Shown: positions 1 to 37,085 of the stretch, one piece after another
How positions within the stretch are numbered: position 1 is the stretch's first letter
Layout of the letters: each line of letters opens with the position of its first letter
From: Gemmatimonadota bacterium
GTDB taxonomy: Bacteria; Gemmatimonadota; Gemmatimonadetes; Longimicrobiales; Gaopeijiaceae
Reading direction: 5' to 3'
Assembly (NCBI GenBank): GCA_009841475.1
Contig: VXLT01000297.1
Location: 1 to 37,085 of the forward strand
Length of the DNA stretch: 37,085 nt
Translations under genes and position numbers: made by a program
Notes under the pieces: model-generated
The model's database searches: none
Seen by the model: only the letters and a program-made list of their open reading frames with translations
What the model was told of the DNA's origin: nothing

Positions 1-183
1 TCACCTCCTTGGTTGGTCCCAACGAAAAGGTGTCCGCCAAAGCGGGGCAACTCCATTATGTAATGTTCTCATGACAGTACGAGAGCGTGAGCGCCGCGGC
101 CGGACAGACCGGATGCCTCGCCGGCCGAGCGCAGCGGGACTATCCACGGCCTGCCGGCTGTTCGGACGATAGTGAACCTGGAG
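1..183. other. Left-edge non-coding stretch
   Basis: No gene is convincing here. Bases 1-10 read TCACCTCCTT, whose complement AAGGAGGTGA is a perfect Shine-Dalgarno sequence on the minus strand, so a minus-strand gene probably begins just beyond the left edge. The same ten bases also match the 3' end of 16S rRNA, but nothing upstream is visible to test that. A minus-strand CATAAT at 55-60 could be a -10 box for the outside gene. An inverted repeat, CGGCCGG at 97-103 with CCGGCCG at 121-127, lies between the ABC operon end and that point and might act as a weak terminator; it has no T tract. Confidence 0.35.
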
Positions 184-1788
184 CTACCGCCGCCCCTCCG
201 CCACCCCCCTGGGCGCGACCACGGCTTCCGCGCCCGCCAGTCCCCAGTCCACCACCAGCGCGAGCCCGGCGGCGGGAACGGCACCCGAGAGGATCATCAC
301 CGGGTCGGAGAGGGACAGCCCGGCCACGATGGGGTCGCCCAGCCCACCCGCGCCAATGAACGCCGCCAGCGTCGCCGTCCCCACGTTGATGACTGCAGCG
401 GTCCGCACGCCCGCCATGATCACCGGCGCGGCCAGCGGGAGCCGGATGCGGTGCAGCAGCTGCCACTCCGTCATCCCCAGCGCGCGCCCCGCCCCCACCG
501 CCTCGGGCGCGGCCTCGATGACTCCCGTGTAGGTATTGCGCAGGATCGGGAGGAGCGAGTACAGGAAGAGCGCCGCCACCGCCGGAGCCACCCCGATCCC
601 GAGCACGGGGATCATGAAGGCGAGGAGCGCGATGCTCGGGATGGTCTGCAGCACCCCCGCCACCCGCAGGGCGGACCCGGCCAGGGCGCGGCGCCGCTCC
701 AGCGCAACGCCTGCCGGAAGCGCCACCAGGATCGCCGCGCCGAGCGAGGCGAGCACCAGGAGGAGATGGCGGGTGACCTGGCGGCCGAGCTCGCTCCGGT
801 TGTCCCACATGTGCCGCGGCAGCGCCAGGAGGGTCGGCGCGGCGTTTCTCTCTCTACCGGCCTCCCCCTCGTCGAGCTCCGTCCCGGGCAGGCCCGAACC
901 CAGCCCGATCTCGGCCAGAAGCGCCGCCGCCGCCTCGGCGACGGGCCTGCCCTCGACCTCGATCCGCTCGTTGGCCCGCCGCACGGCGTCGACACCGATC
1001 CGCCCGGACAGGCTGTTCAGGGCGAGCACCGCGTCCGGACGCTCCGCATGGAAGGTGGCGCTCAACAGCGGCGCGGCGTCGTAGGGCGGAAAGAAGCCGC
1101 GGTCGTCGGCGAGGACCGTGAGGTCGTAGCGGGAGATGGCGCCGTCGGTCGAGTAGGCGTCGATCACGTCGACCTGGCCCTCCTCGAGTGCCTGGTACTT
1201 GACCGCCTGGAGGAGGCTGCGTGTTTCACGAAACTCGATGCCGTAGGCGGTCGCCAGTCCGTCCAGCCCGTCGGCCCGGCCCATGAAATCGGGTGAAAAC
1301 CCGCCTGCGAGTTCCGGTGCCATCGCCGCAAGCCCGGACAGGGTGCGGACGCCGAGGGAATCGGCCACCTCCCGGCGCATCGCCATGGCGTAGGTGTTCT
1401 CGAAGCCAAGAGGCGGGAGCCAGTGAAGTCCCCAGCGCGCCTCGAACACTTGGCTGACGCGGTTGAAGACCTCGACTGAGCCCCCGGTGGCCGTCTCCTG
1501 CAGGACAGCCGCAAGCCCGGTGCCGGTGTACTCCGGGTAGACGTCGATGTCACCGCCGACAATGGCCTGCATCAGGAGTTCGGTCATGCCGAGCCCCGGA
1601 CGGCGGTCCACCGCGTGGCCATGGGCCTCGAGAACCTGGGCGAAGACCTCCGCGAGCAGGTAGGATTCGGCGAACGTCTTCGACGTGACTACGATGGGGC
1701 GCTGCGGGTTCTGAGCGTGCGTGGGCGCGGCGACGGCCGGGAAGAGCGCGGCGAGCGCCAGAACCCCGTACCTGCGCAACACGATCAC
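184..1788 (-). CDS. Fused substrate-binding/permease protein of an osmoprotectant-type ABC importer
   Basis: This 534-residue protein would form both the periplasmic receptor and the membrane channel of an importer for glycine betaine, choline, carnitine or a similar compound. A signal-like segment (about 1-25, ending THA) leads into an OpuC/OsmF-type binding domain (about 31-295) with the family signatures TSKTFAES (35-42), DVYPEYTGT (82-90) and STDG (213-216). A permease domain follows (about 338-525) with several hydrophobic helices and the ATPase-docking loop beginning EAAPEAVG (425-432). Known fusions such as OpuABC and EgtU-type proteins usually carry the receptor at the C-terminus, so the order here is the less common one. 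The start is GTG and overlaps the ATPase stop as GTGA, which implies translational coupling. The substrate cannot be read from sequence; ergothioneine is another possibility within this family. Confidence 0.9.
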   Translation of the reverse strand: MIVLRRYGVLALAALFPAVAAPTHAQNPQRPIVVTSKTFAESYLLAEVFAQVLEAHGHAVDRRPGLGMTELLMQAIVGGDIDVYPEYTGTGLAAVLQETATGGSVEVFNRVSQVFEARWGLHWLPPLGFENTYAMAMRREVADSLGVRTLSGLAAMAPELAGGFSPDFMGRADGLDGLATAYGIEFRETRSLLQAVKYQALEEGQVDVIDAYSTDGAISRYDLTVLADDRGFFPPYDAAPLLSATFHAERPDAVLALNSLSGRIGVDAVRRANERIEVEGRPVAEAAAALLAEIGLGSGLPGTELDEGEAGRERNAAPTLLALPRHMWDNRSELGRQVTRHLLLVLASLGAAILVALPAGVALERRRALAGSALRVAGVLQTIPSIALLAFMIPVLGIGVAPAVAALFLYSLLPILRNTYTGVIEAAPEAVGAGRALGMTEWQLLHRIRLPLAAPVIMAGVRTAAVINVGTATLAAFIGAGGLGDPIVAGLSLSDPVMILSGAVPAAGLALVVDWGLAGAEAVVAPRGVAEGRR

Positions 1789-2513
1789 ACCGCCACCCCC
1801 GCCTTCTCCAGCAGCTCGGCGGCGTAACCGGTGGCGCTTCCGGCCAGTTCCTCCGCAGGCGCCTGAAATGCGACTCTGCCGGCCCGCATCACCGCGACGT
1901 CGGTGGCCACCAGCATCGCCTCCGCCAGATCGTGGGTCACGAACACCGCGGTCACGCCGCCCGCCCGCCGCAGCTGGATGAAGGTTTTCTGCGCCTCGCG
2001 GCGGGTGATCGCGTCGAGCGCTCCAAACGGCTCGTCCATGAGCAGGATGTCGGGACCGGCCGCGATTGCCCGAGCGATGGCAACCCGTTGGCGCTGGCCG
2101 CCCGAAAGTTCACGCGGGTAGCGGTCCGCGAAGGTATCCGGATCCAGGCCGGCGGCGTCCAGGGCGCGCCGGCCATGTTCCCGGGCCTCCTCCCGTCCGA
2201 GCAGGCCCGGCACCAGGGAGGCGTTGGCCAGGCAGGTCCAGTGCGGGATGAGCCCGCCGTCCTGTTGCACGTACCCGATCGACCGGCGCAGGCGAACCGG
2301 GTCGAGCGACTCGACGGGATCGCCGCGCACCAGCACGCGTCCCGCGTCCAGGTCGGTGAGCCTGTTGATGGCCCTGAGCAGGGTCGTCTTGCCCGAGCCG
2401 CTCTCGCCGACCAGCCCCAGACAGTCGCCCGGCGCGACACTCAGAGAGACCCCGTCGAGCGCCACCGCGGCACCGTAGCGCTTGACGGCCCCCTCGATCC
2501 GGATCAGGGCCAC
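1785..2513 (-). CDS. ABC transporter ATPase, glycine betaine/proline (OpuA/ProV) type
   Basis: This 242-residue nucleotide-binding subunit powers the adjacent permease/receptor. It has Walker A GESGSGKT (36-43), a Q-loop glutamine near 83, the signature LSGGQ (136-140), Walker B ILLMDEP (156-162) and the switch histidine in THD (193-195). The C-terminal CBS domains found in many ProV/OpuAA proteins are absent, so CBS-based ionic-strength sensing is not expected. I chose the GTG start at 2513 because a GGGAAGGG ribosome-binding site sits just upstream and because it starts right at the domain; a longer upstream frame runs into the dehydratase gene and looks spurious. The start overlaps the dehydratase stop by ten bases and the stop overlaps the next start by four, so all three genes should be one transcript. 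Confidence 0.9.
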   Translation of the reverse strand: MALIRIEGAVKRYGAAVALDGVSLSVAPGDCLGLVGESGSGKTTLLRAINRLTDLDAGRVLVRGDPVESLDPVRLRRSIGYVQQDGGLIPHWTCLANASLVPGLLGREEAREHGRRALDAAGLDPDTFADRYPRELSGGQRQRVAIARAIAAGPDILLMDEPFGALDAITRREAQKTFIQLRRAGGVTAVFVTHDLAEAMLVATDVAVMRAGRVAFQAPAEELAGSATGYAAELLEKAGVAV

Positions 2514-3496
2514 GGCGTCCCTTCCCGCAGCGCGCGCGCCATCATCCCCCCGTCCACGTTTCCCCCGGTCACCACAGCCACCACGGTCTCGCCGGCCCTC
2601 ACGGGAACACGGCCGCACATCAGCGCCGCGACCGCCGCGGCTCCCGAGGGCTCGGCGACGAGCTTGGCACGGGTGGCGAGCAGCCTCATCGCCGCGAGGA
2701 TCTCGTCATCGGAGACCAGCACCACATCCTCCACATGGCCGGCCACATACCTGTAGGCAAGCTCGCCGGCCATCGGAGGGGCAAGCCCGTCGGCGATCGT
2801 TTCGGTCCGGTCCAGCCGGGCGGCCCGCCCCTCGTCCAGGCTCCGCCGCATCGACGGTGCCCCCACGGGCTCCACCCCGAAGACGCGCATTCGGGACCCT
2901 CCGGCCAGCCGCCCCGCACCGGCCAGCGCGCCCGCGATCCCGGCGATCTGCCCCCCACCTCCCACCGGGACCACGATCACGCCCGGGCCGGGCACGTCTT
3001 CAGCGATCTCCAGTCCCGTCGACCCGTGGCCCGCGACCACCTCGGGCGCGTCGAAGGGATGGAGAAACACCAGGTCCTCGGCCGCTGTCCGGCGATGCGC
3101 CTCCGCGAACGCCTCCGACGCGTCCCCGTGCAACACCACCTGCGCGCCGTAGGCCTCGGCCGCCGCCACCTTGGTCCTCGACGCCCGCTCCGGCATGACG
3201 ACCACCGCCCGCGCTCCCGCCCGCCCGGCGGCCCACGCCACGGCCTGTGCGTGGTTCCCGGCGGAGACGGTGATCACGCCCCGTGCCCGCTCGGCGGGAC
3301 CCAGCGACGCGATCGCGTTCAGCGCCCCGCGCACCTTGAAGGATCCCGTCTTCTGCAGGTTCTCGCACTTCAGGTGGGGACGGGTTCCCGACTCGCGCCC
3401 CAGCGTCCGGAACGACAGCAGCGGGGTGCGGTGGATCGCCGGGGCAACCCGCCGTCTCGCGGAAGCGAAGTCCTCCGCCGTCAGCAGTGCGTTCAT
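2504..3496 (-). CDS. PLP-dependent threonine/serine dehydratase family enzyme
   Basis: This enzyme belongs to fold-type II PLP enzymes that deaminate hydroxy-amino acids (threonine to 2-oxobutyrate, serine to pyruvate). The PLP lysine lies in SFKVRGA (about residue 54), the phosphate-binding glycine loop is VPVGGGGQIAG, and TVSAGNHAQ is the family's substrate loop. At about 330 residues it is the short form without the C-terminal ACT-like regulatory domain of biosynthetic IlvA, so a catabolic or racemase/dehydratase role is more likely. It is first in an operon with an osmolyte-type importer. That recalls EutB-like dehydratases of hydroxyectoine catabolism, but no other eut genes are present, so this is only a suggestion. 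I prefer the ATG at 3496; a GTG at 3511 is the alternative, and neither has a clear ribosome-binding site. Confidence 0.85.
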   Translation of the reverse strand: MNALLTAEDFASARRRVAPAIHRTPLLSFRTLGRESGTRPHLKCENLQKTGSFKVRGALNAIASLGPAERARGVITVSAGNHAQAVAWAAGRAGARAVVVMPERASRTKVAAAEAYGAQVVLHGDASEAFAEAHRRTAAEDLVFLHPFDAPEVVAGHGSTGLEIAEDVPGPGVIVVPVGGGGQIAGIAGALAGAGRLAGGSRMRVFGVEPVGAPSMRRSLDEGRAARLDRTETIADGLAPPMAGELAYRYVAGHVEDVVLVSDDEILAAMRLLATRAKLVAEPSGAAAVAALMCGRVPVRAGETVVAVVTGGNVDGGMMARALREGTPWP

Positions 3497-3512
3497 GGGA
3501 TGGGCGGGCACG

Positions 3513-3542
3513 TTGCGTTCACCGATTCGGCGTGCCTATTAT
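3513..3542 (+). promoter_or_regulatory. Candidate sigma-70 promoter for the TonB receptor
   Basis: TTGCGT (3513-3518) and TATTAT (3537-3542) are separated by 18 bases, giving a predicted start near 3549 and a leader of about 60 bases. It sits in the short divergent gap beside the dehydratase start. An inverted repeat TTATG-TTGAT-CATAA (3539-3553) lies over the -10/start region and could be an operator; CATAAT on the minus strand (3543-3538) may serve the opposite operon. Confidence 0.5.
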
Positions 3543-3611
3543 GTTGATCATAAATTCCTGCGCCCCGGTTCGAAAGGGTGGCGCGCACCCACACGCGAGG
3601 ATGGAAATCTC

Positions 3612-6350
3612 ATGCGCTTCGGATCAAGCTTTGCCGCGTTCGCCTTCGCGATTGTCTGCTCTGTCCCCGTCCAGGGACAACAGGGAACCATAACCGGAAG
3701 GGTGACGGATGCCGAGTCGGGCGACCCGCTGGCGAGCGCCGCGGTGGCGGTGCTCGGACAGGAAGTCACGCAGGGGACGAATGCTCAGGGACGCTTCACG
3801 GTAACGGTGGAGCCGGGCACGTACTCGCTTGTGGTGACGCTTATCGGCTACGAGACGACGCGAATTGACGGAGTTATGGTCAACGCCGGCGATGAGACGG
3901 AGGTAACGATCTCGGTCCGTTCCCAGGCGCTGGCGCTCAACCCCGTGGTGGTTACCGCCTCGCGACGCCAGGAAAAGGCGCTGGAGGCCCCCGCGTCGAT
4001 CTCGACCGTATCTTCGCAGGAGGTCGCCCGCAGGGCCGCCACCACGGTCGCCGATCACGTCAGATCCCTGCCGGGAGTCGACGCGGCCCAGACCGGCATC
4101 AACCAGGGAACGGTCGTGTCGCGCGGGTTCAACAACGTGTTCTCGGGCGCCCTGCTCGCGATCATCGACAACCGCTATGCGCGCGTCCCGTCGCTCCGGT
4201 TCAACGCATACAACATGTTCCCGACCAACGACCTCGATCTCGACCGCATCGAGGTGTCCCTTGGGCCGGGGGCGGCGCTCTACGGGCCCAACGCCTCGAA
4301 CGGCGTCATGCACCTCATCACCTCGTCGCCGCTCGACAGGCAGGGGAGCAGCATCTCGCTCGCGGGAGGCGAGCGGTCGCTCTTCCACGGGCAATTCCGC
4401 ACGGCCCACGCGCCGAGCGAGAACTTCGGCTTCAAGGTCTCGGCCCAGTACATGCGCGGCAACGACTGGGAGTACGACGATGAGGAGGAAGCGAAGGCTC
4501 GCGCCGCCGGCTGCGCCATCTGCGTGCGGGACAATCTGGCCCAGCGGTATTCCGCCGACGCCCGCCTCGATTTCCGCTTCGCCGGTGACGCCGACCTCGT
4601 GCTGAACGGAGGAACCTCCACCCTCCTGACCGGCATCGACATGACCGGAATCGGCGCCTTCCAGGTGAAAAACTGGGGGTACAACTACCTCCAGTCCCGG
4701 TTCTCCAAGGGTCGGCTGTTCGCCCAGGCCTTCCTGAACCTCACGAACTCCGGTTCCGACGTGGGCGCCACCGATCCCGGGGAGGGCACCTTCGGCCTCC
4801 GCACGGGCGACCCGGTGGTCGACCAGTCCACGACCATGGCCTTCCAGTTCCAGTACGGCTTCGATCTGGGCTCGCGCCAGAGCTTCACCTACGGAGTGGA
4901 CTGGCAGCGCACCGAGCCGAAGAGCGGCGGCACGATCTTCGGGGCCAACGAGGACGACGACATCATCTCCGAGGTCGGCGCCTATCTGCATTCGGAGACG
5001 TCCCTCCTCGACAACCTCGATCTGGTCACCGCCATCCGCGTGGACGACCACAGCCGTCTCACGGATCCCAACGTCTCGCCGCGCGCGGCGCTGGTCTTCT
5101 CCCCGGCCGAGGAGCAGTCCTTCCGGCTGACCTACAACCGGGCCTTCGCCACGCCCAGCAGCACGAACCTCTTCCTCGACATCATCGCCAACCGGGACAT
5201 CCTGGGCGGCGCACTCGCGCCCCTGGGGGTCCAATACCCCGTCCGGGCGCGTGGTGTGCCGCAGGGCGGGTACGCCTTCAGCCAGGCCTGTCCGGGCGGT
5301 TTCATGTCCTATTGCATGCATACGCCGGTGGCACAGGGCGCGATCCCCGCGAACGCCGCGCTCCTCTGGGACGCGCTGGTGGATGCCCTGGCCGGCGCGG
5401 ACCCGGTGCTGGGCCTGGTCGCCCCTCTGCTCAAGAGTCCGGGAGCCCATCCGGCCGACCCGGAGATCGGCACCTTCGTGGGAATCCTCAATACGGCGAC
5501 CCAGGCCTTCGAACCGGTCACCTCGGCCCTGGCCGAAGTCCCGGCGCTGGTGCCGACCATCAACAACACCTACGAGGTGGGGTACAAGGGCCTGATCGGG
5601 GACCGGTTCCTCCTTTCCGCGGATGTCTACTCGACCACGGTCGAGAACTTCGTCGGCCCGTTGCGCACCATTACCCCGAATGTCTTCCTGGAGCCGCAGA
5701 GTGCACTGGCCTTCGTCCTCAACCGCCTGGCGCCGCTGATTCAGGGCGGGCTGGTCACGCAGGAACAGGTTGCCGCACTGGTCACGCAGGTCGCCAGCGT
5801 GCCGCTGGGCACCATCGGCCCTGACGGCGCCAGCTCACCCGATCTCCTGGTCACCTACAGGAACTACGGGGAGGTGAGCTACTGGGGTGCCGACCTCGCG
5901 GGCCGCTTCCTGGTCACCGACAAGGTTCAGCTGGACGGCAGCTACTCCTTCCAGAGCGAGGACTGCTTCGACTTCGAGGAGGACGGCAGCTGCATCGGAT
6001 CGCAGGACATCGCGCTGAACGCGCCGAATCACAAGGGTTCGTTCGGCCTGACCGTCGATGATCAGGCCGCGGGCTACACGCTGGGTGCGCGCGTGCGCTT
6101 CAACGCGGGCTTCCCGATGAACTCGGGGGTCTACCTGGGCGAGGTGGACCCCTACCAGGTCGTCGACGCCTCGATCGGCTACAGGCTCCCCTTCCAGCCC
6201 GCCGCCCATGTTTCTCTGACCGCGACCAACATCCTCTCGAGGCAAAGGAACAGCGACTACGACTTCTTCGGGAACAACAGGCACCGGGAGTTCGTGGGTG
6301 CGCCCGAGATCGGCAGGATGCTGCTGCTCCGGGTGCGGTACGACTTCTGA
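3612..6350 (+). CDS. TonB-dependent outer-membrane receptor with N-terminal carboxypeptidase-regulatory-like domain
   Basis: This 912-residue protein should be an outer-membrane active transporter driven by TonB-ExbBD. A signal peptide (about 1-23) is followed by a beta-sandwich domain (about 24-105, GTITGRVTDAESGDPL), a TonB-box-like NPVVVTASRR (110-119), a plug (about 122-238, with RIEVSLGPGAALYGP) and a long beta-barrel ending in the aromatic terminus RVRYDF typical of BamA substrates. The ATG at 3612 is chosen because the signal peptide begins there and GGAA lies five bases upstream; the frame is open further upstream over the dehydratase gene, which is a shadow. Three regions contain paired cysteines (for example GCAIC), possibly disulphide-linked surface loops. 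argR follows 28 bases later. The substrate is unknown; linkage to arginine genes hints at peptide or amino-acid-linked regulation but proves nothing. Confidence 0.93.
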   Translation: MRFGSSFAAFAFAIVCSVPVQGQQGTITGRVTDAESGDPLASAAVAVLGQEVTQGTNAQGRFTVTVEPGTYSLVVTLIGYETTRIDGVMVNAGDETEVTISVRSQALALNPVVVTASRRQEKALEAPASISTVSSQEVARRAATTVADHVRSLPGVDAAQTGINQGTVVSRGFNNVFSGALLAIIDNRYARVPSLRFNAYNMFPTNDLDLDRIEVSLGPGAALYGPNASNGVMHLITSSPLDRQGSSISLAGGERSLFHGQFRTAHAPSENFGFKVSAQYMRGNDWEYDDEEEAKARAAGCAICVRDNLAQRYSADARLDFRFAGDADLVLNGGTSTLLTGIDMTGIGAFQVKNWGYNYLQSRFSKGRLFAQAFLNLTNSGSDVGATDPGEGTFGLRTGDPVVDQSTTMAFQFQYGFDLGSRQSFTYGVDWQRTEPKSGGTIFGANEDDDIISEVGAYLHSETSLLDNLDLVTAIRVDDHSRLTDPNVSPRAALVFSPAEEQSFRLTYNRAFATPSSTNLFLDIIANRDILGGALAPLGVQYPVRARGVPQGGYAFSQACPGGFMSYCMHTPVAQGAIPANAALLWDALVDALAGADPVLGLVAPLLKSPGAHPADPEIGTFVGILNTATQAFEPVTSALAEVPALVPTINNTYEVGYKGLIGDRFLLSADVYSTTVENFVGPLRTITPNVFLEPQSALAFVLNRLAPLIQGGLVTQEQVAALVTQVASVPLGTIGPDGASSPDLLVTYRNYGEVSYWGADLAGRFLVTDKVQLDGSYSFQSEDCFDFEEDGSCIGSQDIALNAPNHKGSFGLTVDDQAAGYTLGARVRFNAGFPMNSGVYLGEVDPYQVVDASIGYRLPFQPAAHVSLTATNILSRQRNSDYDFFGNNRHREFVGAPEIGRMLLLRVRYDF

Positions 6351-6378
6351 CGCAGCGGTGAGAAAGGGGCGGCGCGCA

Positions 6379-6840
6379 GTGACATCGGGCGGAAAGCGGC
6401 AGCGCCAGAACGCGCTGCTGGAGATCATCAGGGAGCACCGGGTGCCGCACCAGGAGGCCCTCCGCGAGCTTCTCGCCGAAGCGGGGTTCCCCGTTACGCA
6501 GCCCACCCTGTCACGGGACATCCGCGATCTGCGGCTCGTGAAGGTGACCGGGGCCAACGGCAGGCCGCACTACACGCTCCCGGAGGAGTGGGACCATGTT
6601 CCACCGCTCGACTCCATCCTGCCGACCCTCTTCGTGTCGGTGGAAACGGTGGGCAACCTGGCCATCGTGCGCACGCTGAACGGCGCCGCGCAGACGGTGG
6701 CGTCGGGGATCGACTGGGAGGAGTACGAGGGGCTGGCCGGTACCATCGCCGGCGACGACACCGTGCTTCTCATCCTGAGGGATGCGGGCACGGCGGAGGC
6801 TGTGGCCCGCGCACTGGGGGAGCTGGCCGGGAAGGCCTGA
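6379..6840 (+). CDS. argR: Arginine repressor ArgR
   Basis: This is an arginine-sensing transcriptional regulator that, in studied bacteria, forms hexamers and binds ARG boxes. The N-terminal winged helix holds QPTLSRDIRDL (41-51), the family's recognition-helix signature. The C-terminal oligomerisation/arginine-binding domain holds GTIAGDDT (121-128). The GTG at 6379 gives 153 residues, the usual size, and has an AAAGGGG ribosome-binding site; a GTG at 6358 lacks one. It starts 28 bases after the TonB receptor, so the two may share a transcript, and it directly precedes argG, its expected target. A candidate ARG box overlaps the argG promoter downstream. Confidence 0.95.
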   Translation: MTSGGKRQRQNALLEIIREHRVPHQEALRELLAEAGFPVTQPTLSRDIRDLRLVKVTGANGRPHYTLPEEWDHVPPLDSILPTLFVSVETVGNLAIVRTLNGAAQTVASGIDWEEYEGLAGTIAGDDTVLLILRDAGTAEAVARALGELAGKA

Positions 6841-6897
6841 ACGCCCCGCGTCGTACGAGCGGAGATTCCAATCGGCGTGTTGCCGGATGAGAAACAC

Positions 6898-6926
6898 TTG
6901 ACGCCGGAAAGATAAACGCATATTAT
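6898..6926 (+). promoter_or_regulatory. Strong sigma-70 promoter for argG-argH
   Basis: TTGACG (6898-6903) and TATTAT (6921-6926) have the optimal 17-base spacing, with a predicted start near 6933 and so a leader of almost 200 bases before argG. The surrounding block 6905-6960 is unusually AT-rich for this genome. Confidence 0.7.
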
Positions 6927-6933
6927 TTCATTG
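6917..6933 (-). promoter_or_regulatory. Candidate ARG box overlapping the argG -10 element
   Basis: Read on the minus strand this site is CAATGAAATAATATGCG, resembling the ARG-box pattern TGAAT-four A/T bases-ATTCA: TGAAA, then TAAT, then ATGCG (7 of 10 arm positions match). It covers the -10 hexamer, where ArgR binding would block RNA polymerase. A second AT-rich stretch with TGCAT and ATTCA (6938-6955) has the wrong spacing for a classical box. Inference from pattern only. Confidence 0.45.
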
Positions 6934-6966
6934 TTGTTGCATTATCCTTCATTCACACTCAGAAAA

Positions 6967-7094
6967 CCGGGCGCTCCCCGGAGCGGCCGGGTTGTTCAGG
7001 GACCCGGAGCGCAAGGTGTTGGACAGTTACCGTACGGCCTTGGCGGGAGACGTACGGACCTTGCGCTCCGGCCCGCAACCCGGCAGGGTGCCGG
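6967..7094 (+). promoter_or_regulatory. Structured RNA leader of argG with three hairpins and alternative pairings
   Basis: Three stems can be drawn. P1 is 6967-6976 with 6981-6990 (nine pairs, one mismatch, CCCG loop). P2 has a perfect 14-pair outer stem, 7004-7017 with 7058-7071, and a seven-pair inner stem, 7030-7036 with 7051-7057, separated by a 12-base left bulge. P3 is 7080-7085 with 7089-7094. The P1 and P2 strands are interchangeable: 6971-6977 (GCGCTCC) can also pair with 7006-7012, and 6978-6985 can pair with 7064-7071. Such mutually exclusive pairings are typical of attenuators and riboswitches. There is no T tract, so a classical intrinsic terminator is not obvious. Regulatory function is inferred. 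Confidence 0.5.
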
Positions 7095-7129
7095 CCGAAG
7101 ACGGAGACTGAACAGGAACGGGATTTTCA

Positions 7130-8440
7130 ATGAAGATCGTGCTGGGATACTCGGGGGGTCTGGACACCACGGTGATCGTTCCGTGGCTGCGGGAAAACTA
7201 CCAGGCCGATGTCATCTGCATGGCGGCGGATGTGGGACAGCGCGGCGGGGTCGAGAAGCTTGCCGGGAAGGCCTTTGCCACGGGGGCTTCGGGCTTCTTC
7301 GGAGAGGACCTGAAGGAGGAGTTCGTCGCGGACTATGCGTTGCCGGTGCTGAGAGCGGGCGCCGTGTACAGCCGCAAGTACTTGCTGGGAACGGCCATGG
7401 CGCGGCCCTTGATTTCGCGCAGAATGGTCGAGGTGGCCCGCCGGACCGGGGCCGACGCGCTGGCTCACGGATGCACAGGCAAGGGCAACGACCAGCTCCG
7501 CTTCGAGGTGTCGTTCGCCGCGCTGGCGCCGGACCTGCGGGTGATCGCGCCGTGGAGGGAATGGGACATCCGGTCGCGGGAGGACGCGCTGGACTACGCG
7601 CGAGCCCGCGGCATCTCGCTCGAGGGGATCGACGTCGAGAAGCTGTACTCCCGCGACGAGAACCTCTGGCACATCAGCCACGAGGGCGGACCGCTCGAGG
7701 ACCCGGGCAACGCTGCGGGGTCCGGCGTGTTCGTTTGGACGCGCGATCCGGCGGACGCCCCGGACGTGCCCCTCGAGATCGAGATCGGTTTCGAGGGTGG
7801 CTTCCCGGTCACCATCGATGGGCACGCGCTGTCGCCGCTGGACCTCCTCGTCGAGCTCAACCGGATGGGTTCGGAGCACGGTGTGGGCCGCGCCGACGTG
7901 ATCGAGGACCGGGTGGTCGGGATCAAGTCCCGGGGCGTGTACGAAACGCCCGGCGGCACGATCCTGCTGGCCGCGCTCCAGGAGCTGGAGCAGCTCGTGC
8001 TGTCGCGCCGCTGCCTGGCCCTCAAGGACACTCTCGCCCCGCGCTACGCCGACCTCGTGTACGAGGGCCTGTGGTGGACCCCGGAACGGGAGGCCCTGGA
8101 CGCCATGGTCGACAAGATGATGAAGCACGTAACCGGGACGGTGCGGCTGCGCCTCTTCAAGGGGCAGGCAACGGTGGTGGCGCGCCAGGCTCCGGCGTCG
8201 CTCTACGACCTCGATCTCGCCTCCTTCGGCGCCTCGGAAGGGTACGAGCACTCCGACTCCAGCGGCTTCGTGAAGCTGTTCAGCCTCCCGCAGCGGGCGA
8301 TCGCCGCGCAGGAGGAGGCCGCGCGGGAAACGGCCCGGTCGAACGGGCATGCGAGCGGCGCGGTGGGTGTGCGGCCCGGCGGCGCGGCCCGCGGCCCGGC
8401 GGGCACGCCCCGGCGGCTGGTTTCCCCGGTGGGCCACTGA
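7130..8440 (+). CDS. argG: Argininosuccinate synthase
   Basis: This enzyme condenses citrulline and aspartate with ATP to argininosuccinate, the penultimate step of arginine synthesis in the cytoplasm. The ATP-pyrophosphatase loop GYSGGLDTT lies at residues 6-14, and ACTGKGND-type substrate-binding sequence appears as HGCTGKGNDQ further on. The ATG at 7130 fits the family's start, with CAGGAA upstream. The protein is 436 residues against about 400 usual; the extra is a C-terminal tail rich in glycine, alanine and arginine (from about residue 405), probably disordered. argH follows after 34 bases, so both should be expressed from the promoter and leader upstream. Confidence 0.97.
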   Translation: MKIVLGYSGGLDTTVIVPWLRENYQADVICMAADVGQRGGVEKLAGKAFATGASGFFGEDLKEEFVADYALPVLRAGAVYSRKYLLGTAMARPLISRRMVEVARRTGADALAHGCTGKGNDQLRFEVSFAALAPDLRVIAPWREWDIRSREDALDYARARGISLEGIDVEKLYSRDENLWHISHEGGPLEDPGNAAGSGVFVWTRDPADAPDVPLEIEIGFEGGFPVTIDGHALSPLDLLVELNRMGSEHGVGRADVIEDRVVGIKSRGVYETPGGTILLAALQELEQLVLSRRCLALKDTLAPRYADLVYEGLWWTPEREALDAMVDKMMKHVTGTVRLRLFKGQATVVARQAPASLYDLDLASFGASEGYEHSDSSGFVKLFSLPQRAIAAQEEAARETARSNGHASGAVGVRPGGAARGPAGTPRRLVSPVGH

Positions 8441-8474
8441 CCCTAACGGCCGGACAGCACGGGGACGGGTAGCC

Positions 8475-9923
8475 GTGGTGGATTCGCCGCGCGAGGGAAC
8501 CGGCCACGCCCTCTGGGGAGGGCGCTTCGAGGGCGGGCTCTCCCGCGAAATGGAGGCGCTCAACCGCTCCCTCGATGTGGACTGGCGCCTCTGGCGGCAG
8601 GACGTGCGGGGCAGCCGCGCCTGGGCCCGCGGGCTGGAGCGGGCGGGGATCCTCTCGGCCGCCGAGGCCGCCGGGATCGACGACGGACTCCGCCGGGTAG
8701 CCGCGACGCTGGAGGCGGCGCCGGGACCGGAAGCCTTCCCCGACGAAGACATCCATACGGTCGTCGAGCGCCTTCTCACCGAGACGATCGGCCCGGTGGG
8801 CGGGAAGCTCCACTCCGGACGCTCCCGCAACGACCAGGCGGTTACGGGCTTCCGACTCTGGGGGAAGGATGCGATCCGGGGGCTGCGCGGGGAGCTGGCC
8901 GCCCTGATCGAGGCGATCACCGCGAAAGCCCGCGAGACGGCCGGGATCGTGATGCCCGGCTACACCCACCTCCAGCAGGCCCAGCCCGTCCCGGCCGCGC
9001 ACTGGCTCCTGTCGCGCGCCTGGCCCCTGGTCCGGGATCTGGAACACCTGCGCGCGGTGCTCCGCGAGTGCGACGTTCTTCCCCTCGGCTCGGGGGCGCT
9101 GGCCGGATGCCCCTTCGAGGTGGACCGCGACGCGCTCGCCGCCGACCTCGGCTTCAGCCGCATCACCGAGAACTCGATGGACGCGGTAGGGGACCGCGAC
9201 TGGGCCGCGCGCCTCGTCTTCGGCGCCGCCATGACCGGGGTCCACCTCTCCCAGCTCGCCGAGGACCTGGTCCTCTTCTCGGCCACCGAGTTCGGGTTCG
9301 TGCGGCTCGGGGACGGGTTCACGACGGGGTCGTCGCTGATGCCGCAGAAGCGGAACCCCGACGTGGCCGAACTCACGCGGGGCAAGTCCGGAAGGCTGGT
9401 CGGCAACCTGACGAGGATGCTGACGGTGCTGAAGGGGCTGCCTGCGGGCTACAACCGGGACCTGCAGGAGGACAAGGAAGCCGTCTTCGACTCGGTGGAC
9501 ACGCTGGCCGTGGTGCTGCCCGCGATGACCGGCGCCGTGCGGAGCATGAGGCTGGTGCGGGCGAGGATCGAGGAGGCGCTGCGCCCCGAGATGCTGGCCA
9601 CCGACCTGGCCGACCACCTGGTGCGTCGCGGGGTGCCGTTCCGCGAGAGCCACGACCTCGCGGGGGCGCTCGTCCGCACCGCCGAGGAATCGGGACGGGA
9701 GCTGAGCGAGCTGACCCTCGAAGAGATGCAGGCCGTGCATCCGGACTTCGGCCCGGAGGTGTTCGCGGTCTTCGACCCGAAGTCATCGGTGGAGTCGCGC
9801 GCGGTCCGGGGCGGCACCTCCGCCGAGGCGCTGGCAGCCCAGTTCGCGGCGCTGGAGGAGGCGGTGGCGCGCGCTACAGCGTCCGCCCCGCCGCCTCCGC
9901 AAAGACCCCGAGATCGCGCATAA
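8475..9923 (+). CDS. argH: Argininosuccinate lyase
   Basis: This enzyme cleaves argininosuccinate to arginine and fumarate, the last step of arginine synthesis. It belongs to the fumarase/aspartase superfamily and carries the N-terminal LWGGRF motif (13-18), HSGRSRNDQ (113-121), [10 protein letters not shown] and the superfamily signature [11 protein letters not shown] (about 285) with its catalytic serine loop. I start it at the GTG at 8475 (a second GTG is adjacent at 8478) because GGGGACGGG lies just upstream and the family N-terminus begins there; the longer frame runs into argG. The length, 482 residues, is slightly above the usual 460 because of a proline/arginine-rich tail. Its last 50 bases overlap the 3' end of the DAHP synthase gene on the opposite strand. 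Confidence 0.96.
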
Positions 9924-10890
9924 GCGCCGCGAACCCGTCGAAGGTGAGCGACTGGTCGCCATCCGACAGCGCCGCCTCCGGGTCCGGATGCACCTCCACG
10001 ATCAGTCCGTCCGCCCCGGCCGCCACCGCCGCGAAACTCAGCGGAGCCACCAGGTCGCGGCGCCCGCCCGCGTGGGACGGGTCGGCGATCACCGGCAGGT
10101 GGGTCTCCATCTTCAGCCACGGGATCGCGGCCAGGTCGAAGGTGTTGCGCGTCTCCCCCCCGAAGGTCCGGATCCCCCTCTCGCAGAGCACGACCTGCAT
10201 GTTGCCGCGGCTCATCACGTATTCGGCCGCCAGGAGCAGATCCTTGAGCGTCGCCGACATGCCCCGCTTCAGCAGCACCGGCCGCTGCAGCTGCCCGACC
10301 TCCCTGAGCAGCGGGAAGTTCTGCATGTTGCGGGTCCCGATCTGGAGCATGTCGACGTACCCCGCCACCAGCTCGGCGTGCCTGGGATCGAGCACCTCGG
10401 TGACGACCGGCAGACCGGTCTCCTCGCGCACCTCGGTCAGGATGCGCAGACCGTCCTCCTTGAGGCCGTCGAAGGAGTAGGGCGACGTTCGGGGCTTGAA
10501 CGCGCCCCCGCGAAGGAGCGCGGCTCCCTCCCCGGCAACGGCGCGCCCGGTCTCCGCCATCATGGAGGCGCCCTCGACCGAGCAGGGACCCGCCGCAACG
10601 AGGCAGGCGCGGCCTCCGAACAACCGGTCTCCCACGGCCACTCTGGTGGTCCGGTCGGCGGCGAAGTCCCGCGCGGCCAGCTTGTAGGGCCGCATGACGG
10701 GGTGCACCGAGTCGACCCCCGGGATGGAGAGCAGCGGGACGTGGCTCAGGCGTGCCTCGTCGCCGATGCATCCGACAATGGTGCGGCTCTCCCCGATCGA
10801 GACGTGCGTGCGGAGGCCCACCGCCTCCACGCGCTCGCGGATGTGGTCGAGCTGATCCTGGGTGATATCCTTCGCTGCTACGATGATCAT
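9874..10890 (-). CDS. aroF: 3-deoxy-7-phosphoheptulonate (DAHP) synthase, type I beta
   Basis: This enzyme joins phosphoenolpyruvate and erythrose 4-phosphate, the first step of the shikimate pathway to aromatic amino acids. The barrel carries [46 protein letters not shown] and DPSHA, all hallmarks of this family. The N-terminal 90 residues form the ferredoxin-like regulatory extension seen in Thermotoga-type enzymes, which is known there to mediate tyrosine feedback. I use the ATG at 10890 (338 residues), since the ferredoxin-like domain begins there and GAGGGG lies upstream; the longer frame covers the rpiA promoter region. Erythrose 4-phosphate links it to the pentose phosphate genes next door. 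Its stop lies inside argH. Confidence 0.95.
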
Positions 10891-11111
10891 GGCATTCTGT
10901 GCCCCTCGGGCGCGGTTGGCTCCGCCGGGTTGGATTGGAACGTCTTGAGCGTGGCTGACGTGGGAAGATGGCCAATTCGGCCGGGGTGTAAAGCGCGCGG
11001 ACGCGCCCGGGCACCCGTTCCGGTGCGGCGCCCCGGGACCGTCCATCTCCCCGCGCGGCGATCCGGACGCGCGATCCGGGGGTGCAACTGGTGACTGTAT
11101 TCCTGACGGCA

Positions 11112-11117
11112 TAGATT
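11112..11117 (+). promoter_or_regulatory. TANNNT -10 box just upstream of rpiA
   Basis: TAGATT ends seven bases before the GTG start, and there is no ribosome-binding site, so the transcript may be leaderless. GTGACT at 11091-11096 could be a -35 but the 15-base spacing is short. The rest of the 234-base divergent gap (10891-11124) shows only GC-rich hairpin potential, for example GCACC with GGTGC around 11010-11030. Confidence 0.4.
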
Positions 11118-11124
11118 CTACCTC

Positions 11125-11865
11125 GTGAACGGCGAGAGAACCCTTGAACCCGCGGAACCGCCCCTGGTGCCATCCGCAGTCGAAGACCTCAAGAGCGCGG
11201 CGGGATGTGAAGCGGCCACGGATGTGGCCTCGGGAATGCGTCTGGGGCTGGGAACCGGCTCGACCGTCGCCTATTTCCTCAGGCACCTCGGTGCCCGTCT
11301 GGCGAGCGGTGAACTAGCCGACGTGGTCGGCGTCCCCACCTCCATCCGCACGGAGAAAGCTGCACGCCGGCTGGGGATACCACTTGGTACCCTCAGCGAA
11401 CTGGCACCTCTCGATCTCACCGTGGACGGCGCTGACGAGGTCGACCCGCAGCTCAACCTCATCAAGGGGCTGGGCGGCGCGCTGCTGCGCGAAAAGATGG
11501 TGGCCCAGGCGTCGGATCGCTTTGTGGCGGTCGTGGACGAAGCCAAGCTTGTGGATCGCCTCGGCGTGCGGGCTCCCGTGCCGGTGGAAGTCGTTCCGTT
11601 CGAATTCGACAGCCATTGGAAGTGGTTGCAGGCTCTGGGGGCCGATCCGCGGTTGAGGAGGGAAGAAAGTGGCGACGCCTTTGTGACCGATAACGGATTG
11701 CTAATCGTCGACTGCAGGTTTGTCAACGGAATCGACGACCCGCTGGGGCTGGAGAGCCGGTTGATGCACCGGGCGGGGGTCGTCGAATCGGGGCTGTTCC
11801 TGGGTCTGGCGGACGAGGCGGTGGTCGCCGGGACCGATGGGGTATACCGGATGGGGCGTGCATGA
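11125..11865 (+). CDS. rpiA: Ribose-5-phosphate isomerase A
   Basis: This enzyme interconverts ribose 5-phosphate and ribulose 5-phosphate in the non-oxidative pentose phosphate pathway. It shows the phosphate-binding GLGTGST (41-47), the catalytic DGADEVD (101-107), [11 protein letters not shown] (114-124) and VDEAK (137-141). The usual third glycine in KGGGGAL is leucine here, a mild variation. The GTG at 11125 gives 246 residues, a little longer than the usual 220-230; a GTG at 11167 would give a more standard length, and neither has a clear ribosome-binding site. The stop overlaps the rpe start (ATGA), so the isomerase and epimerase are translationally coupled. Confidence 0.93.
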
Positions 11866-12560
11866 TGCCCAACGTGGTCAGGATCGCACCGTCGCTGCTG
11901 AGCTGCCGCTTCGCCGAACTGGGCCGGGAGGTGAAGGCCGTCGACGAGGCGGGCGCGGAGTGGATTCATGTGGACGTGATGGACGGACGGTTCGTGCCGA
12001 ACATCACCATCGGTCCGCTGATCGCCGAGGCCGTGCGGGGCGTCACCCGGCGCACGGTCGACGTGCACCTCATGATCGAGGATCCCGACCGCTATATCGC
12101 CGACTTCGCCCGTGCCGGCGCCGACGTGATCACGGTGCACGCCGAGGCGGCGCGACACCTCCACCGCACCCTGGAGCGGATCCGCTCCCTGGGAAAGCGC
12201 GCGGGCGTGGCGCTGAATCCGGCCACCCCGCTGTCCGCCATCGAGGAGGTGCTGGACGGGATCGATCTGCTCCTGGTGATGACCGTGAACCCCGGTTTCG
12301 GCGGCCAGGCCTTCATTCCGCAGTCGCTGGACAAGCTGGCCCGCGCGAGGGCGCTCGTCGAAGCGCGCCGCCCGGGGGAGGTCGAGGTGCAGGTGGACGG
12401 CGGCGTGAGCGAGAAGACGGCTCCCGCCCTGGTAGCCGCCGGCGCGACGGTGCTGGTGGCCGGTTCCGCCGTGTTCGGGCACGCTGGAGGCGCCGCGGCC
12501 GGAGTGGCGGCGCTGCGGGCGTCGGTGGAGGGGATCTCCTGGGAGGAACGGGGTAGATAG
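11862..12560 (+). CDS. rpe: Ribulose-phosphate 3-epimerase
   Basis: This enzyme converts ribulose 5-phosphate to xylulose 5-phosphate, acting on the same pool as RpiA. It is a 232-residue TIM barrel with the expected metal/active-site residues: IAPSLLS (8-14), HVDVMDG (36-42), VHLM (68-71), TVNPGFGGQ (141-149) and VDGGV (178-182). Length and motifs are standard. It overlaps rpiA by four bases and is followed four bases later by the SDR fusion gene, so all are likely one operon. Confidence 0.96.
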   Translation: MMPNVVRIAPSLLSCRFAELGREVKAVDEAGAEWIHVDVMDGRFVPNITIGPLIAEAVRGVTRRTVDVHLMIEDPDRYIADFARAGADVITVHAEAARHLHRTLERIRSLGKRAGVALNPATPLSAIEEVLDGIDLLLVMTVNPGFGGQAFIPQSLDKLARARALVEARRPGEVEVQVDGGVSEKTAPALVAAGATVLVAGSAVFGHAGGAAAGVAALRASVEGISWEERGR

Positions 12561-12564
12561 GGAC

Positions 12565-13959
12565 ATGCCGACCTTCGTTCACGAGTGCGAGATCCCGTTC
12601 CCGGTCGGGGACGTCTTCGGCTGGCACATGCGGCCCGGCGCGCTGGAGCGGCTGCTGCCGCCGTGGGAGGACGTGCGCGTCGTATCCCGCGAAGGCGGCA
12701 TCGACGACGGAGGCGTGGTGCGGATGCGGGCGAAGCGGGGTCCCCTCGCGTTGGAGATGAAGGTGCGCCACACCGCGTTCGAGGCGGAGCGGCTCTTCCG
12801 TGACGAACAGGTCTCCGGCCCGATGGAGTCGTGGGTACACAGCCACGAGTTCGAGCCCGCTGGGAGCGGCGCCACACTGCTCAGCGAGCGGATCGAGTGG
12901 AGGCCGCCGGGTGGAGCCGCGGGGCGGATCTTCGCGCGGGGCGTCATCCAGACCGAACTCAGGCGCTTCTTCGCCTTCCGCGGCAGGCGGCTCGCGCAGG
13001 ACCTGGCGCGGCACGGGGCGTACCAGGGTCCCCGGCTGAAGGTCGCGGTCACCGGCGGGAGCGGCTTCATCGGATCGGCGCTGCGTCATTTCCTGACAAC
13101 GGGGGGGCATGAGGTTCTGCCGATCGTGCGCCGCAAGCCCAAACGGGAGAAGGGTGAAATCGCCTGGGACCCCATGGAGCGCCGCATCGAGGCGGAGCGG
13201 CTCGAGGGAGTCGACGCCGTCGCGCACCTGGCCGGGGAGAGTCTGACCGGCGAGCGGTGGACTCCGGCGAAGAAGCGAAGGATCTGGCGGAGCCGGGTGG
13301 AGGGGACGCGGCTGCTGGTCGAGACGCTGAACGGCCTGCGCCGCCCGCCCCGGGTACTGGTTTCGGCGTCGGCGATCGGGTTCTACGGGGACCGGGGAGC
13401 CGAACGGCTTGCCGAGGACAGCCGGCCGGGGAAGGGGTTCCTGGCCGACCTCTGCCGTGAGTGGGAGGCGGAGGCCGGCGCGGCGCGGCGCTCCGGGATC
13501 CGCGTCGTGACGCTGCGCACCGGGCTGGTCCTCAGCCCGGCGGGGGGAGCCCTCGGCACGATGCTGCTCCCCTTCAAGATGGGGATCGGCGGCCGCCTCG
13601 GAACCGGGCGCCAGTACGTGAGCTGGATCGATCACGACGACCTCGTGGGGCTCATCTTCCACGCGATCACCACCCCCTCGCTCAGGGGACCGGTCAACGC
13701 CACCGCCCCCCATCCGGTCCCTAACGCCACCTTCACCACGATCCTGGGACGCGTGCTCAAGCGCCCCACGCTGCTGCCCGTGCCGTCGCTCGCGGTGAAG
13801 GGCATGTTCGGCGAGATGGGAAAGACCCTGCTGCTGGAGGGCGCCCGGGTGCTGCCGGAGGCGGCCTCGCGGAGCGGCTTCCGCTTCGACTTCGAGGGTC
13901 TCGAGGAATCGCTGGCCTACCAGCTCGGCCACGCCGGGCCAGCTGCCCGGCAGCGATGA
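12565..13959 (+). CDS. SRPBCC domain fused to a TIGR01777-type epimerase/SDR protein
   Basis: This is a 464-residue two-domain protein of unknown substrate. Residues 1-150 resemble the SRPBCC (Bet v 1/START-like) ligand-binding fold. Residues 158-464 form an extended short-chain dehydrogenase of the YfcH/TIGR01777 family, with the NAD(P)-binding TGGSGFIG (163-170), HLAGES, and SASAIGFYG where the tyrosine should be catalytic. The fusion is a known arrangement in this family, but no reaction has been firmly assigned to it that I can name. It starts four bases after rpe with AGGGA upstream, and pdxH follows. Confidence 0.88.
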   Translation: MPTFVHECEIPFPVGDVFGWHMRPGALERLLPPWEDVRVVSREGGIDDGGVVRMRAKRGPLALEMKVRHTAFEAERLFRDEQVSGPMESWVHSHEFEPAGSGATLLSERIEWRPPGGAAGRIFARGVIQTELRRFFAFRGRRLAQDLARHGAYQGPRLKVAVTGGSGFIGSALRHFLTTGGHEVLPIVRRKPKREKGEIAWDPMERRIEAERLEGVDAVAHLAGESLTGERWTPAKKRRIWRSRVEGTRLLVETLNGLRRPPRVLVSASAIGFYGDRGAERLAEDSRPGKGFLADLCREWEAEAGAARRSGIRVVTLRTGLVLSPAGGALGTMLLPFKMGIGGRLGTGRQYVSWIDHDDLVGLIFHAITTPSLRGPVNATAPHPVPNATFTTILGRVLKRPTLLPVPSLAVKGMFGEMGKTLLLEGARVLPEAASRSGFRFDFEGLEESLAYQLGHAGPAARQR

Positions 13960-14026
13960 TCCCGCCGCCCCTCCGCAGGTGGCGCCCCGCGCACCCCCGC
14001 GATCCGCGCCCGCCGGCGGGGCACCG

Positions 14027-14653
14027 ATGAGCCGGGATTCGCACCCGCCCGGCCTCGCGCTCGCGGACCTCGCCGCCGACCCTCTCGACGAGTTCGCGCG
14101 CTGGTTCGCCGCCGCCGAGGCCGAGCCCGGGATCGTTTTCGCCGAGGCGGTCTGCCTGTCCACCCTGGGGCTGGACGACACGCCCGAGGGCCGGATGGTC
14201 CTGCTGAAGCACTTCGACGGGCGCGGGTTCGTCTTCTACACCAACCTCGACTCGCAAAAGGGCCGCGCGCTCGAGGCGCACCCCAGGGCGGGTATGACCT
14301 TCTACTGGCAGCCGCTCGGGCGCCAGGTGAGGATCCGTGGCCAGGTCGAGCCGGTTTCACCGGAGGAGGCGGACGCCTACTTCGGCAGCCGCCCCCGCGA
14401 GAGCCGCATCGGGGCCTGGGCGTCGGACCAGAGCAGGGAGCTGGAGAGCCGGGCGGTGCTGGAGGCGAGGACGAGGGAGCTGGAAGCGCGCTTCGCGGAC
14501 GGCGACGTCCCCAGGCCGCCCAACTGGTCCGGCTTCCGCATCGTCCCCGAGGCCATCGAGTTCTGGCAGGAGGGGAGGGCGCGGCTGCACGACCGCGTCG
14601 TCTACGAGCGCGAGGGTGCGGGGGAATGGGCGCGGCGGCGGCTGTATCCCTGA
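14027..14653 (+). CDS. pdxH: Pyridoxamine 5'-phosphate oxidase
   Basis: This FMN enzyme oxidises pyridoxine or pyridoxamine 5'-phosphate to pyridoxal 5'-phosphate, supplying the PLP used by the dehydratase and aminotransferase in this window. It has RMVLLKHFDGRGFVFYTN, SQKGRALE, WQPLGRQVRIRG and the C-terminal RLHDR, all classical. The ATG at 14027 gives 208 residues, close to the usual 210-220, and has GGGG upstream; a GTG at 13979 would add a proline/alanine-rich extension with no ribosome-binding site. It is probably the last gene of the rpiA operon. Confidence 0.95.
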   Translation: MSRDSHPPGLALADLAADPLDEFARWFAAAEAEPGIVFAEAVCLSTLGLDDTPEGRMVLLKHFDGRGFVFYTNLDSQKGRALEAHPRAGMTFYWQPLGRQVRIRGQVEPVSPEEADAYFGSRPRESRIGAWASDQSRELESRAVLEARTRELEARFADGDVPRPPNWSGFRIVPEAIEFWQEGRARLHDRVVYEREGAGEWARRRLYP

Positions 14654-14664
14654 GCGGGCGGCCC

Positions 14665-14754
14665 CATCCGGCGCGGCATCATCGGGCTCGGCATCATCCG
14701 GCACAGCCTCATCCGGCACAGCCTCATCCGGCACAGCCTCATCCGGCGCACAGC
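14665..14754. repeat. Six-copy 15-bp tandem repeat
   Basis: Six consecutive 15-base units occupy 14665-14754. Three are identical, CATCCGGCACAGCCT (14695-14709, 14710-14724, 14725-14739); two diverged copies precede them (14665-14679, 14680-14694) and one partly diverged copy follows (14740-14754). The array begins 12 bases after the pdxH stop in the convergent gap and encodes nothing convincing. It has the form of a variable-number tandem repeat. Confidence 0.85.
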
Positions 14755-14763
14755 TCCACCAGC

Positions 14764-14803
14764 CTTGAATTAAGAAAAGAAAATTTAACTTAAAAACTCT
14801 TTC
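14764..14803. terminator. AT-rich imperfect hairpin between convergent genes
   Basis: The stretch is very AT-rich for this genome and contains TAAGAAAAGA (14771-14780) and TCTTTCTTA (about 14798-14806), which pair with one bulged A. It abuts the stop of the fusion gene and could help end transcription from both sides. It is not a classical GC stem with T tract. Confidence 0.3.
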
Positions 14804-17800
14804 TTACTGCACGAAACCCACCAACGCGCTCTCGTTCAGCACCGCCGCCAGCGTTTCCAGCAGCAATCCGGCCTCCGCTTCGCCGAAGACCAGGGGCGGC
14901 TTGATCTTGATCACGTTGTGGGCGGGTCCGTCCACGCTGAGCAGAACGCCCATCTCGCGGGCCCGGTTCACGAGGTACGAGCAGGCCTCGGGGAAGGGCT
15001 CGCGGGAGGCGCGGTCCCGCACGAACTCGATCCCCAGGAAGAGTCCGCGCCCGCGCACGTCGCCCACGATCGGATGGTCCGATGTGATCTCGCGCAGCCC
15101 CCGCAGCAGCGCGCCCCCGACCGTGCGCGCATGCTCCTGCAACCCCCGGTCCCGGATCTCGGCCAGCACCGCCCGCGCCGCGGCGCAGGAGACCGGGTTG
15201 CCGCCGAAGGTGCTGAAGTACTCCATGCCGTTGGCGAAGGAGTCCGCGATCTCGCGGGTGGTCACCACCGCGGCGACCGGGTGCCCGTTCCCCATCGGCT
15301 TGCCCAGAGTGACGATGTCGGGCACGACGTCCTGCAGCTCGAACCCCCAGAAGGCGTCGCCGACCCGGCCGAACCCGACCTGCACTTCGTCGGCGATGCA
15401 GACCCCGCCCGCCCGCCGGATGTGGCGGAAGGCGGCGTCCACGTAGCCGGGAGGCGGTTCGATCTGGCCGCCGCAGCTGAGGATCGGTTCCGCGATGAAG
15501 GCCGCGACGCCGGGGCCGGTCCGGGGCGCGTCGAGGCGGCGGGCTGCACGGGCCACATCGCCGGCGTAGCGCCGGGCCAGCTCGTCGTCGGTCAGTCCTG
15601 CGCCGCGCCGGTAGCGGCCCCGGTAGACGTCGGGCATGGGGGCCACCGCCACACGGCCGCTCGGTCCGCGCCCCCCGGGTCCGTCGAACTTGTACTGGCT
15701 CACCTCGACCAGCCCGCCGGTGTTGCCGTGGTAGCCGCCCTCCAGGCAGACCACTCCGTCGTTCCCGGTGTGATTGCGCGCCATCCGCAGGGCGAGTTCG
15801 TTCGCCTCGCTTCCCGAGCAGACCAGGAAGACGACCTCGAGCGGAGCGGGGAAGTGGGCCAGGAGTTCGCCGGCGAGCGCGACGATCTCGCCGTGCAGGT
15901 AGCGGGTGTTGGTGTTGAGGAGGCGGGACTGGCGCGCGATCGCCTCGGCGACCCGGCGGTTCCCGTGCCCGACGTGAGGGACGTTGTTGACGGTGTCCAG
16001 GTAGCGGCGCGCGGCGTTGTCGTAGAGGTAGGCGCCCAGGCCGCGCACCATGTGGATCGGATCGTCGTAGGACAGGCTGAGGGACGAACCGAGAACCGTC
16101 TTGCGCTTTGCCGCCAGATCGCGCTTTCGCAGGAAGGGATCGTCGCCGGTGCCGGTCGCGGTGACGGTGCCGGGGGGCAGGCCCGCGAGCGCGGAGGGGT
16201 CGGGCAGCACCGATTCCCAGACCGTGCGCAGCCGCTGAAGCGCCACGCCGGGGAAGTTGTGGGGGTCGGCGCCCTCGATGCCGTCGTCGCAGAGGGGGTC
16301 CAGCGCGATGACCTGGAAGTGCAGGTGGGGCGGCCAGCCCCCGTTGACGTCGGCGCCGCCGAGCCAGCCGATCACGTCCCCGGCGGCGATGTGGCGGCCG
16401 GGCTCGAGGTGCGCGAGGGTGGCGTGGTCGAGGTGGCCGTAGAGGGTGTGAAAGCCCGGCTGGTGCGGACTCGCGGCGTCTGCGGCGGGTTCGCTCCCGG
16501 GGCCCGCCGCGCCGGGTTCGTGCCGAAGGATGACGGTGGGTCCGTAGTCGCGCGGCCGGTCGTTGTCGGCGACCGAGACGACTACGCCCGCGAGGGGGCT
16601 GTGGACGGGGGTGCCCGGGGGTGCGAAGAGGTCGAGGCCGAGGTGGATGGTGCGCGCCTCGGGGCCGTCGTTCCCCGGTGCGTGGAAGTCGGGGGCGTCG
16701 TAGAGAAGCCGGGCCTCGCCGTAGCGGCCCACCCCCACCGTGGCCCCGTGGGCGGCCATCTCGGCCACCACCCAGCGGTCGAGCGCACCCTCGGGGAGGA
16801 GGTCGCCGGGGTGGGGGAGCGCCGGGCTGCCCACCGAAAGGTCGATGGTGTGGGGGCGCGCGAGGACATCCGGCGCCATCACGGAAGCGGCCGGGCCTGG
16901 CGGGGTGACCGCCGCGAGTCCGGGATTCGGCGGGAGGCCGGCCGCTTCGCGAATCCGGAATTCGGCGATCCTCCAGTCGGTCCGGGCCAGCGTGTCCAGG
17001 AGCTCCCAGGCAGGCTCCTGGCTCACCGCGAGGTAGGCGTTGTCCGGCTGGCGCCGCATCTCGGCGGCCTGCACGCAGACCGAAAGGCAGAGCCGCAGCG
17101 CCACGATCGGGACGATGGCCGTGCATTCGGCCTCGCTCACCGGGGCCACGGAAGCGTAGCCGCGTACGATCGCGCACCCCGCCTCCAGCGGATCGGGCAG
17201 CCCCATCATGGCGTAGGTGGCCGCGACGGCGATCTCGGCCACCCGCCAGCCGCGCACCACATCGCCGAAATCGATGAGCCCGGCCAGCCGCGCTCCCTCG
17301 AGGGAGGGGACCACGATCACGTTGTAGTCGTTGGCGTCGTTGTGGATCGTCGAGGAGGGCAGGTCGCCGCGGACGGGATCGAGGCGGCGCACGGCGCGTT
17401 CCAGCGTCGCGGCGACCAGGTCGCGGCCGGTGGCGAGATCCCCCAGGCGTGCACGCACGGTCCCGGCGGCGGTTTCCATCCGCCAGGGGAAGTCACGGGC
17501 CAGCGCCGGGTGGTCGAAGTCCGTGAGCGCCGCATCCAGCTCGGCCAGCAGCGCGCCGAGCGACTCGAGTACGGCCATTGAGCGGGGCCTCAGTTCAGCC
17601 AGCGGGATCCCGTCGATGTAGGTGCAGGCGCACGCAATGATGGGCTCTCCGCGAAGGTCGGCCTCCGCGATTGTGGGCCGGGGGGCGGCAACCTCCGCGA
17701 TCGCGGACCGGGGGGCGGCGCCCCCGGGCGGAACCACGCGCGGGACGCGGACACCCGGGCCGGAGCCCTCCAGGTGGATCAGCGCGGTCGTGATCAGTTC

Positions 17801-17971
17801 GAAGACGGGACGGCGGCCGGGGGAGCCGAGCTTGAGCACGAAGTCTCCCGCGGACCCGCGAACGCGGTAATTCCAGTCGAACTCACCGGGCAGGGGGGCG
17901 GCCTCGCCGTCCACGCCGAAGAGCCGGCGGGCAATGGTTCGGGCGTCGCCCGGGGTGGGGCGGTGGTTCAC
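14804..17971 (-). CDS. Kinase - M23 metallopeptidase - class III aminotransferase/phospho-lyase fusion
   Basis: This 1055-residue protein has three apparently intact catalytic domains. Residues 1-345 are an aminoglycoside-phosphotransferase-like kinase with HNDANDYN (210-217) and DFGD (234-237). Residues about 400-560 are an M23 metallopeptidase domain with HLGLD (443-447), HTLYGH (508-513) and HLHF (549-552), so the zinc ligands are present. Residues about 610-1055 are a class III PLP enzyme with DEVQ (861-864) and the PLP lysine K891 in GKPMG. Similar kinase and lyase pairs exist as separate vertebrate proteins acting on hydroxylysine and phosphoethanolamine, so phosphorylation of a hydroxy-amine followed by elimination of phosphate and ammonia is a fair inference. 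The peptidase's role is unclear. The start is GTG without a clear ribosome-binding site. No signal peptide is seen, so it should be cytoplasmic. Confidence 0.9.
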   Translation of the reverse strand: MNHRPTPGDARTIARRLFGVDGEAAPLPGEFDWNYRVRGSAGDFVLKLGSPGRRPVFELITTALIHLEGSGPGVRVPRVVPPGGAAPRSAIAEVAAPRPTIAEADLRGEPIIACACTYIDGIPLAELRPRSMAVLESLGALLAELDAALTDFDHPALARDFPWRMETAAGTVRARLGDLATGRDLVAATLERAVRRLDPVRGDLPSSTIHNDANDYNVIVVPSLEGARLAGLIDFGDVVRGWRVAEIAVAATYAMMGLPDPLEAGCAIVRGYASVAPVSEAECTAIVPIVALRLCLSVCVQAAEMRRQPDNAYLAVSQEPAWELLDTLARTDWRIAEFRIREAAGLPPNPGLAAVTPPGPAASVMAPDVLARPHTIDLSVGSPALPHPGDLLPEGALDRWVVAEMAAHGATVGVGRYGEARLLYDAPDFHAPGNDGPEARTIHLGLDLFAPPGTPVHSPLAGVVVSVADNDRPRDYGPTVILRHEPGAAGPGSEPAADAASPHQPGFHTLYGHLDHATLAHLEPGRHIAAGDVIGWLGGADVNGGWPPHLHFQVIALDPLCDDGIEGADPHNFPGVALQRLRTVWESVLPDPSALAGLPPGTVTATGTGDDPFLRKRDLAAKRKTVLGSSLSLSYDDPIHMVRGLGAYLYDNAARRYLDTVNNVPHVGHGNRRVAEAIARQSRLLNTNTRYLHGEIVALAGELLAHFPAPLEVVFLVCSGSEANELALRMARNHTGNDGVVCLEGGYHGNTGGLVEVSQYKFDGPGGRGPSGRVAVAPMPDVYRGRYRRGAGLTDDELARRYAGDVARAARRLDAPRTGPGVAAFIAEPILSCGGQIEPPPGYVDAAFRHIRRAGGVCIADEVQVGFGRVGDAFWGFELQDVVPDIVTLGKPMGNGHPVAAVVTTREIADSFANGMEYFSTFGGNPVSCAAARAVLAEIRDRGLQEHARTVGGALLRGLREITSDHPIVGDVRGRGLFLGIEFVRDRASREPFPEACSYLVNRAREMGVLLSVDGPAHNVIKIKPPLVFGEAEAGLLLETLAAVLNESALVGFVQ

Positions 17972-18264
17972 TTAGCAGCCGGGAGGCGGCATCCACTCCA
18001 TCTTGAGTGGGACACCATCGCTTGAGTTGGGTGGTTGTCTGATCGGTCGGAGATTCCCGTTATCGGATCGACCACGGAATGTAGACGGAGAAAGCTCGGG
18101 AGGCGATGACAGTTCGTTCAACACGTCGCGGGAGAAGGGTTGTGGACGCGGGCGCGAACCGGGCTGTCGGAACCGGTTCGCTTTCGTAGTCTGGGGTCAT
18201 CTGCAACGTAACTGGACGAGGCTGCGGCTTGCCACGGTCCAAGCAGCGGATCTAGCCTATCGGG
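17972..18264. other. Divergent intergenic region with inverted and direct repeats
   Basis: No gene is supported in these 293 bases. They hold a nine-pair inverted repeat, GCGAACCGG (18154-18162) with CCGGTTCGC (18173-18181), and two near-identical copies of CTTGAGT(T)GGG around 18002 and 18021. Either could bind a regulator of the TPR gene or the fusion gene; no family is recognised. Confidence 0.45.
18229..18258 (+). promoter_or_regulatory. Candidate promoter for the TPR gene, probably leaderless
   Basis: TTGCCA (18229-18234) and TAGCCT (18253-18258) are 18 bases apart. The -10 box ends six bases before the ATG at 18265, so transcription would begin at or next to the start codon. No ribosome-binding site is present, which agrees with a leaderless mRNA. 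Confidence 0.5.
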
Positions 18265-20589
18265 ATGGAAGAGCGGGAAAGTCCTCCCTCGCCGCTGCCG
18301 TCATGGGCGAGCTTGCCACGCGACCTGGTTCAACGGCGCGTGCCGCACATTCTGGCCATCTACGCCGGTGCATCATGGGGTCTGGTCGAATTCACGGCCT
18401 TCGCCGTGGATGAGTTCATGCTCTCGCCACAATGGACGCGCCTGGTGATGGTCACGCTGTTCATGGTGCTGCCGAGCGTCTTCATGCTGGCCTGGTGTCA
18501 CGGCAAGCCCGGGCGGGAACGGGACCGGCTGGCGCGGACGGAAAAGGTCGGGATTCCCGCCAATCTCGTGCTGTGCGTGGTCGTTCTGGCGGCGCTCTTC
18601 CGGGGAGAGGAACTGGGCTCGGTCACGACCTCGGTCACCGTGGAGACGGAAGACGGGGAAACCATCGAGCGACAGGTACCCAACCCCGCGTTTGCGAAGA
18701 CCGTGGCGCTCTTTCCGCTGGACCTCGGACCCGGGATGGCAGAAGACGAGGCGTGGGTGTCCTACGCGGTTCCAGAAGCGCTCAGGCTCGACCTCCTGGC
18801 GGACGAGTTCTTCGTACCGATCCCCTTCTATCGATCCGAGTCGTACTTGAGGGAGCGGGGATTCGAGAACCTCACCGAAACGCCACTGGCGCTGAAGCGC
18901 GAACTGGCACAGGGGTCGTTCGCGGGGTTCATGACGGTCGGCGAGATTGATCGGGTCGACGATCATTTCCAAGTCACCCTCAGGGTTTACCGAGTAGGAA
19001 AGGGATCGCTCGCAGGGGAGACGTCCCACGAAGGGACCGACCTGCTCGCACTCGTTGACGAGATGTCCGGACCCGTGAAGAACGCATTGGAGATTCCCGC
19101 CCGCGACGGCACCGAGGACTTGCCCGTGCGCGGACGGCTCTCCGACAACGCCGCTGCGGTGGAGGCGTTCTTCCAGGGGTTCTACCGCTATCGGGCGCAC
19201 CAGGATACCGAGGGAGCCACCGAACACCTGACCACCGCAACAACGCTCGATCCCAGCTTCACCATCGCCCAGTACACCCTGTACCTGGTGTTGCGAGGGT
19301 CCGCGCAAAGTGAGGTCGTCCCCACGGCTCCGCTGGTGGCAGCCATGGAGCACCTCTACCGAGTGCCGGAGCGCTCCAGCTTCGCGATTAAGGCGGAGTT
19401 CTACCTGGAAACTGGCGAAATGGACAAATGGCGGCGGGTGGTGGGGATGTGGACTGGCCTGTACCCCAATGACCTGACGGCTCTACGCGCCCTGGCGGGG
19501 ATACAACTGGCGAACGATGATCACGAGGGTGCTCTGGCGACCCTCGCCACGATCCGCCAACTCGATCCCGTGGACGGACGACCAATCCTGGTTATGGCCG
19601 GGTCACACGAGAACCTGGGCAACCATGACCAGTCTCTAGCCCTCTGGACCGAGTACTTGGAGCGGTTCCCCGGAGACGTATCGGGATACTATGGACTGGC
19701 CGACTACCACCATCGGCGCGGCCGGTACGACGACGTGCGTGAAGTGCTGGAGCGGGCGATCGCCCTGGAACCTCTGGCACCGGAACCCGCCAGGCGGCTC
19801 GCGGACCTCGATCTGGACGTAGGACGGTTGGAAGAAGCCCGCGCCGGGTACGAGCGTTCATTGCGGCAAGCCCGCACTCCGGCGCAGCGAGCCGAGGGGC
19901 TGTCGAGGCTCACTCACTATCACCATCGGCGTGGGGAGATGGCAGCCGCGATCCGGGGAATCGAGAGAAGGAAGGAGGAATCAGGCTTCGAGACGCCGCT
20001 CGGTATGGCGGTCGGGGACATCTTCGTCTACCTGGAAGCAGGCCGCACTGACGAGGCGGTCGTCCTCCTGGAGGAATTGCGGGCAGGGCTCCGGACATCG
20101 TTGTCTCTCGCCGTCGCAAGCGCGGCCATTCACGTCGCTCTCGCGGCGGAGGGCGTGGACGCCGCTCTCGAGGCACACCGGCAGGCGTCGGAAGCAGTGG
20201 AGGCGCAGTACATCCAGGGAGTCAGGCCAACCCTCTTGGGGGACCTGGGGTTTGTCCGGGATGTCGCAGGGGACCACGCAGGGGCGGCGGAGAGCTTCAG
20301 GGCCGCGATCGCCCTTTCGCCGGAGCCAGGACTCCACCGTGCAGCGGGCCGCGCGCTACGCCGCGCGGGCTCCCTGGACGAAGCGGAAGCCGAGCTACGG
20401 GAAGCGTTGCGCCTGGTTCCGGCCGATCCGCGCGCACACCTGGAGATGGCGTTGCTGATGGAGACGCGGGGGGAGATCGGGGCGGCGGTGGAGCACCTGA
20501 CGAGCGCGCTTACCGTGTGGGAGCACGCCGACGAGGACTTCGCTCCAGCGCAACGGGCAAGGACGAAGCTGGCGGAACTGAGTTGCTGA
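18265..20589 (+). CDS. Membrane-anchored tetratricopeptide-repeat protein
   Basis: This 774-residue protein has three hydrophobic segments near the N-terminus (about 27-49, 58-80 and 97-112). A domain of about 150-260 follows that may resemble the TolB/FlgO-like N-terminal module seen in other TPR proteins of this kind (TVALFPLDLG, then EALRLDLL). TPR-like helical pairs run from about residue 290 to the end (for example AAESFRAAIALSPEPG and AEAELREALRLVPADP). Many related proteins carry an N-terminal DNA-binding or kinase module; none is visible here. A role as an envelope scaffold or sensor is plausible but not shown. Codon use has more A/T at third positions than the neighbours, consistent with a more recent arrival. 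It stands alone between divergent and convergent neighbours. Confidence 0.85.
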   Translation: MEERESPPSPLPSWASLPRDLVQRRVPHILAIYAGASWGLVEFTAFAVDEFMLSPQWTRLVMVTLFMVLPSVFMLAWCHGKPGRERDRLARTEKVGIPANLVLCVVVLAALFRGEELGSVTTSVTVETEDGETIERQVPNPAFAKTVALFPLDLGPGMAEDEAWVSYAVPEALRLDLLADEFFVPIPFYRSESYLRERGFENLTETPLALKRELAQGSFAGFMTVGEIDRVDDHFQVTLRVYRVGKGSLAGETSHEGTDLLALVDEMSGPVKNALEIPARDGTEDLPVRGRLSDNAAAVEAFFQGFYRYRAHQDTEGATEHLTTATTLDPSFTIAQYTLYLVLRGSAQSEVVPTAPLVAAMEHLYRVPERSSFAIKAEFYLETGEMDKWRRVVGMWTGLYPNDLTALRALAGIQLANDDHEGALATLATIRQLDPVDGRPILVMAGSHENLGNHDQSLALWTEYLERFPGDVSGYYGLADYHHRRGRYDDVREVLERAIALEPLAPEPARRLADLDLDVGRLEEARAGYERSLRQARTPAQRAEGLSRLTHYHHRRGEMAAAIRGIERRKEESGFETPLGMAVGDIFVYLEAGRTDEAVVLLEELRAGLRTSLSLAVASAAIHVALAAEGVDAALEAHRQASEAVEAQYIQGVRPTLLGDLGFVRDVAGDHAGAAESFRAAIALSPEPGLHRAAGRALRRAGSLDEAEAELREALRLVPADPRAHLEMALLMETRGEIGAAVEHLTSALTVWEHADEDFAPAQRARTKLAELSC

Positions 20590-20697
20590 CAAACGAAACC
20601 AGGCGCGCCGTCCAGCGGAGCGGGAAAGCGGTTATTCGGGGGAATCGAAGAGGCGGAGTGCCACTTCCATTCGGTCCCAGACCACCGCCACGGCCCG

Positions 20698-23166
20698 TCA
20701 GACCCCGTAGGGGACCCAGATGTTCTTGACCCGGGTTGCCCTGCGCAGCAGCAGCTCGCCGACGTCGCCGGAGAGGCCGAGCCAGTCGAGGGCGCGCTCG
20801 CGGTCCACCCAGACCCGCTTGAGGTTCCCGGCGGACAGGCGTTCCGCTTCGCCGGAGAGATCGTCGCCCACGAAGTCCCAGAGCTGGTCCACGTCGTCGT
20901 GGGCGGCCAGCGTCGGCACGACCTCGCCGTGGATCCCCGCCAGTACGTTCACCGCTCCGGGCGGCACGTCCGAAGTCTCCAGGACCTGCACCAGGTCCAG
21001 CGCGGGGAGCGGGAAGCGCTCGGGCACGACCACCACCGCCACATTCCCCTGGCTGAGCGCCGCGCCCACCGAACCCGCGACCCCGGCCAGCGGTGCAGCC
21101 TCCGCGCACCGAATGGCCACCGTCCCCACCGGCTCGTTCATCGCGAAGGTGACGTTGCGGAACGGGGTGGAATGCACCCGGCCGTCGTGCTTGTCCGCCC
21201 AGGCCGCGAAGGTGAAGAGCGCCTGCACGGCCGCGTCCACTTCGGCGTGCGCGGCCTCCCTCGTCATCCCGGCCGCGCCCCTCAGCGCCCCGGCGAATTC
21301 GTCTCCGCGCGCCGCCAGGTTCTCGGCCACGAAGTACAGGATCTGGGCGCGCAGGTAGGCGGTCGTCGCAGCCCAGGGGCCCCGCGCCTTCCCCGCCGCC
21401 TCGACCGCGTCGCGCACGTCCTTGCGGTTGCCGCGGGGCGTCTCGCCACAGGGCAGTCCGTCCGGCCCCAGCTGCGTCAGGGAGTAGCCACCGTCGGGAC
21501 GCCGCTGCCTGCCGCCGATCCAGAGCTTCCGGGTACGGTCGATCGCATCTCCGCGCGGCCGGTCCCGTTCCGGCATCCCATCGCCTGAACCTCGGTCCCG
21601 CATCGGCACTCCATCGCCCGAAACCCCGTCCGGTGCCGGCATCCCATCGCCCGCGAACCGAACTCCCGCCCGGTCCGCCACCGGCACTCCGCCAGCGCCT
21701 TCCCGCGCCACCGGCTTGAGGTACTCCCACATCCCCTCCTTCCCGCCCTCGCGTCCGAAACCCGATTCCCGGTAGCCCCCGAAGCCGGCGGCCGCGTCGA
21801 AGCGGTTGGTGCAGTTCACCCACACCGTGCCGGCCTTGACCGCGGGCGCCACGTCCATCGCCAGGCTCAGGTCCTCGGTCCAGACGCTGGCGGCCAGCCC
21901 GTAGCGGGTGTCGTTGGCCAGCGCCACCGCTTCCGCCGGAGTGCGGAAGGTCAGGCTCACCAGCACCGGCCCGAAGACCTCCTCGGTGACGATCGGACTG
22001 GAGACCGGCGCTCCGGTGCAGAGGGTGGGCGGCAGAAAGAAGCCGTCCTTCGGCACCTCGCCGGATGGCTGCCAGATCTCGGCGCCGTCGGCCTCGCCGG
22101 CGTCGAGGAACCCCCGGATTCGGTCCATCTGGTGCTGGTCCACCACCGCGCCCATGTCCATCGACTTGTCCAGCGGATGTCCGACCCGGATGCTCTCCAT
22201 CCGGGCGCGGAGGCGGGCCAGCATCTCGTCCTCCACGTTCTCCTGGACCAGCAGCCGCGACCCCGCGCAGCAGACCTGCCCCTGGTTCAGCCACACCCCG
22301 TCCACGATCCCCTCGACGGCGGCGTCGATGTCGGCGGTGTCGAAGACGACGAAGGGGGACTTGCCGCCGAGCTCCAGCGAGAGCTGCTTGCCGGTTCCGG
22401 CGGTCTCGCGGCGGATCTCGCGGCCCACCTCCGTCGAGCCGGTAAAGGCCACCTTGGCCACATCCGGGTGCCGAACGACGGCCGCCCCGGTGTCGCCGGC
22501 CCCCGTGACGATGTTCAGCACCCCCGGGGGCAGCCCGGTTTCGGCGGCCACCTCGGCGAACAGCAGGGCCGAGAGCGGGGTGTATTCTGCCGGCTTCAGG
22601 ACGACGGTGTTCCCGGCGGCCAGCGCGGGCGCCACCTTCCAGGCGAGCATGAGCAGGGGGAAGTTCCAGGGGATGATCTGTCCCACCACGCCGACGGGCT
22701 CGTAACCGGAGAACTCCGTGACTGCGAGCTGGGCCCAGCCCGCATGGTGATAGAAGTGTCTGGCGGCGAGCGGGATATCGAGGTCGCGCGCCTCGCGGAT
22801 GGTCTTCCCGTTGTCGAGCGACTCGACGACCGCGAAGAGGCGGGAGCGCTTCTGGATCTGGCGGGCGAGGCGGTAGAGGTGGCGGGCCCGCTCATGGCCC
22901 CCGATCTCCTGCCATGGGGCCAGGGCATCCCCGGCCGCACGGACCGCGCGGTCGACCTCGGCGGCGGTTCCCCAGGCAAACCGGGCGAGCAGCCTGCCGT
23001 CGGCGGGGCAGCGCGTCGCGTGGAGATCGCCCCCGTCCGTCCAGCGTCCCCCGATGTAGTGCCCGAAGGCGCGCTCCCCCCCGCCCAGCCACTCCATCGC
23101 GAGCGCCTCGCTCTCGGGGGCGGGCCCGTAACCGGGATTCAGGAACGCTTCGCGGACTCGTGTCAT
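20698..23166 (-). CDS. Two-domain aldehyde dehydrogenase (ALDH16-like)
   Basis: This 822-residue protein has an N-terminal aldehyde dehydrogenase domain (about 20-490) that looks catalytically complete: IIPWNFP with the conserved asparagine (N168), LSLELGGKSP with the general base E265, and GQVCCAG with the nucleophile C299. A second ALDH-like domain (about 546-822) retains the fold but lacks the cysteine motif, as in the bacterial and animal ALDH16 family. A linker at 506-538 is made of three 11-residue repeats. It begins five bases after the deoC stop and is likely coupled to it, so acetaldehyde from DeoC is a probable substrate, giving acetate and NADH. The ATG at 23166 is chosen because upstream sequence is deoC in another frame. 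Confidence 0.92.
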   Translation of the reverse strand: MTRVREAFLNPGYGPAPESEALAMEWLGGGERAFGHYIGGRWTDGGDLHATRCPADGRLLARFAWGTAAEVDRAVRAAGDALAPWQEIGGHERARHLYRLARQIQKRSRLFAVVESLDNGKTIREARDLDIPLAARHFYHHAGWAQLAVTEFSGYEPVGVVGQIIPWNFPLLMLAWKVAPALAAGNTVVLKPAEYTPLSALLFAEVAAETGLPPGVLNIVTGAGDTGAAVVRHPDVAKVAFTGSTEVGREIRRETAGTGKQLSLELGGKSPFVVFDTADIDAAVEGIVDGVWLNQGQVCCAGSRLLVQENVEDEMLARLRARMESIRVGHPLDKSMDMGAVVDQHQMDRIRGFLDAGEADGAEIWQPSGEVPKDGFFLPPTLCTGAPVSSPIVTEEVFGPVLVSLTFRTPAEAVALANDTRYGLAASVWTEDLSLAMDVAPAVKAGTVWVNCTNRFDAAAGFGGYRESGFGREGGKEGMWEYLKPVAREGAGGVPVADRAGVRFAGDGMPAPDGVSGDGVPMRDRGSGDGMPERDRPRGDAIDRTRKLWIGGRQRRPDGGYSLTQLGPDGLPCGETPRGNRKDVRDAVEAAGKARGPWAATTAYLRAQILYFVAENLAARGDEFAGALRGAAGMTREAAHAEVDAAVQALFTFAAWADKHDGRVHSTPFRNVTFAMNEPVGTVAIRCAEAAPLAGVAGSVGAALSQGNVAVVVVPERFPLPALDLVQVLETSDVPPGAVNVLAGIHGEVVPTLAAHDDVDQLWDFVGDDLSGEAERLSAGNLKRVWVDRERALDWLGLSGDVGELLLRRATRVKNIWVPYGV
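21553..21651 (-). repeat. Three 33-bp in-frame repeats in the ALDH linker
   Basis: Residues 506-516, 517-527 and 528-538 each follow the pattern GDGxPxxDxxx. At the DNA level the plus-strand units end in ggcatcccatcgcc, ggcactccatcgcc and ggcatcccatcgcc. They form a short tandem expansion in the flexible interdomain linker and do not disturb the frame. Confidence 0.75.
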
Positions 23167-23171
23167 GGCCG

Positions 23172-24251
23172 TCAGCCCAGGGAGTGGCGGTGAAAGGCCG
23201 AATAGCGCCCGGTCACGTGGTGCTCGAGCTGGCGCTCGATGTCCGCCAGGAGGGTGCTCGCGCCGATCCTGAAGAGGTGCGGGTCCAGCCACCGGTCGCC
23301 GAGCTCCTCCTTCACCAGGATGAGCCAGGCGATGGCGTCCCTGGCCGTCTTCAGCCCACCGGCGGCCTTGAGCCCGACGCGGATTCCGGTCGCGCGGTAG
23401 TACTCCCGGATGGCGCGAGCCAGCACGATCCCGACGGGAAGCGTGGCATTCACCGTCTCCTTGCCGGTGGAGGTCTTCACGAAGTCGGCTCCCGCCATCA
23501 TCGCCACGAGGGCCGCCCGCTTCACGTTGGCCAGCGTCCCCAGTTCGCCGGTACCGAGGATCACCTTCACGGCGGCGTCCCCACAGGCCGCGCGAAACGC
23601 CGCCACCTCGTCGTACAGCCTCTCCCAGTCGCCGGCCAGCACGCAGCCGCGCGTGATCACCACGTCGATCTCCTCCGCTCCCGCGGCCACCGACTCCTCG
23701 ATCTCGCGGATCCGGGTGGCGAGTGGCGAGAGTCCCGCAGGGAAGCCGGTGGAGACGGCCGCGACCGGGATGGGGGTGTCGCGCAGGGCCGCGCGGGCGG
23801 TGCCCACCAGGCCGTGGTAGACACACACCGCGGCGGCGGTGATCTCGCCGGGCGATACCCCCAGCCCGGCGAGGAGGTCGTCCCGGACCGGCCTGCGCGC
23901 CTTCCCGCACAGGCGTTGCACGCGTCCCGGCGTGTCGTCGCCGGCCAGGGTGGTGAGATCGATCATCGTGACCGCGCGCAGGAGCCACCCGGCCTGCCAC
24001 TGCCGCTTCACCGACCGGCGGCGGGGCAGGGTGGCGGCGCGCAGGTCGGCCGCGGGCCGGTTCACCCGCACCGCGCGCACGGCGTGCAGGTCCAGCGGCA
24101 TCCCGGGATTGCGCTGCTCCGCGGAGGCTCCGGGCAGGGATCCGGGCCTGCCGGCGGTTCCGCCCGGCGCACTCTGCTGCTGCGACGCCACAGCCGGCGA
24201 CCTCCCCTGCGCGCCCGGGGCGGCGCCGGCGGGGTCCAACGCTCGGCTCAT
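23172..24251 (-). CDS. deoC: Deoxyribose-phosphate aldolase
   Basis: This enzyme splits 2-deoxyribose 5-phosphate into glyceraldehyde 3-phosphate and acetaldehyde during nucleoside salvage. The Schiff-base lysine is K259 in FVKTSTGK, the partner lysine K295 in GLKAAGG, and the conserved aspartate is D196 in EEIDVVI. It is of the longer type resembling animal DERA rather than E. coli DeoC. The ATG at 24251 has an excellent GAGGAG ribosome-binding site seven bases upstream. It yields 359 residues, including about 50 residues rich in alanine, glycine and proline before the recognisable domain, which are probably disordered. The downstream ALDH would consume its acetaldehyde. Confidence 0.94.
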   Translation of the reverse strand: MSRALDPAGAAPGAQGRSPAVASQQQSAPGGTAGRPGSLPGASAEQRNPGMPLDLHAVRAVRVNRPAADLRAATLPRRRSVKRQWQAGWLLRAVTMIDLTTLAGDDTPGRVQRLCGKARRPVRDDLLAGLGVSPGEITAAAVCVYHGLVGTARAALRDTPIPVAAVSTGFPAGLSPLATRIREIEESVAAGAEEIDVVITRGCVLAGDWERLYDEVAAFRAACGDAAVKVILGTGELGTLANVKRAALVAMMAGADFVKTSTGKETVNATLPVGIVLARAIREYYRATGIRVGLKAAGGLKTARDAIAWLILVKEELGDRWLDPHLFRIGASTLLADIERQLEHHVTGRYSAFHRHSLG

Positions 24252-24431
24252 CGATTGCTCCTCGCTGCGCGGGGGAATGACTGGATTCCAGCGAGCCACC
24301 GGACAAGGCGCCGGCATTGTGCCGGGTGGCGCATTTCCGTCAGAATTGGCCAAGATAACGCGTTGCGGGCGATCAGACGAAGCGGGCCCGCCAGGCCGGA
24401 ATCACCAGCTGCCAGGAAAGGAGGGAGGGAA

Positions 24432-25832
24432 TTGGACCGGATCCCGAGGCTGATCACGGGTATCATGGGCGGGGCGGCCGCCCTGTTCTACCGCGTGGAC
24501 CGGCACGGACCGCCGCTGCCGGACGGTCCTCTCGTGGTGACGGCGAACCACCCGAACAGCCTCCTCGATCCCCTGCTGGTATACCGGTGCAGCGAACGGT
24601 TCACGCGTCCGCTCGGCCGGGCTCCCCTCTTCGACCAGAGAATTCTCGGTCCCCTGCTGCACGCAATAGGGGGCATCCCCGTGTACCGCCGGCAGGACGA
24701 CCCGGAGGCGATGCACCGCAACGTGGAGATGTTCCGGGCGGTCGTCGATGTGCTGCTGGAGGGCGGCGCCATCCAGATCTACCCCGAGGGGAAGAGCCAC
24801 TCGGGCACACAGCTGGCCGCGCTGCGCACCGGGGCCGCGAGGATCGCGCTGCAGGCGGAGGCGGCCGCCGGCTGGCGCCTGGGGCTGTCGATCGTCCCCG
24901 TGGGGATCACCTATTCGCGCAAGGAGCTCGCCCGCACAGCGGTCGCCGTGCGGTTCGGGACGGCGTTCGGGTGCGCGGACCTGAAGGAGACGTACCGCCA
25001 GGACCCGGTGGCCGCCGTGCGGGAGCTCACCGCCCGGATCGAGGCCGGGCTGAGGGGCCAGACGCTGAACCTGACCGATCACCGGGACAGGGTGCTGGTG
25101 GAAGTGGCCGAGCAGCTCTATGTCCGCCAGCGCCGCCAGGTTCCGTGGCGGACGCGGGAGCGGCTCGGGACACGCTTCCCCCGTCTGCAACGCTTCGCGG
25201 CCGGTGTGGAATGGCTGCGCCGCACCGCTCCGGGCGAGCTCCGCGCGCTGCGCCGCAAGGTCGGGGAGTACGCCGAGCTCGGTGAGCGGCTCCGGGTGGG
25301 GGAGGGCGACGTGCCGTCCCGGTACACCTTCGCTCCGGTGGCGCGCTATGTGGTGGTGAGGGTCATCCCCCTCCTCCTGGCGCTTCCCTTCGCGCTGGCG
25401 GGCGCCCTGCTGTGGGCACCCGTCGCCCGCTTCCCCGGCTTTGTGGTTCGCCGCACCCGGCCCGACTACGAGATCACCGCCACCCACAAGCTGATCGCGC
25501 TGATGAGCGGGGTTGTCGCCGCCTGGGCGCTGTGGATTCTCGTCGGCTACGCGATCGGAGGTCCCTGGCTGGCGCTGACGGGAGCGGCGCTGGCTCCGGC
25601 CTCCGGGTATGCGACGCTGCGCTGGGTGGAGGTCGCCAACGAGGTCAGGGAAGACGCCTCGCTCTTTCTGAGGCTCCAGGGCCGCCCGGACCTGCGCCGG
25701 CGCTTCGCCAGGCTGCGCACCGAGCTGGCCAGGATCTTCGACCTGGTGGAGCAGCGCCGGAGGGACGAGGAGTTGCACCACGAAGGCGGCGGTGACAACG
25801 TGTCCGCCGGCGGCGGGGAGGGGGAAGGGTAG
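24432..25832 (+). CDS. PlsC-family phospholipid acyltransferase with C-terminal membrane helices
   Basis: This 466-residue protein should transfer an acyl chain to a glycerophosphate or related lipid at the inner membrane. The catalytic block is ANHPNSLLDP (38-47) and the glycerol-phosphate block is YPEG with lysine following. The histidine-aspartate spacing is five residues rather than the classical four, as in the subfamily with NHPNSLxDP. The C-terminal half has two to four hydrophobic helices (about 305-340 and 355-400). I start it at a TTG at 24432 because AAGGAGG lies exactly seven bases upstream; an ATG 11 codons later has no such site. It is followed by selC and a lipid kinase, so a lipid-modification theme is likely. 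Confidence 0.88.
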   Translation: MDRIPRLITGIMGGAAALFYRVDRHGPPLPDGPLVVTANHPNSLLDPLLVYRCSERFTRPLGRAPLFDQRILGPLLHAIGGIPVYRRQDDPEAMHRNVEMFRAVVDVLLEGGAIQIYPEGKSHSGTQLAALRTGAARIALQAEAAAGWRLGLSIVPVGITYSRKELARTAVAVRFGTAFGCADLKETYRQDPVAAVRELTARIEAGLRGQTLNLTDHRDRVLVEVAEQLYVRQRRQVPWRTRERLGTRFPRLQRFAAGVEWLRRTAPGELRALRRKVGEYAELGERLRVGEGDVPSRYTFAPVARYVVVRVIPLLLALPFALAGALLWAPVARFPGFVVRRTRPDYEITATHKLIALMSGVVAAWALWILVGYAIGGPWLALTGAALAPASGYATLRWVEVANEVREDASLFLRLQGRPDLRRRFARLRTELARIFDLVEQRRRDEELHHEGGGDNVSAGGGEGEG

Positions 25833-25883
25833 GCTTCAGCGGGGTTCGTGCGGCTGCAGTACGCCGAAGCGGCCGCGACGCAG

Positions 25884-25980
25884 GGGGGCGGATCGGGACT
25901 GGTGTTCCGTCTGGTCTTCAAAACCAGTGCGCCCGGCTAAGACCCGGGTGGGTGGGTTCGATTCCCACACGCCCCCGCCA
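25884..25980 (+). tRNA. selC: tRNA-Sec (anticodon TCA)
   Basis: This 97-base gene encodes the tRNA that inserts selenocysteine at UGA codons. The acceptor stem is GGGGGCG (25884-25890) with CGCCCCC (25970-25976), followed by discriminator G and an encoded CCA. The D arm has six pairs (25894-25899 with 25904-25909) and a four-base TGGT loop, a hallmark of tRNA-Sec. The anticodon stem CTGGT/ACCAG holds loop CTTCAAA with anticodon TCA at 25918-25920. The long variable arm pairs 25930-25936 with 25944-25950. The T arm is 25952-25968. The eighth acceptor pair expected in bacteria would be G25891 with A25969, a mismatch. No selA, selB or selD is in the window. Confidence 0.93.
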
Positions 25981-25996
25981 CCGCGCCCGATTCCCT

Positions 25997-26002
25997 TATC
26001 TT
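25997..26002 (+). promoter_or_regulatory. TANNNT -10 box upstream of the lipid kinase
   Basis: TATCTT ends six bases before the ATG at 26009, and no ribosome-binding site is present, suggesting a leaderless transcript. No good -35 is seen because the preceding bases are the tRNA 3' end. Confidence 0.35.
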
Positions 26003-26008
26003 CCTCTA

Positions 26009-26938
26009 ATGAACTCGAAGAAGGTCCGTGTGATCATCAATCCGGCCGCCGCGGGAGGGCGTGGGCGCGGGGCGGCGCTGGAGCTGCTGGAGGAGCTGGA
26101 CGCCCGTTCGCTCCCCTGCGAGGCGCGCTACACCGAGCGGCCGGGGCACGCGGCCGAACTGGGAGCCGAGGCGCGCGAGGCCCGGGTGCGGGGGGTCGTG
26201 GTGGTCGGGGGTGACGGAACCGTGCACGAGGTGGTGGGCGGTCTGCTGGCCGGAGGGCCGGGAGTGCTGCCGCCGGTGTGCGTCTTCCCGGCGGGAACCG
26301 GCAACGACTTCTTTCGCATGGTGGGCGCGGAGCGGAACGCCGCTGCGGTGGCCCGTGTCCTCGAGCAGGGCGCGGTCAAGCATTTCGATGTGGGGCGGGT
26401 GCGCTGGGACAGGGGAGAGAGCGTTTTCGTGAACGTGCTCGGTGTCGGGGTGGACGTCGACGTGTTGCGCTGCCGGGCCCGCTTTGCACGGCTGAAGGGG
26501 CTGGCCCAGTACCTGGCCGCTCTCCTTTACGCATTGGCAACCTACCGGGCGCCGGAGGTGCGCATCGATGTCGGACGCGGTGGCCGCACGCTGCTGGGCC
26601 GGACCACTCTTTCCGTCATCACGGTCGGCCCGTCCATGGGAGGCGGCTTCAAGGTCAACCCGGGTGCGCGCTCGTCGGACGGAAGACTCGACCTTTTTCA
26701 CGCGCCGGCCATGAGCCTGCTCCGCATCATGGCGCTGGTCCCCAGGGTCATCCGGGGGACGCACGCCGGAATGAAGCCGCTGACGATGTGCCGGATCGAG
26801 GAGGCCCGGTTGGGGCGCACCGACGGAAAGCCCGTCTGGTTCGAGATGGATGGGGAGCTGTCGCCGGAACCGGCCCGGGAACTCCGGGTGAACGTCATGC
26901 CGCGGGTGCTGCCCGTGATGGTACCGGCGAATGCGTAG
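26009..26938 (+). CDS. Diacylglycerol kinase-family lipid kinase (YegS/DgkB type)
   Basis: This 309-residue enzyme should phosphorylate diacylglycerol or a related lipid, recycling it into phospholipid synthesis. The N-terminal nucleotide-binding domain carries IINPAAAGG (9-17), GGDGTVHE (67-74) and PAGTGND (94-100), all diagnostic. The C-terminal beta-sandwich contains TVGPSMGGGFKVNPGA and SDGRLDLF. The ATG at 26009 fits the family start; the longer frame would run through selC. The stop overlaps the next gene's start by eight bases. Confidence 0.93.
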   Translation: MNSKKVRVIINPAAAGGRGRGAALELLEELDARSLPCEARYTERPGHAAELGAEAREARVRGVVVVGGDGTVHEVVGGLLAGGPGVLPPVCVFPAGTGNDFFRMVGAERNAAAVARVLEQGAVKHFDVGRVRWDRGESVFVNVLGVGVDVDVLRCRARFARLKGLAQYLAALLYALATYRAPEVRIDVGRGGRTLLGRTTLSVITVGPSMGGGFKVNPGARSSDGRLDLFHAPAMSLLRIMALVPRVIRGTHAGMKPLTMCRIEEARLGRTDGKPVWFEMDGELSPEPARELRVNVMPRVLPVMVPANA

Positions 26939-27563
26939 CCGCCCGCGGACCGGATTCTCCGGGCGCGGCTACACGGGGGCCGTCCTGGGTGCCGCCGCGC
27001 TGGGGCTGCTGGCCGGATCCGCCGGGCCGGCGCGCGCGCAGGTCACCGCCGCGGATCCGGCCGGCGACAGCGTCGCCGCCGCCGACTCGGTGCCGGCCGG
27101 CCTGTCGCCATCGGGGGCATTCCTGCGCGGCGCGATCATCCCGGGATGGGGTCATGTGGCCACGGGTTCGGTCACGCGCGGCGCCTTCTACTTCGGGTGG
27201 GAGTCGCTGACCGGCTGGATGATCTACAAGAGCCACCGACGCCTGGGTGTCGCGCGCCGGCAGGCCACGCTCTGGGAGGACCGGGTCACGGCCGGACTGC
27301 TGCGCGAAGGGGTGGAGCCCGAGAGTGTCGAGGCCCAACTCGAGCGCCACCCGGAAATCATCCGCTTCCGGGGCCTCGTGGATGCCCGCGCGGAGCAGCG
27401 GGAAGACTGGGTCGCGCTGGGCGTCTTCATCCTGCTCCTGTCCGGCGTTGACGCCTTCGTGTCGACGCACCTGCGGGACTTCCCGGAACCGCTAACGGTC
27501 GAGGGCGACCCCGTGACCGGGACGGTGGAAGTCGCGTTTCGCGTGCCGTTGGGCAGATGGTGA
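26931..27563 (+). CDS. DUF5683-like secreted or membrane protein
   Basis: This 210-residue protein has an N-terminal signal peptide (about 1-36, ending ARA), then a short disordered segment rich in alanine and serine. A domain follows with FLRGAIIPGWGHVATGS (64-80), the glycine-tryptophan pattern seen in DUF5683-type membrane proteins. Further hydrophobic segments lie at about 83-98 and 160-178. Function is unknown. Translation is probably coupled to the lipid kinase through the eight-base overlap. A role at the envelope is inferred from the signal peptide and neighbours. Confidence 0.75.
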   Translation: MRSRPRTGFSGRGYTGAVLGAAALGLLAGSAGPARAQVTAADPAGDSVAAADSVPAGLSPSGAFLRGAIIPGWGHVATGSVTRGAFYFGWESLTGWMIYKSHRRLGVARRQATLWEDRVTAGLLREGVEPESVEAQLERHPEIIRFRGLVDARAEQREDWVALGVFILLLSGVDAFVSTHLRDFPEPLTVEGDPVTGTVEVAFRVPLGRW

Positions 27564-27605
27564 GGGTCCGGCGCCCGTTCGTCCGCCACGCCGCGCCGCG
27601 GGCAG

Positions 27606-27633
27606 CCCGCCCGGGCGGGTCCGTGCACGGACC
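27606..27633. terminator. Pair of palindromes between convergent genes
   Basis: CCCGCCCGGGCGGG (27606-27619) and GGTCCGTGCACGGACC (27618-27633) are perfect palindromes that overlap by two bases and end just before the stop of the minus-strand phosphatase gene. As RNA the second forms a six-pair stem with a TGCA loop. Position and symmetry suit a bidirectional terminator, though T tracts are weak. Confidence 0.45.
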
Positions 27634-27634
27634 T

Positions 27635-28375
27635 CTATCCCGCCCACTCGTGGAGGACCGGCGCGCCGGAGCCCGTGACCGTCACGTAGCTGCGATGCAC
27701 CACCCAGTCGCCGGAATTGACGTAGAAGCGGCCGGGAGCAACCTCCTGCACGAGCGGCGCGTGCGCGTGTCCCGCCGCCACGATGTCGATGGTGGCGTCC
27801 CCCGCGAGCACATCGGACGCCCAGTCCGCCAGGTAGCCGGACCGGCCTTCGTTCTGCGTTCCCGGACCGGCCCGCAGTTCCTTCCTGGTGCCGGACACGC
27901 GCTCGGCCACCCAGGCGCCGAGGTCGGGGTGGAGCCAGCGAAACAGCCACCGCGTGAACGGGTTGCGCAGGACGAGCCGCAGGTACCGGTACCCCAGGTC
28001 CCCCGCACCCAGCCCGTCCCCGTGGGCGAGGAGGACGGACCTTCCCTCGAGTTCGATCCGGACCGGTTGCTGGTGGAATTCCACGCCGATGCGGTCCCGG
28101 AGGTAGCTGCCCCCCCACCAGTCATGGTTGCCGCCCATGAGGAGGACCGGGACACCGCCCTCCACGAGGTCGGCGAGCGCGGCCAGCACCCTCACGTGCC
28201 GGGCCAGCACGACCCGCCGGTATTCGAACCAGAAGTCGAAGAGGTCGCCGTTGATGATTAGCCGGCTGCCCGATTCCTTGACGTGGAGCAGCCAGCGCCG
28301 GAATGCTTCTTCGGTGTCGGGGGGAACCGCGCCGAGGTGCACATCGGACACAAGAAAGGCGGGCTTGGAAGGCAT
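27635..28375 (-). CDS. UDP-2,3-diacylglucosamine pyrophosphatase-like metallophosphatase (LpxH family)
   Basis: This 246-residue calcineurin-like phosphoesterase probably hydrolyses UDP-2,3-diacylglucosamine in lipid A synthesis. Metal-binding motifs are complete: SDVHLG (10-15), NGDLFDFW (42-49), GGNHDWW (81-87), LAHGDG and GHAHAP. The family's GNRD is GNHD here, as in many non-proteobacterial homologues, so specificity is inferred rather than certain. Neighbours LptE and a LolB-like lipoprotein support an outer-membrane role. The start codon overlaps that of the divergent lipoprotein gene. TACTTT on the minus strand (28389-28384) lies eight bases upstream and may be its -10 box. Confidence 0.82.
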   Translation of the reverse strand: MPSKPAFLVSDVHLGAVPPDTEEAFRRWLLHVKESGSRLIINGDLFDFWFEYRRVVLARHVRVLAALADLVEGGVPVLLMGGNHDWWGGSYLRDRIGVEFHQQPVRIELEGRSVLLAHGDGLGAGDLGYRYLRLVLRNPFTRWLFRWLHPDLGAWVAERVSGTRKELRAGPGTQNEGRSGYLADWASDVLAGDATIDIVAAGHAHAPLVQEVAPGRFYVNSGDWVVHRSYVTVTGSGAPVLHEWAG

Positions 28376-29090
28376 GACAGCCGAAAGTACCGGAACGCGC
28401 CTGCGCGGGGTAGGGATCCTTCCGGGAATCCTCCTCGTTGCAGCCTGCGCCGCGCCTCCGCCCCCCCCGCCCGAGACCCCGCAGCCCGCGCGGACCGATC
28501 TCCGGGCCGAGGCCCTGCTCATCGAGTACACCACGAGGGTCGCGCAGCCGAGCCGGATCGTGTTCCGCTGGCGTGCGCAGGAGCCCGACTTTCGCGACAG
28601 CGGGGTCGGGGTGGCGCGGGTGGAACCGCCGTACCGCGCGCGGCTGGACCTCTTTCTCGACAACGGGGAGGCCGTCGCGACCGCGGCCCTGGTCGAGGAC
28701 GAACTGAGGATCCCCGCCAGTCTCCCCAGCGAACTCGTGCCGCCGGCACCGCTGATGTGGGCCGTATTCGGCGTCTTCCGCCCCGGCGCCGGGGCCCGGA
28801 TGGCGCACGGACGCATCACCCGGGGTACGATGGAACTCGAATACGAGCTGCCGTCCCGGGACCTGGTGCGCTTCCAGCTGCGCGACCGCGCCGTCGTGAA
28901 CGCCGAACGGCTGGAGCGGGGATCGGTCGTGGAAACCGTGTTCCTCTCGGACCGGGAAGGCGATACGATCTTCCCGGGGGAGGCAACCTACCGCGATCTG
29001 CCAGGCTACAGAGAACTGAAACTCACCCTTGTATCGATCGACCATGTGGACTCGTTCCCTCCCGATATCTGGTATCCGAACCAGCCGTAG
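28374..29090 (+). CDS. LolB/LolA-like outer-membrane lipoprotein
   Basis: This 238-residue protein has a lipoprotein signal peptide with lipobox LVAAC (C25), then a proline-rich spacer of about ten residues. The rest is predicted to be beta-rich, with patterns such as YRARLDLFLDNGE, reminiscent of the half-barrel of LolA/LolB or DUF4292-type proteins. It may carry lipoproteins or lipid to the outer membrane, but the family assignment is tentative. The ATG at 28374 shares two bases with the start codon of the opposite-strand phosphatase gene. It overlaps lptE at its 3' end by 47 bases. Confidence 0.75.
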   Translation: MTAESTGTRLRGVGILPGILLVAACAAPPPPPPETPQPARTDLRAEALLIEYTTRVAQPSRIVFRWRAQEPDFRDSGVGVARVEPPYRARLDLFLDNGEAVATAALVEDELRIPASLPSELVPPAPLMWAVFGVFRPGAGARMAHGRITRGTMELEYELPSRDLVRFQLRDRAVVNAERLERGSVVETVFLSDREGDTIFPGEATYRDLPGYRELKLTLVSIDHVDSFPPDIWYPNQP

Positions 29091-29616
29091 CAGAGGGGGC
29101 GCCCGCGGCCGGCGCCGGTTCCTCTTCAGGCTCGTGCCGCTCGTGGCGCTCGCCGCGGCGAGCTGCAACTACTCCTTCACCGCAGGCGCGGGCCTGCCCT
29201 CGCACATTCGCACCATCGCGATCGTCCCCTTCGAGAACGACACCAACCGCTTCGAACTCACCCAGGAGCTCCACGAGGCGCTGCTCAGGGATTTGCCCCG
29301 GGCGCTGGGACTGACCCTGGCGGGGGAGGAGGCCGCAGACGCGGTCGTCTCCGGAACGGTCCAGGGCTACGAACTGCAGGCGCCGCTATACCAGAGGGGG
29401 CAGCAGTCCCAATCGGTCCAGGTGCTGCAGCGCCAGGTGGTGCTGAGGGCGGAGGTGCAGATCCTCGACCGCGAGAACTACACCATACTCTGGGAACAGC
29501 AGGTGCGCTGCATGGGCCAGTACCTGGAGGCGAGCGAGACCGAGGAGGTCGGGCGGGCGGAGGCGATCGAACTGTGTGTCCAGGAGATAGTGGACGGGGC
29601 CCAGTCCAACTGGTAG
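29044..29616 (+). CDS. lptE: LPS-assembly lipoprotein LptE
   Basis: LptE plugs the LptD barrel and helps insert lipopolysaccharide into the outer leaflet. The 190-residue protein has a lipobox AAASC (C41) followed by NYSF, the usual start of mature LptE, then IAIVPFENDTNRFELTQEL and a C-terminal half with beta-strand pattern. The N-terminal region before the hydrophobic stretch is long and arginine-rich (about 30 residues), which is odd for a signal peptide. The only start codons near are ATG 29044 and a TTG at 29029, both inside the upstream gene. Its presence implies an LPS-bearing outer membrane. Confidence 0.85.
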   Translation: MWTRSLPISGIRTSRSRGGARGRRRFLFRLVPLVALAAASCNYSFTAGAGLPSHIRTIAIVPFENDTNRFELTQELHEALLRDLPRALGLTLAGEEAADAVVSGTVQGYELQAPLYQRGQQSQSVQVLQRQVVLRAEVQILDRENYTILWEQQVRCMGQYLEASETEEVGRAEAIELCVQEIVDGAQSNW

Positions 29617-29653
29617 ATTCGCCACCGGCAGGATCCGACGAGATCACCTTCGA

Positions 29654-29714
29654 CCCCAGCAGGCCGTGGATGCATCGCTGACCGAATGCAGCGGGGACCT
29701 GTTCCACGGCCTGC
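29654..29714 (+). promoter_or_regulatory. Large inverted repeat / structured element before the Mrp operon
   Basis: A perfect 12-pair inverted repeat, GCAGGCCGTGGA (29659-29670) with TCCACGGCCTGC (29703-29714), encloses a 32-base loop. The loop holds a nested stem CGCTG (29676-29680)/CAGCG (29689-29693). CCCC at 29654-29657, just 5' of the stem, could pair with GGGG at 29693-29696 in the loop, making a pseudoknot. The Mrp operon starts 21 bases later. No T tract follows, so a regulatory leader is at least as likely as a terminator of lptE. Confidence 0.5.
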
Positions 29715-29735
29715 CAGCTCACGGAGCGCGCTGAC

Positions 29736-30218
29736 TTGAACCGGGCACTCTGGCTCTGGGGGATCCTGTTCGCGCTCTGGCTGCTGCTGTCCGGGCACTT
29801 CGAGACGCTCTTCATCGTCTTCGGCCTCGTCACCTGCACGGTCGCGGTGTGGGTATCGGTGCGCATGGGCGTGGTCGACCGCGAGTCCATGCCCGTGCAC
29901 CTGCTCGGGCGCGCGGTCGCGTATGTGCCCTGGCTGGTGTGGGAGGTCTTCAAGTCGAATGTGCGGGTCGCGCGGATCATCCTTTCGCCGCGCATGCGCC
30001 TCGATCCCTCGATCGTCCACTTCCGGGCGTCGCAGGCCACCGACCTCGGCCGCTTCATCTACGCCAACTCGATCACGCTCACGCCGGGCACGGTCACCAC
30101 GGGGGTCACCGGTGACGACATGGAGGTGCACGCGATCGTGCAGTCGGAGATCGACGGGTCGGAGGAGAACGACATGAACCGGCGGGTTGCGGTGCTGGAA
30201 GGGAAGGACCCGAAGTGA
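29736..30218 (+). CDS. mrpE: Mrp antiporter subunit E
   Basis: This 160-residue inner-membrane subunit belongs to the MrpE/MnhE family of multisubunit cation/proton antiporters. It has two hydrophobic N-terminal segments (about 3-18 and 21-42), another near 58-72, then a cytoplasmic domain with YANSITLTPGTVT, the family signature. The start is TTG with GGAG ten bases upstream; no ATG lies near the family N-terminus. It opens an operon of at least ten genes with overlapping ends. A long inverted repeat lies directly upstream. Confidence 0.93.
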   Translation: MNRALWLWGILFALWLLLSGHFETLFIVFGLVTCTVAVWVSVRMGVVDRESMPVHLLGRAVAYVPWLVWEVFKSNVRVARIILSPRMRLDPSIVHFRASQATDLGRFIYANSITLTPGTVTTGVTGDDMEVHAIVQSEIDGSEENDMNRRVAVLEGKDPK

Positions 30219-30502
30219 TGTTCGCGGTCACCGCCGCCGCGCTGCTGGTGGCGATGGTGCTGGCGATGTGCCGCGCCCTGCTCGGACCCACTGCGTACGA
30301 CCGCGTGCTGGCGCTGAACAACATCGGCACGAAGACGGTGGTGCTGATCGCCGTGCTCGGCTTCCTGAACGGGCGCCCCGACTTCCTGGACCTCGCGATC
30401 GCCTACGCGCTGATCAACTTCATCGGGACGATCGCGGTGCTGAAGTACATCGAGTACGGCGACCTGGGCGCGCCGTCCCGTCCCGGGGGCGAGGCGGACT
30501 GA
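30215..30502 (+). CDS. mrpF: Mrp antiporter subunit F
   Basis: This 95-residue protein has three hydrophobic helices and the MrpF motif GPTAYDRVLALN (24-35), followed by ALINFIGTIAVLKY. The GTG at 30215 overlaps the mrpE stop as GTGA with AAGGA six bases upstream; the adjacent ATG at 30218 is an alternative. The role is structural within the Mrp complex. Confidence 0.93.
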   Translation: MMFAVTAAALLVAMVLAMCRALLGPTAYDRVLALNNIGTKTVVLIAVLGFLNGRPDFLDLAIAYALINFIGTIAVLKYIEYGDLGAPSRPGGEAD

Positions 30503-30909
30503 TGGAGATGGCCGTCACCGCGCTGACCTGGGTGTTGTTGATGGCCGGCGCGTTCTTCCTGCTGACCGGCGCGCTCGGGATGGTCCGGCTGCCGGACGTC
30601 TTCACGCGCATGCACGCCGCCGGCATGACCGACACCATGGGGGCCGGCCTGATCCTGGCGGGGCTGCTCGTCCACACGCTGGCCGGGGGGGGTGATCTGG
30701 CCGCGGTGCCGGTGCGCCTGCTTCTCATCCTGGGCTTCCTCTGGTTCACCAGTCCGATCGCCACCCACGCGACGGCCAAGGCGGCGCTTTCGGGCGGCGT
30801 GCGGCCGTTTACGCTGGCCGGGGAGGGGTCCGGTGCGCGCGAGCCCGCCCCTGGCGAGGCGTTCAGCGCGGGGCAGTCCGGCGAGAGAGAAGGGGGTGCG
30901 ACATCGTAA
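30502..30909 (+). CDS. mrpG: Mrp antiporter subunit G
   Basis: This 135-residue membrane protein has three helices and the MrpG signature GMVRLPDVFTRMHAAG (26-41). Its start overlaps the mrpF stop (TGATG). A hydrophilic C-terminal tail of about 30 residues (from residue 103) rich in glycine, alanine and glutamate extends beyond the usual end and is probably disordered. Confidence 0.93.
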   Translation: MEMAVTALTWVLLMAGAFFLLTGALGMVRLPDVFTRMHAAGMTDTMGAGLILAGLLVHTLAGGGDLAAVPVRLLLILGFLWFTSPIATHATAKAALSGGVRPFTLAGEGSGAREPAPGEAFSAGQSGEREGGATS

Positions 30910-30923
30910 CCGTCATCGACATC

Positions 30924-31463
30924 GTGCTGCTGACGCTGCTTGCGGCCGCGGGGCTGGCTCTGCTGCGGGTGCGCAACCTGTTCGCGGTCGTGATGCTGGC
31001 CGGGATCTATTCGCTGCTGTCGGCCGGGCTCTTCACCGTGATGGACGCGGTCGACGTGGCCTTTACGGAGGCGGCGGTGGGCGCCGGGATCTCCACCGTC
31101 CTCTTCCTCGGCGCGCTGGCGCTTTGCGGGCACCAGGAGAACAAGCCCGGACACACCCCGCTGCTGCCGCTGTTCGTGGTGCTGGTCACCGGCGGGCTGC
31201 TGGTCTGGGGGACGATGGACATGCCCGGATTCGGCGACCCCGCCAACCCCGTTCACCACCACGTCGCCGACCACTACATCGACGAGAGCTATCACGAGAT
31301 CGAGATCCCCAACGTGGTGACCTCGGTGCTGGCGTCGTACCGCGGCTACGACACGATGGGCGAGACCACGGTGGTCTTCGCGGCCGCGGTGGGGGTGATG
31401 ATCCTCCTCGCAGGGCGCCTGGGCCGAAGGCCGCGGCCGGAAGGGAAGGGGGACGGCGGATGA
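30924..31463 (+). CDS. Stand-alone MrpA C-terminal domain (MbhD/MbhE-like, DUF4040)
   Basis: In classical Mrp systems this region is the C-terminal part of MrpA. Here it is a separate membrane protein of about 180 residues. The MbhD-like part has RNLFAVVMLAGIYSLLSA and VAFTEAAVGAG, and the MbhE-like part has VLASYRGYDTMGETT. A histidine-rich loop (HHHVADHY, about 111-118) separates them. The first standard start codon is GTG 30924, but homologues usually contain an IDIxLL stretch that here is encoded upstream. The GAAGGGGG ribosome-binding site fits a non-standard ATC codon at 30903 better. The true start is therefore uncertain. The stop overlaps mrpB (ATGA). Confidence 0.85.
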   Translation: MLLTLLAAAGLALLRVRNLFAVVMLAGIYSLLSAGLFTVMDAVDVAFTEAAVGAGISTVLFLGALALCGHQENKPGHTPLLPLFVVLVTGGLLVWGTMDMPGFGDPANPVHHHVADHYIDESYHEIEIPNVVTSVLASYRGYDTMGETTVVFAAAVGVMILLAGRLGRRPRPEGKGDGG

Positions 31464-31882
31464 GGGGAGAGGTGGTCGTGCGCGTCGGTGCCAAGGTCCT
31501 GGCTCCGTTCATCATCACCTTCGGGCTGTGTGTGCACTTTCACGGCGACTACAGCCCGGGCGGGGGCTTCCAGGCGGGGGTGATCCTGGCCGCGGCGATC
31601 GCGCTGCTCGCGCTGGTGTACGGGCTCGAAGCCGTGCAGAAGGTGGTGACGCCCCGGTTCGTGCGGGCGTGCGCGGCGCTGGGCGTGATCATCTTCGCCG
31701 GGGTCGGCGTGGTGACGATGGTCCTGGGCCACAACTACCTGGGCTACGACGCGCTGGCCGAGGGCCACGCCGGACAGCACTACGGGATCCTGGGGGTGGA
31801 GCTGGGCGTGCTCGTCACCGTGTTCGGCGTGATGGTAACGGTCTTCTACCTCTTCGCCGGACGCCGCGGGAGGACGCAATGA
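31460..31882 (+). CDS. mrpB: Mrp antiporter subunit B
   Basis: This 140-residue membrane subunit has four hydrophobic helices and the family signature HGDYSPGGGFQAGVILAAA (28-46). Start and stop both overlap neighbours by four bases (ATGA). It is of standard length. In structures of Mrp complexes, MrpB sits beside the MrpA C-terminal region, which fits its neighbour here. Confidence 0.95.
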   Translation: MRGEVVVRVGAKVLAPFIITFGLCVHFHGDYSPGGGFQAGVILAAAIALLALVYGLEAVQKVVTPRFVRACAALGVIIFAGVGVVTMVLGHNYLGYDALAEGHAGQHYGILGVELGVLVTVFGVMVTVFYLFAGRRGRTQ

Positions 31883-32259
31883 GCCTCGACCTCCTGGTTT
31901 CCCACTACAACTACTGGGTCGTCATCTTCCTGATGATGGTCGGGTTCTACATCCTGATTTCTCGGGGGAATCTGATCAAGAAAGTTGTTGGCCTGAATGT
32001 ATTTCAGACCTCTGTCTTCATGTTGTACATCAGCATGGGGAAGGTGAACGGGGGAACTCCGCCGATCCTGATCTACGGGGAGACCGATGTCCTCTACTCC
32101 AACCCGCTGCCGCACGTGCTGATCCTGACCGCGATCGTGGTCGGGATCGCCACGACCTCGGTGGGGCTGGCGCTGGCCGTCCGCATCAAGGAGGCGTACG
32201 GGACCATCGAGGAGGACGAGATCAACGCCATCGAGGCCCGCACCGAGGCCACCGGGTAG
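31879..32259 (+). CDS. mrpC: Mrp antiporter subunit C (NuoK-like)
   Basis: This 126-residue protein has three helices and is homologous to complex I subunit NuoK. It carries GLNVFQTSVFMLYIS and, after a short loop, DPLPHVLILTAIVVG-like sequence (NPLPHVLILTAIVVGIA), the MrpC hallmark. Its start overlaps mrpB (ATGA) and its stop shares a base with the next start (TAGTG). Confidence 0.95.
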   Translation: MSLDLLVSHYNYWVVIFLMMVGFYILISRGNLIKKVVGLNVFQTSVFMLYISMGKVNGGTPPILIYGETDVLYSNPLPHVLILTAIVVGIATTSVGLALAVRIKEAYGTIEEDEINAIEARTEATG

Positions 32260-33737
32260 TGTCCGCGCACCTCCCGATCCTCCAGGTGGTGGTCCCGCTC
32301 CTGGCGGCGCCGTTCTGCCTGTTTCTCAAGCGCGGACGGATGGCGTGGGGACTGGCCGTGTTCGCGAGCTGGGCCGCGCTGGCGATCGCGCTGGCGCTCC
32401 TCGGCCAGGTGACGCAGGAGGGCGTGCTCTCCTACGCCATCGGCGACTGGGTGCCGCCGATCGGGATCGAGTACCGGGTGGACATCGTGAACGCCTGGGT
32501 GCTGGTGATCGTGTCGGGGATCGGGGCGGTGGTGGCGCCGTATTCGATGGCCAGCATCGAACGCGAAGTGGAGGCCGGGCGCATCCCCCTCTTCTACGCC
32601 GCCTACCTCCTGTGTCTGTCGGGGCTGCTCGGGATCACGATCACCGGGGACATGTTCAACGTCTTCGTCTTCCTGGAGATCTCCTCGCTCTCGGCCTACG
32701 CGCTGATCGCGCTGGGCCAGGCCCGCCGCGCGCTCACGTCGGCCTTCCGCTACCTGATCATGGGGTCGGTCGGGGCCACCTTCATCGTCATCGGGATCGG
32801 CCTGCTGTACGTGATGACCGGGTCGCTCAACATGGCGGACCTCGCGCAGCTGCTCCCCGAAGTGTGGGATTCCCGCACCGTGAAGGTGGCTTACGGGTTC
32901 CTGGCGGTGGGGTTCTGCCTCAAGCTGGCGCTCTTCCCGCTGCACCTCTGGCTCCCCAACGCCTACACCTATGCCCCCTCGGCGGTCACCGCCTTCATGG
33001 CCTCGACCGCCACCAAGGTCGCGGTGTACATGCTGCTGCGCTTCTTCCTGACGGTCTTCGGGGCGCCGTTCTCCTTCGACGTGATGGCGCTGGACCGGGT
33101 GCTGCTGCCGCTGGCGCTGGTCGCGATCGCGAGCATGTCGCTGGTGGCGATCTTCCAGGTGAATGTAAAGCGGCTGCTGGCGTACTCGTCCGTCGCGCAG
33201 ATCGGGTACATGATCCTGGGGCTGTCCTTCGCGACCGTAACCGGGCTGACCGCGACGCTGCTGCACCTCTTCAACCACGCGCTCATGAAGGGCGCGCTCT
33301 TCATGGCGATGGGGTGCGTGATGTACCGGATCGGGTCGGTGCACATCAACGCGGTGGCGGGGCTGGGGCGGCGCATGCCGTGGACGATGGCGGCCTTCGT
33401 GGCCGGCGGGCTGAGCCTGGTGGGGGTGCCGCTGACGGTCGGCTTCGTGAGCAAGTGGTACCTGATCCTGGGGGCACTGGAGCGCGGCTGGTGGTGGGCC
33501 GCGATCCTCGTGCTGCTGACCTCGCTGCTCGCGCTGGTCTACATCTGGCGCGTCGTGGAGGTTGCGTACTTCCGCGACTTCCCGGGTGACGAGGCGACGC
33601 GGGAGGCGCCCTGGACGCTGCTCGGGCCCACCTGGGCGCTGGTGGCCCTCAACCTGTACTTCGGCATCGACGCCGGACGCACCGTGGGGATCGCGCGGCA
33701 GGCGGCCGAGGTGCTGATGGCGGGGATCGGGCCATGA
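32259..33737 (+). CDS. mrpD: Mrp antiporter subunit D (first of three ion-channel subunits)
   Basis: This 492-residue NuoM/NuoN-like protein has about 14 helices and should carry one proton or cation path. The conserved glutamate is E140 in FVFLEISS, the central lysine K222 in FCLKLALFPLHLWLP, and the distal lysine K344 in HALMKGALF, so all key residues are present. The GTG start follows directly on mrpC. Of the three related subunits it is the closest to classical MrpD by motif. Confidence 0.94.
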   Translation: MSAHLPILQVVVPLLAAPFCLFLKRGRMAWGLAVFASWAALAIALALLGQVTQEGVLSYAIGDWVPPIGIEYRVDIVNAWVLVIVSGIGAVVAPYSMASIEREVEAGRIPLFYAAYLLCLSGLLGITITGDMFNVFVFLEISSLSAYALIALGQARRALTSAFRYLIMGSVGATFIVIGIGLLYVMTGSLNMADLAQLLPEVWDSRTVKVAYGFLAVGFCLKLALFPLHLWLPNAYTYAPSAVTAFMASTATKVAVYMLLRFFLTVFGAPFSFDVMALDRVLLPLALVAIASMSLVAIFQVNVKRLLAYSSVAQIGYMILGLSFATVTGLTATLLHLFNHALMKGALFMAMGCVMYRIGSVHINAVAGLGRRMPWTMAAFVAGGLSLVGVPLTVGFVSKWYLILGALERGWWWAAILVLLTSLLALVYIWRVVEVAYFRDFPGDEATREAPWTLLGPTWALVALNLYFGIDAGRTVGIARQAAEVLMAGIGP

Positions 33738-35272
33738 CCACGCTCCTGCTGCTGGCGCTGGCCGTCCCGGTCGCCGGGGCCGTGTTCATCGCCCTGCTGC
33801 GCCGGAACCCCAACGCGCGCGAGGCCGCGAGCCTTGTCACGGCCGGGGCCCTCTTCGCCATCGTGCTGCGCATCTACCAGGCGGTGAGCGGCGGCGCCCG
33901 CCCCGAAGTCACGCTCGCCGAGCCGTTGCCGGGGATCCGGATCGCGCTGGAGGCCGAACCGCTCGGGGTACTCTTCGCGCTGATCGCGTCCTTCCTGTGG
34001 ATCGTCACGACCGCGTACTCGATCGGCTACATGCGCGGGCACCACGAGAAGAACCAGACCCGCTTCTACCTCTTCTTCGCCTTCGCGATCGCGTCCGTGA
34101 TGGGGGTGGCGTTCGCAGGCAACCTCTTCACCCTCTTCGCCTTCTACGAAGTGCTCTCTCTCGCTACCTTCCCGCTGGTTACTCACGCGGGCACCGAAAA
34201 GGCCAAGCGGGCGGGGCGGGTGTACCTCGGCATCCTGTTTTCGACCTCGGTCGTCTTCCAGCTCCTGGGCATCATCTGGGTGTACGCGGTGGCGGGCACG
34301 GTCGACTTCGAGCCCGGAGGGATTCTGCGGGGGAATGTGGGCGCGGGGCTCGTGCCGATCCTGCTCGCGCTCTTCGTCTTCGGGATCGGCAAGGCCGCCG
34401 TGATGCCCTTCCACCGCTGGCTCCCCGCGGCGATGGTCGCGCCCACGCCGGTGAGCGCGCTGCTCCACGCCGTGGCGGTCGTGAAGGCGGGGGTCTTCGC
34501 GGTGCTGAAGGTGACCGTGTACATCTTCGGCTTCGAATTCGTCGCCGAGACGGGGGCGTCGCTGTGGCTGATGTGGGCGGCGGCGGCGACCATCATCCTC
34601 GGATCGCTGGTGGCCTTCACGAAGGACAACCTCAAGGCACGGCTCGCCTACTCGACGGTAAGCCAGCTGTCTTACGTCGTGCTGGGGGCGATGCTGGCGA
34701 ACGCCCTGGGCGTCGTCGGGAGCGGCATGCACATCGCGATGCACGCCTTCGGCAAGATCACCCTCTTCTTCTGCGCCGGGGCGATCATGGTGGCGGCCCA
34801 CAAGTCGGAGGTCAGCCAGCTGAACGGGCTGGGCCGGCAGATGCCGGTCACCTTCGCCGCCTTCCTGATCGGCACCCTGTCGATCGTGGGGCTGCCGCCG
34901 ACGGGTGGGGCGTGGAGCAAGTGGTTCCTGGGGGTGGGTTCGGTGGAAGCCGGCCAGATCGGGCTGGTGGCGGTGCTGATGCTGAGTTCGCTGCTCTCGC
35001 TGGCGTACCTGCTGGAGATTCCGCTGAGGGGGTTCTTCGGGAAGGAGGCGGGCGGCACCCACGCCCCCGCGGACGGCCACGCCCACGCCGCCGGTGGCGG
35101 GCCCGCGGACGCCCACGCCCACGCCGGTGCGCCAGGGCACGACGACCACGCTCACCACGGCGCCCCCCGCTGGTCCGTAGCCGCGATTGCGGTCACCGCT
35201 TCGGCCTGTATCGCGCTCTTCGTCTACCCCGAGCCGTTCTACCGGCTGATGACCATGGTGACCGGACAATGA
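33734..35272 (+). CDS. Second MrpD/NuoL-M-like ion-channel subunit with His-rich loop
   Basis: This 512-residue membrane protein is homologous to MrpD, MrpA and NuoL/M. It has E139 in FAFYEVLS, K220 in FGIGKAAVMPFHRWLP and K341 in HAFGKITLF. It may fill the place of the MrpA N-terminal half. An unusual hydrophilic loop at residues 443-475 holds nine histidines and several aspartates (GHAHAAGG, HAHAG, HDDHAHH) before the last helix, which suggests metal binding or pH sensing. The start overlaps the preceding stop (ATGA). Confidence 0.92.
   Translation: MTTLLLLALAVPVAGAVFIALLRRNPNAREAASLVTAGALFAIVLRIYQAVSGGARPEVTLAEPLPGIRIALEAEPLGVLFALIASFLWIVTTAYSIGYMRGHHEKNQTRFYLFFAFAIASVMGVAFAGNLFTLFAFYEVLSLATFPLVTHAGTEKAKRAGRVYLGILFSTSVVFQLLGIIWVYAVAGTVDFEPGGILRGNVGAGLVPILLALFVFGIGKAAVMPFHRWLPAAMVAPTPVSALLHAVAVVKAGVFAVLKVTVYIFGFEFVAETGASLWLMWAAAATIILGSLVAFTKDNLKARLAYSTVSQLSYVVLGAMLANALGVVGSGMHIAMHAFGKITLFFCAGAIMVAAHKSEVSQLNGLGRQMPVTFAAFLIGTLSIVGLPPTGGAWSKWFLGVGSVEAGQIGLVAVLMLSSLLSLAYLLEIPLRGFFGKEAGGTHAPADGHAHAAGGGPADAHAHAGAPGHDDHAHHGAPRWSVAAIAVTASACIALFVYPEPFYRLMTMVTGQ
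35060..35158 (+). other. Histidine-rich segment of the second D-like subunit
   Basis: This 33-codon stretch encodes nine histidines and four aspartates in a low-complexity run, and at the DNA level contains repeated gcccacgccca-like units, so it probably arose by local duplication. Such segments are common in zinc and nickel transporters and chaperones. Confidence 0.7.
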
Positions 35273-35517
35273 GCGAGCACAAGCCGAACAGCGTGCCTTC
35301 GCCCTGGGCGGGACGGATCCTGATCGCGTTCTTCGTGCTCTGCGGGATCGTTCTGGGCGCCGACTTCGCCAAGGAGCGCGTGGTTCACCACCCGCTTGAG
35401 GAGTGGCCGATCCTCTACCCCGTCTTCGGCTTCGTCGGGATCGCGCTGCTGATCCTGATCGCGAAGGGGCTCAGGCGGCTCGTGATGCGCTCGGAGGACT
35501 ACTACGGCGATGAGTAG
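35269..35517 (+). CDS. Small two-helix membrane protein within the Mrp operon
   Basis: I do not recognise a family for this 82-residue protein. It has two hydrophobic helices (about 15-31 and 48-66) separated by a short loop with FAKERVVHHPLEEWP, and a charged C-terminus. It overlaps its upstream neighbour as ATGA and its downstream neighbour by eight bases, so it is certainly part of the operon. It may be an accessory subunit of the complex. Confidence 0.8.
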   Translation: MSEHKPNSVPSPWAGRILIAFFVLCGIVLGADFAKERVVHHPLEEWPILYPVFGFVGIALLILIAKGLRRLVMRSEDYYGDE

Positions 35518-37085
35518 CATTCCTCCGTTCCTGATCTTCTTTGCGGGCGCGCTGGTTGTCCCCTTCCTGCGCAACGTTCCCAAGGTGCGGATGGCCTTCC
35601 TGGTGCTCATCCCAATCCTCGGGGCGCTGAACGTCTGGGGCATCCAGGAGGGCTACGAGGTCCAGTACCGGCTGCTCGGCCTCACCCTGACCCCGGTGCG
35701 CGCCGATTCGCTCGGCCTGCTGTTCGGCTACCTCTTCCACCTCGGCGCCTTCATCTCGATCATCTACTCGCTGCACCTCGGCCGGGGCGAGAACGCGACC
35801 GTGCAGCACACGGCGGCGCTCGTCTACGCGGGGAGCGCGCTGGGCGCCGTCTTCGCGGGTGACTTCATCACGCTCTTCATCTTCTGGGAGCTGCTCGCGA
35901 TCAGCTCCGTCTTCCTGATCTGGGCACGGGGCACCCGGGTCGCGGTGCGTTCCGGGATGCGCTACCTCCTGGTCCACGTCGTCTCGGGGGTGACGCTGCT
36001 GGCCGGCGCGATGGTGCACTGGTCCGAGACCGGCAGCCTCGCGTTCGGCGAGATGGGGCTGGGGAGCCTCGCGGGTTGGCTCGTCTTCATCGCCATCGGG
36101 ATCAAGGCCGCGTTCCCCCTCCTGCACAGCTGGCTGATCGACGCCTACCCCGAGTCGACCCCCACCGGCACCGTCTTCCTGAGCGCCTTCACCACCAAAG
36201 TGGCGGTCTACGCCCTGGCGCGGGCCTTCCCCGGCGCGGACCCGCTCATCTACATCGGCGCCGTCATGGCCTGCTTCCCGATCTTCTACGCCGTCATCGA
36301 AAACGACCTGAGGCGCACGCTGGGCTACTCGATGATCAACCAGATCGGCTTCATGGTCTGCGGGATCGGGGTCGGGAGCACCCTGGCCATCAACGGCGCC
36401 GTCGCCCACGCCTTCAACGACGTCCTCTTCAAGGGCCTGCTCTTCATGTCCCTGGGCGCGGTCATGCACATGACCGGCAAGACGAAGGCGTCGGAGCTGG
36501 GCGGGCTCTACAAGACGATGCCCATCACGGCGGGGCTGTGCATCATCGGGGCGCTCTCCATCTCCGCGGTGCCGTTCTTCAACGCCTTCGTGTCGAAGAG
36601 CATGATCATGTCGGCGCTGCTCGAGGAGCACCTGTACTGGATCTGGCCGGTCATGCTCTTCGCCTCGGCGGGGGTGGTGGAGCACGCCGGGATCAAGATC
36701 CCGTACTTCGCCTTCTTCGCGCACGACTCCGGAATCCGCACCCGTGAGCCTCCGGTGAACATGCTGGTGGCGATGGGGATCGGTGCGGCGCTGTGCCTCG
36801 CGATCGGGATCCGGCCGGGCCTGCTCTACGGCCTGCTCCCGTGGGACGTGGACTACAGCGCCTACGACTACACCCACATGCTCACGCAACTCCAGCTGCT
36901 CTGCTTCGCGATCGCGGCGGTGGCGGCCTTCCACCTGTGGAAGATCTACCCGGCCGAGATCCCGTCGGTGAACCTGGACGCGGACTGGGTGTACCGGCGC
37001 GCGGCGGTGCGGGTGACGCGGTTTGTGGGCGGGGCGGTGGGGGCGGCCGACGCGGCGATGCGCGGTGTGGTCCTGGGACTGTCTC
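35510..37085 (+). CDS. Third MrpD/NuoN-like ion-channel subunit (partial, runs off the right edge)
   Basis: The frame is open from ATG 35510 to the end of the window, at least 525 residues. It has E127 in FIFWELLA, K199 in GIKAAFPLLHSWL and K308 in HAFNDVLFKGLLF, so it too should conduct protons or cations. The loop after K199, DAYPESTPTGTVF, matches a distinct subgroup rather than classical MrpD. The C-terminal region beyond about residue 480 is long and extends past the window, so further helices may follow. Its stop and any following genes are not visible. Confidence 0.9.
   Translation, partial: MSSIPPFLIFFAGALVVPFLRNVPKVRMAFLVLIPILGALNVWGIQEGYEVQYRLLGLTLTPVRADSLGLLFGYLFHLGAFISIIYSLHLGRGENATVQHTAALVYAGSALGAVFAGDFITLFIFWELLAISSVFLIWARGTRVAVRSGMRYLLVHVVSGVTLLAGAMVHWSETGSLAFGEMGLGSLAGWLVFIAIGIKAAFPLLHSWLIDAYPESTPTGTVFLSAFTTKVAVYALARAFPGADPLIYIGAVMACFPIFYAVIENDLRRTLGYSMINQIGFMVCGIGVGSTLAINGAVAHAFNDVLFKGLLFMSLGAVMHMTGKTKASELGGLYKTMPITAGLCIIGALSISAVPFFNAFVSKSMIMSALLEEHLYWIWPVMLFASAGVVEHAGIKIPYFAFFAHDSGIRTREPPVNMLVAMGIGAALCLAIGIRPGLLYGLLPWDVDYSAYDYTHMLTQLQLLCFAIAAVAAFHLWKIYPAEIPSVNLDADWVYRRAAVRVTRFVGGAVGAADAAMRGVVLGLS

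Follow-up and report, generated by a model that had tools for sequence, protein, structure and literature searches.

The window analysed here is a stretch of 37,085 nucleotides from a Gemmatimonadota bacterium (contig VXLT01000297.1). It contains, in this order, argR, a sigma70-like promoter with ARG-box-like sites, a leader and the genes argG and argH. The features of this setting are as follows.

6379–6840, + strand: argR, arginine repressor, directly upstream of the promoter and leader (TIGR01529 argR_whole, E = 1.5e-35, 122.4 bits, just under the curated cut-off of 130.45)
6898–6926, + strand: sigma70-like promoter TTGACG-17-TATTAT, with the transcript predicted to start at about 6933–6934
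6917–6951, + strand: two putative ARG-box-like ArgR operators (6917–6930 and 6938–6951), 21 bp apart, which overlap the -10 region and the start site
7130–8440, + strand: argG, argininosuccinate synthase, first gene of argG-argH (NF001770, 549 bits; TIGR00032, 452 bits; both above cut-off)
8349–9923, + strand: open reading frame with argH, argininosuccinate lyase (TIGR00838, E = 1.9e-160; homology from about 8511)

The control shuffles for the promoter score of 6898–6926 average 0.0, and a promoter-like site lies at the same place ahead of the RNA element described below in 26 relatives. The two ARG-box-like sites are the only such matches in the window, and a sequence resembling them is also found in the argG leaders of the genus. 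Repression of arg operons by ArgR at ARG boxes is a known system that is present here too as a transcriptional layer, with its tandem boxes over the promoter and argR adjoining, so that the layering of ArgR with a leader RNA suggested in an earlier note on this DNA fits the locus. The ARG box is a DNA operator, however, and leaves the RNA element unexplained. The ArgG of one Gemmatimonadetes relative is 95% identical to that of the window.

The earlier note had described the leader as a perfect 14-pair stem with an inner seven-pair stem, flanked by two smaller hairpins, and all of these parts are present. The leader 6933–7135 (203 nt) folds with -91.1 kcal/mol (z = -3.96), far more stably than its shuffled versions, none of 200 of which folds as well. 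The core at 6997–7076 (80 nt) alone gives -44.4 kcal/mol (z = -4.37). It is this core that is conserved, a narrower unit than the 6967–7094 first delimited. Its parts and the hairpins on either side of it are the following.

6997–7076, + strand: conserved RNA element, in the form that the argG-leader element takes in the genus (matched by models R1 and R3)
6999–7001, + strand: outer GGG of the P1 5' strand, paired with 7072–7074; a bulge follows at 7002–7003
7004–7017, + strand: P1 5' strand CCGGAGCGCAAGGT, perfect complement of 7058–7071 (the 14-pair stem)
7018–7029, + strand: variable 5' bulge, where hairpin P2 stands in other genera
7030–7057, + strand: hairpin P3, stem CCGTACG/CGTACGG (7030–7036 with 7051–7057, the inner seven pairs) around the conserved loop GCCTTGGCGGGAGA, nearly invariant in the genus
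7042–7046, + strand: invariant pentaloop GGCGG, closed by U7041-G7047 (U-G, C-G or U-A in relatives)
7058–7074, + strand: P1 3' strand ACCTTGCGCTCCGG and outer CCC, which continues into a U-tract in other genera
6964–6993 (approximate), + strand: accessory 5' hairpin formed by the first CCGGAGCG/CGCTCC pair, in the nearest relatives only
7079–7095 (approximate), + strand: small 3' hairpin that has no U-tract, in the nearest relatives only

The sequence CCGGAGCG does occur twice (6978–6985 and 7004–7011), as does CGCTCC (6972–6977 and 7064–7069). The strand exchange that had been proposed from these repeats for the first two hairpins is confined to the nearest relatives; most of the genus has no 5' hairpin, which the exchange would need.

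Conservation within the window's genus was followed with a covariance model (R1) built from 18 genus sequences and one outgroup sequence (J028). R1 matches 21 of 23 genus genomes, with one copy in each and only in the argG leader. In one of the other two genomes (G008) R1 does not find the element although argG, the promoter and the leader are present, and in the second (G010) there is a match neither to the element by R1 nor to argG. A repeat or a mobile element was rejected, there being only one strong copy per genome. Among the genus leaders the stem sequences differ while the apical loop is nearly invariant. In alignment A1 92.6% of the cells pair and 11 pairs show two-sided changes, two-sided changes being seen at seven helix-1 pairs; when the partner is slid by one column, pairing falls to 42%. 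The genus form has lost P2 and the U-tract. A genome placed in another genus (G416, locus L156) contains a second argG that is 81% identical to the window's and is preceded by a genus-type element; this second argG is possibly contamination (6%).

The element is also found outside the window's genus, in about 34 genomes of 13 genera as identified by models and inspection. Two models, R2 and R3, were built from non-genus members, R3 being trained without the window's genus. They match in 12 further genera, and one locus (L179 in G048) was added by eye. In total the element is present in about 55 genomes (more than 50) from 14 genera of a single Gemmatimonadota family, again with one copy per genome. 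Outside the genus it forms a three-way junction in which P1 and the loop-bearing P3 are joined by a further hairpin, P2. In a covariance-model alignment of 26 non-genus members (A5) 94.8% of the cells pair and no shuffle attains any of the measures; 21 of 30 pairs show two-sided changes, a count that is favoured by the fitting of A5 to the structure. A MAFFT alignment made independently of the structure (A3) has eight such pairs. The two-sided counts of A1 and A5 are matched by at most one of 500 shuffles and by none of the slid versions. No member departs from the pentaloop GGCGG, and the pair that closes it is U-G, C-G or U-A, which places the boundary of the loop. The covariance models built from related argG leaders, one of the checks that had been proposed, have thus found a conserved and covarying element.

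R3 finds the window's element with 33.5 bits (E = 1.3e-5 in 62 kb) and most of the genus elements at the expected place, five of them weakly (E from 0.017 to 0.84). Because a model naive to the genus recognizes the window copy and other genus copies, the genus form is most likely this element too, with a bulge as what is left of P2. All credible matches among 395 genomes of the phylum (R1 and R2) and 394 genomes of the class (R3) lie in the one family, in searches whose filters are stricter at this size so that distant relatives could be missed. A further 35 genomes, linked to other argG loci and for the most part from other phyla, gave one weak match, to a plain GC-rich hairpin, and the element is absent from the two other genera whose argG is the most similar (L157 and L158). 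Weak model matches at L269, L270, L271, L282 and G107:C257 were set aside, as they do not have the features of the element. Rfam 15 has no family that matches the element at the gathering threshold in the window and 23 related loci, and the best sub-threshold matches look like chance; with permissive settings, the window leader and L175 yielded weak and unrelated matches only. The claim of an undescribed structured leader RNA before argG, with no Rfam family, is borne out in this respect as well as by the covariation in relatives.

The element is linked to one operon. argR lies upstream of it wherever matched, with neighbours placed by strand. The downstream gene is argG in most members; wherever a gene is visible there, it is argG or argH, one orphan excepted. 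In eight genomes (loci L247, L252, L256, L259, L260, L274, L277 and L279) argH follows directly, and the element therefore tracks the operon and not argG as such. A remnant of argG (residues ~330–399) persists between the element and argH in L252, and for this reason the argH-first cases have probably arisen through loss of argG from an argR-element-argG-argH operon. Several argH-first genomes have a more distant argG matched elsewhere. Since the element also directly precedes argH, autoregulation by ArgG through it is unlikely. At L261, L268 and L278 the contig ends downstream of the element; in L261 and L278 argD lies upstream, and argD was rejected as the regulated gene, the downstream gene being off the contig. 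The orphan (L266, 1500–1590, in G044) has kept promoter, element and terminator behind argR in a genome with no argG match, and its element is nearly identical to the argG-linked copy of a sister genome (L204 in G079).

The architecture of the relatives suggests how such an element could act. P1 is followed by a U-rich tract, with five or more U in eight positions, in 25 of 25 assessable non-genus members and in 0 of 21 genus members. Outside the genus the element is, by its predicted structure, an intrinsic terminator with a conserved loop. The basal stem P1 runs straight into the U-tract, and what we see is thus best described as a putative sensor embedded in an intrinsic terminator. The predicted transcript start lies 18–77 nt ahead of the element (26 members). 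Because the element is fused to an intrinsic terminator in other genera, "attenuator or riboswitch", as the earlier note had it, was the right kind of explanation; the window copy itself has no U-tract. In three loci (L161, L163 and L166) there is, between the promoter and the element, another small hairpin with a U-run behind it (CCCGATTCAATCGGGTTTTT), a possible tandem terminator. The P1 5' strand outside the genus is often GGGCGGAAG, like the loop GGCGGGAAG, and either of the two is a potential partner of CUUCCG, the 3' strand of the terminator. A conserved antiterminator was not found: between the P1 5' strand and the P2/P3 region 6.3 of 9 nt can pair, only slightly above the 5.3 of shuffles. 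Inspection by eye gave no invariant CCGCC partner in P1 or the tail for a pseudoknot with GGCGG. An attenuator based on a leader peptide was rejected; 8 of 26 members are devoid of an ATG or GTG open reading frame of at least six codons that begins before the loop, no peptide is common to the members, and a leader peptide is to all appearances unlikely.

The conservation, the structure, the gene linkage and, in the relatives, the terminator architecture are established. Our preferred reading, which we consider probable on balance, is that 6997–7076 belongs to an undescribed family of cis-regulatory leader RNAs, and that it is an attenuator of the argR-adjacent argG/argH operon, under ArgR, which senses arginine or an arginine-linked signal through the GGCGG hairpin. 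The switching, its direction, the effector and the output in the window's genus are what we infer. The likely recognition site would be hairpin P3 with its invariant GGCGG. An effector that signals arginine sufficiency, most simply L-arginine itself, would bind P3; the bound hairpin would favour closure of P1, and transcription would stop before argG/argH. With the effector scarce, P1 would close less often and the operon would be read. ArgR at the tandem ARG boxes would thus form a first layer, acting on initiation, and the RNA a second. P2 and the U-tract having been lost in the window's genus, the same sensor would need another output there: termination by Rho, the stability of the RNA, or translation.

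Chemically, arginine is an obvious ligand for a riboswitch, and we know of no validated arginine riboswitch. A bolder form of the preferred reading, which we put forward tentatively as a possibility that the sequences allow, is that arginine (or else citrulline or argininosuccinate) is the ligand of the element, which would be the first natural riboswitch of this kind in bacteria, embedded in a terminator, with a three-way junction and recognition through GGCGG, working under ArgR on the last two synthesis steps. Features expected of a riboswitch are seen in this 5' leader, namely a covarying structure, conserved unpaired nucleotides and linkage to the genes of one pathway. Against the preferred reading stands that ArgR already senses arginine, so that a second arginine sensor needs a reason. 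The window copy with no U-tract, the lack of a conserved competing fold above shuffled controls, and the absence of the element from two genus members and from L157 and L158 also count against it.

The closest architecture is that of the HMP-PP (thiS motif) riboswitch, a validated ON switch that has its aptamer inside a terminator stem, a competing fold and possibly a pseudoknot (PMC6478431). The two share a small sensor in an intrinsic terminator, an abnormally conserved terminator loop and genes of one pathway. They differ in sequence, organisms and pathway, the element described here having a three-way junction and standing before argG/argH and not the thiS gene set; by analogy this is a likeness of design and not membership. 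The HMP-PP precedent being an ON switch, the direction proposed here is a guess. Riboswitches for lysine and other amino acids likewise combine a structured leader RNA and a terminator before an amino-acid biosynthesis gene, but the argG element is much smaller, has no Rfam match, and its ligand is putative. The carA (SRC-12-1) motif of Betaproteobacteria, an extended imperfect hairpin (PMC8632094), is also a candidate leader RNA, before a gene that feeds arginine and pyrimidine synthesis; it differs in gene, host and shape, and was set apart by its description and not by sequence. A 2022 review considers the claim of a fungal arginine riboswitch unsupported (PMC10043782). Among the open-access papers searched (preprints excluded), one has the phrase "arginine riboswitch", and it deals with magnesium and RNA stability, an absence that is no proof of novelty; in the main texts of non-coding RNA surveys of 26 and of 50 bacterial genomes there is no mention of argG or of Gemmatimonadota.

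The strongest competitor, a serious one though rather unlikely in our judgement, is a protein that reads the GGCGG hairpin and alters termination, be it an arginine enzyme or a regulator that binds RNA; the RNA itself would then sense no metabolite directly. A short hairpin loop that stays invariant while its stem varies is what protein sites typically look like, and the genus variant, which has kept mainly the loop and not P2, suggests a compact site. However, no candidate protein was identified, and the enzyme at hand, ArgG, is an improbable reader for the reason given above.

It is very unlikely that the element is instead a T-box-like device that pairs with tRNA and takes the charging of tRNA-Arg as its signal. 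As in T-box leaders, an amino-acid gene is preceded by a leader with a terminator, and UGGC, the complement of the GCCA tRNA end, lies near the apical loop; the loop region also has CGG, an arginine codon, and tRNA-Arg(UCU) has G as its discriminator, the base that pairing with UGGC would require. The other two tRNA-Arg genes found have A at this position, and CCGCC is in none of the three, which makes a pairing of GGCGG with tRNA-Arg unconvincing. The element also differs from T-box leaders in having no stem I or specifier arrangement, no T-box sequence and no T-box match in Rfam.

We give hardly any credence to a third reading, in which the terminated transcript is a small RNA that acts in trans through its GGCGG loop from an ArgR-controlled promoter and read-through into argG is incidental. 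The promoter 18–77 nt ahead of a complete terminator would suit it, as would the orphan that retains promoter and element with no argG match downstream. Yet the genus has kept the loop though the U-tract of the terminator is gone, the linkage to argG/argH is nearly complete, and the orphan differs so little from the argG-linked copy of its sister genome that it may have become a remnant only recently. The least credible reading of all is a plain intrinsic terminator, or a GC-rich hairpin, that senses nothing, for although P1 and the U-tract make a good terminator in the relatives, the invariant loop, the covariation of P2/P3 and the place behind the operon's own promoter would be unexpected, and the genus retains the structure after losing the U-tract.

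About 55 natural sequences, a defined structure, an invariant loop, natural losses and, in most genera, a built-in terminator readout make the question of an arginine riboswitch testable in vitro. The argG-leader element may be the first of this kind, with a protein or a tRNA as the alternative effectors. If the preferred reading of a terminator-embedded attenuator is true, it would add another sensor embedded in a terminator and, in the window's genus, a leader RNA that has retained the sensor after losing the terminator tail.

Elsewhere in the window, at 25884–25976 (+ strand), there is a gene for selenocysteine tRNA (RF01852, 79.7 bits). A match to selB above the curated cut-off lies on another contig (C124) of the same genome, and because both are present, selenocysteine is probably used in the window's genome.
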